This document shows, in pieces, positions 1 through 64,000 of a stretch of 64,000 nt of DNA; position 1 is the stretch's first letter; the number at the start of each line of letters is the position of its first letter. The translations under genes and the position numbers were made by a program. The stretch lies in assembly GCF_002940685.1 (NCBI RefSeq), contig NZ_PNFP01000013.1:124001-188000 (forward strand), read 5' to 3'. A model generated the notes under the pieces. The model saw only the letters and a program-made list of their open reading frames with translations, was not told the origin of the DNA and made no database searches. This DNA is from Ensifer adhaerens (lineage in GTDB: Bacteria > Pseudomonadota > Alphaproteobacteria > Rhizobiales > Rhizobiaceae).

Positions 1-464
1 GCAAGGAGCGCCGGAAGCGCGGCATAGGGCTCGGCCAGCGTGATGCGCACGGTCAGCGCGTCGATCGCTTCGATCTGTTTGACGTTGGGGGCGATCTGCT
101 TTCCGCGTCCGGCAAGTTTTAGCCAGCGGTTCAATGAGGCAACGACGTCGGCAGCGTCGAAAGCGGTTGCATCATGAAATGCCACGCCCTCACGCAATTT
201 GATCGTGTAGACGGTACCGTCACCGCTGATTTCGGGCAGATCCTGCGCAAGGAGCGGCGCTACGTTCCAGCTTTCATCAAACGTATAGAGCGTCTCAAAG
301 ATATGCTGACTGATCATGCCGACAAGATCGGTGGAGGTCACCATCGCGTCGAGGGTAGGCGGCTCACCGACCGTCGCGATGTCGATAACACCTCCCTTTT
401 CCTGCGCGTAAGCGGCGGTTGCGGCCGATAGCATGGTCAGCGCACACATCGTTCCCAACTTCAT
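1..464 (-). CDS. ABC transporter substrate-binding protein, family 5 (partial, N-terminal part)
   Basis: Periplasmic binding protein of the peptide/nickel/opine class (SBP_bac_5), which captures ligand for an ABC importer. Only the first ~154 residues are inside the window; the 3' end is cut at base 1. A signal peptide ends at about AAYA|QEKG. The mature start has the family pattern: TVGEPPTLD near residue 32, then FETLYTFDESW, then APLLAQDLPE, then YTIKLREGVAFHDATAFDAADVV, the characteristic first-domain block. The ATG at 464-462 is preceded by GGAGGATGAGGA, a strong ribosome site. No partner transporter genes are visible because they would lie outside the window. The ligand cannot be told from this fragment. 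A perfect 14-bp palindrome lies 31 bp upstream and may be its operator. Confidence 0.9.
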   Translation of the reverse strand, partial: MKLGTMCALTMLSAATAAYAQEKGGVIDIATVGEPPTLDAMVTSTDLVGMISQHIFETLYTFDESWNVAPLLAQDLPEISGDGTVYTIKLREGVAFHDATAFDAADVVASLNRWLKLAGRGKQIAPNVKQIEAIDALTVRITLAEPYAALPALL

Positions 465-1094
465 GATTCCTCATCCTCCCGAATTACTTTATTATGGAAT
501 ATATTCCACAAGAATGATGAGCCAGACGTTGCGCCCCTGTCAAGATGCTTTGGACACCGAAACGGGTCGCGTTCGTGACCGAGGAAAAATCGAGCCGGCG
601 ATCGTCGAGTCCCGAGAGCGGTCGCTGTGAGCTAGGGATTGTCGGCTCTGGGCGAGGGGTGAAGATTCTGAAAGAGGGCCCCGCCGGGAACGGCGGGCAA
701 GGCTCGCCTCAAGGAACGTCCCTTTCGAGCAATTCCGGTACGGCTCCGCTAATATGTCAACCAGCTCAAATGACACCCCGAACGCTTGACGCTCGGTACC
801 TGCCACACGAAACTCTCCTGTCGCAGCACGCCTGGTGCCGTTTTACTCGGCAGCGAGCAGACAGGTTCCAGCCTCCTTGCGAAGTCCGCCGCAGACACCT
901 TGCGATAGCCCATGGCCGGAGGCGGTATTAAGCCCCCCTCACCGCGTTCTCGCGATCCGTACGACGAATGTACTAGCCCTGCCGCCCGAGATGACTACTG
1001 CATCGACGTTGAAGGGCGGAGCTTCTCGCTGTATAGTTTCCATCATAGTTTATTTTAATTTTTTCAAACCGTTAGCATACGGAGGGGGGACACC
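465..1094. other. Gene-poor intergenic stretch
   Basis: About 630 bases without a convincing gene. Short open frames exist but none has both a ribosome site and a recognisable protein pattern. Besides the palindrome at 495-508, the one structured element is a hairpin at 680-697 (7-bp GC stem, GGAA loop) with no following T-run. The last 80 bases before the DUF982 gene are AT-rich and could hold its promoter. Confidence 0.5.
495..508. promoter_or_regulatory. Perfect 14-bp palindrome upstream of the binding-protein gene
   Basis: TGGAATATATTCCA is a perfect dyad lying 31 bp upstream of the start of the partial substrate-binding protein gene, in an AT-rich stretch. The half-site TGGAA with its mirror resembles the IclR-type operator as I recall it (TGGAAAT-N-ATTTCCA). 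IclR regulators commonly control such importers in rhizobia. The regulator itself is not in the window, so the assignment is inference. Confidence 0.45.
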
Positions 1095-1400
1095 ATGCGC
1101 CTTCCTGAGATACTTTGGGCGGTTCCATTGTCTGTTCGCCTACAGTCAGGAACGAACCGCATCTTCGCATCGGTCTACGACGCGCTGGATTTTCTGGAAC
1201 ATGAATGGCCGATACGGCACGGACAAGCCTATGAACGAGCCGTCGCGGCGTGCCGGGCTGCGCTGAACTCTTCGGTTCCATCTGCAGTCGCACGCGAGGC
1301 CTTCATCGGCGCGTGCCTGGAGGCTGGCATGGCGACATCAGCCGTTGCTGCCCACTACCATGCGCGTTCGGGACCTCATGGCAACAAGCCACTGTCCTGA
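1095..1400 (+). CDS. DUF982 family protein
   Basis: A 101-residue protein with the DUF982 pattern, a small domain found almost only in Rhizobiales and often present in many copies per genome. The diagnostic core is VYDALDFLEHEWP (about residues 28-40), followed by AYERAVAACRAAL and then AREAFIGACLEAGM. No signal peptide or membrane segment is visible. The ATG at 1095 has GGAGGGGGGA a few bases upstream, which fixes the start. The function of the family is unknown. It stands alone, with gene-poor DNA on both sides, and is not obviously part of the operon that follows. Confidence 0.85.
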   Translation: MRLPEILWAVPLSVRLQSGTNRIFASVYDALDFLEHEWPIRHGQAYERAVAACRAALNSSVPSAVAREAFIGACLEAGMATSAVAAHYHARSGPHGNKPLS

Positions 1401-1820
1401 TCGGAAGAACCGCTTCGACCTTAATGCCGCCGGCTGTCGTTCAAAGACGTTCTGTTTTCAAGGACGACGATACCGGCACAGAGAACCAGCGCGATCCTTG
1501 AAGCACCGGCCAAAGGTGACGACCGCTCAAGGTATAGCTTCGGTGGTAATCCTTGGCGCGCCTCCTGGGCCACAGGACCGAAGAGCTCTGCCAGGGCTGA
1601 ATCTCCGTAGTCGAGGTCACGAGTGATGTTCCGGGTCAGGCGCACCGGTGTGACCGATCGGCACTATCCGACCGCCGCCCTGCATGCCGCGCAGAAGAGC
1701 TGAGGGGGGCGTTCGTGGTATCGATCGAGAATTAAACCAAATGTTTGCTCTCTTCCCCGAAAATGCGCCCCAAGCTTGCACAAAGCTCCACTCTCGAGTT
1801 CATGCCGCCGGACCAGGCCA
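1401..1820. other. Gene-poor stretch before the ThiF operon
   Basis: I see no gene with coding support here. The promoter of the five-gene operon starting near 1821 should lie in this stretch, but I cannot pick out clear -35/-10 boxes or an operator. The boundary with the next gene is uncertain because its start codon is not marked by a good ribosome site. Confidence 0.4.
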
Positions 1821-2768
1821 TTGTACAATCTGATATCGGTCGTTCTGAAGAAGCGTCTCGACCTTTCGTTCAAGACGTCGTCAACTTTCCGCGCAAGGAT
1901 CGTGGAGGCTCCCGGGCTTTGGATGAGCGAGCGGGACGTCGCCAGGCTGCGGCACGATCTGCGCAAGGTCGCGGAGCGGTCGGTTCCCGGCGGGGAACTG
2001 GACTATGGCGTCTTTTCCGAGAAGGACGATGCGCTTGCCCGGACGATCGTGACGCTCGTCTACCGGGTTTCCGACGGGGAACCGGTCGCCTTCAACGCTC
2101 TGCCCGTCATCCCGCTATCGCTCGCAGGTAAGCCGATCGAGGTTCTTCACCTGGGACTGGTTATGATCGATCCCGAGGTTCGCAATCAGGGCCTCTCTTG
2201 GGTGCTCTACGGCCTCACCTGCTTCCTTCTCTTCCTGCGCAATCAGCTTCGCCCGCTCTGGATTTCCAATGTCACGCAGGTGCCGGCCGTCGCCGGCATG
2301 GTGGCCGAAACGTTCAGCAAGGTGTTCCCGGCGCCCACGCGTGGCGCACGCCGGTCGCTCCACCAGCAATTGATTGCCACGGCCATCATGTGTTCCCATC
2401 GCCACGTCTTCGGTGTCGGGGCCGATGCCGAATTCGACGCCGACCGTTTCGTCATCACCAACGCCTATACGGGTGGTTCCGACAACCTGAAAAAGACCTT
2501 CGAGGCGGCACCGAAGCATCGCAAAGCGGAGTACAACGACTTCTGCGCCACCGAACTCGACTATGATCGCGGTGACGACCTGCTTCAGATCGGCCAACTC
2601 GACCTCAACGCGGCGCAACGTTACCTTCTGGAAAGCGTGCCGCGCAATGCGCTTGGCCGTCTTGCCGTCGCAAGTTTCGCCATCCTCGTCCAAAGGCTGG
2701 CTCTGCCGCTCCTGCATTGGGCCGACAGCCGTCGGCAGTGGGGCATCTTGAGACCTTCGAAGCAATGA
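1821..2768 (+). CDS. GNAT-like hypothetical protein, first gene of the ThiF operon
   Basis: About 315 residues, not a protein I can name. The middle holds an acetyltransferase-like motif A: HLGLVMIDPEVRNQGLSWVL (around residues 110-130), where a beta strand is followed by R-N-Q-G-L. This suggests an acyl-CoA binding GNAT fold. The rest has no recognised domain and no signal peptide. The start is uncertain. TTG at 1821 gives a natural N-terminus (MYNLISVVLKKRLDLSF) but a weak ribosome site. ATG at 1923 has GGAGG 14 bases upstream. The stop overlaps the next start (ATGA), so it is translationally coupled to the ThiF-like gene. Acyl transfer to a small molecule or protein is only inference. Confidence 0.65.
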   Translation: MYNLISVVLKKRLDLSFKTSSTFRARIVEAPGLWMSERDVARLRHDLRKVAERSVPGGELDYGVFSEKDDALARTIVTLVYRVSDGEPVAFNALPVIPLSLAGKPIEVLHLGLVMIDPEVRNQGLSWVLYGLTCFLLFLRNQLRPLWISNVTQVPAVAGMVAETFSKVFPAPTRGARRSLHQQLIATAIMCSHRHVFGVGADAEFDADRFVITNAYTGGSDNLKKTFEAAPKHRKAEYNDFCATELDYDRGDDLLQIGQLDLNAAQRYLLESVPRNALGRLAVASFAILVQRLALPLLHWADSRRQWGILRPSKQ

Positions 2769-3652
2769 GCAGCGCTTTCTCCTATCAGGCCTTCACCACA
2801 CGCAACATCGGTTTCGTCACCGAGGCGGAGCAACGGCGCCTGCACGAGGCGACCGTCTTTGTCTGCGGAACCGGGGGCATGGGTGGCGCCTGTATCCAGG
2901 CGCTGGCGCGGGTCGGCATCGGTCGTCTCATCCTCGCCGATATCGACAGTTTCGAACTGTCGAACCTCAATCGCCAGGTTTTCTGCTTTGCAGATACGAT
3001 CGGCATGCCCAAGGCAGAAGCGACCCGCGACCTCTGCCTGAAGATCAATCCCGACCTCAACGTGACCGTCTTCGGCCGGGATTGGACCGACCATGTCGAG
3101 GCGCTCGTTGGCGAGGCGAGCGTCGTCGTCAACGGAACCGATGATCTCGGCGCCAGCCTCCTGCTCTACCGCGTCTCGCGAGACATCGGCCGGACGGTGG
3201 TCGATGCCTATGCGTCGCCCCTGCCCTCGGTCTATGTCACTCGTCCGCAGGATCCGATGCCGGAAGAACGGCTTGGGTACCCAACTGTCGGAACCGCCTG
3301 GAACGCGCTGACAGCCGAGCAGCGGACGGATGCCTTCCTGCGCGAAGCGGAGTATGTGATGGTCCACTCGTCGTCGCGTCACCATGTCGATCTTTCGCTC
3401 GCCGGCGAAGTGATTGCCGGCACCCGCAGTCGCATGTCCTTCGCGCCGATGGTGATCTCGACCGGCACATTGATGGCCTATGAGGCGATCCACGCCGTGC
3501 TGGGCCGGCCACAGTCGGCCGATTGCCGCGGTTGGTTCTTCAACCCGCATGCCGGACGCGTCGAACGCCCACGCAACGCCCTCGTCGCAACATTGTTGCG
3601 TCCATTGGTGCGGCGCTACCTGATGCGCCTTGCAGCGCCGGCAGCACCATGA
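2765..3652 (+). CDS. ThiF/MoeB/HesA-family E1-like adenylyltransferase
   Basis: A 295-residue E1-like enzyme that should activate a carboxylate, often a C-terminal glycine of a ubiquitin-like protein or peptide, as an acyl adenylate. The nucleotide site is intact: GTGGMGG at about residue 36, the acidic DIDSFELSNLNRQ block with the Asn and Arg of the family, Lys in GMPKAEA, and Asp in NGTDDLGAS. The paired CxxC zinc site of MoeB/ThiF is absent and I see no obvious catalytic cysteine loop, so this is a divergent adenylyltransferase. No ThiS- or MoaD-like partner is encoded nearby. The start is the ATG overlapping the previous stop. ThiF domains linked to Acg-like nitroreductase domains are known (the Rv1355c/MoeY type of mycobacteria); here the two domains are separate genes of one operon. 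Confidence 0.88.
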   Translation: MSSAFSYQAFTTRNIGFVTEAEQRRLHEATVFVCGTGGMGGACIQALARVGIGRLILADIDSFELSNLNRQVFCFADTIGMPKAEATRDLCLKINPDLNVTVFGRDWTDHVEALVGEASVVVNGTDDLGASLLLYRVSRDIGRTVVDAYASPLPSVYVTRPQDPMPEERLGYPTVGTAWNALTAEQRTDAFLREAEYVMVHSSSRHHVDLSLAGEVIAGTRSRMSFAPMVISTGTLMAYEAIHAVLGRPQSADCRGWFFNPHAGRVERPRNALVATLLRPLVRRYLMRLAAPAAP

Positions 3653-4848
3653 ATACGCCCATCGTTGCCGATAGTTTCGTTTCGCTGGCGGCACTTGGCG
3701 GCCTGATCGTGCTGATCGGCGTCATCCGCAGTTTGAATGCCACAAGTCCGTTGAACCGCCGCTTCCTGTTCGGATTGCAGGTCCTGGCGGCGTTGATGGC
3801 AAGCCGGGTGCTTGCCTGGTGGACGGACCTCTACATCTTCAAGGCCGCAACAATCATAACAGCGGGGCTTGTGCCGCTTGCGACCGTCCTGCTCGCCGAG
3901 GGCCTGTTGCGCCGCCACGCGCCAAGGACAACGAAGTGGATTGCGGCCGGTGGCGCCATCACCTTCTTTGCTCTCGCCTTCCTTCCTGCAGCGATCGCCG
4001 AGCCCTGGCGTGTCGCGCTGCTGTTCGTCTATCAGCTGGTCACCTTCGCTCTCGCCGGTCACATGACGGTCACGCGCGACCGGGCGAGCCTGTCGAAGGC
4101 GGAGAACCAGGCGATCGACCGCATTGCCCTTTCGCTGCTGCTGATCCTGCCTTTGCTCGTCACCGACTTCCGCTCGGTTTACATCGACCAGCCGGTGCGG
4201 CTCGGCGGAGTCGCGATCCTGTTCCTGTGCTGGCTGCTGATCAGTCTTGGCCAACGGGCCGTCGGACATCGTGACACCGTGGTCTCCTTCGTCATCCTGC
4301 TCTCCGTTGCCCTCCTCGCGGCCATCGTTATCGGCGTCGAAAACAGGCTCGAACCAGCCGCGCTGGTCCGCGCGGGAAGCGTCATCCTCAGTGCCGCCCT
4401 GCTCGGCGTGATCTGGAAGGACAGCATCAGCCTGCGCATGGAGCAGCGGCGACAGAGCCTGATTAGGCATCTGGCCGAGGACAGCATCGACGACACGCTC
4501 GGCTTCCTCAAGGAATTGCAGAAACATCCACTGGTGGACGGCGCACTTCTGATTGGCGAAGATGAGCTTTCCGAGCTCGACCTGCCGGTGATCAAGGCGC
4601 TCTTTGCCGCCCGCCCGCTGCTGCGGGCTTCCGAAGTCGATAGCCTTTCGCAAGCGGACGCCGAGCAACTCGCCTGGCTGCTCGAAAAATACGAGGCGAC
4701 CCATGTCATGCTGGTGTCGAACCACCCGTTTCGGCTGACCGCCCTCAACATGCCCTCGGTCTCCGCCACACCGGGCGCCGAGATCGAGCTTAAGGTGGTG
4801 CAGCGCATGGCCGTGCTGATCTCCGAGAGGACCCCACGCCATGATTGA
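3649..4848 (+). CDS. Integral membrane protein of the ThiF operon (about nine helices)
   Basis: A 399-residue protein I do not recognise. About nine hydrophobic segments can be read, from residue 8 (FVSLAALGGLIVLIGVI) to about residue 255 (AGSVILSAALLGVIW). A soluble C-terminal region of about 135 residues follows, starting near KDSISLRMEQRRQ, rich in acidic residues and probably cytoplasmic. There is no signal peptide beyond the first helix and no transporter signature I know. It is locked between ThiF-like and GNAT-like genes by overlapping codons (ATGA at its start, eight-base overlap at its end), so it almost certainly belongs to their pathway. It may anchor the enzymes or handle a lipid-linked or exported product; that is inference. 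Confidence 0.8.
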   Translation: MNTPIVADSFVSLAALGGLIVLIGVIRSLNATSPLNRRFLFGLQVLAALMASRVLAWWTDLYIFKAATIITAGLVPLATVLLAEGLLRRHAPRTTKWIAAGGAITFFALAFLPAAIAEPWRVALLFVYQLVTFALAGHMTVTRDRASLSKAENQAIDRIALSLLLILPLLVTDFRSVYIDQPVRLGGVAILFLCWLLISLGQRAVGHRDTVVSFVILLSVALLAAIVIGVENRLEPAALVRAGSVILSAALLGVIWKDSISLRMEQRRQSLIRHLAEDSIDDTLGFLKELQKHPLVDGALLIGEDELSELDLPVIKALFAARPLLRASEVDSLSQADAEQLAWLLEKYEATHVMLVSNHPFRLTALNMPSVSATPGAEIELKVVQRMAVLISERTPRHD

Positions 4849-5947
4849 GATCCGTGAAGGGAATATCGACGCCTTCTTCGCCGCGCCCTTTCAGATCTAT
4901 GGTCCGCGCTCGCCCTACGTTTCGCCGATGTTCAGCGATCTCAAGCGCTTCCTGTCCGCTGGCAAGAACCCTCTCTTCGATACGGCGGAGGACTTCGCCA
5001 CCTTTACCGCCCATCGGGGCGGGGCTGTGTGCGGGCGCATAACGGCCCACCTGCACCGCGCATCAAACGCGCAGTTTGGTCTCGATCGCGGTTACTTCGG
5101 CTATTTCGACTGCGCCGACGACGAGCGTGTCGCAGCCGCCCTTTTGGAGCGGGCCGAAGCTTGGGTGCGCGCGAAAGGCTTGCGGGAGATCCTTGGAAAC
5201 TTCAACCTGACGGCCATGCAGCAAGTCGGCGTGATGACCGGAGGCTTCGAGCATGCGCCCTATACCGATCAGATCTGGGGACCGCCCTACCTGCCCCGCC
5301 TCCTGGAAAGCCGGGGTTACGCGGCCTCTTTCCCGATGACAACGTTCGAAATCGACGTCCGTACCGTGGCTATCGATGGCCTGCTCGCCAGTGCGCAGAT
5401 GCGCGCGCTTTTCGACGACGGCTTTCGTTTTTCACCGATCCGGCGATCGACGCTCGAACGGAGGCTGGAGGATTCCCGGCTGATCCTCAATGAGAGCTTT
5501 GCGGACAATCCGATGTTCGTGCCCGTCAGCCGTGCGGAGTTTGATTTTCAAGCCAAGGAGATGAAGTGGATCATGGATCCCCGCATTTCGGCGGTGGCGG
5601 AACGGGGTGGCAGGCCAGCCGGCACCGTGATCGCCATACCCGACGTCAATCCGATGCTGAAGGCGATGGGCTCGCGGCTCGGGTTGAGTGCACCCTGGCA
5701 TCTGCTCAAGCACCGCCTGCAGCGGCGACGCGCCGTCATCATATTCCAGGGCGTCAAACCGGAACACCAGGGACGCGGTCTCAATCCACTGCTCCTTGCC
5801 CATGTGCTCGGCGAGATGCGCCGCGCGGGCTACGAGACTGCCGGCGGCACCTGGATCGCCGACGTCAACGCGGCAAGCCTGAGGCAGGCGGAGAAGGCGG
5901 GCGCCAAGCCGCTCCATCGCCTGCATCTCTTCGGAAAGACATTATGA
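4841..5947 (+). CDS. GNAT-superfamily acyltransferase-like protein
   Basis: A 368-residue protein, about twice the size of a single GNAT domain. The C-terminal part holds the clearest acyl-CoA site: FQGVKPEHQGRGLNPLLLAHV near residue 300, followed by an ETAGGTWIADVNAASLRQAEKAGAK helix-strand-helix end typical of the fold. The N-terminal half has SPYVSPMFSDLKRFL and GNFNLTAMQQVG, a pattern I associate with large uncharacterised GNAT proteins of the YghO kind (low certainty). No signal peptide is visible. It overlaps the upstream gene by eight bases and the downstream start by four. It may acylate the molecule activated by the neighbouring E1-like enzyme, but there is no direct evidence of substrate. 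Confidence 0.75.
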   Translation: MIEIREGNIDAFFAAPFQIYGPRSPYVSPMFSDLKRFLSAGKNPLFDTAEDFATFTAHRGGAVCGRITAHLHRASNAQFGLDRGYFGYFDCADDERVAAALLERAEAWVRAKGLREILGNFNLTAMQQVGVMTGGFEHAPYTDQIWGPPYLPRLLESRGYAASFPMTTFEIDVRTVAIDGLLASAQMRALFDDGFRFSPIRRSTLERRLEDSRLILNESFADNPMFVPVSRAEFDFQAKEMKWIMDPRISAVAERGGRPAGTVIAIPDVNPMLKAMGSRLGLSAPWHLLKHRLQRRRAVIIFQGVKPEHQGRGLNPLLLAHVLGEMRRAGYETAGGTWIADVNAASLRQAEKAGAKPLHRLHLFGKTL

Positions 5948-6963
5948 GCCGCATCGACGCCGCCACGCTCACCGATCTGGCGGCGGAGGCCAATCTCGCC
6001 CCCTCCGTCCACAATACCCAGCCGGCACGCTGGATGCTGGACAAGGACGGATGCATTCTCCTTGCCGCCGACCTCTCACGGCACCTTAGCATCGGCGATC
6101 CGACCGGTCGCGACATGGGGCTTTCCTGCGGAGCAGCGCTCGAGGGCATGGTGATGGCGCTTGCCGCCCGCCGGATCGGTGTGGCGATCGATGATCTCTG
6201 GGCGGACGATGCACGCGATTGGCGGCCCGGCTACCGATTGGCCGCGCGGCTGACCCCTGTCGGCGATGCAGAGCCGTCCGAGCTTGCCCTTTGGACCACC
6301 GGGCGCTTCACCTGGCGTGCTCCGTTCTTGCCAGCAGCGCCCGACGAGATTGCGCGGCTTGAGCACTGGGTGGCCGAGACGGACGATGCAACCTGCGCCC
6401 GCAGCCATGCGGATCTGGCCTTTATCGCCGCACTGAACGACGGCGCAAGTCTGACCGTCTTGCGCGCACGCGCCTTCCGCGATGAACTCGTCGCGTGGAT
6501 GCGGCTTTCGCGCAGCCACCCGGACTATGCCTTTGACGGGCTCAACCTTGCTGCCCTGCGGATGGGGAGGGTCGAAGGAGCGTTGGCCGGACATTTGCTC
6601 GCCTCACCGCTTTTCGACTTTGCCGACCGGCTGGGCCTCGGCAAAGCGCTCGTGGCGGAAGCTGGAAAGACGACGACTGCGGCAGCCTGCCTCCTGTTCC
6701 ATCGGCCTGAGAGTGAGAGCCCGATCGTTTCGGGGCGGGCCTTCTATCGTTTCTGGCTGGGCTTCACGCGCTTCGGTTTCGCCGGCTGGCCGATGGCAGT
6801 CCTTGCCGACGTGCCAGCCGCCGCGGACGCATTGCAGCAGCGTTTCCCATTGCCGCCCGGCCACCGGTTGATCAATGTTCTGCGCGTCGGGCCGGCGCCC
6901 TCTGTCGTTCCGAAATTTCGCCTGCCGGCAGATGATCTCGTGCTCGCCGAAGAGCCGGCCTGA
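5944..6963 (+). CDS. Acg-type nitroreductase-fold FMN-binding protein
   Basis: A 339-residue nitroreductase-fold protein of the Acg group. Signatures are NLAPSVHNTQPARW near residue 18, then LAADLSRHLSIGDPTGRDMGLSCGAAL near residue 45, and GFAGWPMAVLADV near the end. Acg proteins of mycobacteria bind FMN tightly and have been suggested to sequester it; other nitroreductase-fold enzymes of this size oxidise azolines or act in cofactor chemistry. The start overlaps the upstream stop (ATGA). The gene closes the operon: its stop codon sits in the loop of a strong hairpin shared with the convergent gene. Together with the ThiF-like gene it mirrors the domain pair fused in Rv1355c-type proteins. 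The reaction is unknown. Confidence 0.85.
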   Translation: MSRIDAATLTDLAAEANLAPSVHNTQPARWMLDKDGCILLAADLSRHLSIGDPTGRDMGLSCGAALEGMVMALAARRIGVAIDDLWADDARDWRPGYRLAARLTPVGDAEPSELALWTTGRFTWRAPFLPAAPDEIARLEHWVAETDDATCARSHADLAFIAALNDGASLTVLRARAFRDELVAWMRLSRSHPDYAFDGLNLAALRMGRVEGALAGHLLASPLFDFADRLGLGKALVAEAGKTTTAAACLLFHRPESESPIVSGRAFYRFWLGFTRFGFAGWPMAVLADVPAAADALQQRFPLPPGHRLINVLRVGPAPSVVPKFRLPADDLVLAEEPA

Positions 6964-6973
6964 GGCCGGCTCT
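6951..6973. terminator. Hairpin between convergent operons
   Basis: AGAGCCGGCC, a TGA loop and GGCCGGCTCT form a perfect 10-bp GC-rich stem. The loop is the stop codon of the Acg-like gene. The facing gene on the minus strand stops only 12 bases further on. The following T-run is weak (CCTTT), so it may be a bidirectional terminator or a 3'-end stabiliser. Confidence 0.6.
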
Positions 6974-6984
6974 CCTTTCGGGTC

Positions 6985-9900
6985 TCAGGCAGCAGCTTCA
7001 GTCCCTGCGACCTCGGCGAGAAGCCTCTGGGCGCTGACGAAATCCACCTTGCCGGTCCCGAGCACCGGTACGGCACCTACCCTCACCTCCGAGGGAACCA
7101 TCATGTCCATGGCGCCCTTGTCTTTGGCGAAGCGGAGGAAGGCGGCGCGTGTCGCACCCGGAGCGTCGGTGAGCATGACCAGGCGTTCACCCTTCTTGGC
7201 ATCGGGCAGCGACACCACAACAGTCAATTGACCCGGCCACATCTCGCCCGCCAGCGCCTCCACGGCGCCAAGCGAAACCATCTCGCCGCCGATCTTGGCG
7301 AAACGTTTGGCCCGGCCGCGGATGACGATGAACCCCTCTTCGTCGACGGTGACGATGTCGCCGGTGTCGTGCCAGCCGTCGGGCGTCGGTTCGATCACCC
7401 CGGGCGCTTCGACGCGAAGATATCCGGCCATCACGTTGGCGCCGCGGATGAAGAGCCGTCCGCCCTCGGTGACACCCGGCACGGCATCGAGCCTGTATTC
7501 CATGCCCGGCATGATCTTGCCGACGCTGCCCGCCTTGTTGAACATGGGCGTGTTGAGCGCGATCACCGGTGCCGCCTCGGTCACGCCGTAGCCTTCGAGG
7601 ATGCGGACGCCGAATTTTTCCATGTAGAGCGCGCGCGTGGCGGCCCTGACCGGCTCGGCGCCGGCGAAGCAGTAGCGGATCGAGCGGAAGTCATAGGGAT
7701 GGGCAGTTCGTGCATAGCCGTTCAGGAAGGTGTCGGTCCCGAAGATGATCGTCGCGTTCGAGGCGTAGATCAATTCGGGGATAATCCGGTAGTGCAGCGG
7801 CGACGGATAAAAGTAGACCGGCACGCCGGAGATGAGCGGCAGGACCGTTCCGGCCGTGAGCCCGAAGGAATGGAACACGGGCAGGATGTTGAACACCTTG
7901 TCGCCAGAGTGAAAATCGATGCGAGACGCGGCCTGGGCTGCGTTGGCGAGGATGTTGCGGTGGGTCAGCACCACGCCCTTCGGCGTTCCCTCGGATCCCG
8001 AAGTGTAGAGGATAACCGCCGGCTCCTCGGCCGTGCGCCGGACAAGCGGCCGCCCCTTGTGCAGAAGGCCGCGCAGCTTGTCGGCAAGGCCGATCGTCTG
8101 GCGCAGATCATCGAGCCAGACGATCTCCACCGTCTTCGACAGTTCCTCGACGACCGGGCCGAGTTTCGCCTGGGCAACGAAGGCGCGTGACGTCAGTACG
8201 TGACGGACCTCCGCGGCCTTACAAGCCGAAAGGATGTTGGCCGCGCCCGCGGTGAAGTTGAGCATGGCCGGCACCTTGCCGGCGGACATCACGCCGAGGA
8301 TGGTTGCAACTGCACCATTGGCATTGGGCAGGAGAACGCCAAGCGCCTGTTCGTTCGGGAAAAACAACTTGAACTTTGCGCCCAGCACGGCCGCACCCGT
8401 CAAAAGCTTTCCATAGGACAGGGAACCGGTGACCGGGTCCTGCACCGCGAGCCGGTTGAAGCCACGCTCCCTGGCCGTCTTGATCACCCTTTCGAGCACG
8501 GTGGTGTCGGTATCCGTGGTGCGGAACATCAGCATCGACATGACCTGATAAAGTGCTGCGCCCGCAGCCATCCGGCGCTTTCGGCCCTTCAACTCCTGCG
8601 GTACGCAGAGGCGCACCGGCTCCAGAATGGTGACCTTCACCTTCGGAAACAGGCGGCGGCGAACATGCAGGGAGCTGAGACGGGAAAAGTAGCTCTTCTC
8701 CAACCCGTCGATGCGCACGGGCACGACCATGGAGCCGGTCTTGTCGGCCACCATCGCGGCGCCGTCATAGACCTTCATCAGCGCGCCGGTCACCGTGATG
8801 CGGCCCTCGGGGAAGATCACCAACGGCTCACCATTGTTGACCGTCTTGATGAGCGTGCGCGTCGCCATCGGCTTCGAGGGATCCAGAGGCAGGAAGTTGC
8901 ACATCTTCAGGAACGGCTTGACCCACCAGGCCTTCGCGATCGTGTAGTCGACCGCGAAGGTCGGCTCCTCTTCGGTCAGCGCCAGCGCCAGAGCACCATC
9001 GAGGAAGGACACATGGTTGAGCGCAATGATCGGTGCGCGACCCGCCTTTTTCAGGTTGTCGAGGCCTTCCACCTCCAGCCGCAGGAAGGCACGGAAGAGG
9101 ATCGAGACGAAATCACGGAATGCGTTGGTCGGCAGCGTGCGCAGCATGACAAAGGCCGCCACGGCATTGGCGAATGCGAGGCCGGCGAAAAGCGCCGGTG
9201 TCGATACACCGGAGGTCTGCAGCACGGCGACAAGGCCACCGCCGGCGGTGATGAAGGCCGCGGACAGCACGTTCGATGCACCGATGACGCGCGAACGCTG
9301 GTCCTCTTGCGCCCAGGCCTGAAGGGCAGCGAGCGTGGGGACGGCCAGGAAGGCGCCAGCAATCGCCATGCCGGCAAGATCGATGGCGATCCGCACCCTA
9401 TAGGAACCGGCAAAGAAGGCGGAGAGCGTTTCAGTCGGTACAACCGCGCCGGCATGCCAGACGCACCAGGCGAGATCGAGGCCGAACAGCGCCATGATCA
9501 GGGCTCCGACGGGTGCCGGCAAGAGCACGATACGTCCAGCCAACATCCAGGCGGCGATCGCCGAGCCGAGGCCGACCGCGACCGCAAAGACGGCGAGATA
9601 GGCAGTGATCGCAGTCTCGTCGCCGCCGAGATCGTTCTTCACCATGGGCGGCAGCAGCGACAGCACGATGGCGCCCGCCAGCCAGAACCACGCGGCCATC
9701 AGCGCCGTGCGCCAAAGCCGCCTGTCGCCGTGAAGCGAAGCAACGAGGCGGGCGGTGGAACGCAGGACGTTGCGATCGACGACCAAGTCCGGCGCCTTGG
9801 CGCCAAGACGCGGAATGTAGCGGCTCGAAAGCCAGCAGGCGAGCGCTAGGCCGAGCATCATGGGACCAAACAGCCAGGGATTGACGCCATCGGCTGCGGC

Positions 9901-10383
9901 AAGACCTGCGATGACAGTGCCGCTGAGGATGGCGATAAACGTCGCCCCCTCGATCCAGGCGTTGGCGCGCGGCAGTTCCTTGCGCTCCAGGTGGTCGGGC
10001 AGGATGCCGTATTTGACGGGCCCGAAGAGCGCAGAGATGGCACCGAACAGGAAGAGTGCAACCAGCAGCACAGCGATGGAGGAGAATACGATACCGAAAA
10101 CCGCAACGCCCGCGGCAGCAAGCTCCCAGCGCTTCAGTCTCTCGGCAACGATCGCCTTGTCGAACTTGTCGGCAAGCTCACCGCCAAGGGCGGAAAAGAA
10201 GAGGAACGGCGCCATGAAGACGGCGCCGGCCAGGGTGACCAGCGAGCCCGCATCCTCGGCCGCCATGGTGGCGAGGATGAGGAAGACGAGCGTGTTCTTG
10301 AGGAAATTGTCGTTGAACGCCGACAGAAACTGCGTCCAGAAGAGCGGCGCAAAGCGCCGCGACGTCATGAGATTGTTTTTCAC
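6985..10383 (-). CDS. MFS transporter / PlsC acyltransferase / AMP-dependent acyl ligase fusion (LplT-Aas type)
   Basis: A 1132-residue fusion of three functions. Residues about 1-415 are a 12-helix major-facilitator domain like the lysophospholipid flippase LplT (QFLSAFNDNFLKNTLVFLIL at the start). Residues about 430-630 are a PlsC-type acyltransferase with the H-x4-D motif in LNHVSFLDG and FPEGRITVTG. Residues about 640-1132 are an adenylate-forming acyl-ACP/CoA synthetase with YTSGSEGTPKGVVLTH near residue 790 and HDTGDIV near the end. In E. coli LplT and Aas are separate and recycle lysophosphatidylethanolamine; here one chain should flip, activate fatty acid and re-acylate. The GTG start has AAAGGAG eight bases upstream. 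It is the last gene after pspA-like and yiaA/B-like genes and probably shares their TetR control. Confidence 0.92.
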   Translation of the reverse strand: MKNNLMTSRRFAPLFWTQFLSAFNDNFLKNTLVFLILATMAAEDAGSLVTLAGAVFMAPFLFFSALGGELADKFDKAIVAERLKRWELAAAGVAVFGIVFSSIAVLLVALFLFGAISALFGPVKYGILPDHLERKELPRANAWIEGATFIAILSGTVIAGLAAADGVNPWLFGPMMLGLALACWLSSRYIPRLGAKAPDLVVDRNVLRSTARLVASLHGDRRLWRTALMAAWFWLAGAIVLSLLPPMVKNDLGGDETAITAYLAVFAVAVGLGSAIAAWMLAGRIVLLPAPVGALIMALFGLDLAWCVWHAGAVVPTETLSAFFAGSYRVRIAIDLAGMAIAGAFLAVPTLAALQAWAQEDQRSRVIGASNVLSAAFITAGGGLVAVLQTSGVSTPALFAGLAFANAVAAFVMLRTLPTNAFRDFVSILFRAFLRLEVEGLDNLKKAGRAPIIALNHVSFLDGALALALTEEEPTFAVDYTIAKAWWVKPFLKMCNFLPLDPSKPMATRTLIKTVNNGEPLVIFPEGRITVTGALMKVYDGAAMVADKTGSMVVPVRIDGLEKSYFSRLSSLHVRRRLFPKVKVTILEPVRLCVPQELKGRKRRMAAGAALYQVMSMLMFRTTDTDTTVLERVIKTARERGFNRLAVQDPVTGSLSYGKLLTGAAVLGAKFKLFFPNEQALGVLLPNANGAVATILGVMSAGKVPAMLNFTAGAANILSACKAAEVRHVLTSRAFVAQAKLGPVVEELSKTVEIVWLDDLRQTIGLADKLRGLLHKGRPLVRRTAEEPAVILYTSGSEGTPKGVVLTHRNILANAAQAASRIDFHSGDKVFNILPVFHSFGLTAGTVLPLISGVPVYFYPSPLHYRIIPELIYASNATIIFGTDTFLNGYARTAHPYDFRSIRYCFAGAEPVRAATRALYMEKFGVRILEGYGVTEAAPVIALNTPMFNKAGSVGKIMPGMEYRLDAVPGVTEGGRLFIRGANVMAGYLRVEAPGVIEPTPDGWHDTGDIVTVDEEGFIVIRGRAKRFAKIGGEMVSLGAVEALAGEMWPGQLTVVVSLPDAKKGERLVMLTDAPGATRAAFLRFAKDKGAMDMMVPSEVRVGAVPVLGTGKVDFVSAQRLLAEVAGTEAAA

Positions 10384-10470
10384 GGAACGTCTCCTTTTTG
10401 AGCGCTCTGGATGAAAACCGTTCCACGCTCGTGCACAGGCCGTGCTTCGTGGCTGCAGGGCTGCCGATGA

Positions 10471-10749
10471 TCAAGCTTCGTCGCCCTTCATGCCGAGCAG
10501 CAGCTTTTCCGTCTTGGCATCGTCGATCCGGCGGATGAGCTTTTCGGCTTCCAGATTGTCGCGAAGCGTCTTGGTGACATTTACCGCCGTCTGCAGGAGC
10601 ATCAGGATCCCCATGGCGAGATAGCCCTTTCCCCAAAGGTCGATGGGCATCATGTAGAGGCCGATCACCACCATGAAGGCGGCCACGCCGAAGCTGACAT
10701 AGGAAAATGAGGTCCAGGCGGAGGAGTGTTTCATCAAGCTGTCATTCAT
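10471..10749 (-). CDS. YiaA/YiaB-family two-helix inner membrane protein
   Basis: A 92-residue protein matching the YiaA/B two-helix domain: SSAWTSFSYVSFGVAAFMVV, then IGLYMMPIDLWGKGYLAMG, then ILMLLQTAVNVTKTLRDN, and a charged cytoplasmic tail (EAEKLIRRIDDAKTEKLLLG). The biochemical role of the family is unknown. It lies 27 bases after the PspA-like gene and 87 bases before the MFS-PlsC-ligase fusion, on the same strand, so an envelope-maintenance role is suggested by context. The ATG has AAGGAA upstream. Confidence 0.85.
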   Translation of the reverse strand: MNDSLMKHSSAWTSFSYVSFGVAAFMVVIGLYMMPIDLWGKGYLAMGILMLLQTAVNVTKTLRDNLEAEKLIRRIDDAKTEKLLLGMKGDEA

Positions 10750-10776
10750 CGTCGTTTCCTTCGAGAAACAGAGGTT

Positions 10777-11463
10777 TCAGGATGCAGGGTTTGCCTTGGT
10801 GCGCAGACGCGCGAGCACGTCATCGGCACTTGTCACGAGAGGCCGGCCACAACCGGCTGCGGCCAGCTTCTGCGCCAGCGCCGACGGATCGGGCCGATGC
10901 TCGAGCTCGATCAGCGCCTCGGCTGTCAGCTCGGCCTCCCGCTGGCGTGTCTCGAGCCGGGCGAGCGTTGCCTCGGCATCGCCAAGTGTTGCGAGATCGT
11001 TCCCGGGCACGTCCCGTGAAAGGCGCCGCGTCCGGTCGCGTGCCTCAGCCAGGCGTTCGCCGCGGCGAAGCGCGGCCAGGCGGGTTTCGCTCTCGCGGAC
11101 GGCTTGCCTCAGCCGCTCTATTCCTTGTGTAAACTCCGCCTGGACCTGACGTGCATTCTGCAATTCCGTCTCCAGCCGGGCGATCGAGGCGGCGGCCTCG
11201 GCTGCCAGATCCTCCCTGCCCTTTTCAAGGGCTGCGATGGCACGTTCCTCGAGATCGCCGATGCGGGCGGAAAGCCTTTCGGCATTTTCCTTTTCCAGGC
11301 GATTTTGCGCGATCGCCAGAGCAACCGATCTGCGGGCAGCCTCGACGCCGCGTGCGGCATCACGGATCTGCTGGGCAAGAATGGGGAGCGCGTGGCGGTC
11401 GCCGAAGGCCTCCTCCGCCGTGTGGGCACGGCCCCTGAGCAGCGTCACGATTTGTTTGAACAT
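10777..11463 (-). CDS. PspA/IM30-family membrane-associated coiled-coil protein
   Basis: A 228-residue protein that begins MFKQIVTLLRGRA, the amphipathic membrane-binding helix typical of PspA, and continues as nearly unbroken charged coiled coil (for example RSVALAIAQNRLEKENAERL and AEAAASIARLETELQNARQ). PspA proteins bind stressed membranes and help maintain proton motive force. The start was set at 11463 because GGAGGTGAGGAA precedes that ATG; a longer frame opens eight codons upstream without a ribosome site. No PspF, PspB or PspC lies near; control appears to come from the divergent TetR gene through three palindromes in the 99-bp gap. The tail GRPLVTSADDVLARLRTK looks less conserved. 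Confidence 0.85.
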   Translation of the reverse strand: MFKQIVTLLRGRAHTAEEAFGDRHALPILAQQIRDAARGVEAARRSVALAIAQNRLEKENAERLSARIGDLEERAIAALEKGREDLAAEAAASIARLETELQNARQVQAEFTQGIERLRQAVRESETRLAALRRGERLAEARDRTRRLSRDVPGNDLATLGDAEATLARLETRQREAELTAEALIELEHRPDPSALAQKLAAAGCGRPLVTSADDVLARLRTKANPAS

Positions 11464-11480
11464 TTCCTCACCTCCATGTA

Positions 11481-11548
11481 TGAACAATGTTCAATAATCT
11501 TTTCGCACAAAGATGAACGATGTTCAATATAAAAATGAACGCCGTTCA
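11481..11548. promoter_or_regulatory. Three TGAAC-N3-GTTCA operators between tetR and pspA-like genes
   Basis: Three 13-bp palindromes of one format lie in the divergent gap: TGAACAATGTTCA (11481-11493), TGAACGATGTTCA (11514-11526) and TGAACGCCGTTCA (11536-11548). Their starts are 33 and 22 bp apart, both multiples of 11, so all three face the same side of the helix. They are the natural sites for the adjacent TetR protein, giving control of the pspA-like operon and autoregulation. The last site ends 14 bp before the TetR start codon. Confidence 0.8.
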
Positions 11549-11562
11549 CAAATGAGGTCACC

Positions 11563-12159
11563 GTGGCAGCAAAGCGTCAAACGAAGAAGGAAGACCTGAA
11601 GGCCAGACTGATCGTCGCCGGCACCGAACTCATTCGGGAACAGGGGCTGAAGAACTTGCGCGCGCGCGATATCGCCGAGCGCGCCGGCTCGGCCCTTGGC
11701 GGGCTCTACACCGTCTTCGACGACCTCGACGGGCTGATACTGCACGTCAATTCCGGCACGCTGAAACGGTTGGAGACCGCGCTCAACGCGGCGATTTCGC
11801 CGTCAACGAACATCGAGGAGACTTTCCTCAGCCTGTCTCTGGCATACCTGCGCTTTGCACTGGCGGAGCGCAACCTGTGGTCCGCCCTTTTCGAACATAG
11901 GATGCCGGAGGGCGTGTCCGTTCCGGAGTGGCATCTCGCCGAGCATGCCTTCCTGATCGGCCTCATTGCGACGCCGCTGTCGCGCCAAATGCCGGACGCT
12001 TCTTGCGACGAGGTGGCTATCCGTGCCCGGACGTTCTTTGCAGCTATTCATGGCGTGCTCTCTCTCAGCCTCGAGGGCCGGTTCATCGGAATAACGACCG
12101 AAGCGCTTGAACACGAAATCACGGTGCTCGCCGGTATCCTTGCCAGGAGCCGGAGCTGA
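11563..12159 (+). CDS. TetR/AcrR-family transcriptional regulator
   Basis: A 198-residue TetR-family repressor. The helix-turn-helix is at residues about 28-55 (LKNLRARDIAERAGSALGGLYTVFDDLDGL), followed by an all-helical ligand-binding domain of the WHG type. The start is a GTG at 11563 with GAGGT five bases upstream; the nearby ATG at 11552 is out of frame. Three identical-format palindromes lie directly upstream, between this gene and the divergent pspA-like operon, so it very likely represses both. The inducing ligand is unknown; a fatty acid or membrane-active compound would fit the controlled genes, but that is inference. Confidence 0.9.
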   Translation: MAAKRQTKKEDLKARLIVAGTELIREQGLKNLRARDIAERAGSALGGLYTVFDDLDGLILHVNSGTLKRLETALNAAISPSTNIEETFLSLSLAYLRFALAERNLWSALFEHRMPEGVSVPEWHLAEHAFLIGLIATPLSRQMPDASCDEVAIRARTFFAAIHGVLSLSLEGRFIGITTEALEHEITVLAGILARSRS

Positions 12160-12337
12160 CCGTCGGTGCGGGACCAATACGCAGTGTTGCGTTCGCCAGC
12201 GCTCGCCGTCAGCCGCCCATACCCGCAGGATCACCGAGCGGTTTTGTACCGCAATCAACAGGTCGCCTTGATGCGGATCGGCCCGAGACCGCCGATTTTC
12301 GTCTCCGAGAAATCACGCGTTGCAGGTTCGGCCAATC

Positions 12338-12997
12338 CTAACGTGCGAGCATCGCCACTCGATCAAGCGCTGTGCCGAATCCTAGCAAGGAGATTGAGAA
12401 CGGAGCCGCTGCCCCGCCATCAGCGACGGCCTTGACCTTGAGCGCTGCGCCGGCGCGCAGCGCGGCCAGAATTGGCGCGTCGAAGATCACGGGAACGAGG
12501 CACCCAACCGGGACGCAAGTGCGGAAGCGCACCGGCTCCATCGCCGGCCTGTCGTCGATCTGGAAGGTGACGCCGGGTTCGAGCGCCAGACCAAACGGCA
12601 GAACCAGCGTGCCCGACACAGTATCTCCGGATGGTGCCTCCAGCTCGATTGCGAGCACGCGCTGTCCGTTCTGCTGCGCCTGGACCTGAGACAGCGCGCA
12701 GCGCTTGACGCTTCCATCCTGCGCGCAGGCGACGCGCCAGTCCTTATAGGTTTCGTTCAGCGACGATGCGCCGCCCGGCAAGGACGACCCCGTTTCTGCA
12801 CCGGTTGTTTGGCCACCCGCCTGCATCTCGGCCACCTGGAAACGCTGCGGCCGAGGATCGTCGTGGCTGTCACGGATCTGTGTGGCCCGGGTCGGGGTCG
12901 AAGACGCGAACTCAGGGACAAGATATAGCGCCATGCCCACCGCAATCGCGAGCACTGCGGAAGAGAGCCCAAGGAACCGGATAGTGCTGCTTGTCAT
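12338..12997 (-). CDS. Invasion-associated locus B (IalB) family protein
   Basis: A 219-residue exported protein. It starts with a hydrophobic segment (FLGLSSAVLAIAVGMALYLV), then a low-complexity linker. The IalB domain follows from about residue 80: ETYKDWRVACAQDGSVKRCALSQ, the paired cysteines, GTLVLPFGLAL, and FRTCVPVGCLVP with a second cysteine pair. IalB of Bartonella is linked with erythrocyte invasion, but the family is common in non-pathogenic rhizobia and its molecular role is unclear. The ATG lies nine bases after the stop of the autotransporter gene, with AAGG from TGAAGGCC as ribosome site, so the two genes are very probably co-transcribed. Confidence 0.88.
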   Translation of the reverse strand: MTSSTIRFLGLSSAVLAIAVGMALYLVPEFASSTPTRATQIRDSHDDPRPQRFQVAEMQAGGQTTGAETGSSLPGGASSLNETYKDWRVACAQDGSVKRCALSQVQAQQNGQRVLAIELEAPSGDTVSGTLVLPFGLALEPGVTFQIDDRPAMEPVRFRTCVPVGCLVPVIFDAPILAALRAGAALKVKAVADGGAAAPFSISLLGFGTALDRVAMLAR

Positions 12998-13006
12998 GCA
13001 AGGCCT

Positions 13007-16000
13007 TCAGAACTTGACGTTGAGATTGATGCGCGCGGACTGATCGGAGACGTCTGAGCCGAACTGGCCCGCATAGGTCACGCCGAGCGTCGCGTTTGGC
13101 GAGAGGACGTAGTCGAGGCCGGCTTCAACCACCGCCACATTGCGCGCGATCGGAACCCCGGCGATCGAGAAGGTGTCGCCGCCGGCAAAACGCATCGCCG
13201 AGAGCGGCAGCACATCGCCGAAGGCGTGACGCCAGCCTGCCATGCCCTTGACCGTCACGGCCGTACCGTCGAGGTCGAAGGTGGTCGAGGCGCGCAGACC
13301 CAGCGTCGTCAAGGTGGTATCCGTCGTGTCGCCCTCGCTGCTGAGCGCGGCCGCCCCGCCATTCTCTGTGAAGTCACCCGTATGAACGCTCACGTGAGCG
13401 AGGTTGGCGAAGGGCTCGAACTGGGCCGCGCCCATGGCGAAGCCGTAACCGAGTTCGCCGAAGACCTGCGCCGTGCCTGCGTCGTAGTCGCTCTTCAGAG
13501 AGTTGCGGAGCCCGGGGATATTGACGTTCCGCGAGGCCGAGACGTCATGCCAGCTGTAGGCGGCACCGGCCCGGAAGGTAAGATCGCCCCAACGCGTGCC
13601 GCCATAGAGCCCGGCGTGATAGTTTTCGCTCGAACCGGAGGAGTAGCGGTCCTTCACGTCAAAACTGGTGTGGCTGTAGCCGGCGATCGCGCCGAAGCGC
13701 CAGTTGTCGAACGCCGGGACGTCCACGCCAGCAAAGAAGCCACCCGTCGAGCGGTTGAAGCGCGCGGCGTTGCCGTCGCCATCGGTGTGCCCCCAGGAGC
13801 CGAAGCCCTGGCTCCAGAACGCCAGACGATCCGTTGTCGCGGCAGCCGCGACCGGCGCGCCGTCGACATAGGTCGTGACCGGGCCTTTCGAAGCGCCGGT
13901 GCTTTCGAAAGCGGCGCGAAGGCGGTCGTTTATGGCATTGCGGGTAAAGCGGCTATCCTCGATCAGCGTCGATTTCACCGAAGCGTGGATCTCGCCCGAG
14001 AGCTGGTCGAAGGCGTTTTGTGCCTGCGGTGCCGACAGGTTCACGACGGCGTTGTAGACCGAATTGCCTCTCCCAAGGCTCTCGACCCCGTCGCCGGTGG
14101 CGATCTGGTTCGGCGTCAGACCGATGCTGGAGAAGTCGATGTTGTTGCGGGTCAGCTTCAGATAGGCGTTGTTGGCGTCGTAGCTGAGCGAGGGATCGAG
14201 GAAGGCGAAGTTCGAGGTCACGCCGCTGAAGGTGCCGCTGCGCCCGCCATTCGCGGTCAGGATCGTGTACTGTGTTTGCGGTGCATAGCTGCCCGTTTCG
14301 GCCAGCACATTGACCGAGCTGCCGGCGATGGTCGCTGTGCCGCTGGCCACGATCTTGTCCGACTGGCCGGCCGCGTTCACCTCGACCTCGTAGATGGAGC
14401 CTGCCGCCAGGGCGACGTTTCCGGCGACGTTCAGTGTGCCGATCGAGTTGCCCGGCGCGACCGTGCCCGAAACCTTCACGCTGCGCACCGATCCGGCGCC
14501 TTGCAGGCGACCGCCGGCCAGCACATCGACGGTGCCGCCAAGTGAACCGTTGACGGCGAGCGTGCCGCTTTCGACCGTGGTCGTTCCGGAGAAGGCGGAG
14601 GAATTGCCGGTCAGAGTGAGACGTCCAGCGCCAGCCTTGGCGAAGCTGCCGCTGCCCGAAATCACGCCGGCATAGCTGGCGTTGCGCGCTTGATCGAACT
14701 TCAGGGAGCCGCCGGAGGCGAGGTGTGTATTGCCGCCGAAGCGCTCGGCTGCAGTGACGAGCCTTCCGGCCTCGACCGTCCAATTGAGCGCCGACAGGCC
14801 GTTCAGGCTGAGGGTGCCTGCACCGCGCTTGATCATCCGGCCGCCCGAGCCGTTGAGCGCCGTTGCATCACCGGCAAAAGCGGCGTCGGCCGCCTGATCG
14901 AAGACGACCGTGCCGGCATTGCCGATATTGCCCGAGATCGAGCTGGCATTGCCGATCAGCGTGCCGGCGGCAACCAGCGTGTTGCCGTAGGCGTTGGCGC
15001 CGTTGTCGAGCCGCAGCGTGCCGGCCCCCTGCTTGATCAGATCGCCGCTGCCCGACGTTGCGCCCGTCAGGCCGACTTCGGTTGCGGCAGCGATGTCGAA
15101 GCGCCCGGCTTGCATCAGCGTGATCGACCGGGCGGTGTCGAAGCTCGCGGTGCTCGCAAGCGTGCCGCCGTTCAAGGTCAGACCGCCCGTCGCTGCGCCG
15201 AGATTGGCGTCACGTGACACCGACAGCACGCCACCGACGATCGTGGTGCCGCCACTGTAGGTGTTGTCGCCAGTGAGGGTGAGCGTGCCCGCGCCGGTCT
15301 TGGTCAGTGACGTGCCGTTCCAGCCGGTCGCAGAGTTCGCCACCTGGTCGGCAAGTGCGGCACCCACCGTGAAGCTGTCGGTGGCATCGGTCAGGGTGAA
15401 GCTGCCATGAGCGAGATTGTTGCCCGCGGTCCAGCTCAGGCCATAGCTTGCGAGGTACTGCAGGCTGTCGGCCGACTTGCGGGCCGACACGGTCAGATAG
15501 TCGACCGTGCCGCTGAAGCCGCCTACGGTAACGCTGGCGAAGTCGCCGACAATTCCAGAGCGCGTGTCGATCAGCACCTTGTCGAGCTGGCTCGCATCGT
15601 TGATGCCGCCGATGCTGAGGGCGACGCCATTGCCGATCGTGACGCGGTTGGCGGTCAACGTGGGGCTGGTCGGGCCGGCGACGACGGAGAGCGCTGTGTT
15701 GTCGCCGAGGGTGACAGCCCGTTCGACGGTCAGGGTCGCTGGCGTCTGGATAGCCAGCGTGCCGCCAGTCACGGTCAGGTTTCCGCCCAGGCTGTTGCCA
15801 ACGCCTGCGCTGCCGTCGCCGAACTGCAAGCGCCCGCCGGACACGCTGGTATCGCCCATATAGGCATTGCTGCCGGTCAGGATCGTCGTACCGGATCCGA
15901 TCTGCCGTACCGCGCCGCTGCCCGAGATCGCGCCGGCGAAAGTGAACGTGTCGGAGCGGTTGAAGGCAAGCGCGCCGTTGTTGACGACGTTGCCGGTGAT

Positions 16001-19000
16001 CGAGCCCGACGCACCGCCATTGCCGAGCTGCAAGGTGCCGTCCGTGACCGTCGTACCGCCGGTATAGCTGTTGCTGCCCGTGAGGATCGTCGTACCGGTA
16101 CCGATCTGCCTGACAGACCCGCCGCCCGAGATCGCGCCGGAGAAAGTGAGCGCATCGCTGCGGTTGAAGGCGAGTACGCCGTCGTTGGCGACATTGCCGC
16201 TGATCGAGCCCGACGCGCCGCCATTGCCGATCTGGAGGGTGCCGGCCGCGACCGTCGTTCCGCCGGTAAAGCTGTTGCTGCCCGTCAGGATCGTGGTGCC
16301 CGTACCGATCTGCCGCACCGCGCCGCTACCCGAGACGGCGCCGGAGAAGGTGAGCGTGTCGGCGCGGTTGAAGGCGAGCACGCCGTCGTTGGCGACATTG
16401 CCGCTGATCGAGCCCGACGCGCCGCCATTGCCGATCTGGAGCGTGCCGTCGGCGACCGTCGTGCCACCGGCATGGGTGTTGCTGCCCGTCAGGATCGTGG
16501 TGCCTGAACCGATCTGCCGGACCGCGCCGCTGCCTGAGATCGCGCCGGAGAAAGTGACCGCGTCAGAGCGGTTGAACGCGAGTACGCCGTCGTTGACGAC
16601 ATCGCCCAGAATCGAGCCGCTCGTACCGCCGCTACCGAGCTGCAAGACGCCGCCCGAAATCGTCGTCCCGCCACTATAGGTATTGTCGCCGGTCAGTGTC
16701 AGCGTGCCCATGCCGGCCTTGGTCAGCGACGTGCCGTTCCAGCCTGTCGCTGGGTTCGCCGTCTGGTCAGCGAGTGCTGCGCCCACCGTGAAGCTGTCGG
16801 TGGTATTGCTCAGCGTGAAAGTGCCATGGGCGAGATTGTTGCCGGCAGTCCAGCTCAGGCCATAGCTGGCAAGATATTGCAGGTTGTCGGTCGATTTGCG
16901 CGTGGACATGGTGAGATAGTCCACCGCGCCGCTGAAGCCGCCCACACTGACGCTGGCGAAGTCGCCCGTGATGCCGGATCGGGTGTCGATCAGAACCTTG
17001 TCGAGCTGGCTCGCATCATTGATGCCGCCGATGTTGAAGCCGACGCCGTTGCCGATCGTGAGACTATCGGCCGACAGCGCGGGGCTGCTCGTTCCTGCGA
17101 CGATGGAGAGCGCAGTGTTGTCGGCAAAGGTCGCGGCCTGAGCGACGTTCAGGGTCGCCGGCGTCTGGATCGCCAGCGTGCCGCCGGTCACGATCAGCTT
17201 GCCACTGAGGGTGTTGCTACCGCCGCCGAACCGCAACTGGCCGCCGGAGACCGTGGTGTCGCCGGTATAGCTATTGCTGCCGGTGAGAATGGTGGTGCCC
17301 GAACCGACCTGCCTGACCGCGCCGTTGCCCGAGATGGCGCCGGAGAAGGTCACGGCGTCAGAGCGGTTGAAGGCGAGTACGCCGTCGTTGACGACATCGC
17401 CCAGCATCGAGCCGCTCGCGCCGCCATTGCCGAGTTGCAGCGTGCCGCCCGAAATCGTCGTGCCGCCGGTATGGGTGTTGCTGCCCGTCAGGATCGTGGT
17501 GCCTGAACCGATCTGCCGGACAGAGCCGCTGCCCGAGACAGCGCCAGAGAAAGTGAGCGCGTCGGAGCGGTTGAAGGCGAGCACGCCGTCGTTGACGACA
17601 TCGCCCAGGATCGAGCCGCTCGCGCCGCCGTTACCGAGTTGCAGCGTGCCGCCTGAAATCGTCGTGCCGCCGGTGTAGCTGTTGCTGCCCGTCAGGATCG
17701 TGGTGCCCGAACCGATCTGCCTGACCGCGCCGCTGCCCGAGATGGCGCCGGCGAAGGTGACTGCATCAGAGCGGTTGAAGGCGAGTGCGCCGTCGTTGAC
17801 GACGTCGCCCAGGATCGAGCCGCTCGCACCGCCATTGCCGAGTTGCAAGACCCCGCCCGAAATCGTCGTGCCGCCGCTATAGCTGTTGGCGCCCGTCAGA
17901 ATGGTGGTGCCTGAACCGATCTGCCTGACCGCGCCGCCGCCCGAGATGGCGCCGGAGAAGGTAACCGCGTCGCTGCGGTTGAAGGCGAGCGCGCCGTCGT
18001 TGACGACATTGCCGAGGATCGAACCAGTCGCGCCGCCATTGCCAATCCGGAGCGTCCCGCCCGAAACCGTGGTTCCGCCGCTATAGGTGTTTTCTCCAGT
18101 GAGGGTCAGCGTACCGGTGCCAGCCTTGACCAGCGAGCCGCCGTTGCCGCCGATTGTCCCGCTGACTTCGGTCGAGAGGTCGTTCGAACCGACAGTCAAC
18201 TCGTTGTCACCAAGCAGATAGGAGCCACCGCCGGCGATCGAGCCGGCGGTGAGTTTTTTGTTGCCCGCGGAGCCCGTCGAGCCCGAGAAATCGACGATGC
18301 CCGCGGCGCCATTGGCGATCTCGGCATTGCCGGCATTGCTGTTGTGGAGGAATGCCAGGTTGGCGTTGTTGATGATCCTGGCGCTGCCGGCCGTGGCAGT
18401 CGAGCGGAACGTCAGCGTGTCGTTGTTCGTGATCCTGGCGCTTCCGGCCCCGCTTGCATCATAAAAGGTAAGATCGCGATTGTTGGTTATCTCCGCGCTG
18501 CCGGCCGTGCTGCTGTCGTAGAAGGATAGCATGGCATCGTTGGTGATGCGGGCGCTGTCTGCGGAACTCGCGTTGTGGAAATTCAGAAAACCGCCGTTGT
18601 TGTTGGCGATGGTGGCCGTTCCAGCGCGGCTGTTGTCGTAGAAAAGAAAGTCGCTGTTGTTGGTGATACTGCTGTTGCCAGCCGTGCTCGTGTCGTGGAA
18701 TTCGAGGAAATTGCTGTTGGTCACGACAGCGCTGCCAGCACTGCTGGTGTTGTAGAAATAGAGTTCGCCGGTGTTGGCGATTGTGGCACCGGCTGCGCTT
18801 GAGGCGTTGTAAAGATATGTTTTTCCGGCGTTCGTGATACCGGTAACACCGGTGGTGTCGGCATTGGTGAGCGTGAACGTACCAGCGCCGTTCACGTTGA
18901 CCTGGCCCCGGATCGAGCCCGCAGTGCCCGCAGTGCCGAGTTGCAGTTCGCCGGCATGGACCGTGGTGCCGCCGGTATAGGTGTGGTTGCCCGTGAGGAT

Positions 19001-20668
19001 TGTCGTCCCCGGACCGCCTCTCGTCAGATTTGCCGCACCGGCGAGTGTCGCGCCGACAGTACCATTGCCCCAGAGGTTAAATGCATTCGTAGCCTCGATC
19101 GTGCCGGCGCCCGAGATTGTGCCGCCATTGAAGGCAAGGGCCTGCAGGCTGAGCTTCCGGCCCGCAGCAATGTTCAGCGTCGCCGTTCCGGAGTTCGTGA
19201 GCGTAGACACGCCGAACATGTCGCCTCCGGTGAGCGACACCCGGCCACTGCCTTGGTTGGTGATGTTGCTCATCCGCACATCGACGTCGCCGCCGACAAC
19301 GTTGATCTGGCCGCTGTTGTTGACGTTATTGGTTCCAGGCGAAAGTTGCGCCGTACCGCCCGGGCCATTGAAATTGATGATGCCGGCGGCGTTGTTGTTG
19401 ATGTCGCCGTTGTCCATGACGACACCGCCGGTGCCGACATCGATAATGGCATCGTTGTTCAACGTGTTGCCCGTGCCAAAGAGGACCGAACCCACGCCCA
19501 GGGAGATCCTTCCTCCCCAGTAGTTGGCGATTGTCCCGGCCGAAAGCGTGTTGCCGTCGCCGACAGTGATCGTGCCACCGGCGTTGTTCAGATTCGTGAT
19601 ACCGGTCACGTCGCCGGCCGCGCCCAGGGCGAGCGTGGCGCCGCCGTTCACCTGGACTGCGTCGTTGAACGTCCCGGCAAGCGTCGTTGCGCCGCCATTG
19701 AGCTCAATCACGCCGATGTTGCTGCTGGCGAGAGCCGTGATGTTGTTCGTCCCGCCGGTGATGACGATGGCGGATGAGCGACTACCGGACAGGCCGCCCG
19801 CACCGCCGCGGGCACCGCCGGCAATCGTTCCACTGTTCGTGATGGTCAGGTTTTGGCCGATGATGCCGTAGCCGCCCGCTTGCGGGCGAAAAGGCTGGAA
19901 GTTCTGGAAGTCCGTTCCGCCGCCGCCGCCCTGGATCGTACCGGAATTGGTGATTGTCAGTCCGCTGGAGGCGGTGGCGGTGATGCCGTTGCCGCCATTG
20001 CCGCCCACACCGTTGGCGGTGTTGGGGGCGCTGACCGCCGCCGCGGCAGATCCCCCGCCACCGCCATTGCCGCCCGATATCACGCCTGAATTGGCAAGGT
20101 TGGCTCCTGTCGTGACGATAATGCCTGACCCGCCGCCGCCGCCACCTCCGCCACCCGCATAGCTGTAGGTGGGTGTCCCATTGGCCGACCCATGGCCGCC
20201 ACTGCCCCCATTGCCGCCCTTGATTGTCGCATTGTTGACCAGGTCGGTGGACAGCGTGAGGCCTCTGCCACCCGCGCCGCCGCCGCCGCCGCCGGCGCCA
20301 AGTCCGTAACCGCCACCGCCGCCGCCGCCACTGTCCGACGCGCCCCCCGGCCCGCCGCGATTGCCCGAGCCGCCTGTATCGCCTCCACCTCCGCCCGAGC
20401 CGGTCGCCGAGCCGTCGCCGGCTGCACCCGCACCGCCCCCACCGCCCGGTGTCATGTAGTTCCCTGCATTTCCGCCGCCGCCACCGTTCAGGCCGATGCT
20501 GTCCGCCAGCGCGGGCCCGGACGCGACGATCAGCGCCAGTGGTGCAACGGAATTCGCAAGGCTCGCTGCCAAAGAGGCGAGGATGACACCCGATGCGGGC
20601 GCACGCAGCGCGGACCGGTTGACGCGCGCGTGGTCGTTCTTGTCAGTGTTCACGAGAATGCTCCGCAT
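13007..20668 (-). CDS. Giant repeat-rich autotransporter (type Va, PATR-type passenger)
   Basis: A 2553-residue surface protein. An extended signal peptide ends near GPALA|DSIG (about residue 56). Residues about 57-290 are extremely Gly-rich, encoded by a GC-rich block at 19.8-20.5 kb. Next come short repeats of about 19 residues (F-Y-D-x-S-x-A-G-x-A-x-I-T-N-N), then eight 68-residue repeats with autotransporter-associated strand motifs (LTGSNSYTGGTTISGGTLQLG). The last ~275 residues are the outer-membrane beta-barrel (WSQGFGSWGHTDGDGN onward), ending ARINLNVKF with the terminal Phe of the assembly signal. The product should form a long beta-helix on the cell surface, for adhesion or aggregation. 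The start ATG has only a weak ribosome site. An IalB-family gene follows after nine bases, and a CadC-like regulator is divergent upstream. Confidence 0.93.
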   Translation of the reverse strand: MRSILVNTDKNDHARVNRSALRAPASGVILASLAASLANSVAPLALIVASGPALADSIGLNGGGGGNAGNYMTPGGGGGAGAAGDGSATGSGGGGGDTGGSGNRGGPGGASDSGGGGGGGYGLGAGGGGGGAGGRGLTLSTDLVNNATIKGGNGGSGGHGSANGTPTYSYAGGGGGGGGGSGIIVTTGANLANSGVISGGNGGGGGSAAAAVSAPNTANGVGGNGGNGITATASSGLTITNSGTIQGGGGGTDFQNFQPFRPQAGGYGIIGQNLTITNSGTIAGGARGGAGGLSGSRSSAIVITGGTNNITALASSNIGVIELNGGATTLAGTFNDAVQVNGGATLALGAAGDVTGITNLNNAGGTITVGDGNTLSAGTIANYWGGRISLGVGSVLFGTGNTLNNDAIIDVGTGGVVMDNGDINNNAAGIINFNGPGGTAQLSPGTNNVNNSGQINVVGGDVDVRMSNITNQGSGRVSLTGGDMFGVSTLTNSGTATLNIAAGRKLSLQALAFNGGTISGAGTIEATNAFNLWGNGTVGATLAGAANLTRGGPGTTILTGNHTYTGGTTVHAGELQLGTAGTAGSIRGQVNVNGAGTFTLTNADTTGVTGITNAGKTYLYNASSAAGATIANTGELYFYNTSSAGSAVVTNSNFLEFHDTSTAGNSSITNNSDFLFYDNSRAGTATIANNNGGFLNFHNASSADSARITNDAMLSFYDSSTAGSAEITNNRDLTFYDASGAGSARITNNDTLTFRSTATAGSARIINNANLAFLHNSNAGNAEIANGAAGIVDFSGSTGSAGNKKLTAGSIAGGGSYLLGDNELTVGSNDLSTEVSGTIGGNGGSLVKAGTGTLTLTGENTYSGGTTVSGGTLRIGNGGATGSILGNVVNDGALAFNRSDAVTFSGAISGGGAVRQIGSGTTILTGANSYSGGTTISGGVLQLGNGGASGSILGDVVNDGALAFNRSDAVTFAGAISGSGAVRQIGSGTTILTGSNSYTGGTTISGGTLQLGNGGASGSILGDVVNDGVLAFNRSDALTFSGAVSGSGSVRQIGSGTTILTGSNTHTGGTTISGGTLQLGNGGASGSMLGDVVNDGVLAFNRSDAVTFSGAISGNGAVRQVGSGTTILTGSNSYTGDTTVSGGQLRFGGGSNTLSGKLIVTGGTLAIQTPATLNVAQAATFADNTALSIVAGTSSPALSADSLTIGNGVGFNIGGINDASQLDKVLIDTRSGITGDFASVSVGGFSGAVDYLTMSTRKSTDNLQYLASYGLSWTAGNNLAHGTFTLSNTTDSFTVGAALADQTANPATGWNGTSLTKAGMGTLTLTGDNTYSGGTTISGGVLQLGSGGTSGSILGDVVNDGVLAFNRSDAVTFSGAISGSGAVRQIGSGTTILTGSNTHAGGTTVADGTLQIGNGGASGSISGNVANDGVLAFNRADTLTFSGAVSGSGAVRQIGTGTTILTGSNSFTGGTTVAAGTLQIGNGGASGSISGNVANDGVLAFNRSDALTFSGAISGGGSVRQIGTGTTILTGSNSYTGGTTVTDGTLQLGNGGASGSITGNVVNNGALAFNRSDTFTFAGAISGSGAVRQIGSGTTILTGSNAYMGDTSVSGGRLQFGDGSAGVGNSLGGNLTVTGGTLAIQTPATLTVERAVTLGDNTALSVVAGPTSPTLTANRVTIGNGVALSIGGINDASQLDKVLIDTRSGIVGDFASVTVGGFSGTVDYLTVSARKSADSLQYLASYGLSWTAGNNLAHGSFTLTDATDSFTVGAALADQVANSATGWNGTSLTKTGAGTLTLTGDNTYSGGTTIVGGVLSVSRDANLGAATGGLTLNGGTLASTASFDTARSITLMQAGRFDIAAATEVGLTGATSGSGDLIKQGAGTLRLDNGANAYGNTLVAAGTLIGNASSISGNIGNAGTVVFDQAADAAFAGDATALNGSGGRMIKRGAGTLSLNGLSALNWTVEAGRLVTAAERFGGNTHLASGGSLKFDQARNASYAGVISGSGSFAKAGAGRLTLTGNSSAFSGTTTVESGTLAVNGSLGGTVDVLAGGRLQGAGSVRSVKVSGTVAPGNSIGTLNVAGNVALAAGSIYEVEVNAAGQSDKIVASGTATIAGSSVNVLAETGSYAPQTQYTILTANGGRSGTFSGVTSNFAFLDPSLSYDANNAYLKLTRNNIDFSSIGLTPNQIATGDGVESLGRGNSVYNAVVNLSAPQAQNAFDQLSGEIHASVKSTLIEDSRFTRNAINDRLRAAFESTGASKGPVTTYVDGAPVAAAATTDRLAFWSQGFGSWGHTDGDGNAARFNRSTGGFFAGVDVPAFDNWRFGAIAGYSHTSFDVKDRYSSGSSENYHAGLYGGTRWGDLTFRAGAAYSWHDVSASRNVNIPGLRNSLKSDYDAGTAQVFGELGYGFAMGAAQFEPFANLAHVSVHTGDFTENGGAAALSSEGDTTDTTLTTLGLRASTTFDLDGTAVTVKGMAGWRHAFGDVLPLSAMRFAGGDTFSIAGVPIARNVAVVEAGLDYVLSPNATLGVTYAGQFGSDVSDQSARINLNVKF
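15250..18063 (-). repeat. Tandem 1407-bp duplication, each copy holding four 204-bp repeats, in the autotransporter gene
   Basis: The codons for the N-R-S-D motif recur at plus-strand anchors 15960, 16164, 16368, 16572 and again at 17367, 17571, 17775, 17979. Each step is exactly 204 bp (68 codons) and the two groups are offset by exactly 1407 bp (469 codons). Each group is joined to a ~200-residue module containing NNLAHG and SYGLSWTAG. The outer limits given are approximate. The exact period without indels points to recent duplication or continuing homogenisation. Confidence 0.9.
18290..18830 (-). repeat. Array of ~57-60-bp coding repeats (about 19-20 residues) in the autotransporter
   Basis: About nine degenerate units of the form (L/F)-x-F-Y-D-x-S-x-A-G-x-A-x-I-T-N-N follow one another in the passenger domain, for example DFLFYDNSRAGTATIANN and LSFYDSSTAGSAEITNN. 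The length fits one beta-helix turn per unit. The units are diverged from each other, unlike the 204-bp repeats, so they look older. Confidence 0.75.
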
Positions 20669-21042
20669 GCTTCGGCACCGGTGTTAAAATCGCCGCTACC
20701 GGGCGAGGCTCGCCAACGCGCATTCTGCGCCGCAGCCAAAGGCACTCGTGAAGACATCGGTTTCCTCCGCCTGGACCAGGGGTCACATTCCCGCAGCGCA
20801 TCCGGGCCCCTGCCCTTTCCGCGCTTGCCGGGAATCGTGTCCCCCCGCGACCGTGTTCGTTGTGTTCTTGCGCCGTATGTCAGTGCGGGCCGGGGGAAGT
20901 CCTGAAAGGGCGTCGGGGAAATTCTGAAATTTTGTTGAATTCCGCCTTTCCCGCAGGAAAACGAATGGCTTAATTACCAATCTTCTTGTTCTTGGCAGAA
21001 CGCCGGGGTTCCGGGGATATCATCGCGGGAGGCGGAGGCCCG
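20669..21042. other. Divergent intergenic region between autotransporter and CadC-like regulator
   Basis: About 370 bases with no gene. It should contain the promoters of both divergent genes. The AT-rich part near 20915-20990 and the direct repeats at 20893-20929 are the only organised features I see. Confidence 0.5.
20893..20929. promoter_or_regulatory. Two 15-bp direct repeats, 22 bp apart
   Basis: GGGGAAGTCCTGAAA (20893-20907) and GGGGAAATTCTGAAA (20915-20929) match at 13 of 15 positions and start exactly 22 bp apart, two helical turns. OmpR/PhoB/CadC-type winged-helix proteins bind tandem direct repeats on one helix face, and such a regulator is encoded 114 bp downstream. The site lies between that gene and the autotransporter gene, so it could control either or both. 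Confidence 0.5.
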
Positions 21043-22701
21043 GTGCTCAGATTTGTTGGATATGAACTCGATCCGCAGCGGTCCGAACTGCGCGGGCCCG
21101 GCGGCGAAACAATCAAGCTCAGGCCCAAGGCTTTCGATTTGCTGCAGCTGCTTGCCGCCAACCCGGGCAGGGTCATCGGCAAGCACGAGCTGATGGCGGC
21201 GATCTGGCCCAACGTCCATGTCGGCGAAGACAGCCTGTTCCAGTGCGTTCGGGAAGTTCGCGCGGCCCTTGGCGACGACAGTCGGCAATTGATCCGAGCG
21301 GTCTCGGGGCGCGGTTACCTGTTCGAGGCCGAGGTGTCGACAGCGCCGGACGCGCCCGTTCCGCAACAGCCTCCCTCGCCAATAGATCCTGAAGCGCGAA
21401 GTGGACCGGCTGGGCACTGGCTCGACGTCAAGATGCGCCGCCGCGCCGCACTTGTGGCTGTGGCCGGGCTCGCCCTGTCGGCCTTGGCGGCCGCTGCGAC
21501 GCGGCTTCCCCGTGTCGTGACGGGTTCGCTTCCAACGGTCGCCGTGATCCCCATGACCGCTGCAGGCAACGATCCTCCGGCTTTGCGGATGGCGGCAGGC
21601 GTCAACCGCGACCTGACCGACGGCCTGGCGAAAATCGAGACGATCCGGGTCGTCATCCCGCCTGGCGGCGCAACGGGGTCGGCCGATCTTGTCGTGAGCA
21701 GCGAACTGGAGAGAACCGAAACAGCGTGGAATTTACGGGCGCGCATGACCGAACCGGCGACCGGCGCGGTCAAGTGGACCAGCGCGGTGTCGATCGCGCT
21801 GACCGGCGCCGACGAGCAACTCCAGCAGACGCGCCTGACCGCCGGCATGGGCCATGCACTGGCGCTGCGCATCAACGTGCTTTTGAACGCTGGGGAGCGC
21901 TCGGCCGACGGCTTGCCGGCGGGCAGCACCAAGGCGGCCATCGAGCAAGCAACGGCCTCGATCAACCAGACGACGCCAGAGCGCTTTCGCGCCGCGCAGG
22001 CGATGCTCGAACAAGCGCTCGCCGCCGACCCGGAAAATGTCGACCTGCAAGTAGCGCTCGCGGCATTTCAGCTGCGCGGGATTCAGATGACCTGGTTTCC
22101 GGCTGCGGAGCGCGAAACGGTCGAGCGCCGCGTCGGCGAGATTCTGGAGCGCGCCTTGCGCGCGCAACCGAATTACATCCCGGTGCTCGAAATGCACTGC
22201 CGGTACCTGTCGGCGACCAACCGCTTCGTCGAAAGCCTGGTGGCCTGTGGCAAGGTGCTCACCCTCGATCCATGGAACGGAACGGTGCTCTATCTCGCCG
22301 GGCTTTCCCAGGTCTTCCTGGGGCGTTTCGACGAGGCCCTTGCAACGTTCGAGCAAGCCGACCGCTTCGATACGCCCCAGGTCGCCCGCTGGACATGGGC
22401 GATCGGCGCAGGTTGGGTCCACTTGTTGATGGGCCGGGCCGAAGAAGCATTGCCCTGGCTTAAGCGATCGATCGCGATCACACCGGCCAGCGGACGAACG
22501 CATTTCCTGCTGGCGGCGGCCTATCAGCAGTTGGGCCGACCCGACGAAGCCAAGGCGGCCCTGGCGCAAGCCATGAAGCTGAGGCCGGGTTCGACAGCGC
22601 GCAATCTGCCGCCGCCCACCGAAAATACCAGTCCGCTTTATCTCGACGCCACCGAACGCCTCGTCGCCCTGATGATCGCTGCCGGGTTGCCTGAGGATTG
22701 A
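21043..22701 (+). CDS. CadC/ToxR-like winged-helix regulator with transmembrane segment and TPR repeats
   Basis: About 552 residues. The N-terminal OmpR-type winged helix runs from VLRFVGYELDPQRSELRG through KLRPKAFDLLQLLAANPGRVIGKHELMAAIWP to ISGRGYLF-like RAVSGRGYLFEAE. One transmembrane helix follows (RRRAALVAVAGLALSALAAAAT, about residue 135). The rest is a sensor-like region with a TolB-N type strand block (LPTVAVIPMTAAGND) and TPR-like helices (LGRFDEALATFEQADRF, MGRAEEALPWLKRSIAI, LGRPDEAKAALAQAMKLRPG). The start was set at GTG 21043 because GGGAGGCGGAGG precedes it; a TTG-initiated longer frame opens at 20986. It is divergent from the autotransporter gene and is its most likely regulator. 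Confidence 0.85.
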   Translation: MLRFVGYELDPQRSELRGPGGETIKLRPKAFDLLQLLAANPGRVIGKHELMAAIWPNVHVGEDSLFQCVREVRAALGDDSRQLIRAVSGRGYLFEAEVSTAPDAPVPQQPPSPIDPEARSGPAGHWLDVKMRRRAALVAVAGLALSALAAAATRLPRVVTGSLPTVAVIPMTAAGNDPPALRMAAGVNRDLTDGLAKIETIRVVIPPGGATGSADLVVSSELERTETAWNLRARMTEPATGAVKWTSAVSIALTGADEQLQQTRLTAGMGHALALRINVLLNAGERSADGLPAGSTKAAIEQATASINQTTPERFRAAQAMLEQALAADPENVDLQVALAAFQLRGIQMTWFPAAERETVERRVGEILERALRAQPNYIPVLEMHCRYLSATNRFVESLVACGKVLTLDPWNGTVLYLAGLSQVFLGRFDEALATFEQADRFDTPQVARWTWAIGAGWVHLLMGRAEEALPWLKRSIAITPASGRTHFLLAAAYQQLGRPDEAKAALAQAMKLRPGSTARNLPPPTENTSPLYLDATERLVALMIAAGLPED

Positions 22702-22725
22702 CCCGCGCTTGAGAACGGGCGCGGG
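22702..22725 (+). terminator. GC-rich hairpin directly after the regulator stop codon
   Basis: CCCGCGC, a 10-base loop, and GCGCGGG form a perfect 7-bp stem starting on the base after the TGA stop of the CadC-like gene. There is no T-run, so termination is only a suggestion. Confidence 0.35.
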
Positions 22726-22879
22726 CGGATCGCCGTAGCCCAGAACCGGAAGCGGTAGCTTGTCCACGGCCGCCCTTTCGTGAGAAGATGGAGAAAGCCA
22801 GAAGTGGCCGACGCCCTCGAAGGGTAAGTTGGACTAACTCCAGTCGCGTATCAGTCTGCTGACCAGGTGGGCGCGGAAC

Positions 22880-23866
22880 ATGGAACTTCTCTTTGCTCTT
22901 GGTCTCATCGCCATCAAGATCGCATTGCTGATCGCAATGCTGCTTCTGCTGCCTTTGCCGTTGACCTGGCTCGAGCGTAAGCTTGCGGGCCACATGCAGC
23001 AGCGGATGGGCCCCATGCGCGTGGGGTGGCACGGGCTGCTGCAGCCCGTGGCGGACGGTATCAAACTCCTGACGAAAGAGGACCACATCCCCGCAGAGGC
23101 CGACCGCTTCCTGTTCAAGCTGGCGCCAATCCTCGCGCTCGCTCCGCCCTTCGTCGTGTTCGTCGCCATCCCCTTCGGCGAAACAGTCTCCGTGCTCAAT
23201 GCCGAAATCACCCTCTACGTTTCAAATCTGAACGTGGCCCTGCTGTTTGTCTTCGCGGTGATTGGCCTGGAGGTCTACGGGGTCATCTTCGGAGGCTGGG
23301 CCGCCAACAGCAAATACGCGGTTCTGGGTAGCCTCAGGACGTGTGCGCAGATGATCAGCTACGAAATCCCCATGGGGTTCGCTGTCGTCGGTGTTGTCAT
23401 GCTGGCGCAGTCGATGAGCCTGGTGGATATCGTGCGCGCCCAAAGCGACGTCTGGAACATCGTCTATCAGCCGGTCGGGTTCCTGGTATTCTTCGTTGCC
23501 GGATTGGCCGAAGCGCAGCGCATTCCCTTCGACCTGGCGGAGGCTGAAGGGGATCTCGGCGCCGGCTTCCACACGGAATACAGCGGCATCCGTTTCGCGT
23601 TTTTCATGGTCAGCGAGTATGTCATCGTGCTGCTCGTATCGGTCCTGTCGGTGATCCTCTTCTTCGGCGGATGGAACGGCGTGCTCATTCCGCTGCCACC
23701 GCTGCTTTGGTTCGCTCTCAAGGTGGCATTTTTTATCTATGTCTTCATGTGGTTTCGCTTCACCCTGCCGCGCTACCGTTATGACCAACTGATGGCGATT
23801 GGATGGAAGGTCTTGCTTCCTCTTTCCATGGCGAACATAATCGTTACCGGTATTGTTTTTTCCTAG
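22880..23866 (+). CDS. nuoH: NADH-quinone oxidoreductase subunit H
   Basis: The 328-residue membrane subunit of complex I that forms much of the quinone-binding chamber at the join of membrane and peripheral arms. Family blocks are clear: LTWLERKLAGHMQQRMGPMRVG near residue 30, LTKEDHIP, GLEVYGVIFGGWAANSKYAVLGSLR near residue 130, MISYEIPMG, and AEAQRIPFDLAEAEGDLGAGFHTEYSG near residue 210. About eight hydrophobic helices. It is not in the main nuo operon: it heads a plus-strand group of nuoH, nuoI and a CBS gene that runs toward nuoG. The promoter must lie in the 178-bp gap after the CadC-like regulator gene. Confidence 0.97.
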   Translation: MELLFALGLIAIKIALLIAMLLLLPLPLTWLERKLAGHMQQRMGPMRVGWHGLLQPVADGIKLLTKEDHIPAEADRFLFKLAPILALAPPFVVFVAIPFGETVSVLNAEITLYVSNLNVALLFVFAVIGLEVYGVIFGGWAANSKYAVLGSLRTCAQMISYEIPMGFAVVGVVMLAQSMSLVDIVRAQSDVWNIVYQPVGFLVFFVAGLAEAQRIPFDLAEAEGDLGAGFHTEYSGIRFAFFMVSEYVIVLLVSVLSVILFFGGWNGVLIPLPPLLWFALKVAFFIYVFMWFRFTLPRYRYDQLMAIGWKVLLPLSMANIIVTGIVFS

Positions 23867-23989
23867 GAGCCACAGCGGCTCCACTGCAGGCCTCCTGGGT
23901 TCGGCCCCGGGAAATAGGCCGCGAATGAAAGGGCTACAGCGCCTCGGTGCGCCCGAACCAGCACAAGGGCACTGTAGAGCGGCGCGGTG

Positions 23990-24556
23990 ATGTCACGCGT
24001 GCAGGACAGGCTTGGAACATGGATCGGCTGGGCGCTTTTTGCCGATCTGGCGAGCGCCTTTACGCTGACCTTTGGCTACATGTTCTCCAGGCCCGTGACC
24101 ATGCAGTATCCGGACAAGGAGAAATGGCTCCCCTACTCGCGCTATCGCGGGCATCATTTCCTCAAACGCGACGAAGAGGGCGAAATCAAGTGTGTCGCGT
24201 GCGAGCTTTGCGCTCGCATCTGCCCCTGCGATTGCATCGAAGTCGTTCCCTATGAGGACGAAAACGGCAAGCGTCACCCGGCAAAATTCGAGATCGACAC
24301 GGCACGGTGCCTGTTTTGCGGCCTGTGTGAGGACGCCTGCCCGGCGGACGCCATCGCCCTTGGCCAGCAGTATGAATTCTCGAGTTTTTCGTCACGCGAC
24401 CTGGTGATTGGACGCGACGATCTGCTTGGCAAACCTGGAAAAGCAATGACCGGCGGTGGCGTCGTCACCGCACGCCTGAATACGGAAGAGGACGTGCTGG
24501 TCGAAACGAGCGAACCGCACGGATACAACTGGTGGCGCAATATCCGGCGAACGTGA
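23990..24556 (+). CDS. nuoI: NADH-quinone oxidoreductase subunit I
   Basis: The 188-residue subunit that carries two [4Fe-4S] clusters (N6a, N6b) and passes electrons toward NuoB. The two cluster motifs are CVACELCARICPCD near residue 66 and CLFCGLCEDACPADAI near residue 107. The typical VTMQYPDKEKWLPYSRYRG block precedes them. ATG at 23990 is preferred; a GTG directly before it is equally placed. The gap to nuoH is 123 bp and includes a small hairpin (GGAGCC/GGCTCC, 23866-23882), unusual for nuoHI, which are normally adjacent or overlapping. Confidence 0.96.
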   Translation: MSRVQDRLGTWIGWALFADLASAFTLTFGYMFSRPVTMQYPDKEKWLPYSRYRGHHFLKRDEEGEIKCVACELCARICPCDCIEVVPYEDENGKRHPAKFEIDTARCLFCGLCEDACPADAIALGQQYEFSSFSSRDLVIGRDDLLGKPGKAMTGGGVVTARLNTEEDVLVETSEPHGYNWWRNIRRT

Positions 24557-24597
24557 GGAGCAGCGAAGAAACCGGCGCGCGCAGATAGGAGGCTCAG

Positions 24598-25038
24598 ATG
24601 CTCGTCGGTGAAATCGTGAAGGACAAGGGTGCCGGAGTGATCGCAGTCGCTCCCGACCAGACGATGGTGGAGATCCTGCGGCTCTTTCGTGACAACAACA
24701 TCGGCTTCGTGGTCGTCAGCCACGCGCCCGGAACGTATCTGGGCACGCTCTCGGAACGGGACTGCTGCAATGCGCTTGCGGAGTACGGCCCCGAGGCGGC
24801 GCTGATGCCGGTTGCCGAAATTATGAACCGCAACGTGGCGATCTGTTCGGCTGTCGATGGGCTGCCCCTGGTGATGTCGATCATGACCCAGAGACGGACA
24901 CGTCATGTGCTGGTCATCGAGGAGGAGGCCATTGTCGGCGTCGTCAGCATCGGCGACGTGGTCAAGCACCGGCTCGACGAGGCGCAGCGCACGGAACGTC
25001 ACCTGCACGAGTACATTGCCGGGGCCGGCTACCACTGA
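24598..25038 (+). CDS. CBS-domain pair protein
   Basis: A 146-residue protein made of two CBS motifs, which bind adenine nucleotides in many sensors. The first CBS runs from about residue 5 (IVKDKGAGVIAVAPDQTMVEI) to the GTLSERDCCNAL loop; the second from VAEIMNRNVAICSAVDGLP to LVIEEEAIVGVVSIGDVVKHRL. A short helical tail (DEAQRTERHLHEYIAG) ends it. AGGAGG stands eight bases before the ATG. It is 41 bp after nuoI on the same strand, so it is probably co-transcribed with nuoHI, and it could link complex I output to energy or NAD status. That role is inference; similar stand-alone CBS proteins occur in many rhizobial contexts. Confidence 0.88.
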   Translation: MLVGEIVKDKGAGVIAVAPDQTMVEILRLFRDNNIGFVVVSHAPGTYLGTLSERDCCNALAEYGPEAALMPVAEIMNRNVAICSAVDGLPLVMSIMTQRRTRHVLVIEEEAIVGVVSIGDVVKHRLDEAQRTERHLHEYIAGAGYH

Positions 25039-25089
25039 GGCTTCGCGCCCACGGGTGAGGACACTCTACCTTGCAGACGCCTCGCGACC

Positions 25090-27666
25090 TCATGGTCCTC
25101 GCCAGACCCGGTTCGCGCTCGCGATTTCGTACGCTGTTTCTGCCTGGTGAACCTCGACCGGACACGGGTATTCGCCTCGCCTCATCAAGCTGTTGAGGCG
25201 AAGGGACCGATAGTTTTCTGGAACAAAGACAAGACCCTTGGGAAACGGCCTTTCGACCTTGAGCTGCGCCTGCAGCTCACCGCGGGTTGATTGAACGACC
25301 ACCTGATCGCCGTCCTTAAGGCCAAGCTGGGCCGCATCCTCGGCGTTCATCGCCACATAGGGACCGTTGGCGATCGTGTTCAGGATCTCCGAGCGTTCCG
25401 AAAGATAGCCATTGTGGAACAGGCAGTTGCCAGTGACGAGCATGAGCCCGTCGCGCGCCTGGAAAAAAGCAGGCTGCGCAAAGAACGGGCCCAAGGGTGG
25501 CGTCGAGCTCGCCCTGGTGAAGGCACCATCGACGCCAAGTCCGGGCCAGGTCAACGCCTGGTAGGCCGGAAGCAGCCGGGCGATCTCATCGAAGATCTCC
25601 ACTTGCGTCGAAGGCTGCAAGGTTCGGCCGCGCTGTGCTGCGACAAAATCGAAGATGGCGAGATTGCTCCGGGCCTCGAAGACGGGTTCCCGGAACTTGC
25701 GGACCTGCTGGATGCGTCCCTCGTTGTTGGTAAAGCTGCCGGCCTCTTCACCGTAGCCCGCCGCAGGCAAGACGACCTCGGCGAATGCGGCCGTCTCGGT
25801 AAGGAAACTGTCCTGGACGATCAGCAGATCAGTGGCGCCAAGGGCCCCCGTCACGAACTCCCTGTCCGGATAGGAGGTCACGGGGTCGATTCCGACAAGG
25901 TAGAGCGCGCCCATTTTCCCAGCGACGCACAGATCCAGCATCGCCTCGAGATCGGCACCCGGCTCATGGGGGATTTCAGCGCCCCAGTTCCGGGCAAGAG
26001 CGCTGCGCACCGCGTCGTCGGCGACCGGCTGCGGCCCCGGTAAGGCGCCTGCCAGAGCCCCCATATCCCAGGCGCCCATCTGGTTGGCGCGATCGAAGAG
26101 GACCTGCAATGCTGGGGACTTGCCGAGGAGGCGGAGCAGTTGCAAGAGGGTGTCGAGCTGCTGCAGCGCCATCCGCGCTTCGGACGATCTCAGGAGGTCG
26201 ACACCGACAAGGACGGTGACAGTGTCGCCTTCGATGAGCATGGCGGCCAGACGATCTGGTCCGCCGCTGCCATTGCGGGCCGCCGCACCGCCGATTGCCA
26301 CTGCGATCTCGGCCAGGGCATTATCCGACAGTTTCTCGCCGGCTGCCGCCACAAGCCCGGCAACCACGGCCGCAAGGCTCGCGGGCTCTCCGCCGGGCGG
26401 TACACGGACCACAGCCTTGGCATCGGCGTCGAGACGGGACGGTCGCGTCGAGAGCATGAGCAATCCAGTGCCGCGCCGCCTGGCGGCATCGCGCAGCAGA
26501 TATTCGGTAACCGGATTTTCCTCCGTCACGTTGCCACCGATGACAAGCACGCAACCGACGCCAAGCACCTCTTTCAGTGGTGCGCGGGTGTAGTTCGCCA
26601 TCAGCGGGGCGAGCATGTCGAAGGGCGTCGACCAGCGCGACGAGCAGTCGATGTTGTTGGTCCGAAAGGCCGTGCGCATGAGCTTCTGGAACTGATAGAC
26701 GACTTCATTGGGCAGGCGCGGCGAGACGACACCGCCAGCCGCCTTGCTTTCGACCGCAGCCAACCGCCCGCGCAGATGGTCTCCTGCTTCGTCCCAGGAA
26801 ACCGGTACCAGAGTGCCATCGCGGCGGATCATCGGTCGTTTGATCCGGTCGTTCCCCTCGATGAAGTCGAGACCGAACCGACCGCGCGCGCACAGCGTTT
26901 CGCGGTTGACGCCGTGCTCTTCCTTGGAGCGGACACGCATGAACTCGCCCTTGCGCGCCCCGACGGTCAGCTGACATCCGGTGCCGCAATGCGGGCAGAC
27001 AGTATCGGTTTCGGCGAGATCCCAGGGCCGGGCCTTGTAGCGATAGGGAAAGCTCATCAGCGCTCCGACCGGACACACTTCGATGCAATTGCCGCACTGG
27101 TCACAGCTGGCAAGACTGCCCTCGAAGCCGGTGACGGCGGTATCCATGCCTTTCTCGACAGTGCCGAGCGCGACCGCGCCGACAACCTCCTCGCACATTC
27201 GCACGCAGCGCTGGCACTGGATGCAGCGGTTGACGTTCATGATCACCACCGGGCTCAGGCGAATGTCGCGAGAATGAAAGACGCGTTTGGGATCCCGAAA
27301 ATGGCTCTTCCCCGGACCATAGGCCATCACCATGTCCTGAAGCTCGCATTCGCCGCCCTTGTCGCAGATCGGACAGTCGAGCGGATGATTGGCAAGCAAC
27401 ATGTCGAGCATGGACGAACGCGTTTCATCGATCAGCGGCGTGTCCGTCCGCACGACCATGCCGTCGGTGACCGCGGTGGCGCAGGACGGCTGTAGCCGCC
27501 GCAGCCCCTCGATCTCGACGAGGCACATCCGACAGGACGCAAGCGGCGGCAGGCGCTTCAGGTAGCAGAAGGTCGGAATCTCGATGCCCAACCGCTGGGC
27601 GACCTGCAACACGGTCGAACCGGCCTCGACTTCCACTGATTGCCCATTGATCGTAACGCCAACCAT
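25090..27666 (-). CDS. nuoG: NADH-quinone oxidoreductase subunit G, long form with N7 cluster motif
   Basis: An 858-residue complex I subunit of the peripheral arm. The N-terminal 2Fe-2S site has FCYLKRLPPLASCRMCLVEIEG with a fourth Cys in QPSCAT. HPLDCPICDKGGECELQ gives the His-coordinated N5 site. CIQCQRCVRMCEE and CDQCGNCIEVCPVG are 4Fe-4S sites. CPHCGTGC followed by Cys 27 residues later matches the N7 motif (CxxCxxxC-x27-C) of E. coli/Thermus-type NuoG, which mitochondria-like alphaproteobacterial NuoG lacks. The large C-terminal molybdopterin-oxidoreductase-like domain makes it longer than usual in this class. It is the last gene of the minus-strand nuo operon and meets the CBS gene head-on with a 51-bp gap. 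Confidence 0.96.
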   Translation of the reverse strand: MVGVTINGQSVEVEAGSTVLQVAQRLGIEIPTFCYLKRLPPLASCRMCLVEIEGLRRLQPSCATAVTDGMVVRTDTPLIDETRSSMLDMLLANHPLDCPICDKGGECELQDMVMAYGPGKSHFRDPKRVFHSRDIRLSPVVIMNVNRCIQCQRCVRMCEEVVGAVALGTVEKGMDTAVTGFEGSLASCDQCGNCIEVCPVGALMSFPYRYKARPWDLAETDTVCPHCGTGCQLTVGARKGEFMRVRSKEEHGVNRETLCARGRFGLDFIEGNDRIKRPMIRRDGTLVPVSWDEAGDHLRGRLAAVESKAAGGVVSPRLPNEVVYQFQKLMRTAFRTNNIDCSSRWSTPFDMLAPLMANYTRAPLKEVLGVGCVLVIGGNVTEENPVTEYLLRDAARRRGTGLLMLSTRPSRLDADAKAVVRVPPGGEPASLAAVVAGLVAAAGEKLSDNALAEIAVAIGGAAARNGSGGPDRLAAMLIEGDTVTVLVGVDLLRSSEARMALQQLDTLLQLLRLLGKSPALQVLFDRANQMGAWDMGALAGALPGPQPVADDAVRSALARNWGAEIPHEPGADLEAMLDLCVAGKMGALYLVGIDPVTSYPDREFVTGALGATDLLIVQDSFLTETAAFAEVVLPAAGYGEEAGSFTNNEGRIQQVRKFREPVFEARSNLAIFDFVAAQRGRTLQPSTQVEIFDEIARLLPAYQALTWPGLGVDGAFTRASSTPPLGPFFAQPAFFQARDGLMLVTGNCLFHNGYLSERSEILNTIANGPYVAMNAEDAAQLGLKDGDQVVVQSTRGELQAQLKVERPFPKGLVFVPENYRSLRLNSLMRRGEYPCPVEVHQAETAYEIASANRVWRGP

Positions 27667-27755
27667 GACTTACTCGCCCGCGTAAACGTGACCGGTTCTC
27701 ATAAGTTAGGGCGGGATACAGGCGGAAAACCGCATACACTTTTCCTCATCCCGCT

Positions 27756-29021
27756 CTAGTGGAACGGACACCTCCGCTCCTCGATATGGGCGACGAATTC
27801 CTCGCGGAAATGCGCCAGAGAGGCCCGCAGGCCCATCGCCGCGCCATCACCCAAAGCACAAAACGTATTGCCGAATATGCCCTTGCAGAGCATGTCCAGC
27901 TGCTCCATGTCGCCAGGCGCGCCCGCGCCCGCCTCGATCCGGCGCAGCACCTTCACCACCCAGTTCAAGCCCTCCCGGCAGGGCGTGCACTTGCCGCAGG
28001 ACTCATGGTGAAAGAACTCGATGATACGGGTAGCGATCTTGACCATGCAGGTCGTGTCGTCGACGACGATCACCCCGGCCGAGCCGAGCATCGAGCCGAC
28101 TGCGGCCAGAGAGTCGAAATCCATCCCGACGTCCAGCCCCTGCTCCGGGATCACTGGCGCCGAAACGCCCCCCGGGATGACGGCCTTGATCTTTCGGTCC
28201 GGCTGCGGCCCGCCGGCGTGGTCCTCGACCAGTTCTCGAAGCGGGATTCCCATTGGAAGCTCATAGAGCCCAGGTTTGCGCACCTGCCCGCTGACGCAAT
28301 AGAGCTTCGGGCCGGGACTCTTTTCGGGTCCGATACCGCGAAACCAATCGGCGCCTCGCGCCACGATATGCGGGACGCAGACGAGCGTCTCGACATTGTT
28401 GATGACGGTCGGACTGGCGTAAAGCCCCGCTACCGCCGGGAATGGCGGTTTCAGGCGCGGCTGCGCCCTCTTGCCTTCGAGCGAGTCGAGCATCGCAGTC
28501 TCTTCGCCACAGATATAGGCGCCAGCACCGCAATGGACATGGACCACGAAATTGAAATCCGAGCCCAGTATGCCCGTTCCCAGATACCCTTTGGCCTTGG
28601 CCTCGGCGATCGCCTGCTCCAGCCGTCGGATCGCCAGCACATACTCTCCACGAATGTAGACATAGGCGACCTCGGCCCCGATTGCATAGGCACTGATCGC
28701 CATGCCTTCGATCAGTTGATGCGGATCACGCTCCATGACGATACGGTCCTTGAAGGTGCCGGGCTCTCCTTCGTCGGCGTTGCAGCAGAGATATTTCGGC
28801 CTGTCGGCCCGTTTCGGCACGAAACTCCACTTCATACCGGTCGGAAACCCGGCGCCGCCGCGGCCGCGCAGGTTCGACCGCTTGACGAGCTCGACGATCT
28901 CGTCGGGCGTGAATTCCTTGAGAGCCTTGGCAAGCCCTCGGTAACCGCCACCGGCCTCATAGGTGGAGAGGAGATGTCCATCCGGCATGTTCACGTTCTT
29001 CAGAAGAACCGGTTCATACAT
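27756..29021 (-). CDS. nuoF: NADH-quinone oxidoreductase subunit F
   Basis: The 421-residue NADH-oxidising subunit carrying FMN and cluster N3. The nucleotide site is seen in LRGRGGAGFPTGMKWSF near residue 58, FMN/NADH contacts in NADEGEPGTFKDR, and the cluster in ESCGKCTPCREGLNW near residue 350 with a later Cys in GNTFCALGDG. The start was moved to ATG 29021 (MYEPVLLKN), which overlaps the end of nuoE by eight bases; the frame stays open upstream, but that part is nuoE in another frame. It passes electrons to nuoE/nuoG-encoded clusters. The gap to nuoG is 89 bp. Confidence 0.96.
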   Translation of the reverse strand: MYEPVLLKNVNMPDGHLLSTYEAGGGYRGLAKALKEFTPDEIVELVKRSNLRGRGGAGFPTGMKWSFVPKRADRPKYLCCNADEGEPGTFKDRIVMERDPHQLIEGMAISAYAIGAEVAYVYIRGEYVLAIRRLEQAIAEAKAKGYLGTGILGSDFNFVVHVHCGAGAYICGEETAMLDSLEGKRAQPRLKPPFPAVAGLYASPTVINNVETLVCVPHIVARGADWFRGIGPEKSPGPKLYCVSGQVRKPGLYELPMGIPLRELVEDHAGGPQPDRKIKAVIPGGVSAPVIPEQGLDVGMDFDSLAAVGSMLGSAGVIVVDDTTCMVKIATRIIEFFHHESCGKCTPCREGLNWVVKVLRRIEAGAGAPGDMEQLDMLCKGIFGNTFCALGDGAAMGLRASLAHFREEFVAHIEERRCPFH

Positions 29022-29541
29022 GGCGCTCTTCCCCGGGTCGTTCGGCGGCAAAGGGATCGGCGCCGGTCCCGTGCGGCGCCAGGGCGTGCAGCCGGGCAAG
29101 GAGCGCATCGATACGCCCGATGTCGAGATTGCCGTAATAGTCATCGCCAACTTGCATGACTGGGGCCATCTCACAGGCGCCGAGGCATTCGACGGTCGAG
29201 AGCGTGAACAGGCCGTCCTCGGTCGTGCCGCCCTTCTTGATCCCAAGGGCGCTCTCCAGGTGCATCAGCAGATCTTCGGATCGCCGCAGCATGCACGAGA
29301 CATTGTCGCAGAGCTGCAGATGGAACCTGCCCACAGGCTCGGTATGGAAGAGCGTGTAGAAGGTTGCCAGTTCATAGACCCAGATCCGTTCGACGCCAAG
29401 GATTTCGGCAACCTCCTCCAGTACCGGCCCCGGCAGATGGCCATGCACGCGCTGCGCAATCAGAAGCGCGGGCATGATTGCCGAGCGCTGGTCGGGATAT
29501 CGCGCCGCCGCCTGTTCGATCTTTTCGCGCATCGTCACCAC
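29014..29541 (-). CDS. nuoE: NADH-quinone oxidoreductase subunit E
   Basis: A 175-residue thioredoxin-fold subunit with the 2Fe-2S cluster N1a. The ligand cysteines are in LCDNVSCML near residue 80 and VECLGACEMAP near residue 120. The N-terminal helical block (ALLIAQRVHGHLP, VYELATFYTLF) is typical. GTG at 29541 is placed eight bases after GGAG; an ATG three codons in is an alternative. It overlaps nuoF by eight bases and follows nuoD by 13 bases. Confidence 0.95.
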   Translation of the reverse strand: MVTMREKIEQAAARYPDQRSAIMPALLIAQRVHGHLPGPVLEEVAEILGVERIWVYELATFYTLFHTEPVGRFHLQLCDNVSCMLRRSEDLLMHLESALGIKKGGTTEDGLFTLSTVECLGACEMAPVMQVGDDYYGNLDIGRIDALLARLHALAPHGTGADPFAAERPGEERHV

Positions 29542-29554
29542 GTCACTGTCTCCG

Positions 29555-30769
29555 TTACTTGTCCACCTCCGCCATCACGGGATCGAGGCTGCCGAGCACG
29601 GCGATCATGTCCGCCAGATAGCGGGCGTTCGTCACCCCGAAGATCGCCTGGAGGTTGACGAACGAGGGTGCCCTGACCTTCATGCGGAACGGTTTCGGCG
29701 ATCCGTCGCTGATGATGTAGAAGCCCAGTTCGCCCTTGGGTGCCTCGATTGCCGAATAGACCTCGCCCTTCGGCACGCTGAAACCATAGGCCGACAGGTC
29801 GAAATGCTGGATCAACGCCTCCATCGAGCAATGCACGCGCTCCTTGTCGACGGGGAAGGCGATCGTCGGCATGTCGACCTGGAACGGCCCTTCGGGCATC
29901 TGGTCGATGCATTGTTCGATGATCCGGATGCTTTCACGCATCTCGTCGACGCGGCATCGCCAGCGGGCATAACAATCGCCCTCGGTGCGGGTGACGACAT
30001 TGAAATCGAGCCGGTCGTAAATCTCGTAGGGCTCGTCACGGCGGATGTCCCAGTCGACGGCGGAAGCCCGCAGGTTCGGGCCGCTGAGGCCGAGATCAAT
30101 GGCGTCTTCGGCCGAGATCACACCAATCCCCTGGGTGCGTTTGAGGAACACCCGGTTGTTCTCGAGCAGCCGCTCGTAGTCTCGGATCCGGTTCGGGAAG
30201 ATCTCGCAGAACTCCCTGATCTTCGGGAAGAACCCGTCAGGCAGGTCTTCGCGCACCCCACCGACCCGGCAGAAGGAGGTGTGCATGCGCGCGCCGGTGA
30301 TCATTTCCAGCAGATCCATGATCATTTCGCGTTCGCGCATCACGTAGAGCAGCGCGGTCATGGCGCCGAGATCCATCGGCAGCGCGCCGGTGATCAGGAG
30401 ATGACCGGAGATGCGCGCAAGTTCTGCCATCATCACGCGGATATATTGCGCCCGGATCGGGGCCCCGATGCCAAGCAGCTTCTCCACCGCGATCGCGAAG
30501 GCCAGGTTGTTCGACGGCGGGCAGAGATAGTCGAGCCGGTCGGTCAGCGGGAAGATCTGCGTATAGGTGAAGCTTTCCGCCAGTTTTTCGGTGCCGCGAT
30601 GCAGGTAGCCGATGTGCGGATCCACCCGCTCGACAAATTCGCCGTCCAATTGGAGGACGAGCCGAAGGACCCCATGGGTGCTGGGATGCTGCGGCCCGAG
30701 ATTGAGAAGCACTTCCTTGCTATTGAGCGCTTCGCCTTCCGGCCTCGTAAGCTCGGTGACTTCGGTCAT
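29555..30769 (-). CDS. nuoD: NADH-quinone oxidoreductase subunit D
   Basis: The 404-residue 49-kDa-type subunit, related to NiFe hydrogenase large subunits, lining the quinone cavity with NuoB. Conserved blocks include LNLGPQHPSTHGVLRLVLQLDGE at residue 22, with the quinone-site His, then HIGYLHRGTEKLAE, LCPPSNN, and near the end PKGELGFYIISDGSPKPFRMKVRAPSF. NuoC and NuoD are separate genes here, not the E. coli type fusion. The 88-bp gap from nuoC is the longest inside the nuoABCDEF block and contains no clear signal. Confidence 0.97.
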   Translation of the reverse strand: MTEVTELTRPEGEALNSKEVLLNLGPQHPSTHGVLRLVLQLDGEFVERVDPHIGYLHRGTEKLAESFTYTQIFPLTDRLDYLCPPSNNLAFAIAVEKLLGIGAPIRAQYIRVMMAELARISGHLLITGALPMDLGAMTALLYVMREREMIMDLLEMITGARMHTSFCRVGGVREDLPDGFFPKIREFCEIFPNRIRDYERLLENNRVFLKRTQGIGVISAEDAIDLGLSGPNLRASAVDWDIRRDEPYEIYDRLDFNVVTRTEGDCYARWRCRVDEMRESIRIIEQCIDQMPEGPFQVDMPTIAFPVDKERVHCSMEALIQHFDLSAYGFSVPKGEVYSAIEAPKGELGFYIISDGSPKPFRMKVRAPSFVNLQAIFGVTNARYLADMIAVLGSLDPVMAEVDK

Positions 30770-30857
30770 CTCAACTCTCCGGCGTCGATCGGCCTCCGTG
30801 GCTCATGAGGATTGCAGATCGGCCCAACGGAACACCGTGCACCTTCCTTCTCCTCCC

Positions 30858-31394
30858 CTATGGTATGTCGCGGGTCGCAAGGTCAGGCTGCGTCGGCGGC
30901 GGACCTTCGGCACCAAACGGGTTCAGCTTGTCCCTGTAACCCCTGAGCGGGAAATCCTTGCGCTGGGGAAAGCCCTCGAAGCCCTCCCACATGTAGATCC
31001 GCCGTAAATCGGGATGCCCCAAAAACCGGATGCCATACATGTCCCAGGCCTCGCGCTCGTGCCAGTTTGCGGTGCGCCAGACCCCGGTGACCGAGGATAT
31101 CTCGGGCGGATCGCCAAGCCGGCACTTGATGCGGATCCGCCACCGGTTGGGCAGTGAATAGAGATGGTACACCGCCTCGAAGCGCGGCGTTTCGGGATAG
31201 TGGTCAACGCCGCAAATGTCCGAAAGAAAACTGAACCTGAGTTCGGAATGGTCTTTCAGGAACCGGCAGAACTCGACGATCGTCTCGGGCGGAGCGACAA
31301 AGACATCGATGCCATGCGCAGTGCCGAGATCCTCGATCGTTTTGCCGAAGCGCTCCAGGATCGGAGCGCGATTGAGAGACGGCTCGATACTCAT
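30858..31394 (-). CDS. nuoC: NADH-quinone oxidoreductase subunit C
   Basis: The 178-residue 30-kDa-type subunit without cofactor, helping assemble the quinone module. Signatures are [13 protein letters not shown] near residue 55, [17 protein letters not shown], and the diagnostic [31 protein letters not shown] followed by RKDFPLRGY. The start codon overlaps the nuoB stop (ATGA). Confidence 0.95.
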
Positions 31395-31894
31395 GATGCC
31401 GCAGCCCGATCGAGCGGTGTCCCGGCCAGCGCGCGCGACCTCTTTATCTTTTCTTGCAGCAGCAGGAAGCCATGCATCAGTGCCTCGGGCCGTGGCGGAC
31501 AGCCAGGCACGTGCACGTCGACCGGCACGAAGGTTTCAGACCCTTGCACCACCGCATAGGTGTTGTAGACCCCGCCCGAAATGGCGCAGGTGCCCATGGC
31601 AATCACCCAGCGCGGCTCTGGCATCTGGTCGTAAAGCCGGCGCACGACGGGCGCGAATTTCCGGGTGACGGTGCCGGCAATGATCATCACGTCGGACTGC
31701 CGCGGCGAAGGGCGGAAAACCACGCCGAACCGGTCGAGGTCGTAGCGCGCGCAGCCAGCCGAGATCATTTCAATGGCGCAGCAGGCGATACCGAAGGTTT
31801 CGGGCCACAAGGCCGACCGTCGGCTCCAGTTTATGACGCTCTCGGCCGTGGTGAACAGCACGCTGTCCTGGATCGTGTTTCCTACTCCTCCCAT
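31391..31894 (-). CDS. nuoB: NADH-quinone oxidoreductase subunit B
   Basis: A 167-residue subunit carrying cluster N2, the final electron donor to quinone. The tandem cysteines are in [10 protein letters not shown] near residue 38, with further ligands in [14 protein letters not shown] and [14 protein letters not shown]. The start was set at ATG 31894 (MGGVGNTIQ), overlapping nuoA by 13 bases; the frame is open further upstream only as a nuoA shadow. It is followed by nuoC with an ATGA overlap. Confidence 0.96.
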
Positions 31895-32265
31895 TCCAAC
31901 GCTCCCTTCAGCCAGGCGTAGGCGAAACCCACGAGAAGCAGCACGATGAAGACGAACATTTCGAGATAGGCCACGAAGCCGATCTCTTTGAGAACGACCG
32001 CCCAAGGAAAGAGAAACATCGCCTCGACATCGAAGACGACCAGGAGGATTGCGAGAATGAAGAACTGCACTCTGAAGCGCCCCCCGGCCGCCTCGCCCGC
32101 GGGGTCCATGCCGCATTCATAGGGCATGTTCTTTTCCCGATAAGGATTGGACGGTCGCAACAGCGAGGAAACAAAAAGCGTCGCCCCGACCACCAGAGTA
32201 ATTCCGGCGATCATGAAAAGAACCGGGAGGAATTCCGCTGCAGACATATTGAGCAGCCCGGTCAC
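31882..32265 (-). CDS. nuoA: NADH-quinone oxidoreductase subunit A
   Basis: A three-helix membrane subunit of about 127 residues. The conserved loop [18 protein letters not shown] follows the first helix, then [29 protein letters not shown], the family's most conserved block. GTG at 32265 gives the longest form; ATG at 32247 (MSAAEFLP) is an alternative, and neither has a good ribosome site. A 135-bp gap separates it from nuoN upstream, so an internal promoter for nuoABCDEFG is possible. Confidence 0.93.
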
Positions 32266-32400
32266 CCATTGGGGACGTTGCCTAAGCCGCGATCGGCTCC
32301 TTCGGGCCGGTAACGCGGTCGCCCCGGGAAGCGACGAAGGGCATTCCTTTCCTAAACCGCTAGTTTATTCCGTTGGATAGGCCAATGCAAATCCGATCGC

Positions 32401-33840
32401 TCAGCCGCCGAAGGCCGACTGTTGGGCGAGCTTGAGAAACCACGCGGGAAACAGACCGATGCCAACCGTTCCGGCGGCCGTGACGACGAGAGCAGCGCCG
32501 ACCATGGGCGTCAGTGCCGGCTCGAACGCCCGATCCGGTTCGCGCATGAACATCACCATGACGATGCGGATGTAAAAATAGGCGGCGACGGCGCTCAAGA
32601 GCACTGCGATCACGGCCAGGAGCACGAAACCGCGCTCGACGAGCGCGACCAGCACGTAGAACTTGGCAAAAAAGCCGGCCGTTGGCGGTATGCCCGCCAG
32701 CGAAAACAGATAGAGCAACATCAACAGCGCCAGCCCCGGATGCAGCTTGGCGAAACCGGCATAGTCCTCGATAATCTCGCCTGAGAAATTACCGTTTCGC
32801 ATCATGATGACGGCGCCGAAGATGCCGAGATTCATGAAGGTGTAGATCAGAAGGTAGAGCATCACGCTGGCGATCCCATCGGCACCGCCGGCCACGATGC
32901 CCAAAATGGCAAAGCCAGCATGGGCGATGCTGGAATAGGCGAGCAGGCGCTTGAAGTTATCCTGCACCAGCGCCACGAAACTGCCGAGCGCCATCGTCAC
33001 CACCGCGATAACGGCCAAGATGATCCAGACGTTGGAGCTTGCGACCAACGGGTTGAGGAACACGCGCAGGATCACCGCGAAGCCCGCCGCCTTGGGGCCG
33101 ACGGACATGAAGGCGGTAATCGTCGTCGGTGCACCCTCGTAGACATCCGGCACCCACATGTGGAACGGCACTGCGCCGATCTTGAAGACCAGTCCGGCAA
33201 CGATGAAGACCACCGCAAGCAGCAAGCCCGGATCGAGCGGATCACCGGTGACTGCCGCCGCCATCCGATCCAGTTGGGTCGTGCCGGTAAGGCCGTAGAC
33301 CAGCGAGACGCCGTAAAGGAAAATCCCGGTCGAGACCGCGCCGAGGATCACGTATTTTAGCGCCGCCTCGTTTGAGCGCTGTTCGCGCCTGAGGAAGCCG
33401 GTCAGCACGTAGGTACAGAGCACCATCAGTTCGAGACCGACATAGATCGACAGGAGATCGGTCGCAGACGCCATGATCATCATACCGGCAAGCGCAAGGA
33501 GCAGCAGGACGTAGTATTCGCTGCCGCCGATCCCTTCGATGTCGGCATAGTTCCGCGAGAGCAGGAACGTGAGCAGGATCGATAGGTAGAACAGTGACTT
33601 GAAGAAGATGGAGAAGGGGTCGGCGACGAACATGCCCGTATAGGCCGGCTGCGTTCCATCTGAGACTGTGAATGTTGCCAGAACGGCAAGCAGCACCACA
33701 GCGACCGAAGCCCAGACGAGGACGGCGTCCTGTCCCTTCGGTGCGAACTGTCCGGCGATCAAAAGGATGCAGGCCCCTACAATCACGATGATCTCGGGCA
33801 GGCTTGCGAGGATCGACGGAAGGAGCGCCGCTGCAGTCAT
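32401..33840 (-). CDS. nuoN: NADH-quinone oxidoreductase subunit N
   Basis: A 479-residue antiporter-like pumping subunit with about 14 helices. The key TM5 Glu is in IYVGLELMVLCTYVL, the TM7 Lys in VFKIGAVPFHMWVPDVYEGAPT, and the TM12 Lys in PPTAGFFAKFYVLVA. The start overlaps the nuoM stop by four bases. Of the four antiporter-like proteins in this locus it is the one nearest the quinone module in canonical complex I. It precedes nuoA in the operon, not the usual end position. Confidence 0.95.
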   Translation of the reverse strand: MTAAALLPSILASLPEIIVIVGACILLIAGQFAPKGQDAVLVWASVAVVLLAVLATFTVSDGTQPAYTGMFVADPFSIFFKSLFYLSILLTFLLSRNYADIEGIGGSEYYVLLLLALAGMMIMASATDLLSIYVGLELMVLCTYVLTGFLRREQRSNEAALKYVILGAVSTGIFLYGVSLVYGLTGTTQLDRMAAAVTGDPLDPGLLLAVVFIVAGLVFKIGAVPFHMWVPDVYEGAPTTITAFMSVGPKAAGFAVILRVFLNPLVASSNVWIILAVIAVVTMALGSFVALVQDNFKRLLAYSSIAHAGFAILGIVAGGADGIASVMLYLLIYTFMNLGIFGAVIMMRNGNFSGEIIEDYAGFAKLHPGLALLMLLYLFSLAGIPPTAGFFAKFYVLVALVERGFVLLAVIAVLLSAVAAYFYIRIVMVMFMREPDRAFEPALTPMVGAALVVTAAGTVGIGLFPAWFLKLAQQSAFGG

Positions 33841-35312
33841 GGGCCGTTACCCCTATCGTGGACCTGCTGCAGAAGATGCGTGACCGAGCTGTCGATGATG
33901 GCAAGAAAGGGCTTGGGGTAGAGCCCGACCCAGAACACGAAGACGGCGAGTGGCAGGATCGCGGCCATCTCGCGGCCGTTGACATCACGAACCTTGAACC
34001 GCGCACCGACGGTCGCCGGACCAAGCGCCACTTTCCGGTACATGCCAAGCAGATAGGCCGCGCTCAGCAACGCGCCCAACACGGCGACTGCGCCGAGGGC
34101 GAGGTTGGCCGCAAAGCCACCCGACAACACCAGCAACTCGCCGACGAACGCGTTCGTTCCCGGCAACGCCATCGACGACAGCACGAACAGCGCCAGGAAC
34201 CCGGTGTAGACCGGCGCGACCTTCATCAAGCCGCCATAGTCGGCGATGCTGCGGGTGTGGGTGCGCTCGTAGATCAGGCCAACGAACAGAAACAGGGCGC
34301 CTGTCGTCACGCCATGATTGAACATCTGCAGAATGCTGCCCTGGAGCCCGAGCGGGTTCAGGGCAAAAATCCCAAGCGTCACGAAACCCATATGGCTGAT
34401 ACTGGAATAGGCTACCAGCTTCTTCAGGTCGTCCTGCGCCAGTGCCAGCAGGCCGCCATAGACGATCGCGAGTGCGGAAAGCGCCATCATCAGGGTCGAG
34501 TAGTAAACCGAGGCCTCCGGCAGCATTGGCAGCGAGAACCTCAGGAAGCCATAGGCCCCCATCTTAAGGAGTACACCGGCAAGGATGATGCTGCCCGCCG
34601 TCGGAGCCTGCACATGAGCGTCCGGCAACCAGGTATGGAGCGGGACCATCGGCACCTTGACCGCGAACGCGACGAGGAAGGCAAAAAACAGCCAGGACTG
34701 AATGTCGAACGGCAGGTCGAGTGCCATCAAGGCGAGGATGTCGAAGGTCCTGCCACCCTCGAAGTAAAGAACGATAACGCCGATCAGGAACAGGAGGCTG
34801 CCCGCTAGGGTGTAGAGGAAGAACTTGAACGCCGCATAGACGCGGCCGTCGCCGCCCCAGACCCCGATGATCAGATACATCGGTATCAGCATCGCCTCCC
34901 AGCAGACATAGAACAGAAACAGGTCGAGCGCCGTAAATACACCCAGCATCAGGGTCTGCATGGCGAGCAGGCTGACCATGAACTGCTTCACCTTGCGGTC
35001 GATGGCGATCCATGAGGCGAGTACCGAGATCCAGCCCAGCAGTGCGGTCAGGAACACAAAAAGTGCGCTGATCCCGTCGACGCCGAGCGCAAATGTAATA
35101 CCAAGCGTCGGCACCCACGGCTGCTTCTCGACGAACTGCATCTCCGAGGTCCCGGCATCGAAACCGGAAAGCATCGCAATGGCGAGCGCCAGGTCGAGCA
35201 AGGTGAAGCCGAACGCTGCCCATCGCACCCAATCGTCGCTGCGCAGGAACATCAGGAACGCTGCCCCGGCGGCAGGTACGAAGACGATCAGGCTGAGCAG
35301 TGGGAACGCCAT
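33837..35312 (-). CDS. nuoM: NADH-quinone oxidoreductase subunit M
   Basis: A 491-residue antiporter-like pumping subunit. The NuoM-specific pattern is clear: TM5 Glu in FYVCWEAMLIPMYLIIGVWGG, TM7 Lys in AFAVKVPMVPLHTWLPDAHVQAPT, and the TM12 Glu typical of NuoM in LPGTNAFVGELLVLSG. The start was set at ATG 35312 (MAFPLLSLI), eight bases after the NuoL-like gene; the open frame upstream belongs to that gene on another frame. It ends with a four-base overlap into nuoN. Confidence 0.95.
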   Translation of the reverse strand: MAFPLLSLIVFVPAAGAAFLMFLRSDDWVRWAAFGFTLLDLALAIAMLSGFDAGTSEMQFVEKQPWVPTLGITFALGVDGISALFVFLTALLGWISVLASWIAIDRKVKQFMVSLLAMQTLMLGVFTALDLFLFYVCWEAMLIPMYLIIGVWGGDGRVYAAFKFFLYTLAGSLLFLIGVIVLYFEGGRTFDILALMALDLPFDIQSWLFFAFLVAFAVKVPMVPLHTWLPDAHVQAPTAGSIILAGVLLKMGAYGFLRFSLPMLPEASVYYSTLMMALSALAIVYGGLLALAQDDLKKLVAYSSISHMGFVTLGIFALNPLGLQGSILQMFNHGVTTGALFLFVGLIYERTHTRSIADYGGLMKVAPVYTGFLALFVLSSMALPGTNAFVGELLVLSGGFAANLALGAVAVLGALLSAAYLLGMYRKVALGPATVGARFKVRDVNGREMAAILPLAVFVFWVGLYPKPFLAIIDSSVTHLLQQVHDRGNGP

Positions 35313-35320
35313 CACACCCC

Positions 35321-37096
35321 CTACTGCCACACGACGGCAGAAACGGCGATCGCCGCGATCACGCCTGCGATCATCGCCAGCGCATAATGCGTGATGACGC
35401 CGGTCTGCAGCCGACGCAGCGCGCCGCCGGCAACAAGGATGGTGCGGGCGAAGCCATTGACGGCGGCGTCGATGCCATGGAGATCGACCCGCAATCCTGC
35501 GCGCGCCGTCCCGTGCAGCAGCGGCAGCGCCACTGTGTCGGACACATTGCTCACCGCCTTTTCGTAGCGCGCCAGCGGTTTCTCGGCGAGCCACAGGAAG
35601 GCCCGCGCGCCCTTGCGGTAGAACCAGTCCGTGTCGATGCTGATTGTATTTTCCGGATCGAGCGCTTTCAGGAACAGAACGAAGCCCAGTGCAGTAAACA
35701 TCAGCAAACCAAGGCTCTCGGTGACATGCGCGCCTGTATAGGGTTCGAAGGCGACCGGATAGGGAAGGAGCGCATAGAGCGGTCCCGGGAACACGCCAAT
35801 CGCGATGCACAGCAGTGCCGCCATACCCATGGCGACCAGCATGTTGCGGGGCGGCTCCCGCGCCTCCAGCTTTCGATCGGCCCCAAAGAACATGTAGTAC
35901 GGCAGCTTGAGGCCGGTGTGCAGGAACGTGCCTGCCGACGCCATCGTGAGTACCAGAACCACGAGCGCCCGATGGTCCTGTCCGGCGGCAGCTATCACCA
36001 TCGACTTGGTGACAAAACCCGAGAAGAACGGAAAGGCCGAGATCGCGAAGGCGCCGACCATGTAGAGAGCAACCGTCAGCGGCATGGTTTTGTAAAGTCC
36101 GCCGAGCTCGGTGAGTTTACGCCGCCCGGTGACCTCGATCACCGCCCCTGCCCCCATGAAGAGAAGCGCCTTGTAGAGGATGTGAGCGAAGGCGTGGCTG
36201 GTGGCTCCGTTCACCGCCATTTCCGTGCCGATGCCGATGCCAGCCACCATGTAACCCACCTGGCTGACGATGTGATAGGCAAGCAGTCGCCGACAGTCGT
36301 TCTCAAGCACCGCGTAGATGACGCCGTAGAGCGCCATCACAGCACCGAGCCAGACGAGAAGCTCGGTCCCGGGGAAGGCGCGCGCCAGCACGTACACGGC
36401 CGTCTTGGTGGTGAAGGCGCTCATGAACACCGCCCCGGTGACGGTCGCCTCGGGGTAGGCGTCCGTCAGCCAGGCGTTCAGCGGCGGGACCGCGGCATTC
36501 AGCAAAAAGCCCGCAAGGATCATATAGCCGCCCGTATCCATTGTTCCTGAGGCAACGCCGCCCGCGATCGGCCCGAAGAGCAGCGAGCCTGCGGCGAGCC
36601 CGTGGAGGACGATGCCGCCGAGCAAAGCGACGCCGCCCGTGATATGCACCATCAGATATCGGAACGCCGCGCGGATCGCCCGTTCGCCCCCTTGCGCGAA
36701 GACCAGATAGGCCGAGGCAAACGCCATGCCCTCCCAGAAGAGGTAGAGGGTCAGATAGTCGCCGGCAAACACCACCCCCAACGCGCTGCCGACATACACG
36801 AAGGCCGCCACATGCTGGCCGGCTCGCGGCAGGTGCAAGGCGTAGACCATACCGATCAGCGCCATGATGGTGAAAACGGTGGCAAAGACGATGCTGAGCC
36901 TATCGACCTTCGCGAACAGGATTTCCTGCCCGATGAAGTGCCCCGCACCATAGTTGCCGGGCTCCAATGTGAGCACCGCGACGATCGCCAAAACCGGGAT
37001 CAGCACCACGTAGGTCTTGCGGATCGGTCCCTTCAGGAACGGGATCGGCGCGGCGCCGAGAATGAACAGGAGGGCGGGATGGACGAAGTCAATCAT
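35321..37096 (-). CDS. nuoL: NuoL-like antiporter subunit with lengthened lateral-helix region
   Basis: A 591-residue antiporter-like protein in the NuoL position. The C-terminus has the NuoL-specific lateral arm: TDWFYRK near residue 500, a long amphipathic region, then LRRLQTGVITHYALAM and a last helix. TDWFYRK to LQTG spans about 77 residues, where I recall about 50 in ordinary NuoL, so the arm appears about 25 residues longer. The TM5 Glu (LFWEGMAFASAYLV) and TM12 Lys (SGFVTKSMV) are kept, but the TM7 position that is Lys in other subunits reads Asn (FLLNAAVPPLNAWL), and the adjacent His of the PLHxWLP motif is also Asn. It overlaps the small gene upstream by eight bases. Databases may call such proteins MrpD-like. 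Confidence 0.85.
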   Translation of the reverse strand: MIDFVHPALLFILGAAPIPFLKGPIRKTYVVLIPVLAIVAVLTLEPGNYGAGHFIGQEILFAKVDRLSIVFATVFTIMALIGMVYALHLPRAGQHVAAFVYVGSALGVVFAGDYLTLYLFWEGMAFASAYLVFAQGGERAIRAAFRYLMVHITGGVALLGGIVLHGLAAGSLLFGPIAGGVASGTMDTGGYMILAGFLLNAAVPPLNAWLTDAYPEATVTGAVFMSAFTTKTAVYVLARAFPGTELLVWLGAVMALYGVIYAVLENDCRRLLAYHIVSQVGYMVAGIGIGTEMAVNGATSHAFAHILYKALLFMGAGAVIEVTGRRKLTELGGLYKTMPLTVALYMVGAFAISAFPFFSGFVTKSMVIAAAGQDHRALVVLVLTMASAGTFLHTGLKLPYYMFFGADRKLEAREPPRNMLVAMGMAALLCIAIGVFPGPLYALLPYPVAFEPYTGAHVTESLGLLMFTALGFVLFLKALDPENTISIDTDWFYRKGARAFLWLAEKPLARYEKAVSNVSDTVALPLLHGTARAGLRVDLHGIDAAVNGFARTILVAGGALRRLQTGVITHYALAMIAGVIAAIAVSAVVWQ

Positions 37097-37343
37097 AATA
37101 GTCCTCGCGCCGCATGAGGCCGACCTGGTGGCCGAGGAACTTGGAAACGAAAATGATGAGCACGCAGGAGCCGAAGCCGTAGACGGCCGACCAGCCGGGC
37201 AAGCGGTCCCACAGATATTCGGCGTGTTCGCGCGGAACCAGGAAATCTGCGGCGACGATCAAAACGAGCACGAGATAGAGCAACCGGCGGCGAGACCGCG
37301 CGTAGCCCTCGTCGCCAAAGAAATCGACGATGTGCCTGATCAT
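37089..37343 (-). CDS. Small two-helix membrane protein embedded in the nuo operon
   Basis: An 84-residue protein that I cannot name. It has a basic N-terminal segment (YARSRRRLLY), one hydrophobic helix (LVLVLIVAADFLV), a hydrophilic loop PREHAEYLWDRLPGW, a second helix (VYGFGSCVLIIFVSKFLG) and an acidic end (MRREDYYD). Its start overlaps the stop of the extra antiporter-like gene (ATGA) and its end overlaps the NuoL-like start by eight bases, so its position between two pumping-subunit genes is translationally locked. It could be an accessory subunit joining the extra pump module to the rest of the membrane arm; this is inference from position alone. Confidence 0.8.
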   Translation of the reverse strand: MIRHIVDFFGDEGYARSRRRLLYLVLVLIVAADFLVPREHAEYLWDRLPGWSAVYGFGSCVLIIFVSKFLGHQVGLMRREDYYD

Positions 37344-38803
37344 CTGACAACTCCTTCCGCCAAGGCGATGAAATAGCCGGGGAAGATGCCCATCAGCACC
37401 GACAGGGCAGCGGTCGCGACCAGCGGGATCGTTACCAGCGGAATTTCCCGGACAGGCTTAACCCCTCCCGGCGCCTCTGCTCCGAAGAAGGCGGTATAGC
37501 TCACCGGCAGGAAGTAGGCGGCGTTCAGGACGGAGCTTGCCAGCAGGACGACCAGGAAGGCCATCTCGCCCGCTTCGACCGAGCCAAGCGTCAGGTACCA
37601 TTTGCTGACGAAACCCGCGGTTGGCGGCACGCCGATCATGCTGAGCGAGGCAACGAAAAATGCACCCATCGTCCACGGCAGCCGTCTGCCGATGCCGGCC
37701 ATGTCGCTGATGTTGCGTTTTCCCGAGGCGCAGTAGATCGACCCGGCGCAGAAGAAGAGCGTGATCTTGGAAAAGGCGTGCACGGCAATATGAATGATGC
37801 CGCCGATCATCGCGACGGGAGACAGAAGCACCGCGCCCAGCACCACGTAGGAGAGCTGACTCACCGTCGAATAGGCGAGCCGCGCCTTCAGGTCGTCCCG
37901 CGTCAGAGCGTAGATCGACGCCATAAGGATGGTGAAGGAGACGAGATAAGCCGTAGCGATGCCGAGCCCCAGCCTTGCGACCAGCTCCACGCCGAAGACA
38001 TCAAACACCAACCGCAACACGCAAAACACGCCCATCTTGACCACCGCCACGGCATGCAAGAGCGCGCTCACCGGCGTCGGCGCAACCATTGCGGCAGGTA
38101 GCCAGGCGTGCATCGGCATCACGGCGGCCTTGGCGAAGCCGAAAAGGTAGCAGAAATAGATGATCGTCAGCAGCGGCGCGGAGGCATCCACCCTTGCCAG
38201 CAGCCCTCCCGGTACAAAATCGAGCGATCCGGCAATCTGGTAGGTCAGCGCCAACGCGGCGAGAAGCACGCTCTTCGATGCGCCCATCAGGTAGACAAGA
38301 TACTTTCGGCTGCCTGCCCAGGCCTCTTCGTCCTCGTGGTGGTAGACGAGCGGATAGGTCACGAGGCTCAGCACCTCGTAGAAGATCACCAGCGTGAACA
38401 GATTGGCTGCGAAGGCGCCGCCGACCGCGGCGGCGAGACTGGTGGCGAAGCAGGCGAAGAAACGGGTCTGCGCGTGCTCGTTCAGGTGCCGCATGTAGCC
38501 GATGGAATAGACCGCTGCGACGATCCACAGGAGCGACGACACGGTGGCAAACACCATGCCGAGCGCATCGACACGGAAAGCGAAGGCGATGCCCGGCAGG
38601 ATCTCGAACAGGCGCAGATCGAGAGTACCGCCCGAAAGCACCGTGGGTGCCATCGAGATGACGATCGCGAACATGACGACCGCGGCGAGCGGCGAAACGG
38701 CATCCCGAATTCTGTCGTGCTTGTTCAAAAGGAGAACTGCAACTGCCGCCAGCCCTGCGACGGCGACGGCAAGTAGCGGCCGGATTGATAGCACCGGATC
38801 CAA
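37340..38803 (-). CDS. Extra antiporter-like (MrpD/NuoM/NuoL-type) complex I subunit
   Basis: A 487-residue proton-translocating-type membrane protein, the fourth antiporter-like subunit of the locus. The pump residues are complete: Glu in VIFYEVLSLVTYPLVYHHE (TM5), Lys and His in FGFAKAAVMPMHAWLPAAMVAPTPVSALLHA (TM7-8), Lys in PPTAGFVSKWYLTLG (TM12). No lateral arm is present: it ends soon after GIFPGYFIALAEG. It starts four bases after nuoK and overlaps the small two-helix gene. By sequence it could be called MrpD-like, but its place inside nuo and the lack of other mrp genes argue that it is part of complex I. Confidence 0.88.
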   Translation of the reverse strand: MDPVLSIRPLLAVAVAGLAAVAVLLLNKHDRIRDAVSPLAAVVMFAIVISMAPTVLSGGTLDLRLFEILPGIAFAFRVDALGMVFATVSSLLWIVAAVYSIGYMRHLNEHAQTRFFACFATSLAAAVGGAFAANLFTLVIFYEVLSLVTYPLVYHHEDEEAWAGSRKYLVYLMGASKSVLLAALALTYQIAGSLDFVPGGLLARVDASAPLLTIIYFCYLFGFAKAAVMPMHAWLPAAMVAPTPVSALLHAVAVVKMGVFCVLRLVFDVFGVELVARLGLGIATAYLVSFTILMASIYALTRDDLKARLAYSTVSQLSYVVLGAVLLSPVAMIGGIIHIAVHAFSKITLFFCAGSIYCASGKRNISDMAGIGRRLPWTMGAFFVASLSMIGVPPTAGFVSKWYLTLGSVEAGEMAFLVVLLASSVLNAAYFLPVSYTAFFGAEAPGGVKPVREIPLVTIPLVATAALSVLMGIFPGYFIALAEGVVR

Positions 38804-38807
38804 GCCG

Positions 38808-39110
38808 CTATCCTTTCATCGTCGTCACGTCGTCGATCTTGAGGGTGGGCTTGTTCCTCACGAGGGCGACCAGAATGCCGAGGGCGACGGCAACCTCCGC
38901 CGCGGTGATGGCGATGACGAAGATCGCGAAAATCTGCCCGCGAAAATCATCGTAATACCGCCCAAAGGCAATGAAATTGATGTTGACCGAGTTGAGCATC
39001 AACTCCAGCGACATCAGCACGACCAGGATATTGCGCCTGAGCAGCACACCTGCGGATCCGATCCCGAAGAGGACCACGGCGAGCGATAAGTACCACCAGA
39101 GCGGAACCAT
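38808..39110 (-). CDS. nuoK: NADH-quinone oxidoreductase subunit K
   Basis: A 100-residue three-helix subunit. Conserved features are the Glu in [18 protein letters not shown] (second helix) and the Glu in [19 protein letters not shown] (third helix), both in the proton path. ATG at 39110 shares one base with the nuoJ stop (TGATG), with GGAG eight bases upstream. Confidence 0.95.
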
Positions 39111-39610
39111 CACCTGGTCTCCTTGCGAGCCAGGACGATGGCACCGACGAGTGCTGCCAGAAGAATGATCGAAGCGACTTCGAACGGCAGGAGATAGTCG
39201 GCGAAAAGTGTCGTGCTGAGTTGCCTGACTTGATCGCCGCCGTGCTGCGCGCTCGGCGCAACCGCGGAAAAGCGGCCGCTCCAGAGCAGCAGTGCAAGCA
39301 TCTCGATCCCAAGCAGGAAGAGCAGGGTCAGGGCGGGCAGGTTTCGCCCCGGCACAAACCGCTGCAATACCGCTTCGCGCACATCGATCATCATGATCAC
39401 GAACAGGAAGAGGACCATGATGGCGCCGACATAAACGAAGATCTGCACCACTGCGAGCAGCGGTGCTTCAAGCAGGACGAAGATTGCCGAAATTTGCAGG
39501 AAACACGCCATGAGCGCCAACGCGCTATGAACAGGGTTCCGTGCCAGGACGACTGTCAGGGCAGTAACCACCGCCCCCGTAGCAAACAGTAGGAAGAACC
39601 CCTGGCCCAT
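39110..39610 (-). CDS. nuoJ: NADH-quinone oxidoreductase subunit J
   Basis: A 166-residue, five-helix subunit and the first gene of the minus-strand nuo operon. The conserved third helix reads [26 protein letters not shown], with the pi-bulge region YVGAIMVLF. The start was set at ATG 39610 ([10 protein letters not shown]) because GGGAGAGG lies eight bases upstream; a longer frame opens nine codons earlier. It is divergent from a flavin monooxygenase gene across 376 bp. Confidence 0.94.
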
Positions 39611-39986
39611 TGACGCAGCCTCTCCCGCGCGAACCATTCCGCGGCGCGTGACGGCCGGATTTCAGGGAGCGCCGCACTTCAGTTGCGTTTATAAATTGTG
39701 CCCCAAGGAACGATTTTTCACAAGAATATTGTCTGCAACTGAGCTGAATGAGGCAGCATGGGCAGTCTTTGCGATCTTCCGTATTGGCTTTTGCGCCAAT
39801 CCCTTGTGAGCTCAATCCCTCACCGAGGGCATGCGCCTGTCCGCAGTCGGAGCTTTGCCGCTGCTCTCTGGGGTCTGCTGACGGCTCACGACCGGGTGCA
39901 TGGGCGGAAGGCTCCGAAGGCGGCGGCCTGCCACTTGCTCCCCAGCCTTTGCCGAAATATTCTCCGTTGACGGGAGCGATCGTCGC
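39611..39986. promoter_or_regulatory. Divergent nuoJ / monooxygenase promoter region with inverted repeats
   Basis: No gene is visible in these 376 bases. Two dyads stand out. TCAGTTGC (39679-39686) and GCAACTGA (39735-39742) are perfect inverted halves 48 bp apart. ATTGGC-N6-GCCAAT (39783-39800) is an 18-bp operator-like element nearer the monooxygenase gene. On the minus strand TTGTGA, 17 bases, CACAAT just above TTATAA could be a weak nuo promoter. I found no FixK/FNR-type TTGAT-N4-ATCAA box. Confidence 0.4.
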
Positions 39987-41096
39987 GTGGATACCAATGT
40001 CGTGATCGTCGGCGCCGGGCCGGCTGGCCTCGCGGTCGGCGCCTGCCTGACACGGGCGGGGCTCGAGTTCATCATCCTTGAGAAGGCGCGGGAGATCGCG
40101 CCGGCCTGGCGACGCCATTACCGACGCCTGCATCTGCATACGGTCAAAGCGTTCTCCTCGTTGCCGCATATGCCATTCCCGAAGGACTATCCGCGCTACG
40201 TGCCGCGCGAGAAGATGGTCGAGTATCTCGACGCCTACGCCGAACGTTTCGAGCTGCGACCGCACTTCGGCGAGACGGTCACCTCCATCCGCCGCGAGAA
40301 TGGCAACTACTTGGTCGAGACCGGAACGAAGACCGTGTCCGCGCGCCATGTCGTCATCGCCAGCGGCAACAATGCTGAGCCCTTCGTTGCCGACCCGCCC
40401 GGGATCGAAACCTTCAACGGCAGGCGGTTGCACAGCGCTGAGTATACCGATGCCCTCCCCTTCACCGGCCAATCAGTGCTGGTTGTCGGCATGGGCAACA
40501 CCGGCGCTGAAATCGCGCTCGACCTTGCCGAGCGTGGTGCCCATCCAACCCTGTCGGTACGCAACGGCGTCCACATCGTGCCGCGCCAGCTCTTCGGCAT
40601 ACCGATCCAGATGATTGCAATGGCCACCCGGCTACTGCCGCGAGCGGTGAACGACAGGCTGTTCCCGATCATCCTCGACCTTGCCCTGGGCAGGTCCGAA
40701 GAATACGGCATCGTCAGGCCAAAGCAGGGCATCCTCGAGCAGGTCGCCGCCGGGCGCATCCCGGTCATCGATGTCGGCACGGTGGCGGCGATCAAGTCCG
40801 GCAACATCAGGGTGGCACCCGCCATCCAGCGTTTCACCGAGCGCGGCGCCATCTTTGTTTCCGGCGGAGAGGCAGAGTTCGACAGTGTCATCCTCGCCAC
40901 AGGCTACCGGCCGAGTTTGGAAAAATTCCTGCCTGCGCACTTGCGACCCGGCAAGAGCGGCGTCACCCGGCAGTCCGCCGAGCTCGGCCTCTATCTCGTC
41001 GGCTTCCATAATCCGGTCACCGGCCTGCTTCGGGAAATCGGCAGAGAGGCGGCCGCGGTGACCGCCAACATCGAGCGACGAAGCCGCAAAGGATAA
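39987..41096 (+). CDS. Flavin-containing monooxygenase / NAD(P)-binding oxidoreductase
   Basis: A 369-residue flavoprotein of the FMO/YUCCA-like class, which oxygenates small nucleophiles using FAD and NADPH. The FAD site is VVIVGAGPAGLAVGACL at residue 5; the NADPH site is VLVVGMGNTGAEIALDLAERGA near residue 175; the late motif ILATGYRPSLEKFLP near residue 305 is characteristic. The linking part LHLHTVKAFSSLPHMPFPKDYPRYVPREKMVEYLDAY matches YUCCA-like bacterial FMOs, which have been proposed in indole-acetate type reactions in plant-associated bacteria; the substrate here is unknown. GTG at 39987 follows CGGGAG by about ten bases. It stands alone between nuo and gene-poor DNA. Confidence 0.88.
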   Translation: MDTNVVIVGAGPAGLAVGACLTRAGLEFIILEKAREIAPAWRRHYRRLHLHTVKAFSSLPHMPFPKDYPRYVPREKMVEYLDAYAERFELRPHFGETVTSIRRENGNYLVETGTKTVSARHVVIASGNNAEPFVADPPGIETFNGRRLHSAEYTDALPFTGQSVLVVGMGNTGAEIALDLAERGAHPTLSVRNGVHIVPRQLFGIPIQMIAMATRLLPRAVNDRLFPIILDLALGRSEEYGIVRPKQGILEQVAAGRIPVIDVGTVAAIKSGNIRVAPAIQRFTERGAIFVSGGEAEFDSVILATGYRPSLEKFLPAHLRPGKSGVTRQSAELGLYLVGFHNPVTGLLREIGREAAAVTANIERRSRKG

Positions 41097-41548
41097 CTGC
41101 CGCGATATGTCTGCGTTTGTGGTGGATGCGCGTGCAGAGGAGCGGACTACTCCAGTTGCAGACGACATCGCAGAAGCGCATTTGTTGCGACGACGAATTG
41201 CCCGTCCCCACCGATACCAATTGCCGAGACGGGCGACGACGCCTGCGGATCCCAGGCAATCGACAATAGTCTCAAACGGGACCCCGCGTAGACCGCGCTG
41301 ACGCTTGCCCGCCAAGCGAAAGGAGCACGACGGGCCGATCAGCCGTCTAGGTCTACCCGCGATGTGAACCATGGACGATTTGGCACACCGTGATCGTCCA
41401 AAATCACTCGTTTGGGGTATGGCGATCGTCCCGATCTGCACTTAGAACCTGGCGCACGGTGGCAGCCGTTGGGATATTCGGTGTGCCGATACGAGGCGGC
41501 ACGCTCGAATATCCCTCGCCTGCGCTCGTTCGACAATTCGGGTGAAAC
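41097..41548. other. Gene-poor stretch after the monooxygenase gene
   Basis: No convincing gene. A perfect 8-bp inverted repeat (TGGACGAT at 41372-41379, ATCGTCCA at 41393-41400) with a 13-base spacer is present and unexplained. Short open frames here lack ribosome sites and family patterns. Confidence 0.45.
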
Positions 41549-41578
41549 AGCCCTTTGAGACATGGCGAGCGAAGGGCT
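41549..41578 (-). terminator. Possible terminator of the DUF6894 gene
   Basis: On the minus strand AGCCCTT, a 16-base loop and AAGGGCT form a 7-bp stem starting at the stop codon of the DUF6894 gene, followed by GTTT. The loop is long and the T-run short, so this is tentative. Confidence 0.35.
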
Positions 41579-41835
41579 CAATGCAATGAAATCTGGCGCG
41601 CGGGCTGCTGCAGTTGATGCATCAACGGCACTTCGCGCGAAATCAGCCGCGCAACCAAACGCCCCGACATCGTGACCACATCGAGGACCGCGTCGCGATA
41701 GTCGTCGTCCTTGGCCAGCTCGTCCACTATGCGTTGGCCATAGGCAACTGCAGGTCCGTCCGACGGATACTTCCGGCCAACTTCGTCGCGGCTGACGACG
41801 CCGGCTGTATAGATATTGAATAGGTAACGGCGCAT
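41578..41835 (-). CDS. DUF6894-type small protein
   Basis: An 85-residue soluble protein. The start MRRYLFNIYTAGVVSRDEVGRKYPS, followed by a helix (AVAYGQRIVDELAKDDDYR) and a strand block (AVLDVVTMSGRLVARL), fits the DUF6894 plan (M-x-R-Y-F-F ... D-x-x-G ... ), a family common in rhizobia and bradyrhizobia with no known function. The ATG at 41835 has GGAG ten bases upstream; a longer frame exists upstream but lacks the family start. It is a lone gene. Confidence 0.7.
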   Translation of the reverse strand: MRRYLFNIYTAGVVSRDEVGRKYPSDGPAVAYGQRIVDELAKDDDYRDAVLDVVTMSGRLVARLISREVPLMHQLQQPARQISLH

Positions 41836-42198
41836 GAAATTCCACTCCGTGCGTGAAGCCGGTCGGCGCTGGCAACACCTATTAAAGCGAGCGCGCGCTA
41901 TGACCGGCAATGCTATGGTTTGAAATGACCGCGCAACATATCGCGGTCTCGTCGCCGTGTCGCGTGACGCGAGCGTGACGGCGACATTACGTGCGTCTGA
42001 TGAGCTCAAGAGAGTCGAGCGCGCTTCCTCGATCGGACGTCTACGCCTTCAGCTCCGAAACCATCGGCGGCTCGCCGGTGCCTATCGAAGATTTGCAATG
42101 GCGACCAAGCGCGAGCTTGAGACCGATGCCTTTAAAGCGATCCGTAGCGCCGTCGAAGGCATGTATGCGGCAGGCACCATAGAGATGGATCACGTCGC
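41836..42198. other. Intergenic stretch, no gene seen
   Basis: About 360 bases between the DUF6894 gene and the end of the GH4/ABC operon. I see no recognisable gene or repeat. It probably holds the DUF6894 promoter on the minus strand and the 3' end of the operon transcript. Confidence 0.4.
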
Positions 42199-43056
42199 CT
42201 ACCCTTTGACGGCCCCGGTCGTGAGGCCTGCCACGATCTTCCTCTGGAAGATGAGAACGAGAACAAGCAGCGGCAATGTCACCGTTACCGAGGCAGCCAT
42301 CAGCAGCCCGTATGGCACCTCGTATCGGCTGCTGCCCGTCAGCAGGCCGATCGCCACCGGGACGGTCCGGTTCTCGTCGGTCAGGATAAAGGTCAGCGCG
42401 AAAAGGAACTCGTTCCACGACAAGATGAAGGCGAGCAGGCCGGTGCTGGCGATGGCCGGCCACATCAGCGGCAGCAGCACATGGGTCAGGATGCGCAGCC
42501 GCGAGCAACCGTCGATCAACGCCGCTTCCTCGAGTTCCACCGGCAGATCCCGGATGAAGCTGGTCAGGATCCAGGTCGTGAAGGGCAAGGTCAGGATGAG
42601 ATAGGAAACGACGAGCGCGCCCGGGCTGTTGTAGAGCCTCAGCCAGCCGATCACCTCGAACATGCCCGAAAGCACCACGACCTGAGGAAAGACGGAGATC
42701 ATCAGAACCGCAATCAGCAGATAGCGCCCGGCCGCGAAATGCAGCCGGCCGAAGCCGTAGGCCGCGAGAATGCCGATGGCGAGCGCAATCATGGTGCTGG
42801 CAAGCGCGACAACGATGGAGTTCACCAGCGCGCCGATGAACACGGCGTTCGAGAAGAGCTGCACATAGTTGGTCAGGTTGAGGGACGGCAGCAGGCTGAA
42901 GCTGTAGATCTCCTGCGCGGATCTCGTCGAGGTCACGATCGCCCAGTAGTAGGGAAAGAGAACATAGACCATAACCACGGCAACGGCCATGTAGAGACCA
43001 ACGGATTTAAGGCGACGGATCAGCCGATAGGTTGCGTTCGAATGTCGCATGGCCAT
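42199..43056 (-). CDS. Sugar ABC transporter permease (MalG/CUT1 type)
   Basis: A 285-residue inner-membrane permease with six helices. The EAA loop that contacts the ATPase reads ELEEAALIDGCSRLRILTHVLLPLMWP near residue 190. The CUT1 second-permease ending LIFQRKIVAGLTTGAVKG is typical. It is the last gene of the GH4 operon and starts nine bases after the partner permease. The substrate is most likely a glycoside or amino-sugar oligomer, judged from the operon enzymes. Confidence 0.93.
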   Translation of the reverse strand: MAMRHSNATYRLIRRLKSVGLYMAVAVVMVYVLFPYYWAIVTSTRSAQEIYSFSLLPSLNLTNYVQLFSNAVFIGALVNSIVVALASTMIALAIGILAAYGFGRLHFAAGRYLLIAVLMISVFPQVVVLSGMFEVIGWLRLYNSPGALVVSYLILTLPFTTWILTSFIRDLPVELEEAALIDGCSRLRILTHVLLPLMWPAIASTGLLAFILSWNEFLFALTFILTDENRTVPVAIGLLTGSSRYEVPYGLLMAASVTVTLPLLVLVLIFQRKIVAGLTTGAVKG

Positions 43057-43065
43057 GATCGCCCC

Positions 43066-43959
43066 CTAGTGATGTGGCCGGTCGAGCCGAAGCAAGCCGA
43101 CGATGACGATGGCGATGAGGCCGATGATCAGGAAGACCCAGGTCGAGGCAGCCGAGCCGACACCGAGATCCTGAAAGCCGATGAGTTGGTCGCGTGCATA
43201 GATCGACATGGTCATCGTGTTGGCATTGTTGGCAGCCAGCACATAACTCAGGTCGAACATGCGCAGTGCATCGAGCGTGCGGAAGAGCATGGCAACGCCT
43301 ATGGCGGGCGCCACGAGCGGCAGCGTGATCGACCAGAAACGCTTCCAGTGCGGCACGCCCGACACCTCTGCCGCCTCGTAGAGTTCCTCGGGTATGAGCT
43401 GGAGGCCGGCGAGAATGAGCAGCACCATGAAAGGCGTCGTCACCCAGACGTCGATGAAGATCACCACGCCGAGAAGCAGGGACGGGTCTGCCGTCCAGGC
43501 AATGCCCTTGGCGATGATGCCGAGTTCGACGAGCACCTTGTTGATGAGGCCGAACTGGTCGTTGAGCATCCAGTCCCATATGCGCGTCGAAACGACCATG
43601 GGCATGGCCCAGGGAATGAGGATCGCCGCCCGCACCAACCCGCGGCCGAAGAACGCACGATGCAGCAACAGGGCGATCGCGAGCCCCAACATCGTCTCGA
43701 TGCCCACGGAGACGACGGTGAACACGAGCGTGTTGCGGACGGCCCGCCAGAAGGTCGCGTCCTCCCAGACGGTCACGAAGTTCGCGAAACCGACAAATTC
43801 ATAGCTGCTGGGATTGTCGAGATAGGCATCGGTAAAGGCGAAGAACACCGTGCGGCCCAGCGGCCAGATGGCGACCGCCAGCAAGATGACGACAAGCGGG
43901 GCCACGAAGAGCCATGCTACGCGCGTTTCGGCGCGTCGGGCGCGGTCCGTCGGCGTCAT
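43066..43959 (-). CDS. Sugar ABC transporter permease (MalF/UgpA type)
   Basis: A 297-residue permease with about six helices. WLFVAPLVVILLAVAIWPLGRTVFFAF at the N-terminus is the usual CUT1 start, and the EAA loop is ELYEAAEVSGVPHWKRFWSITLPLVAPAI near residue 195. The start overlaps the stop of the upstream ATPase gene (ATGA). It pairs with the downstream MalG-type permease. Confidence 0.93.
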   Translation of the reverse strand: MTPTDRARRAETRVAWLFVAPLVVILLAVAIWPLGRTVFFAFTDAYLDNPSSYEFVGFANFVTVWEDATFWRAVRNTLVFTVVSVGIETMLGLAIALLLHRAFFGRGLVRAAILIPWAMPMVVSTRIWDWMLNDQFGLINKVLVELGIIAKGIAWTADPSLLLGVVIFIDVWVTTPFMVLLILAGLQLIPEELYEAAEVSGVPHWKRFWSITLPLVAPAIGVAMLFRTLDALRMFDLSYVLAANNANTMTMSIYARDQLIGFQDLGVGSAASTWVFLIIGLIAIVIVGLLRLDRPHH

Positions 43960-45053
43960 GCAACCTCCTCCGCCACCCGGTCGGCTGGCCTGTGGTCGAG
44001 CCGCTGGCCATCCCTGTCGAAGAGGTAGAGATTGCCCGCGCGCCAGCCAACATGGACGGTCTGTCCCGGCAAGAACGCAGGTGGCGCGCCAGAGCCTCGA
44101 ACGGTCCAGATCAGCCCCTCGCCGATGCGGACATAGCAGAGGAACTCATGGCCGAGGTCTTCCGCTCTCTCGAAGGTGCTCTCGATCGTATCGGAGCCCG
44201 GTTGGGCCGACAGCGTCAACGCTTCCGGCCGCAGCCCGATCTCGCTCACCGTGGTGCCCGTGGCCAAGCCAGGCGTGTAGGAAAACCCGCCTGGCCCCGC
44301 CAGCCGGCCATCGGTCAGCAAAGTCGGCGCGAAATTCATCTTCGGGCTCCCGAGAAAGCCGGCGACGAAGCGGGTCGCGGGGCGATCGTAGAGTTCGCGA
44401 GGTGTGCCTACCTGTTCGACCTTGCCGTGATTCAAGACGACGATCCGATCGGCGAGTGTCATTGCCTCGGTCTGGTCATGGGTCACGTAGATCATCGTCG
44501 CCTTGACCTCGGCATGCAGCTTGGCGATTTCGAAACGCATCTCGGTGCGCAGGTCCGCATCAAGGTTGGACAGTGGTTCGTCGAAGAGGAAGACTTCCGG
44601 ATCGGCGACGAGCGCGCGGCCGATCGCAACGCGCTGGCGCTGGCCGCCGGAAAGCTGGCGCGGCTTGCGCTCCAGGAGATGACCGATCTTCAGCATGCCG
44701 GCGACCGCCTCGACCCTGCGCATGATCTCCGCCTTGCCGATCCGTGCCGTCTCCAGGGCGAAGCTGATGTTGCGCGAGACATTCATGTGCGGATAGAGCG
44801 CGTAGGACTGGAAGACGAAGGAAATGCCGCGCTTCGAGGCCGGGACATCCGTCACTTCATCGCCGCCGATCAGCACGGCGCCGTCCGAAACCGGCACGAG
44901 GCCCGCGATCAATCGCAGGAGGGTGGATTTTCCGCAGCCCGAGGGGCCCACGAAAACCACGAATTCACCGTCGCCGATCTCCAGGTCGACATTGCGGATG
45001 ATGTCATAGACGCCGAAACTCTTGCTGACGTTTTTCAACGTAACGGACGCCAT
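43956..45053 (-). CDS. Sugar ABC transporter ATP-binding protein (UgpC/MalK type)
   Basis: A 365-residue ATPase of the CUT1 importer. Walker A is GPSGCGKST near residue 36; the signature is LSGGQRQRVAIGRAL; Walker B is VFLFDEPLSNLDADLR; the switch His is in YVTHDQTEAM. The C-terminal TOBE regulatory domain follows from about residue 235. The start was set at ATG 45053 (MASVTLKNVSKSFG), five bases after the NagB-family gene; the frame extends upstream only as that gene's shadow. It is directly coupled to the two permeases. Confidence 0.95.
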   Translation of the reverse strand: MASVTLKNVSKSFGVYDIIRNVDLEIGDGEFVVFVGPSGCGKSTLLRLIAGLVPVSDGAVLIGGDEVTDVPASKRGISFVFQSYALYPHMNVSRNISFALETARIGKAEIMRRVEAVAGMLKIGHLLERKPRQLSGGQRQRVAIGRALVADPEVFLFDEPLSNLDADLRTEMRFEIAKLHAEVKATMIYVTHDQTEAMTLADRIVVLNHGKVEQVGTPRELYDRPATRFVAGFLGSPKMNFAPTLLTDGRLAGPGGFSYTPGLATGTTVSEIGLRPEALTLSAQPGSDTIESTFERAEDLGHEFLCYVRIGEGLIWTVRGSGAPPAFLPGQTVHVGWRAGNLYLFDRDGQRLDHRPADRVAEEVA

Positions 45054-45058
45054 ATGCT

Positions 45059-45862
45059 CTATCTCCGATTGTCGGCCGCGGCATGGTCCGCGAGGATGTC
45101 GTGGCTTGCTGCGGCCAGCACGATGCTTGCGGGCCAATCCGCATCGAAGCCGGCGGCACTGGTGACCCGCCGAAACGCTTCGCGTTTTTCCCTCCCCCAG
45201 AGCAAAAGCATGCAATGGCGAGCCGACCGGATCGTCTGCAGCCCAACGCTGACGCCATGCCGCGGCACGGCGTCGAGGTTTTCGAAGGCAGGGAAGGTCT
45301 TCAGATTGTCGATCCGCGTCTGCTCGGCCAACGTCACAATGCGCGTGAGGCTGCTAAGTCCGCTGCCCGGCGGATTAAAAGCGACATGGCCGTCGCCGGA
45401 TCCGGAGGCGACCAGAAAGCAATCGATGCCGCCGGCGTCCGCTATTCGCTTGTCATAGGAGGCCGGTTCGTCCACGTCGGGAAACCAGACGTTCTCCGAC
45501 CGAATCCGGAACACTTGCGGCAGGACCGCATTTATCGGCGCGACGATCTCCCGCTCAGCGAAGCCGCGGCAGGAAAAATGCGCGGACGGATCGGCAAGAC
45601 GAAGCCGTCCGCCGCCATCTTCGCTCGCATATTCGTCCATCATCACAAGCACGAGATGCGAGAGGTCCAGGGGCTCTCTCCGCAGTGCTTCGGCGAGTGC
45701 CGCATAGACGGGTCGCGGCGTGCGCCCTGTCGGACATCCGAGGAGATAAGGCCTGCCCGCGGCCCTGGCTGCGCCCAGGCCCGCCAGAAGATGGCTTGCG
45801 GCATGATTTCCGATTGCTTCGGGCGTTTCGAACAGGCGAACGGTCACTCGAGATTCCTGCAT
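45059..45862 (-). CDS. NagB-family glucosamine-6-phosphate deaminase/isomerase-like protein
   Basis: A 267-residue protein of the glucosamine-6-phosphate isomerase family. The phosphate loop is LLGCPTGRTPRPVY near residue 40, the general-base region is VMMDEYASEDGG with the catalytic Asp, and GSGDGHVAFNPPGSGLSS holds the Asp and ring-opening His. In E. coli NagB the matching stretch ends FNEP, with Glu148 of the catalytic triad; here that Glu is Pro. The enzyme may therefore isomerise or hydrolyse a related sugar phosphate without normal deamination. In the operon it follows a GH4 glycosidase, a PfkB kinase and the binding protein, which suggests it handles the phosphorylated product. No NagA deacetylase is present. 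Confidence 0.85.
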   Translation of the reverse strand: MQESRVTVRLFETPEAIGNHAASHLLAGLGAARAAGRPYLLGCPTGRTPRPVYAALAEALRREPLDLSHLVLVMMDEYASEDGGGRLRLADPSAHFSCRGFAEREIVAPINAVLPQVFRIRSENVWFPDVDEPASYDKRIADAGGIDCFLVASGSGDGHVAFNPPGSGLSSLTRIVTLAEQTRIDNLKTFPAFENLDAVPRHGVSVGLQTIRSARHCMLLLWGREKREAFRRVTSAAGFDADWPASIVLAAASHDILADHAAADNRR

Positions 45863-45911
45863 TGTGGAGATTGATCCCGGCAGACGACCATGCCCGCCGG
45901 GACCTTCGATG

Positions 45912-47183
45912 TCAGTCGGTCGCCTTCACGTCGCGTTCGATGCGACGGGCCATCTGCTCGACCGTTCCCGCAACGTCATCGGCGCCCGAAATGATCTCGT
46001 GGACGGCGCGGTAGAAGGTCCGCGAAACACGGTTGTAGTTCTTGCCCGTGACGGCCGAGGGACGTGCCACGGACTCCTCGAAGGCAGACTTTGCCATGGC
46101 AAGGAACGGGATCTTCGCCAGCACATCCTTGTCCTCGTAAAGGGCCGCGACAGTCGGATTATAGCCACCTTCAATCGCCCGCATCTTCTGGTCCTCAAGG
46201 CCAACCATATAGCGCAGAAGGTCCGCAGCGATGTCCTGCTTCTTCGAGTACTTCGAGACGCCGAGATAGGCCGTGCCGAGCGCGCCGCTGGAGCCCTCGC
46301 CGGCTGCACCCACCGGCAGCGCCATCACGCCGACCTTGCCGACGAGGCCGGCGCCTTCCGCCTGGGAGGTTCCCCAGACATAGGGCCAGTTGCGGTGGAA
46401 GACGGCGTTGCCACTTTCAAAGATCGCACGCGACGCCTCCTCGTCGTAGTTCAACACGCCCTGCGGCGAAATGGTGCCGATCCAGTCGCGCGCCCGCGTC
46501 AGCGCCTCGACGGCCTTCGGATTGTTGATGGTGACTTCACCGTCGTTGGAAATGATCGTGCCGCCACCGCTCGAAGCGATCCACTCGAGTGCGTCGCAAG
46601 TGAGGCCCTCATAGCTCCTTCCCTGCCAGACGTAGCCCCAGATGTCGGGACGACCGGCCGCCCGCTCTGCATCCTGGACCTCCTTGGCCGTCGCGGTCAG
46701 TTCGTCCCAGGTCTTCGGCGGCTGCTTGCCGTACTTTTCCAGAAGGTCCTTGCGGTAGAACATCAGGCCGGTGTCGATGTAGAAAGGCATGGCGACAAGC
46801 TTGCCTTCAAGCCGCGCCGCGTCGGTCGCCGAGGAAAAATGCGCCTTCACCTCGTCTTCGGGCACCAGCGGCGCAAGGTCGGCAAGGTGATCCTTGAACA
46901 TGCCGAGCCAGATCACGTCGACATAGAGCACGTCGACGTCAGCGGAATTGGCGGCGAAGAGCTGCTGGTAGATCGGGATCGCATCGTCGAGGTTCTGCGG
47001 CATGCGATTGATCTTCACCTCATGGCCCGAGGTTTTCGACCATTCCGCTGCTCCCTTTTCGCAGAGCTCGTAATCGGTTGCCGAGCAGAACATCGAAACG
47101 GTCTCGGCGCGCGCCGAAACGGCCGATATCGATGCCATCAGGGCGGCCGCGCCGGCCAGGAGTCCCAGTTTATATCTTGCCAT
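45912..47183 (-). CDS. Sugar ABC transporter substrate-binding protein (CUT1)
   Basis: A 423-residue periplasmic binding protein. The signal peptide is MARYKLGLLAGAAALMASI to about SARA|ETVS. CUT1 family blocks include INRMPQNLDDAIPIYQQLFAANSADVDVLYVDVIW, MPFYIDTGLMFYRKDLLEKYG near residue 130, TWDELTATAKEVQ, and GAVFHRNWPYVW-like NAVFHRNWPYVWGTSQ. It is of the trehalose/maltose-binding kind. AGGTGGGA precedes the ATG at 47183. It is 31 bp after the kinase gene and 49 bp before the NagB-family gene. Confidence 0.93.
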   Translation of the reverse strand: MARYKLGLLAGAAALMASISAVSARAETVSMFCSATDYELCEKGAAEWSKTSGHEVKINRMPQNLDDAIPIYQQLFAANSADVDVLYVDVIWLGMFKDHLADLAPLVPEDEVKAHFSSATDAARLEGKLVAMPFYIDTGLMFYRKDLLEKYGKQPPKTWDELTATAKEVQDAERAAGRPDIWGYVWQGRSYEGLTCDALEWIASSGGGTIISNDGEVTINNPKAVEALTRARDWIGTISPQGVLNYDEEASRAIFESGNAVFHRNWPYVWGTSQAEGAGLVGKVGVMALPVGAAGEGSSGALGTAYLGVSKYSKKQDIAADLLRYMVGLEDQKMRAIEGGYNPTVAALYEDKDVLAKIPFLAMAKSAFEESVARPSAVTGKNYNRVSRTFYRAVHEIISGADDVAGTVEQMARRIERDVKATD

Positions 47184-47214
47184 TGTTCCCACCTTTGTTT
47201 TGCACTGGACGCTG

Positions 47215-48150
47215 CTATACGGGAGCCCTCGCTCGCCTGTATTTCGGAATGTCGTCGAGATAGGGAAGATTGCGGCCACCATAGCCGGTGACGGCGAGCG
47301 AACCGCAGATGACGCCAATCTCGAGCGCGGAACAGAAGTCTGGTTCGCTCAGGAGGCCGTGCACGAAGCCGGCATTGAAGCAATCGCCTGCGCCCGTCGT
47401 GTCGAAGACCTCGACCGCAAGTGCCGATACAGCGTATCGCCGACCCTCGTGCATCGCGATCGCCCCCTCCCCGCCGCACTTGACCACGACGGTCGGGCAG
47501 AGTTCGGAGAGAAGCGCCAGGGCACCCTCCACATCCGCGGCACCGGTCAGGTCGACCGCCTCCTTGGCATTGGGCAGGAACACGTCGATCGACGACAACG
47601 CCTCCCGCATCGAAGGCGTATCGAGCGTCATGTCGATATGCTGGCAATCCGAGCAGACCAGGACGCCGAGAGCACGCGCCTCTTCGATCAGAGCAAGGCG
47701 CTCGGGGTCCAGCGAGAAACCTTGCAGCAACAGGACGCGCGGCTTGAGGCGCCGAAGTTCTTCGCGTGCAATCAGTCCCTCCGGTTCTTCCGAATAGCTC
47801 ATGAAGCCGCGGTCGTGCGAAAGCGAAAAGGCGGCACTGACGCGCCTGAGCGGCCGGTCGACCATCTGGAAGAGGTCTGTCGGTATGCCTTCCCGCCGCG
47901 CTTCGTCGACGATCATACGGCTGAAGATGTCGTTGCCGAAGGTGCACCACCAGCCGGCCCGGGTGCCGAGGCGGGCAAGCGCAAGCGCGGTGGAGAACGA
48001 CGCCCCCGGAAGCCAGTCGAACTCCTTCGCCCAAATATCCGTCCCGATCGTCGGCGCACCGGGCAGGCCGCGGAAGATCATGTCGAAATAGTATTCGCCG
48101 ATCACCACGACCTCGAAGGCCGGTCGGTCGTTCGGTTCACTCAATGCCAT
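47215..48150 (-). CDS. PfkB-family carbohydrate kinase
   Basis: A 311-residue ribokinase-fold sugar kinase. Near the N-terminus is GEYYFDMIFRGLPGAPTIG, then the substrate-side LPGASFSTALALARLG, and the anion-hole motif FDTTGAGDCFNAGFVHGLL near residue 255 with the catalytic Asp. The start was set at ATG 48150, overlapping the GH4 stop by ten bases; the longer open frame is the GH4 shadow. In this operon it should phosphorylate the sugar released by the GH4 enzyme before the NagB-family step. The exact hydroxyl and sugar cannot be read. Confidence 0.92.
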   Translation of the reverse strand: MALSEPNDRPAFEVVVIGEYYFDMIFRGLPGAPTIGTDIWAKEFDWLPGASFSTALALARLGTRAGWWCTFGNDIFSRMIVDEARREGIPTDLFQMVDRPLRRVSAAFSLSHDRGFMSYSEEPEGLIAREELRRLKPRVLLLQGFSLDPERLALIEEARALGVLVCSDCQHIDMTLDTPSMREALSSIDVFLPNAKEAVDLTGAADVEGALALLSELCPTVVVKCGGEGAIAMHEGRRYAVSALAVEVFDTTGAGDCFNAGFVHGLLSEPDFCSALEIGVICGSLAVTGYGGRNLPYLDDIPKYRRARAPV

Positions 48151-49526
48151 TCTCCCGTGTGGGCTGCGTGCGCGGCGAGATATTCGTCCACGAGCGGCTC
48201 TGCGCGGGAATAGGACAGAACCAGCGGATGCGCCATCAGCGCCTCGATCGCTGTCTGCCGGTCGCGCTGGAGGATCGCGCGGATCGCGAGCCGTTCGTAG
48301 CGCTTCACGTTGAGGATCAGTTGCGCCTGCGATTCCGGCATCTTTCCGATCGGCAGCGGCTTGATGCCCGCCTTGTCGACGACGCAACTCACCTCCACGA
48401 CATCGTCATCGGCGAGCCCTTCGATCGCACCCTCGTTGCGCACGTTCAGGCCGCTATAGCAGGGCACGCCGGTCTCCAGCGCGTCGATGAGATTGAGCGC
48501 GACGCCGGCATAGCCCTCCCCCTCCTCGCCGGTCTCGCCGTGCGTGGGATGATCCGAGACCTGGTCGGCAGCCTCCATGCTCGGCGCGTCCTCAAAGGCG
48601 TAGTGCATATAGGTGGCGTTTCGCCGGCGCTCGTAGGCGTAGTAGGCGGAGAGGGCCGCATCGGCATCGCTGTCCAGATCCATCCTGCCGAGGCGCGCCA
48701 TGAGTGCGGCGTTCAGGTCCTTGACCTCCTCGCCGCGCGTGCGCGCATCCGACTTCAGCGCCTCCACAGCGCGTTCCGCGTAATAGTAGTAGTAGAGATA
48801 TTCGTTGATCCAGTTGCGCTGGCGGCGGATCAGCCTGGGATCGAACATCCGCTGCGACGTAGCCTTGAGGAAAGCCTCGTCGTCGAGCAGCGGCTGCAGC
48901 ACTTCCTTGCCGTTCAGCGTTGCGCCACGGGTAAAGGAGAGATGGTTCAGCCCGTAGACTTCGGCATGGACATCGTTCTGCGGCACCTTGAACCAGCGCG
49001 CAAGCGCCTCCTGGGCCCCGTTCGCGCCGTCGCAGATCCCGATGGTGCGGTGATAACCGGAGTCCTGGAGTGCCTGTGCTACCAGGCCGGCCGGGTTGGT
49101 GAAGTTGAAAAGCCAGGCGTCGGGGCTCCGCCGCTTCAGGATCTCGGCATAGCGAAGGATTACCGGAATGCTGCGGAGCGCCATGGCGAAGCCGCCGGGA
49201 CCGGTGGTCTCCTGGCCGAGCACGCCATGGGCAAGCGCGATCCGCTCGTCCTTGATGCGCCCGTCCTCGTCTCCAGGACGGACGGTCGTGACCACATATT
49301 TCGCGCCGTCGAGCGCGCGCTCGGCATCGGGCGTCATGGTTATGCGCACCGGCGATTGCACGCGCCGGGCCACTTCCTGACTGACCCGCCCGAAGAGCTC
49401 CAGCTTGTTCTCGTTGATATCCTGAAGGCAGATCTCGGTCAGCCCGCTCTTTTCCGCGCGCCTGAGCGCCGAACCGACAAATAGGGGGGCGCGGACACCA
49501 CCGCCGCCGATCAGGGTAAGTTTCAT
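48141..49526 (-). CDS. Glycoside hydrolase family 4 (NAD-dependent glycosidase)
   Basis: A 461-residue GH4 enzyme, which cleaves glycosides by an unusual redox mechanism using NAD+ and a divalent metal. The NAD site is LTLIGGGGVRAPLFVG at residue 3; LFNFTNPAGLVAQAL near residue 138, the metal-site Cys in IGICDGANG, and the His in YGLNHLSF near residue 195 match the family. It is cytoplasmic (no signal peptide), so it acts on imported glycoside. It is the first gene of the minus-strand operon; a 16-bp palindrome lies 35 bp upstream. GH4 includes alpha- and beta-glucosidases and 6-phospho-glycosidases, and the specificity is not clear. The kinase gene comes after it, suggesting an unphosphorylated substrate. 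Confidence 0.93.
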   Translation of the reverse strand: MKLTLIGGGGVRAPLFVGSALRRAEKSGLTEICLQDINENKLELFGRVSQEVARRVQSPVRITMTPDAERALDGAKYVVTTVRPGDEDGRIKDERIALAHGVLGQETTGPGGFAMALRSIPVILRYAEILKRRSPDAWLFNFTNPAGLVAQALQDSGYHRTIGICDGANGAQEALARWFKVPQNDVHAEVYGLNHLSFTRGATLNGKEVLQPLLDDEAFLKATSQRMFDPRLIRRQRNWINEYLYYYYYAERAVEALKSDARTRGEEVKDLNAALMARLGRMDLDSDADAALSAYYAYERRRNATYMHYAFEDAPSMEAADQVSDHPTHGETGEEGEGYAGVALNLIDALETGVPCYSGLNVRNEGAIEGLADDDVVEVSCVVDKAGIKPLPIGKMPESQAQLILNVKRYERLAIRAILQRDRQTAIEALMAHPLVLSYSRAEPLVDEYLAAHAAHTGEWH

Positions 49527-49560
49527 GTCATGCTCCGCCGATTAAGACGACACGATCACT

Positions 49561-49576
49561 ACTGGTTATAACCAGT
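49561..49576. promoter_or_regulatory. 16-bp perfect palindrome, probable GntR/HutC-type operator
   Basis: ACTGGTTATAACCAGT is a perfect dyad in the divergent gap between the GH4 operon and the GntR gene, 35 bp upstream of GH4. The outer halves ACTGGT and ACCAGT equal those of the DasR/NagR operator as I recall it (ACTGGTCTAGACCAGT type), known for N-acetylglucosamine regulators of the same HutC subfamily. The adjacent regulator is the likely binder. Confidence 0.7.
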
Positions 49577-49700
49577 TATGTCAACTATGATTGCCGTCTC
49601 TCTCCGCGTGCATCTTCGCGGCTATGCGGGCGTTTCACCGGACGACATTTGCGTGTATTTGCAATAATCAAGCGGCCTCGATCACAAACCAGGAACCTCA

Positions 49701-50474
49701 ATGTCGGCGTACGGCGACCAACGCAGCGAATCCCTGATAGAGCGCAATCACCCCGATCCGCTTTATGTCCAATTGCGCAATCTGCTGAAGGCAAAGATTG
49801 ATCAGCGCGAATGGGCGACGAATGAGAAGCTTCCCTCCGAAAGGGAGTTGGTGACGCAATATGGCGTCAGCCGCATAACCGTGCGCCAGGCTTTGAAGGA
49901 ACTTGAACATCTCGGCTATCTCCAGAGCCGACCGGGCAAGGGCATCTACGTGTCGGAGCCGAAACCGAGCTATGAGCTGGAGATCGTCAGGAGCTTTACG
50001 CAAACGGCAATCGAGAACCGGTTGCGACCAGGCATGCGTCTTCTGACAGGCGAAGTGATCAAGGCCGGCGAAGAGATCGCGCGGTCTCTTTCTCTGCCGG
50101 TCGGCTCCGAGGTGGTTTATCTGGAGCGATTGCGGCTGCTGAACGACCTGCCGGTCGTCGTCCAGCGCGACTGGTTTTCTGCGGCAATGACGCCCGGCAT
50201 TCTCAAGCTCGATTGGTCGGCGGAGAACCGTTCGCTCTACTCGGAATTCGAACAAACCTACGGCGTGTTCCCGGCTCGCGGGCAATCGACAGTCAGCGCA
50301 CGGCTCGCGACAGACGCGGAGGCCGCGCTGCTACAAATGGAAATTCCGGCTGCGGTCCTTACTCTCGATCAAGTTGCCTATGATGCAACCAACCGAACCG
50401 TCAACATCAGCGCGGCAGCCTATCACCCGCTCCGTTACCCTTTGACGCTGACGCAGATGAATCAACGGCGATAG
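49701..50474 (+). CDS. GntR-family regulator, HutC/UTRA subfamily
   Basis: A 257-residue regulator. The GntR winged helix occupies residues about 18-85: PLYVQLRNLLKAKIDQREW, then KLPSERELVTQYGVSRITVRQALKELEHLGYLQSRPGKGIYV. The C-terminal UTRA effector domain includes EIARSLSLPVGSEVVYLERLRLLNDLPVVVQRDWF. It is divergent from the GH4-kinase-ABC operon, with an operator-like palindrome in the gap, so it most likely represses the operon until a sugar phosphate binds, as NagR and DasR do. Confidence 0.93.
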   Translation: MSAYGDQRSESLIERNHPDPLYVQLRNLLKAKIDQREWATNEKLPSERELVTQYGVSRITVRQALKELEHLGYLQSRPGKGIYVSEPKPSYELEIVRSFTQTAIENRLRPGMRLLTGEVIKAGEEIARSLSLPVGSEVVYLERLRLLNDLPVVVQRDWFSAAMTPGILKLDWSAENRSLYSEFEQTYGVFPARGQSTVSARLATDAEAALLQMEIPAAVLTLDQVAYDATNRTVNISAAAYHPLRYPLTLTQMNQRR

Positions 50475-50670
50475 CGAAACGCCTCCTATGCCAATCCGCG
50501 GCCAGTCGCATCGTCATCCAACCACAGGGCACGGACACGCTCGGGCTGTGAAAGCGCCCTTGCACCCGCGACATTGGCGAAACGAACGATTGGTCCGCAC
50601 CTGGAGTGGCCGGCGCGAGCGATGGTGTTGAGGGTCATACCGGACCAAAGAAGACCAAACTGAAGAGCAA

Positions 50671-51090
50671 ATGAAAAGCCGAAGAACGCTTGCGGCAGTA
50701 CTGGCGCTCATCGCAGCAGCGGCCTTTCAGCCGTCCGCTGCCGCACCAAGGACACAGGAGCAGATCATGGCAGATCTGGCTGCAGGCAAGAAACCTGCCC
50801 TCAAACCTGAAATCTTCCTGAGCCTAGCAGGACGCGCGATCTCGGTTGGAATGTACTGTCCGGATGCGGAACCGAACATGTCCTACATTCAGGGCGTCAG
50901 TGACGGCGCCGGACTGGCCATCGACTTCCATCCAGTCTTTCGCGATTCCTTCGACAGGGCACAAGAAGAGGTCAAGCAGCATGGTGAGGACCTGTTTTGC
51001 GAAACCTACATCAAGCTACTGAGTGCGAGCGGAATGCCGATCCTTATGCCCAGAGTGACGCCTCTGCTCGGTAGCAAAGGGAGCAAGTAG
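50671..51090 (+). CDS. Small secreted hypothetical protein
   Basis: A 139-residue protein I do not recognise with certainty. A clear signal peptide (MKSRRTLAAVLALIAAAAF) is cleaved near SAAA|PRTQ. The mature part is about 114 residues with two cysteines (MYCPD, LFCET) that could form a disulfide, and a central block MSYIQGVSDGAGLAIDFHP that faintly recalls the Rap1a/Tai immunity-type fold; I would not rely on this. GAAGAG precedes the ATG. It lies alone between the GntR gene and a convergent gene. Confidence 0.65.
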   Translation: MKSRRTLAAVLALIAAAAFQPSAAAPRTQEQIMADLAAGKKPALKPEIFLSLAGRAISVGMYCPDAEPNMSYIQGVSDGAGLAIDFHPVFRDSFDRAQEEVKQHGEDLFCETYIKLLSASGMPILMPRVTPLLGSKGSK

Positions 51091-51273
51091 GGGCGGGCAC
51101 CCAAACCGTCTTGGTGCGTGTGGCATTGGAAATCGAGGCCGGTCCCTCGCCGTGTTCGAAACACATCTGCCCGCAACGCGCGCTGCAGTGACCAGGGTCG
51201 GCCTCAATTCTCCGCGCCCCCTCGGATGTGCGCAAGCGATAGTCGACCTATTTCAGCTGGCCCACGCTTTGCC

Positions 51274-52617
51274 TCATGCCGCCGCGAGCGCCTCACGCGA
51301 TGCGCCGTTCGTGCGGACCAGCGTCCGAGCGACGATGTCGTGGTTGAGCCACAGTACAGGGCCTGACGGCTCCGAGCTCTCACCAAAGATCAGCTGCCCG
51401 ACCGCCTCTACGACCAGCCGGCTCAAGAGATCGGAGATCAGCGCCTTACCGTCCTTGTGCATCGCGGTGATCTCGCTGGAGGTCCCGATCGCGAGGTCGG
51501 ATTGGCCAGGACTGTTGGGCATCGGCCAAGCCGAAAAATCGTAGAAGGGCCGCATCACGTCACTGGTCTGCATATCGGCAATCTTCCGAAGGACGTCCTC
51601 GACCGTGTACTCCTCCGCCAGAAGATCCTGGCACGCCTGCCACTGTGCTTCGACCCAGTCACCGCCGCCCTCTTTCTTCAGCGCGAGCAGCAACGGAATG
51701 AGCGGCAACTCGATGCCGGCAAAGACGTCGGATGAATTGGTGCGGATTTCGGGGCAGTTGTAGACCGTTGCCTTGATGCCCGAAGCCCAGGCTTCCTGCG
51801 CAATCCGCTCGAGGCGCATCTTGGCATAGCCTTGCGTGTAGTTCGTATAGGTCTGCCACCGATACTCGCCCGACACGAGTATGCCCGTGCCATGGTAACC
51901 GAAGGCCGAATAGCGAACCTGACCGCCGGACGCCTCGACGCGCGCGCGGATCCCGGCGCTCAGATCAATCAGATGGCGGAATGTATTGGCCGAAACTTCG
52001 TCGAAGTTCTGGAGGATGAGCTTGCCCAAATCGCTGTCGAGCAGCGTCTGGGACGACATGTGGCGGGCGCCACGGCCCTTGTAGATGCGATTGGCGATGA
52101 CCATGAACACCTTGGCCTTCGGGATGCCGCCGGCCATGGTGTGGGCAAAGTAGACGTTCCTGCCATCCGGGATCATGCCGTCGAGGATGCGCATGACCTC
52201 AGACAGGGACGTCCTGAACCGCTCGACACCGACTTCCCGGCATCTTTCGATGTGTGACCAATCAAGCTTGTCGGCTTCCCAGCTTTCGAGCGTCATGTTC
52301 GCGAGCAAATCGGTTGGCGTGGGTCCACCCGCCGGTGCGTCAAGGTCGAAGCCGGCCATCAGCGGCACGTTGATGATCTTGCCGCCGATCCGGGCTTCCG
52401 CCGCGGCGAGTTCCTCATCATTGAGCGGCCGCAGCGCGTTGTTTTCGTCTCGCCGCCCGACCGTGATTCCGACAATTTCCATCCCGGCCTTCCTGGCCTG
52501 ATCGACCAGATGGGTGGCGTAACCGCGATCAAAAAGCTCGCCGAACAGAACGAAGACGTCGCCCTTGCGGAAGATGTTCGTCTGCGGGAACTGCGTCAAC
52601 GGGATCGGACTTTTCAT
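51274..52617 (-). CDS. Atypical Rossmann/SDR-like protein, possibly enoyl-ACP reductase FabMG family
   Basis: A 447-residue cytoplasmic protein. The N-terminus reads FRKGDVFVLFGELFDRGYATHLVDQARKAGMEIVGITVG, a strand-loop-helix-strand suggesting a divergent nucleotide-binding start. Near residue 257 Y-T-N-Y-T-Q-G-Y-A-K gives a Tyr-x8-Lys pair, followed by MRLERIAQEAWASGIKATVYNCPEIRTNSS, which resembles the active-site helix and following strand of SDR/enoyl reductases. I recall a family named FabMG that could fit, but this is low certainty. The start was set at ATG 52617 because the frame before it lacks a ribosome site. It is divergent from the FCD-type GntR gene and may belong to that regulon. 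Confidence 0.65.
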   Translation of the reverse strand: MKSPIPLTQFPQTNIFRKGDVFVLFGELFDRGYATHLVDQARKAGMEIVGITVGRRDENNALRPLNDEELAAAEARIGGKIINVPLMAGFDLDAPAGGPTPTDLLANMTLESWEADKLDWSHIERCREVGVERFRTSLSEVMRILDGMIPDGRNVYFAHTMAGGIPKAKVFMVIANRIYKGRGARHMSSQTLLDSDLGKLILQNFDEVSANTFRHLIDLSAGIRARVEASGGQVRYSAFGYHGTGILVSGEYRWQTYTNYTQGYAKMRLERIAQEAWASGIKATVYNCPEIRTNSSDVFAGIELPLIPLLLALKKEGGGDWVEAQWQACQDLLAEEYTVEDVLRKIADMQTSDVMRPFYDFSAWPMPNSPGQSDLAIGTSSEITAMHKDGKALISDLLSRLVVEAVGQLIFGESSEPSGPVLWLNHDIVARTLVRTNGASREALAAA

Positions 52618-53023
52618 GTTGCCGGTTCTCTCGAAGCTGGTCGCATGGCAACCGTAAAATACTTTGAGATACACCACTGCCGTGTTCCGCAGAGAATAGG
52701 AAGTGACATTCAGTTTCGTTGCAACGCAAAACGTGAGCGGTCGAAAGTGCCTGGACACTGCATGAGGAAGCTCGATGAACGCGTCGGCGCAAGAACCAGC
52801 GGGAGAACGTGTGCGTCCCTGTCACTTGAAATGAGCGTATCAAACGGCGGCGGCAGGAGGCCCCTGCCCTCCTTCGCGCGCCTGATCGGTCCAAAGAACG
52901 CGGGCGAGATCAGCTTGTCTTACTCGGGTCCGTACCGAACCAAAATCTTGACTCAGATTTCGCCTTGACATCCGGGAAATGAGACATCACTCTCATAACT
53001 AAGATATCAGTTTGCGAAAAGAT
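52618..53023. promoter_or_regulatory. Divergent promoter region with an ATGAGA-N6-TCTCAT dyad
   Basis: About 400 bases without a gene, between the FabMG-like gene and the FCD-type GntR gene. A TTGACA at 52965-52970 could be a -35 box for the regulator, though no good -10 follows. ATGAGA (52979-52984) and TCTCAT (52991-52996) form a perfect dyad with a six-base spacer, 28 bp before the regulator start, and are a candidate autoregulatory site. Confidence 0.45.
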
Positions 53024-53806
53024 ATGTCTCAGATTGTCGAAATCCCCGCCTTGCCCCTGGAAGAATTGCTTCGCACGTTTCCGAAGGAGGGGCCGGGCAA
53101 CACCACGGCCAAAGTCTATCGGTTGCTTCGACAATTGATCGTCGAGGTCCGGCTTCTGCCCGGACGGGCGCTACCGGAAAAGGAAGTGGCCGCGATCCTC
53201 AACGTCTCCAAGACCCCGGTGCGCGAGGCGATCATCCGGCTATCCGAGGAGGGCCTGGTCAAGGTCGTTCCGCAGGGCGGCACCTTCGTCGCGACGATTG
53301 AGGTACAGCGCTACATCGAGGCCTGCTTCATTCGTTTTCGCCTTGAATCCGGGGCGGCGGCGGAGGCCGCCAAGAGACATACGCTGGAAGATCTTGGACG
53401 GTTGGAACTCTCTCTCAACCAGCAGATCGAGGCTGTCGCAAGCGAAGACTACACGCGCTTCTTCGAGCTGGACGAAGACTTTCACCGGGCGATCTTTTCG
53501 ACGGCGCGGCTCGGCGGCGTCTGGGCCTTCGTCAATCAGGCCAAGGGCGAGATAGACCGTATGCGCCATCTGAAGATGGTGTTCGGCGTGCGCAGGACAG
53601 GCGAGGTCATCCACGAACACCGCGATATCGTCGATGCGATAAGGGCCGCATCTCCGGACGAAGCGGTGGCCGCGATGACCCGGCATCTTGGCTCTCTCGA
53701 GGCCAAGATCACGGAGCTTTCACGCGATCCGAAGCTGTGGAGCTACATCGAATCGATCAATGCAACCACAACAGAAAAACGGAAACCACGGCGCAGCCTG
53801 ACCTGA
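53024..53806 (+). CDS. GntR-family regulator, FCD subfamily
   Basis: A 260-residue regulator. The winged helix lies at residues about 28-95 (AKVYRLLRQLIVEVRLLPGRALPEKEVAAILNVSKTPVREAIIRLSEEGLVKVVPQGGTFV), followed by the all-helical FCD effector domain with FELDEDFHRAIF (metal/ligand Asp and His) and EHRDIVDAIRAASPDEAVAAMTRHL. FCD regulators often respond to uronic or other sugar acids, which fits a lyase operon. ATG at 53024 is preferred; a TTG four codons upstream is possible. The operon follows after 28 bp on the same strand, so the regulator may be co-transcribed with it. Confidence 0.92.
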   Translation: MSQIVEIPALPLEELLRTFPKEGPGNTTAKVYRLLRQLIVEVRLLPGRALPEKEVAAILNVSKTPVREAIIRLSEEGLVKVVPQGGTFVATIEVQRYIEACFIRFRLESGAAAEAAKRHTLEDLGRLELSLNQQIEAVASEDYTRFFELDEDFHRAIFSTARLGGVWAFVNQAKGEIDRMRHLKMVFGVRRTGEVIHEHRDIVDAIRAASPDEAVAAMTRHLGSLEAKITELSRDPKLWSYIESINATTTEKRKPRRSLT

Positions 53807-53834
53807 GGAAGGCGCCGTCGGGAGGAAAGCTGAA

Positions 53835-54950
53835 ATGTCTGCAGTGGAATTGAACGACGTAGTGAAACGCTACGGCGCACTCGAAGTCGTGCACTCTGTA
53901 AACCTGAATGTCGAACGCGGGGAGTTCGTCGTTCTCGTCGGGCCGTCGGGATGCGGCAAGTCCACGACCTTGCGGATGGTGGCGGGTCTGGAGGAGATTT
54001 CCGGCGGAACGGTCTCGATCGGCGGGCGGCTCGTCAACCGGGTCGCGCCAAAGGACCGCGACGTAGCGATGGTGTTCCAGAACTACGCGCTTTATCCCCA
54101 CCTCAATGTCGCTGAAAACATCGCGTTCGGCCTGCGGGTAAGGCGGGAAAAGAAGGACGTGATCGAAGCGGCCGTCAAGGAAGCGGCCGCTATCCTCGAC
54201 CTCACGCCTTACCTTGCACGCAAGCCCGCGGACCTGTCCGGTGGCCAGCGGCAGCGTGTCGCCATGGGACGGGCGATCGTCCGCAAGCCGCAAGTCTTCC
54301 TGTTCGACGAGCCCTTGTCGAACCTCGACGCCAAGCTTCGCACCCAGATGCGCGCGGAGATCAAGCGGCTTCACAAACGCATGGGCGTCACCAGCATCTA
54401 CGTCACCCACGACCAGATCGAGGCGATGACGCTGGCAGACCGCATCGTCGTCATGAACGGCGGCCGCGTCGAACAGGTCGGCACACCGATGGAGCTTTTC
54501 CTCAAACCGGCCAATGCCTTCGTTGCAAGCTTTCTCGGTTCACCACCGATGAACCTCCTGCGCGCAACAGTCGTCTGCGTGGACGGCGAGCCGATGGCGC
54601 GCATAGACGCCGCCGACCCGGAAGCCGCCCTCCTCAGATTACCGAAGGCAATCGGCACATCCCTGCGCGCCGATCAACGTATCCTGGTCGGCCTCCGGCC
54701 CGAGCACGTCGCGGTCGGCAATGACGCGAGCGGGGACGTCCAGGAAATCGCCGCGACAGTCGACCTCGTAGAGCCGCTTGGGTCCGAGGCTCTGCTGCAT
54801 ACCAGGATTTCCGGCCAACCGATCGTCGCCAAGATCGAAACGCCCGCCGATGTCGAGGCGCTCTCGCAAATCGGCAGGCTGCAGATACCGGTGGGTCGCC
54901 TTCATGTCTTCGACGCCGAGAGCGGCAAAGCCGTCAACGGTCATGCGTGA
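53835..54950 (+). CDS. Sugar ABC transporter ATP-binding protein (UgpC/MalK type)
   Basis: A 371-residue ATPase. Walker A GPSGCGKSTT near residue 36, signature LSGGQRQRVAMGRAI, Walker B VFLFDEPLSNLDAKL, switch His in YVTHDQIEAM, and a C-terminal TOBE domain. GGAGGAAAG lies before the ATG. It stands just upstream of LplB/LplC-type permeases. Those permeases in Firmicutes usually lack their own ATPase and share a housekeeping one, so the dedicated ATPase is typical of the proteobacterial version. Confidence 0.95.
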   Translation: MSAVELNDVVKRYGALEVVHSVNLNVERGEFVVLVGPSGCGKSTTLRMVAGLEEISGGTVSIGGRLVNRVAPKDRDVAMVFQNYALYPHLNVAENIAFGLRVRREKKDVIEAAVKEAAAILDLTPYLARKPADLSGGQRQRVAMGRAIVRKPQVFLFDEPLSNLDAKLRTQMRAEIKRLHKRMGVTSIYVTHDQIEAMTLADRIVVMNGGRVEQVGTPMELFLKPANAFVASFLGSPPMNLLRATVVCVDGEPMARIDAADPEAALLRLPKAIGTSLRADQRILVGLRPEHVAVGNDASGDVQEIAATVDLVEPLGSEALLHTRISGQPIVAKIETPADVEALSQIGRLQIPVGRLHVFDAESGKAVNGHA

Positions 54951-54957
54951 GGCGAGG

Positions 54958-55887
54958 ATGACATCGATGATCGCTGGATATTTAAAGCGCCTTGGCGAGG
55001 ACCTCCGGAAAGACTGGCAACTTTACCTGCTCATCCTTCCGATGCTCCTTTGGATTGTGCTCTTCCTCTACAAGCCCATGGAAGGGCTGCAGATCGCATT
55101 CAAGGATTTCAGCCCGTTCCGCGGTATCGCCGGAAGTCCCTGGGTGGGTCTCGAGAATTTTCGCACCCTGCTTGGCGACCAGATCTTCATCCGCGCATTC
55201 GTCAATACGATCACCATCAGCGGCCTCGGGCTGATCTTCGCCTTCCCCGTACCGATCGTGCTCGCCATCATGTTCAACGAGCTTCAGAGCGAGTTGGGCC
55301 GCAGGTTCTCCCAGACCATCGTCTACCTGCCCCACTTCATCTCGGTGGTGATCGTCGCGGGCATCGTAATCAACCTGCTGTCTCCGACGACCGGCGTGGT
55401 CAATCTCATTCTGTCGAGCCTCGGTCTCGACCGGGTCTATTTCCTCACCCAGCCGGAATGGTTCCGCACGATTTTCATCGGCTCGAACGTCTGGAAGGAA
55501 GCAGGCTTCGAATCGATCGTCTATCTCGCGGCAATCGCCGGCATCAGTCCGACGCTCTATGAATCGGCCCGGGTCGATGGCGCGTCGCGCTGGCAGATGA
55601 TGTGGCGCATCACGCTTCCATGCATCCTCCCGACGATCATCATCATGCTGATCATCCGCATCGGCAACCTCGTCGAGGTCGGGTTCGAGTACATCATCCT
55701 GCTCTACCAGCCGGCAACCTACCGCACCGCCGACGTCGTCTCGACCTATGTCTACCGGACGGGTCTGCAGGGTACGCAGTACGACCTTGCCACCGCCGCC
55801 GGCCTCTTCAATGCGGTCATCGCCTTCGCTCTCGTCTTCGCAGCCAACCGGATCAGCCGGAAGGTTTCGACAACCTCGCTCTGGTGA
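54958..55887 (+). CDS. ABC transporter permease (LplB type)
   Basis: A 309-residue permease of the CUT1 subgroup that imports oligosaccharides such as aldouronates or pectin and alginate fragments. It begins with LYLLILPMLLWIVLFLYKPMEGLQIAFKDFSPFRGI, typical of LplB, and has the EAA loop TLYESARVDGASRWQMMWRITLPCILP near residue 200. ATG at 54958, seven bases after the ATPase stop, has GAGGCGAGG upstream; the longer open frame is an ATPase shadow. Confidence 0.93.
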   Translation: MTSMIAGYLKRLGEDLRKDWQLYLLILPMLLWIVLFLYKPMEGLQIAFKDFSPFRGIAGSPWVGLENFRTLLGDQIFIRAFVNTITISGLGLIFAFPVPIVLAIMFNELQSELGRRFSQTIVYLPHFISVVIVAGIVINLLSPTTGVVNLILSSLGLDRVYFLTQPEWFRTIFIGSNVWKEAGFESIVYLAAIAGISPTLYESARVDGASRWQMMWRITLPCILPTIIIMLIIRIGNLVEVGFEYIILLYQPATYRTADVVSTYVYRTGLQGTQYDLATAAGLFNAVIAFALVFAANRISRKVSTTSLW

Positions 55888-55892
55888 TCGTC

Positions 55893-56774
55893 ATGGCCAG
55901 CTTCAATCTCTATTCCCGCGGCGACCGGATCTTCGGATATGCGAACGCAACCCTGATCGGGCTCTTCGTCCTCTCGACGCTGTACCCGTTCATCTACATC
56001 CTGTCAGTGTCGATCTCATCGGGTGCCGCGGTCACCTCGGGGCAGGTCGTGCTTTTGCCGAAAGACCTGACACTTGCTGCCTACGAGTTCGTTCTTTCGG
56101 ATCGGCTCTTCTGGATAGCCTACGGCAATACCTTCATCTACACCTTCGGGGGTACGGCCGTCAGTCTCGCGATCATGATCCCCGGCGCCTACGCGTTGTC
56201 GCGTGCCCGGCTCAGGGGGCGCAAGATCCTCAACCTGATGGTGGCGTTCACCCTGTGGTTCAACGCCGGCATGATCCCGTTCTTCCTGAACATGCGGGAT
56301 CTCGGGCTGCTCGATTCGCGCTTCGGCATCATCATCGGCTTCGCCTGCAACGCCTTCAACGTCATCCTGCTACGCAACTTCTTCGAGGCCGTGCCGAAAT
56401 CCTTCGAGGAAGCCGCCAAGATGGATGGCGCCAGCGAGTTCCAGCTGCTTTGGAAGGTTTTCATCCCCTTGTCCAAACCGGCGATCATCACGGTCGCGCT
56501 GTTCTGCATCGTTTCCAGGTGGAACAGCTACTTCTGGGCCATGGTGCTGTTGCGCGGCGAGGAGAAGATACCGCTTCAACTCTACCTCAAGCGCATCATC
56601 GTCGATCTCACGGCCAACGACGAGTTTGCAAGCAGCCTGCTCACGTCTCGTTACTCGTTCGAGACCGTCACCGCGGCGATCATGATCGCTTCGATCATTC
56701 CGGTGCTGCTCATTTATCCAAGCATCCAGAAATACTTCAACAGGGGCATCACCCTTGGTGGAGTGAAAGAATAA
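55893..56774 (+). CDS. ABC transporter permease (LplC/YtcP type)
   Basis: A 293-residue partner permease. Typical blocks are IGLFVLSTLYPFIYILSVSISSGAAVTSGQVVLLPKDLTLAAY, GMIPFFLNMRDLGLLDSRFGII, the EAA loop KSFEEAAKMDGASEFQLLWKVFIPLSKPAI near residue 180, and the group-specific ending YPSIQKYFNRGITLGGVKE. GTG at 55884, which overlaps the previous stop, is an alternative start three codons upstream. Confidence 0.93.
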   Translation: MASFNLYSRGDRIFGYANATLIGLFVLSTLYPFIYILSVSISSGAAVTSGQVVLLPKDLTLAAYEFVLSDRLFWIAYGNTFIYTFGGTAVSLAIMIPGAYALSRARLRGRKILNLMVAFTLWFNAGMIPFFLNMRDLGLLDSRFGIIIGFACNAFNVILLRNFFEAVPKSFEEAAKMDGASEFQLLWKVFIPLSKPAIITVALFCIVSRWNSYFWAMVLLRGEEKIPLQLYLKRIIVDLTANDEFASSLLTSRYSFETVTAAIMIASIIPVLLIYPSIQKYFNRGITLGGVKE

Positions 56775-56813
56775 CGGCCGTCTCAGTCAATTCTGTTTAA
56801 GGAGGAGAATGGA

Positions 56814-58382
56814 ATGAGATATTTTCGAGACACGCTGGCGTTGCTCGCCACCTGTGCGTTGCTGCAATCCGGCCCTGCCTATGCGCAAGACGCCTCAACG
56901 AAGATTACAGACGATCCGCTAGAACTGACGATCCATTTCCATTTCCGCGACAAATACGTCTACACGGAAGACTGGCCTGTCGAGAAGAAGGCGGCCGAAT
57001 GGACCGGCATCCACGTGAAGAATGTCGCCTCGCTCGCAACCAGCAGCAGCCGCGATGCGTTCAACTTGCTGATGGCCTCCGGCAATCTGCCGGACATCGT
57101 TGGCGGCGACGTCACCGGCGGGCTTAAGGACGATTTCATCCGCTATGGCATGGAGGGCGCCTTCATGCCGCTGGATGATCTGATTAAGGAGAACGCCCCC
57201 AACCTCAAGAGGTTCTTCGACGAGCATCCGATCGTGCGCCAGGCAATCAGCGCGCCTGATGGTCACATCTACTTCATCCCCTATGTGCCCGAGGGCGAAT
57301 TTTCGCGTGCCTGGTTCATCCGCCGGGATTGGCTCGACAAGCTGGGCCTGAAGGTTCCGGAAAACGTCGACGAGCTCTATGCCGTTCTCAAGGCGTTCCG
57401 CGAGAAGGACCCGAACGGCAACGGCAAGAAGGATGAGGTTCCCTACTTCGCACGCGAGCCGATCGAAGCGGTGCGGCTGATCAACATGTGGGATGCCCGC
57501 GTGTCCGGCTCGGAACGCTATGGCGATTTCATGATCGAAGACGGCAAGGTTGCGCATCCCTGGACGACACCGACCTACAGGACCGGTATCTCCAAAGTTG
57601 CGCAGTGGTTCAAGGAAGGCCTGATCGACACGGAGGTGTTCACCCGTGGCGCTCGGGTGCGTGAATACATGCTCGGCAACAATATCGGGGGCATGACGCA
57701 CGACTGGTTCGCAAGCACGTCCAACTACACCGACGCTCTGAAGGACAGCATTCCAGGCATTAACTTCGCGCCGATGCTGCCGCCGAAGACCGTGTCCGGG
57801 AGACGCTTTGAGGACAGCCGGCGTGCGACCGTTCAGCCGGCAGGCTGGGCGATCTCCTATTCGAACCAGCACCCGGTCGAGACGATCAAGTACTTCGACT
57901 TCTGGTTCTCCGAAAAGGGCCGGATCCTGTCGAACTGGGGCATCGAGGGCGAGACCTACGACATGGTCAATGGCAAGCCCGTCTATAAGCAGACCGTCCT
58001 TCACAATCCCAAGCCGGTGAACGCTCAGATGTGGGAAATCGGCGCCGGCGTGCCGCGTGGCTATTGGGCCGCCTATGCCTCCGAGGAGCAATGGACGAAC
58101 AAGATGGCTCTCGACGGGATCGCCATGTACGAGAAGGAACCAGGGCTTCTGCAGCCCGAGTTCACCGGCGTCTCCATGAACAGCGACGAGCGCGCCGTTT
58201 ACGACAAGTACTGGCCGAGCCTTCTCACCTACATGATGGAAATGCAGCAGACCTGGGTCCTCGGAGCCCAGGATGTCGATGCCTCCTGGGACGGCTACGT
58301 CGCCCGCCTCGACCAGCTTGGCTACGCCAAGGTCACCGAGGTGATGCAGGCGGCCTATGATCGCCAATACGGAAAGAACTGA
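56814..58382 (+). CDS. ABC transporter substrate-binding protein, large LplA-type
   Basis: A 522-residue binding protein, larger than ordinary sugar-binding proteins, as is usual for the Lpl group. The signal peptide MRYFRDTLALLATCALLQS is cleaved near AYA|QDAS. The body has LTIHFHFRDKYVY, LMASGNLPDIVGGDV, the calcium-loop-like FREKDPNGNGKKDEVPYF near residue 200 that marks this subfamily, and YFDFWFSEKGRILSNWGIEGETYDMVNGKP. AGGAGG precedes the ATG. Its ligand is probably the oligosaccharide degraded by the lyase encoded next. Confidence 0.93.
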   Translation: MRYFRDTLALLATCALLQSGPAYAQDASTKITDDPLELTIHFHFRDKYVYTEDWPVEKKAAEWTGIHVKNVASLATSSSRDAFNLLMASGNLPDIVGGDVTGGLKDDFIRYGMEGAFMPLDDLIKENAPNLKRFFDEHPIVRQAISAPDGHIYFIPYVPEGEFSRAWFIRRDWLDKLGLKVPENVDELYAVLKAFREKDPNGNGKKDEVPYFAREPIEAVRLINMWDARVSGSERYGDFMIEDGKVAHPWTTPTYRTGISKVAQWFKEGLIDTEVFTRGARVREYMLGNNIGGMTHDWFASTSNYTDALKDSIPGINFAPMLPPKTVSGRRFEDSRRATVQPAGWAISYSNQHPVETIKYFDFWFSEKGRILSNWGIEGETYDMVNGKPVYKQTVLHNPKPVNAQMWEIGAGVPRGYWAAYASEEQWTNKMALDGIAMYEKEPGLLQPEFTGVSMNSDERAVYDKYWPSLLTYMMEMQQTWVLGAQDVDASWDGYVARLDQLGYAKVTEVMQAAYDRQYGKN

Positions 58383-58446
58383 CCCGATTACCGGGCGCGG
58401 CCGGTCCGCGCCCGCCTCTGTCACGTATTCAAAGGACGTCATTTCG

Positions 58447-60771
58447 ATGCCCAAAGCCGCTGAAGCACCCCGCCTGCAATATCTCGACGAGCCGAAACCC
58501 GGGACCCTGACGATCGGCTATCAGCCGGCCGGCGACGCCTATGTCGAGAACCCGCCCCGGTTCAGCTGGCTGCCGGACCTGAACGACGATGCGCGCTATG
58601 TGGCGCGGATTTCCAGCGATGCGGGCTTTGCGCCGGAACGGACGCTGGTCTTCGACAATATTGCCTGGAACTTCTTCACCCCGGATACAACCCTTGAGCC
58701 CGGATCCTACTGCTGGTCGTTTGCTCTCTGGGACGATACCGAAAAGCGTGTCGCCTCCGATTGGAGCAGCGTGCGTGAATTCACGCTCAAGCCGGGACTG
58801 CCCGAGACGGCTTTGCCGCGCGCGACGGCGCGACGCAACACCATGGATCTTCGCCATCCCCGCCTGTGGCTCAATCCGGATGGCATCACCGATTTTCGCG
58901 GCCGGCTGAGCGGGGATCCCGACTGCTGCGGCTGGAAGACCTTCTACATGAACTCGGTGGAGCCGTGGCTCTCGCGGAGCCCGATCGCCGAACCGCTACG
59001 CTACCCGGACAATGTGCGCACCGCCAAGCTCTGGCGGCAGATGTACATCGACTGCCAGGAGGCGATCTATGCCATCCGGCACCTGGCGATTGCCGGCGTC
59101 ATCCTGGATGACGCAGACATGATCGCACGGGCCAAGGACTGGCTGCTGTCAGTAGCGGCCTGGGATCCGCAGGGGGCAACGGCCCGCTCCTATAATGACG
59201 AGGCAGCGTTCCGCGTGGTGACCGCGCTCGCCTGGGGCTACGATTGGCTACACGATCATCTCGACGAAGACGAGCGAGAGCGGGTGCGTCGCGTGCTCCT
59301 TGCGCGAACACGTGAAGTCTCAGACCACGTGATCTGGCGCGCGCGCATCCACGTTTTTCCCTATGACAGTCACGCGGTGCGTTCGCTTTCGGCGGCCCTC
59401 ACCGCCGCCTGTATCGCGCTCGCCGGCGAGGAAAAGGAAGCCGAGGGCTGGCTGGACTATACGGTCGAATTTCTCTTCACCCTCTATTCGCCCTGGGGCG
59501 ACAGCGATGGCGGGTGGGCGGAGGGTCCGCACTACTGGATGACCGGCATCGCCTATCTGACGGAAGCCGCCAATCTCATCCGAAACTTCATGAAGGTCGA
59601 TCTCTATCGGCGCCCGTTCTTCCAGAAGACAGGTGATTTTCCGCTCTACACGAAAGCGCCGGGCACGAAGCGAGCCTGCTTCGGAGATGATTCCACCCTC
59701 GGCGATCCACCCGGCCTCAAGGTTGGCTACAATGTCCGCCAGTTTGCCGGCGTCACCGGCAACGCCCATTACCAGTGGTATTTCGAGCGGCTGAAGGCGG
59801 ATGCCGCCGGTACCGCCATGGAATTCTATAACTACGGCTGGTGGGACCTCAATTTCGACGAGCTGGTCTATCGGCACGATTACCCTGAAGTCGAGGCAAA
59901 GGCGCCTGCCGACCTGCCGCCGGTCAAGTGGTTCAGGGAGATCGGCTGGGTTGCGATCCAGAAACACATGGACGATCCCGATCGCCACGTCCAGTTCCTG
60001 TTCAAGAGCAGCCCCTTTGGTTCCTTGAGCCACAGTCACGGCGACCAGAACGCATTCCTGCTCTATGCCTTCGGCGAAGATCTGGCGATACAGAGCGGTT
60101 ACTATGTCGCCTTCAACTCGACCATGCATCGCCGCTGGCGCCGGCAGACCATATCCAAGAACGCCATTCTCATAGGCGACAGCGGGCAATACGCCGAAGG
60201 CGACAAGGCGATCGGCAAGAAGGCGGGAGGTCGGATCACGGCGGTGCGTGAGGAGCCGACGCATGTCTTCATCAGCGGCGATGCCACGGCGGCCTATCGG
60301 GCGAACAATCCGCTGGTCCTGAGGGTCGAGCGAGACATCCATTTCGCCAGCAGCGACTTTCTCGTCATCGTCGATCGCGTCGAATGCGCCGAACCACAGC
60401 CCCTCAAATGGCTGTTCCACTCCGCCCATCCAATGGACGTCGGCAGCAATAGTTTCCGCCTGACCGGCAAGCGGGCAGGACTCTACGGGCAGTTCGTGTT
60501 TTCAACCGCAGGGCCGCCGCAGATACGCATGGTCGAAGGTTTCGAAGGCGTCGATCCGACCGAAATCGAAGGCCTGGCGACCCAGTATCACATCGAGGCA
60601 ACGCTTCCGGCCGCCACCAAGCAGACGCTGGTGACGCTTCTCGTTCCCTATGCCCTCAGCGAACCTCGGCGGGTCTTTCACTTCGTCGACGACCAGGGCT
60701 TCAGCGCCGACCTCTATTTCACCGATGTCGACGACAACCAGCTGCGCATCGTCATCCCCAAAAACTTCTGA
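58447..60771 (+). CDS. Heparinase II/III-family polysaccharide lyase (DUF4962 plus lyase domain)
   Basis: A 774-residue enzyme. Residues about 20-340 match the DUF4962/heparinase-II N-terminal region ([21 protein letters not shown], then an alpha/alpha-toroid with [31 protein letters not shown]). The heparinase II/III beta domain follows, with [35 protein letters not shown] near residue 520, the hallmark HxHxDxxxF block. Such lyases cleave uronate-containing glycans (heparin, alginate or pectin-like oligomers) by beta-elimination. No signal peptide is present, so it acts in the cytoplasm on imported oligosaccharide. The substrate is unknown. The start at ATG 58447 was chosen over an open extension that overlaps the previous gene. 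Confidence 0.88.
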
Positions 60772-60787
60772 TTGGAAAGGAAATGTC

Positions 60788-61537
60788 ATGAACGGATTGA
60801 AGGACAAGGTCATCCTGGTAACCGGCGGCGGCCGCGACATCGGCAAGGCCTGCGCCGAGAGGCTCGCCAGCGACGGCGCAAAGGTCGCCATCACCTATTT
60901 TGGCTCGGCGGCTGGCGCCGAAGAATGCGTGAAGGTGATAGCGGCTTCCGGCGGCAAGGCGATCGCCATCAGGGCCGACATGACCGTGGCCGCCGATGCG
61001 CAAGCGGCTGTCGACAGTGCAGTCGCCGAGTTCGGTCGGCTGGACGGGCTTGTGCATGTCGCCGGCGGGCTTTTGGCGCGCAAGACCTTGCAGGACATGG
61101 ACGAGGCGTTCTTCCGGCAGGTGATCGACGTCAATCTCACTTCACTCTTCAATGCATCCAAGGCGGCCGTGCCTGCGATGGCCGACGGTGGCGCGATCGT
61201 CACCTTTGCCTCGCAGGCCGGTCGCGATGGTGGTGGCCCGGGTGCGCTGGCCTATACTACCTCGAAGGGGGCGGTCATGACCTTCACGCGTGGCCTTGCA
61301 AAGGAACTCGGACCGAGGATCCGCGTCAATTCCGTTTGCCCCGGCATGATCTCCACGACCTTCCACGACACGTTCACCAAGCCGGAGGTGCGGGAGCGCG
61401 TCGCTGCCGCAACGCCGGTCAGGCGCGAAGGCCGATCGGAAGAGGTCGCCAACCTGGTAGCCTTCCTGGTCTCCGATGAGGCGTCGTTCATCACCGGCGC
61501 CTGCTACGATGTGAACGGCGGCACGCTGTTCTCCTGA
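60788..61537 (+). CDS. Short-chain dehydrogenase/reductase
   Basis: A 249-residue classical SDR. The cofactor loop is [16 protein letters not shown] at residue 10, HVAGG stands in the NNAG position, Ser is in IVTFASQAG, Tyr and Lys in [13 protein letters not shown] near residue 155, then [19 protein letters not shown] precedes ATG 60788, 16 bp after the lyase stop. In a lyase operon an SDR often reduces the unsaturated uronate product (4-deoxy-5-hexulose uronate type); that role fits but is not shown. Confidence 0.92.
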
Positions 61538-61538
61538 C

Positions 61539-62861
61539 ATGGTCATGACAGTGCGATTTCCGATCCATGGCAAGCGCGTCGCTCTCATCGGCACGTCGCT
61601 TGTCCAGCAAAATCACCACGCAGGCGACAGGCACATCCACTCCTGCGCCAGAGGCTGGGCGACATGGGCGGAGGTTCTCTCCGCCGGCCAGCTCGACATC
61701 ACCGTCTTTCACGATCCGCGCGTATTTCCCGGCTGGGAGCCGAGCGGCAGGGTTGGCGTCACCCGTGGTTTCGGCGGACTGAACGCGGGTGTCTCGGGCC
61801 AGAAGGCCCGGGACATCGCAGAGCGCCTCGAAGAGGTCTTGAAGCTCGATTTTGACCTGATCGTCGTCGATGCCGGCACGAACGACATGATGGTGGAGAC
61901 AAAGGAAGTCATCCAGTCGATCCGCGAGGCCATCGTTGATCGGCTGATTGAAGCCGGAAAGACGGTGATCCTGCTGCCGATCCTTGCGCGGGGCACACAA
62001 AAATGGGTCGCCGGCGGATCGGAACGGGCAAAAGCACACTGGATCAACCAGAAGAGCCTCGCCTTCGCAGCCACAAGACCGCACTGCCACGTCTTCGACT
62101 GGAATTCCATCTGGATGGATCCGCATTCGGTCGATGGGGTGCCTTACGATGGTTTTTCCGACGACGGCACCCATTTCTCGGTGCCAGGCGGCTATGCGGT
62201 CGGCAAGGCATTGGCAGCTTACCTACGTGGGTTCCTTGCTCCGTCCGCTCTTCGCACTTGGGCGCAGGACGATCGTTTCGATGCCGTCAACAACCCGCTC
62301 GGCAACATCGTGCCCGATCCGCTTCTTGCCGATTGCAGGCCGCTGGCCGCTGGTCCGGCCGCTTCTCCGGGTTTGGCGGCCGCAAGTCGGACCATCTCCC
62401 GGCCCGACCGAGCGTCGAACTGGCAGGAGATCCGTGTGGCCGGCGGAGAATGTTTCGTCGACATCCTTCCGGGCGCCTTCGTCAATCCGTTGCCGGCAGG
62501 CGCCTGGGTGCAGGCAAGTGTGGAGGTGGATGTCGAGGCACATGACGGCTGGAGGGACATTTCTCTCATTCTGGAAGACGGTGCGCCGGAGGGCCTGGTT
62601 TCACAGGCGCTGGCTCCGTTTGATCTCGGCGACGGAAACCTCGCGGCCTTTCCCAAGGAGGCATGGTCAGGCGTCCTGAAGACACCGCCGATCAAGCTGA
62701 AAACGGCCACGCAAAATCTCCGGTTTGGCCTCAGCCTACAGGCTGTTCCATCTAAGCAGCCGGCAAGCATGCGGTTTTCGACACCGGAGCTACGCCAGGT
62801 CATGCAACCGCTGCGCCAATCACCTTGCATGTTCGAGTTCTCACGAACTCTGACGGCCTGA
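61539..62861 (+). CDS. SGNH/GDSL-family hydrolase
   Basis: A 440-residue esterase-like protein. Block I is ALIGTSLVQQN near residue 15 (Ser nucleophile, GTS in place of GDS), the Gly of block II lies near GGLNAGVSGQ, block III is VVDAGTNDMMVE with the oxyanion Asn, and block V is FSDDGTHFSVPG with the catalytic Asp and His. About 200 further residues at the C-terminus look like a beta-rich module (WQEIRVAGGECFVDILPGAF). No signal peptide is seen. In this operon it could remove acetyl or other ester groups from the imported oligosaccharide. It starts one base after the SDR stop. Confidence 0.88.
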   Translation: MVMTVRFPIHGKRVALIGTSLVQQNHHAGDRHIHSCARGWATWAEVLSAGQLDITVFHDPRVFPGWEPSGRVGVTRGFGGLNAGVSGQKARDIAERLEEVLKLDFDLIVVDAGTNDMMVETKEVIQSIREAIVDRLIEAGKTVILLPILARGTQKWVAGGSERAKAHWINQKSLAFAATRPHCHVFDWNSIWMDPHSVDGVPYDGFSDDGTHFSVPGGYAVGKALAAYLRGFLAPSALRTWAQDDRFDAVNNPLGNIVPDPLLADCRPLAAGPAASPGLAAASRTISRPDRASNWQEIRVAGGECFVDILPGAFVNPLPAGAWVQASVEVDVEAHDGWRDISLILEDGAPEGLVSQALAPFDLGDGNLAAFPKEAWSGVLKTPPIKLKTATQNLRFGLSLQAVPSKQPASMRFSTPELRQVMQPLRQSPCMFEFSRTLTA

Positions 62862-62886
62862 AGCCCGCCCAAATAGCGTCAGCGAT

Positions 62887-63801
62887 CTACCGGACGATAT
62901 GTGCTGAAAACAGGCCCGCAGGGATGTCGGGGTTGTCGGCATCGGTCACAAGCAGAAGCTTCACGAGGTCGCCTTCCTGTCTCGCATGTATACCTTCTAT
63001 CTTGTGCGGGTACTCGAGTTGATCAAAGGCAAGGAGTTCCCCCCGTTTTCCAATGATGCCGATGCCAGCGCCGAGACACGGCCCGTCGAGGTAGGCATTC
63101 TCGGTATTCTCGGCGACAGCACTGAAAATCATCTCGCCACCGGGCAGTGATGCGGCGTCGGTGAAGCCGAACGGAGTTCCGCCAATGGCGCCCAAATCAA
63201 ACCGGTCGACCGCACTGGGCCCGAGTGGATCAACTCGATCGTTCTCAAGAGCGTCCAACACCGCAGACAACGGATAGGAAACGATGGCGTTGTCCTTGGG
63301 ACGCCTGTTGCCGCGCTGCAGCAACCGCAGCTCCTGGCCGACAATCGCCGCGCCCTCGATGTTGAGTTCGCCGAATTCCTTCGCAAGCGGATCAAGAATG
63401 AATGAAAGATCGACGCTCTTCGGAGGATCGACCACCGCGCCTTTCGCATCGAGACGGAGCAAGGCCCCTCGCTTGCGATTAGGCCGCGATCCTGAACCGA
63501 CTGCAAACAGGGCGCCAAATGAAAAAGCGGCGCACGGAGGGATAAAGGTCAGCGCTTCCAAATCAGGCTTGCGCTTCTTTCGATCGCTTTTGGTCTCCGG
63601 CAATTCGCCGTCGAACAAGCGGATCAAGTGACCCGGCCCTGAGCCGCGAGCCGGAAACACTCCCAGATGCAGTTCATCATCGGCGATCACATACAGCGCA
63701 GCATCAAGGCATACGAGCCCGCTTGCGGCGCTCAAGTGCGAGGTTCGGAAAGATGAGTTCGCAACGATGTCGAGGTCGCGCAACTTCTCAAGCTTCGTCA
63801 T
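62887..63801 (-). CDS. DUF6929-type protein (beta-propeller-like)
   Basis: A 304-residue protein without signal peptide. Repeated strand-turn elements (GLVCLDAALYVIADDELHLGVF, ALTFIPPCAAFSFGALFAVGSGS, LNIEGAAIVGQELRLLQRGN, IEGIHARQEGDLVKLLLVTDADNPDIPAGLF) suggest a beta-propeller or esterase-like phytase fold. I associate this pattern with DUF6929, whose function is unknown. It is convergent with the lyase operon with a 25-bp gap and shows no link to it. Confidence 0.7.
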   Translation of the reverse strand: MTKLEKLRDLDIVANSSFRTSHLSAASGLVCLDAALYVIADDELHLGVFPARGSGPGHLIRLFDGELPETKSDRKKRKPDLEALTFIPPCAAFSFGALFAVGSGSRPNRKRGALLRLDAKGAVVDPPKSVDLSFILDPLAKEFGELNIEGAAIVGQELRLLQRGNRRPKDNAIVSYPLSAVLDALENDRVDPLGPSAVDRFDLGAIGGTPFGFTDAASLPGGEMIFSAVAENTENAYLDGPCLGAGIGIIGKRGELLAFDQLEYPHKIEGIHARQEGDLVKLLLVTDADNPDIPAGLFSAHIVR

Positions 63802-64000
63802 GATCAGGTCGCTTCGTTGAGGTGAGTAGAGCTAATTTCCAGAGCGTGGGTAGCATAGAGGCCGGCAATACGCTGCCCTGTACGGGCGTCCGCCCAATCA
63901 ACTTACCTCTGCATCGACGCATTGTCCTCCTTCAGGCTGCCTGCTAATCGGTTCGTCGGGTTCGGCCCGAAAGTCGCGATCCAAGAGCGCTGCGCCCGCA
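63802..64000. other. Window edge, no gene seen
   Basis: About 200 bases upstream of the DUF6929-type gene with no supported coding frame. It probably contains that gene's promoter. Confidence 0.4.

Follow-up and report, generated by a model that had tools for sequence, protein, structure and literature searches.

A five-gene overlapping operon of Ensifer adhaerens that may encode a split, membrane-coupled acyl-oxazolone pathway

Organization and conservation of the operon

The window analysed here, 64,000 nt of contig of the soil bacterium Ensifer adhaerens, NZ_PNFP01000013.1 to which all coordinates refer, carries at 1821-6963 an operon of five frames, all present in the sequence and all on the + strand, which probably encodes a split, membrane-coupled pathway to an acyl-oxazolone (or a dehydro-N-acyl amino acid) related to OxzAB, TyzACB and TrzAS. 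This reading is supported by the published chemistry of the related pathways and by the presence of a ThiF-family protein and an Acg-type oxidase in one operon with acyltransferase-like genes. The five genes and the junctions between them are as follows.

1821..2768, + strand: gene 1 (P0001, 315 aa), GNAT-fold acyltransferase-like protein with a conserved C-terminal hydrophobic helix
2765-2768, + strand: overlap of gene 1 and gene 2, ATGA
2765..3652, + strand: gene 2 (P0002, 295 aa), ThiF-family adenylyltransferase, proposed cyclase
3649-3652, + strand: overlap of gene 2 and gene 3, ATGA
3649..4848, + strand: gene 3 (P0003, 399 aa), nine-helix membrane protein with a predicted cytosolic C-terminal domain
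4841-4848, + strand: overlap of gene 3 and gene 4, eight bases
4841..5947, + strand: gene 4 (P0004, 368 aa), YghO-type GNAT, relative of bacterial sphingolipid-cluster proteins
5944-5947, + strand: overlap of gene 4 and gene 5, ATGA
5944..6963, + strand: gene 5 (P0005, 339 aa), Acg-type flavin-dependent oxidase, proposed desaturase

The four overlapping junctions listed in a preliminary description of this DNA (ATGA, ATGA, eight bases, ATGA) are all in the sequence, with overlaps of 4, 4, 8 and 4 bases, and the overlaps are preserved within Ensifer. The TTG start of gene 1 (1821) is conserved in all six aligned Ensifer copies, and the dN/dS values of 0.07-0.20 obtained for all five genes in two within-genus comparisons lend support to the acyl-oxazolone reading. 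Outside the genus, a search of 297 genomes of the order yielded eight loci, three with genes 1 and 3 only and five with the complete set in unchanged order, and since five of the eight keep this order the layout is more than chance. The gene order recurs in other families and across many genera, and the layout varies among loci. This variation would fit five mere neighbours with unrelated functions, but such a reading is already contradicted by the conservation data (order conserved across many genera, overlaps conserved in Ensifer, purifying selection, and paired gain and loss) and is scarcely credible.

The ThiF and oxidase genes were scored in 75 loci, where both were found in 53, neither in 19 and one only in 3 (Fisher 1.4e-14, with the loci taken as independent and kinship ignored), and the oxidase accompanies ThiF in 53 of the 54 ThiF-bearing loci. 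On the gene 1 tree, seven independent pairs lie on well-supported branches; the oxidase follows ThiF in 5.6 of them on average and opposes it in none (sign test, p ~0.03). This co-occurrence, in the loci and in the tree pairs, also supports the acyl-oxazolone reading. The genes on whose joint occurrence the preliminary description had staked its proposal are thus conserved together, with order kept and ThiF and oxidase paired. Its view that the five are one unit stands as regards the overlaps and the recurring order; it does not stand as regards a fixed set, since the core consists of genes 1 and 3, to which genes 2 and 5 are joined as a module that comes and goes and gene 4 as a further option, nor as regards the five-gene extent, because in Ensifer the unit reaches 12159.

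The ThiF-family and Acg-type proteins

Gene 2 matches Pfam ThiF (6.7e-33), and R13, GxGGxG, N69-R70-Q71, K83, D126 and D127 are found in all 33 members of its family, which has zero invariant cysteines (C34 is present in 31 of 33). Retention of the adenylation residues without an invariant cysteine supports the acyl-oxazolone reading. A housekeeping ThiF/MoeB role had been denied to gene 2, and this is borne out: the MoeB gene of this genome sits on another contig, so gene 2 is not the housekeeping MoeB, and whereas that MoeB scores 329.6 in the housekeeping MoeB/ThiF comparison, gene 2 reaches 86 bits against PRK05690 (cut-off 266) and 91 bits against PRK08644 (cut-off 159), below both cut-offs. 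Gene 2 was further compared with seven ThiFs of other Pseudomonadota that have an acyltransferase gene within 5 kb (six of these genes score above the TIGR03694 cut-off and one is a weak PRK14852 match), the single MoeB of this genome serving as comparator. The gene 2 family profile scores 99-116 bits to the seven against 74 to this MoeB, and in the reverse direction gene 2 scores 106 bits against 68.5 for MoeB; an equivalent of D126 is also present in all seven. By score, gene 2 thus appears nearer to the acyltransferase-linked ThiFs than to the MoeB of this genome, which again supports the acyl-oxazolone reading. L147, one of the seven loci, has an acyltransferase-ThiF-oxidase layout, which supports the reading; it is the only one of them with an oxidase within about 5 kb, which weakens the reading because this ThiF type does not imply an oxidase. 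A plasmid search with the L147 oxidase gave zero matches.

The ThiF fold serves carrier activation in MoeB, ThiF and E1 enzymes, and gene 2 could on that ground be an E1-like activator of a protein or peptide carrier, with gene 5 as an unrelated stress oxidoreductase. This is very unlikely, as MoeB is encoded elsewhere in the genome, gene 2 has no invariant cysteine, and ThiF and oxidase accompany gene 1 as a pair. The first 13 kb hold no fitting small carrier gene, in agreement with the preliminary description, the one small GG-ending ORF there (46 codons) overlapping the yiaA frames.

Gene 5, present in one copy in this genome, matches the NCBIfam Acg family NF047509 over residues 12-332 (1.1e-37; 130 bits, below the cut-off of 199) and PDB 2ymv (Acg) at 5e-8, a PSVHN-QP segment is nearly invariant in its family, and by these matches it is a predicted Acg-type flavoprotein. 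In the ThiF-oxidase families NF011424 and NF005901, gene 2 matches one half and gene 5 the other, which supports the acyl-oxazolone reading; the reading is weakened because both fall below the cut-offs. For NF005901 (the Rv1355c/TrzS family, cut-off 476 bits) the scores are 46.6 for gene 2 and 42.1 for gene 5.

The invariant core of genes 1 and 3

A new observation is that gene 1 and the nine-helix gene 3 form an invariant core: gene 3 lies nearby on the same strand in 80 of 80 gene 1 loci, about one quarter of which, for example in a Bradyrhizobium and a Loktanella, have the two genes without the remaining operon genes, and among 385 genomes of the class both genes are confined to the same three. 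The earlier assignment of gene 1 as GNAT-like agrees with its AF2 model (pLDDT 89.9), which matches GNAT enzymes (Foldseek, best E 1.6e-5), although a confident Pfam or NCBIfam match is absent and an 11-row gene 1 profile gave zero matches to PDB sequences. Ser 126 is invariant and ends an R-x-x-G-L-S stretch at the position of the GNAT CoA loop, and a C-terminal hydrophobic stretch (mean at least 1.6) is found in 41 of 45 family members. With hhalign, profile relations of gene 1 to the TIGR03694 acyltransferases (probability 0.3%) and to gene 4 were undetected, and FeeM is absent among the best 50 Foldseek matches listed. A weak match to gene 1 in one other genome (G740, E 2e-5, in a 1612-aa frame) was judged spurious.

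The AF2 model of gene 3 (pLDDT 93.6) has nine long helices and a soluble C-terminal domain, its loop charges are consistent with an N-out, C-in orientation, and the near-invariant polar residues lie, by the model, mostly at the cytosolic face. Foldseek gave nothing in PDB at E <=0.001, the best matches (E 0.017) being 7-helix receptors with a TM-score of about 0.3 on the query, and the gene 3 profile reached a best E of 0.17 against PDB sequences. In a Pfam and NCBIfam scan of 58 members, none of the output domains, kinase and GAF included, was matched at E <=0.1 and a weak 7TMR-DISM match occurred in two, so that a GAF identity of the C-terminal domain, suggested by resemblance to the eye, is unsupported. 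Gene 3 appears to belong to no known family among those searched. Two weak matches to gene 3 outside the genus (G094 and G099, E 6e-4 and 8e-4) were rejected, both having no tblastn match at 1e-3 and the former lying inside a 1038-aa RND-pump frame.

LuxM/LuxN is a synthase-receptor pair, and a similar logic, in which gene 1 produces a lipid signal that is perceived at the membrane by gene 3 and modified by ThiF and oxidase, would suit the constant pairing of the two genes, their occurrence by themselves in about a quarter of the loci, their confinement to the same genomes, and the N-out/C-in plan with a soluble C-terminal domain; but the output domain sought in the 58 members is absent, the 7TMR-DISM matches are weak, and the cytosolic-face polar residues suit catalysis or docking equally, which makes this quite unlikely. 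Tentatively, genes 1 and 3 may make up a new unit complete in itself, in which a membrane-anchored lipid-amino-acid synthase requires a nine-helix partner acting as receptor, flippase or second enzyme. Such a unit, occurring in Alphaproteobacteria and at least one Lysobacter record, would gain or lose the ThiF-oxidase ring-forming module and the ceramide-synthase-like acyltransferase, and would often be connected to a Psp/Aas cassette for membrane repair.

Gene 4 and its sphingolipid-type relatives

Gene 4 matches Pfam Acetyltransf_1 (2.5e-8) and has full-length relatives at 26-31% identity, the matches listed outside Ensifer, Shinella and Rhizobium showing 98-100% query cover, 27-31% identity and E 1e-22 to 1e-32; by these matches it is newly recognized as a YghO-family relative. 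A relation to the TIGR03694 acyltransferases was undetected with hhalign, and the gene 4 profile gave zero matches to PDB sequences; the lack of a profile relation of genes 1 and 4 to the TIGR03694 acyltransferases weakens the acyl-oxazolone reading. Caulobacter CC_1154, which we take to be bCerS, is labelled dATP pyrophosphohydrolase, as are some gene 4 relatives. As far as PMC11087976 describes the bCerS/YghO acyltransferases of sphingolipid synthesis, gene 4 is like them in being a full-length relative of YghO-type cluster proteins, whereas it differs from these clusters in its 26-31% identity and in having no adjoining Spt or CerR.

Sphingolipid-type neighbours were observed for two of three gene 4 relatives examined: that of L161 adjoins Spt-, acyl-carrier-, reductase- and acyl-AMP-ligase-type genes and that of L160 a BioF/Spt-like and an SDR gene. 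These neighbours, together with the presence of two acyltransferase-like genes in a single operon, would fit a scheme in which the acyl acceptor of gene 4 or gene 1 is a sphingolipid- or ornithine-lipid-type amine or amino lipid, and ThiF and oxidase tailor the di-acylated lipid, not a simple N-acyl amino acid. However, no Spt-type (serine palmitoyltransferase) gene was found among the nine proteins scanned with Pfam at 1821-12159, none is in the stretch shown beside the L159 relative, and gene 4 is absent from 15 of the 53 loci having ThiF and oxidase; we regard the di-acylated product as unlikely.

The Ensifer island

In Ensifer, the operon sits in an island that extends to 12159 with aas, yiaA, pspA and tetR, a new observation. 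Upstream of gene 1 and downstream of gene 5 the following features are found.

1732..1747, + strand: TTAAACCAAATGTTTG, conserved inverted repeat upstream of gene 1, possible operator
6985..10383, - strand: aas, acyl-ACP synthetase / lysophospholipid acyltransferase with MFS domain (NF005291, 1709.6 bits, cut-off 1349)
10471..10749, - strand: YiaA/B-domain membrane protein (Pfam YiaAB, 1.6e-17)
10777..11487, - strand: PspA/IM30-family protein (Pfam, 3.6e-29)
11482..11548, no strand assigned: three GAACNNNGTTC palindromes (starts 11482, 11515 and 11537), proposed TetR operator
11563..12159, + strand: TetR-family regulator (Pfam TetR_N 2.5e-6, TetR_C_33 6.8e-11)

Near gene 1, a strong aas homologue was found in 18, a YiaA/B-domain gene in 28 and a PspA gene in 28 of 80 loci, and gene 1 and pspA occur in the same 6 of 16 Ensifer genomes. 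The GAACNNNGTTC pattern has seven matches on both strands of the window against 0.5 expected, six of them at 11482..11548, and the triple recurs with similar spacing in 20 of 80 loci. The other repeat, TTAAACCAAATGTTTG, is identical in five of six Ensifer copies, altered in the sixth, and mostly restricted to the Ensifer/Shinella lineage. The island part of the acyl-oxazolone reading is weakened because all 28 loci examined lack the proposed TetR operator upstream of gene 1 and because five of eight PspA matches in other genera carry the TetR-PspA-YiaA trio in genomes without gene 1, which rules out a dependence of pspA on the operon everywhere.

Proposed pathway and related systems

In the preferred acyl-oxazolone reading, gene 1, perhaps together with gene 4, would be the acyltransferase that N-acylates an amino acid, and gene 2 would adenylate the free carboxylate with ATP and thereby let the amide oxygen close the five-membered ring of an azlactone, as demonstrated for TyzB and TrzS (PMC10404671, PMC12856293). 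Gene 5 would use O2 to desaturate the amino-acid side, either ahead of ring closure or following it, flavoprotein desaturation having been demonstrated for TyzC and TrzS (PMC10404671, PMC12856293), and hydrolysis of the ring, if any, would give a dehydro-N-acyl amino acid comparable to thalassotalic acids and stieleriacines. Gene 3 would most likely bind or move the acylated product or dock the enzymes at the cytosolic membrane face, and aas, yiaA, pspA and tetR may in Ensifer serve to supply acyl groups and to maintain the membrane alongside an amphiphilic product. The carboxylate adenylation, acyl transfer and flavin chemistry outlined in the preliminary description are supported by the ThiF, GNAT-type and Acg-type assignments, whereas its statement that the fused ThiF-Acg proteins of mycobacteria are of unknown function is superseded, Rv1355c being TrzS, which makes N-acyl tryptazolones (PMC12856293, PMC10404671).

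Both Rv1355c (TrzS) and the split pair TyzB/TyzC convert N-acyl amino acids to oxazolones by cyclisation and desaturation (PMC12856293, PMC10404671). TyzACB of Mycobacterium tuberculosis (acyl-tyrazolones; PMC10404671) likewise has a separate ThiF cyclase and a single-domain flavin oxidase adjoining an acyltransferase gene, whereas the Ensifer operon has another acyltransferase-like protein with a hydrophobic C-terminal helix, adds genes 3 and 4, and has five genes that overlap on one strand. In TrzAS (Rv1356c-Rv1355c, acyl-tryptazolones; PMC12856293) ThiF and oxidase have one acylated amino acid as their common substrate, and the Rv1355c family model is matched in one half by gene 2 and in the other by gene 5; ThiF and oxidase are fused in TrzS but split in Ensifer, with both halves below the curated cut-off. 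OxzAB of Pseudoalteromonas rubra, as far as PMC12856293 and PMC10404671 describe it, also combines acyltransferase, ThiF and oxidase domains, with a ThiF-oxidase fusion where Ensifer has split genes. Within the account given in PMC12479983, the NasY-ThiF-nitroreductase clusters of thalassotalic acid, kyonggic acid and stieleriacine producers share the split ThiF and nitroreductase genes, arranged like an operon beside an N-acyl amino acid synthase gene, a layout that L147 resembles with its TIGR03694 acyltransferase; they differ in that a relation of gene 1 to the TIGR03694 acyltransferases tested was undetected and in that gene 3 is undescribed for them in that account.

For natural oxazolone lipids, few gene clusters have been linked and the biological role is open, according to the part of PMC12856293 concerned with them. 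If the acyl-oxazolone reading is true, oxazolone lipids would extend to free-living and plant-associated Alphaproteobacteria that are easy to mutate. Over the clusters as far as these sources describe them, the operon would add an invariant membrane partner, which could indicate the site of action of the lipid, and natural two-, four- and five-gene versions, which would separate acylation from ring closure. A role in membrane disturbance or repair is a testable idea suggested by the association with PspA, YiaA and Aas.

Organization of the Five-Gene Operon

The five overlapping reading frames claimed in the preliminary description were borne out, with overlaps of 4, 4, 8 and 4 bases, and the TTG start of gene 1 at 1821 is common to all six aligned Ensifer copies. 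The features are as follows (window positions):

1732-1747, inverted repeat ahead of gene 1, unchanged in 5 of 6 Ensifer copies
1821-2768, + strand, gene 1, GNAT-fold protein
2765-3652, + strand, gene 2, ThiF protein
3649-4848, + strand, gene 3, nine-helix membrane protein
4841-5947, + strand, gene 4, YghO-type GNAT protein
5944-6963, + strand, gene 5, Acg-type oxidase
6985-10383, - strand, aas
10471-10749, - strand, yiaA
10777-11487, - strand, pspA
11482-11548, three GAACNNNGTTC palindromes between pspA and tetR, spacings of 33 and 22 bases
11563-12159, + strand, tetR

The structure model of gene 1 (45 relatives) was confident and matched GNAT enzymes best (E 1.6e-5, TM-score 0.31 on the query); the protein was assigned to no family, and a hydrophobic C-terminal helix is shared by 41 of 45 members. 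Gene 3 was modelled as nine long helices followed by a soluble C-terminal domain, the loops placed inside by an N-out, C-in topology being rich in arginine and lysine, and R38, R53, E84, H90, K96 and D173 are present in all 58 members. "Hypothetical protein" is the sole annotation of genes 1 and 3 in annotated plasmid records. The match of gene 5 to the Acg family spans its whole length at 130 bits, under the cut-off of 199, and the protein also matches the solved Acg structure 2ymv.

Conservation across Genomes

Gene 1 was detected in 9 of 297 genomes of the order, namely the source genome and 8 others, whose loci carry genes 1-5 in order (five) or genes 1 and 3 only (three), and both genes were confined to the same 3 genomes in a sample of 385 from the class. 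An alignment scan of named genomes with gene 1 gave 251 relatives, and in all of the best 80, kept for study, gene 3 lies nearby on the same strand (290-564 bits, with a profile partly built from those same loci). Among the 75 of these best 80 with at least 4.8 kb downstream, ThiF and the oxidase are both present in 53, both absent in 19 and found singly in 3 (L043, L057 and L086); gene 4 is present in 38 and absent in 15 of the 53, and of the 22 loci where the pair is incomplete or missing, only L057 has a match to it. On a gene 1 tree made by a quick method with no mixture model, there are 9 changes for ThiF and 8 for the oxidase; in seven independent pairs taken from well-supported branches, the direction of the oxidase change agreed with that of ThiF in 5.6 on average and opposed it in 0 (median p 0.03), the equivalent count for gene 4 (4.2 vs 0.3) not being significant. 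Genes 1 and 3 therefore form the core, and ThiF with the oxidase forms a module. At L057:11831-12864 (Mesorhizobium), where ThiF is missing, genes 4 and 5 survive as short remnants, which suggests that loss can be one origin of the two-gene form.

A further protein family recurs in 17 of the best 80 of 251 loci (L060:15077-16798 and 16 others), mostly about 4-6 kb past gene 1 and just beyond gene 5, and never in those lacking ThiF or the oxidase. A complete operon with a 61% identical gene 1 was seen at L042:9935-15137, in a record labelled as the gammaproteobacterium Lysobacter sp. MMG2, reflecting either horizontal transfer or a mislabelled contig. Two-frame readings occur in relatives of gene 4 (L028:7878-8980 and L100), of genes 3, 5 and aas (L050) and of gene 5 (L110), from either decay or sequencing error.

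Relationship of Gene 2 to Acyltransferase-Linked ThiF Proteins

Gene 2 belongs to the ThiF family (6.7e-33). Among NCBIfam models it scores highest with PRK08223 (110 bits, under the cut-off of 266), followed by ThiF (91) and MoeB (86), and its family lacks the invariant cysteine that an E1 thioester would require. Genes 2 and 5 correspond to different halves of NF011424 and of NF005901, the Rv1355c family, with both scores below cut-off. A search of 299 genomes in the phylum with NF011424 gave seven matches at 1e-60, all with an acyltransferase gene within about 5 kb (TIGR03694 over cut-off in six; the L148 protein is a weak PRK14852 match). These seven ThiFs scored 99-116 bits with the gene 2 profile, whereas the MoeB of this genome, its identity confirmed by a family scan, scored 74; the reverse profile, built on the seven, gave 106 bits for gene 2 and 68.5 for MoeB. 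Near the N-terminus, gene 2 and the seven have residues in common: Y, R, N and G, followed by EQ and L. The acyltransferase-ThiF-oxidase layout was observed at one of the seven loci (L147), and no oxidase was found near the other six, which argues against a strict ThiF-oxidase link. At L148-L153, PRK08223-type ThiF genes have exosortase-type acyltransferases close by, along with short proteins whose starts resemble signal peptides; these ThiFs may have a role other than oxazolone synthesis, because an oxidase is absent nearby.

ACYLTRANSFERASES: Genes 1 and 4

Gene 1 has no detectable relation to the TIGR03694 acyltransferases or to gene 4. Gene 4 carries a Pfam GNAT domain, and its widespread family is labelled YghO, GNAT or "dATP pyrophosphohydrolase" (44 plasmid records). 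CC_1154 is presumably the ceramide synthase (bCerS) of Caulobacter. The surroundings of gene 4 relatives were inspected at three loci: at L161, a YghO-labelled gene adjoins genes for an acyl carrier protein, a fatty acyl-AMP ligase, a reductase/epimerase-type product and a serine palmitoyltransferase scoring above its cut-off; at L160, the relative adjoins an SDR gene and one resembling BioF/Spt; and the L159 stretch holds no Spt-type gene. Gene 4 is thus most plausibly a lipid-type N-acyltransferase that operates outside a sphingolipid cluster in this case. As the candidate amino acid acylator, gene 1 is favoured over gene 4, because it is never missing (though the loci were found by gene 1) and because gene 4 is missing from 15 of the 53 loci that carry ThiF and the oxidase.

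The Adjacent Island and Candidate Operators

Past the operon lie aas, yiaA and pspA on the opposite strand, and then tetR. Gene 1 and PspA occur in the same 6 of 16 Ensifer genomes (for PspA, scoring covered 46 of the first-look candidates in each genome, which numbered up to 110), a coincidence with a chance of 1 in 8008, a shared ancestor of the six being possible; aas, yiaA and tetR stand beside PspA in all six. Among the best 80 of 251 loci, PspA, YiaA and TetR are all nearby in 28 and a strong aas match in 18; the trio is on the upstream side in Bradyrhizobium and on the downstream side in Ensifer, Mesorhizobium, Pseudovibrio and Ruegeria. The trio stands without gene 1 at 5 of 8 PspA matches in other genera, which argues against a fixed tie to the operon.

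A like-spaced GAACNNNGTTC triple was found in 20 of the best 80 of 251 loci, Ruegeria, Pseudovibrio and Mesorhizobium included, and was missing from all seven Bradyrhizobium-type loci with TetR and PspA; upstream of gene 1, it is absent from all 28 loci with both. This placement suggests that TetR probably controls pspA-yiaA-aas, with the operon under separate control of its own. Upstream of gene 1, AAAC-N3..6-GTTT was observed in 5 of the best 80 of 251 loci vs 0.9 expected.

Proposed Relation to Known Oxazolone Chemistry

According to PMC10404671, PMC12856293 and PMC12479983, amino acids are N-acylated by TyzA, TrzA and OxzA, cyclised in an ATP-dependent step by the ThiF proteins TyzB and TrzS, and desaturated in an O2-dependent step by Acg-type oxidases. 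A literature search did not find such clusters described in Alphaproteobacteria, and "rhizob" and "membrane protein" are absent from the main texts of PMC10404671 and PMC12856293; gene 2-type proteins may lie among the 2,416 sequences of the ThiF network in the latter. The operon is accordingly taken as a variant on a known type, with genes 1 and 3 as its core.
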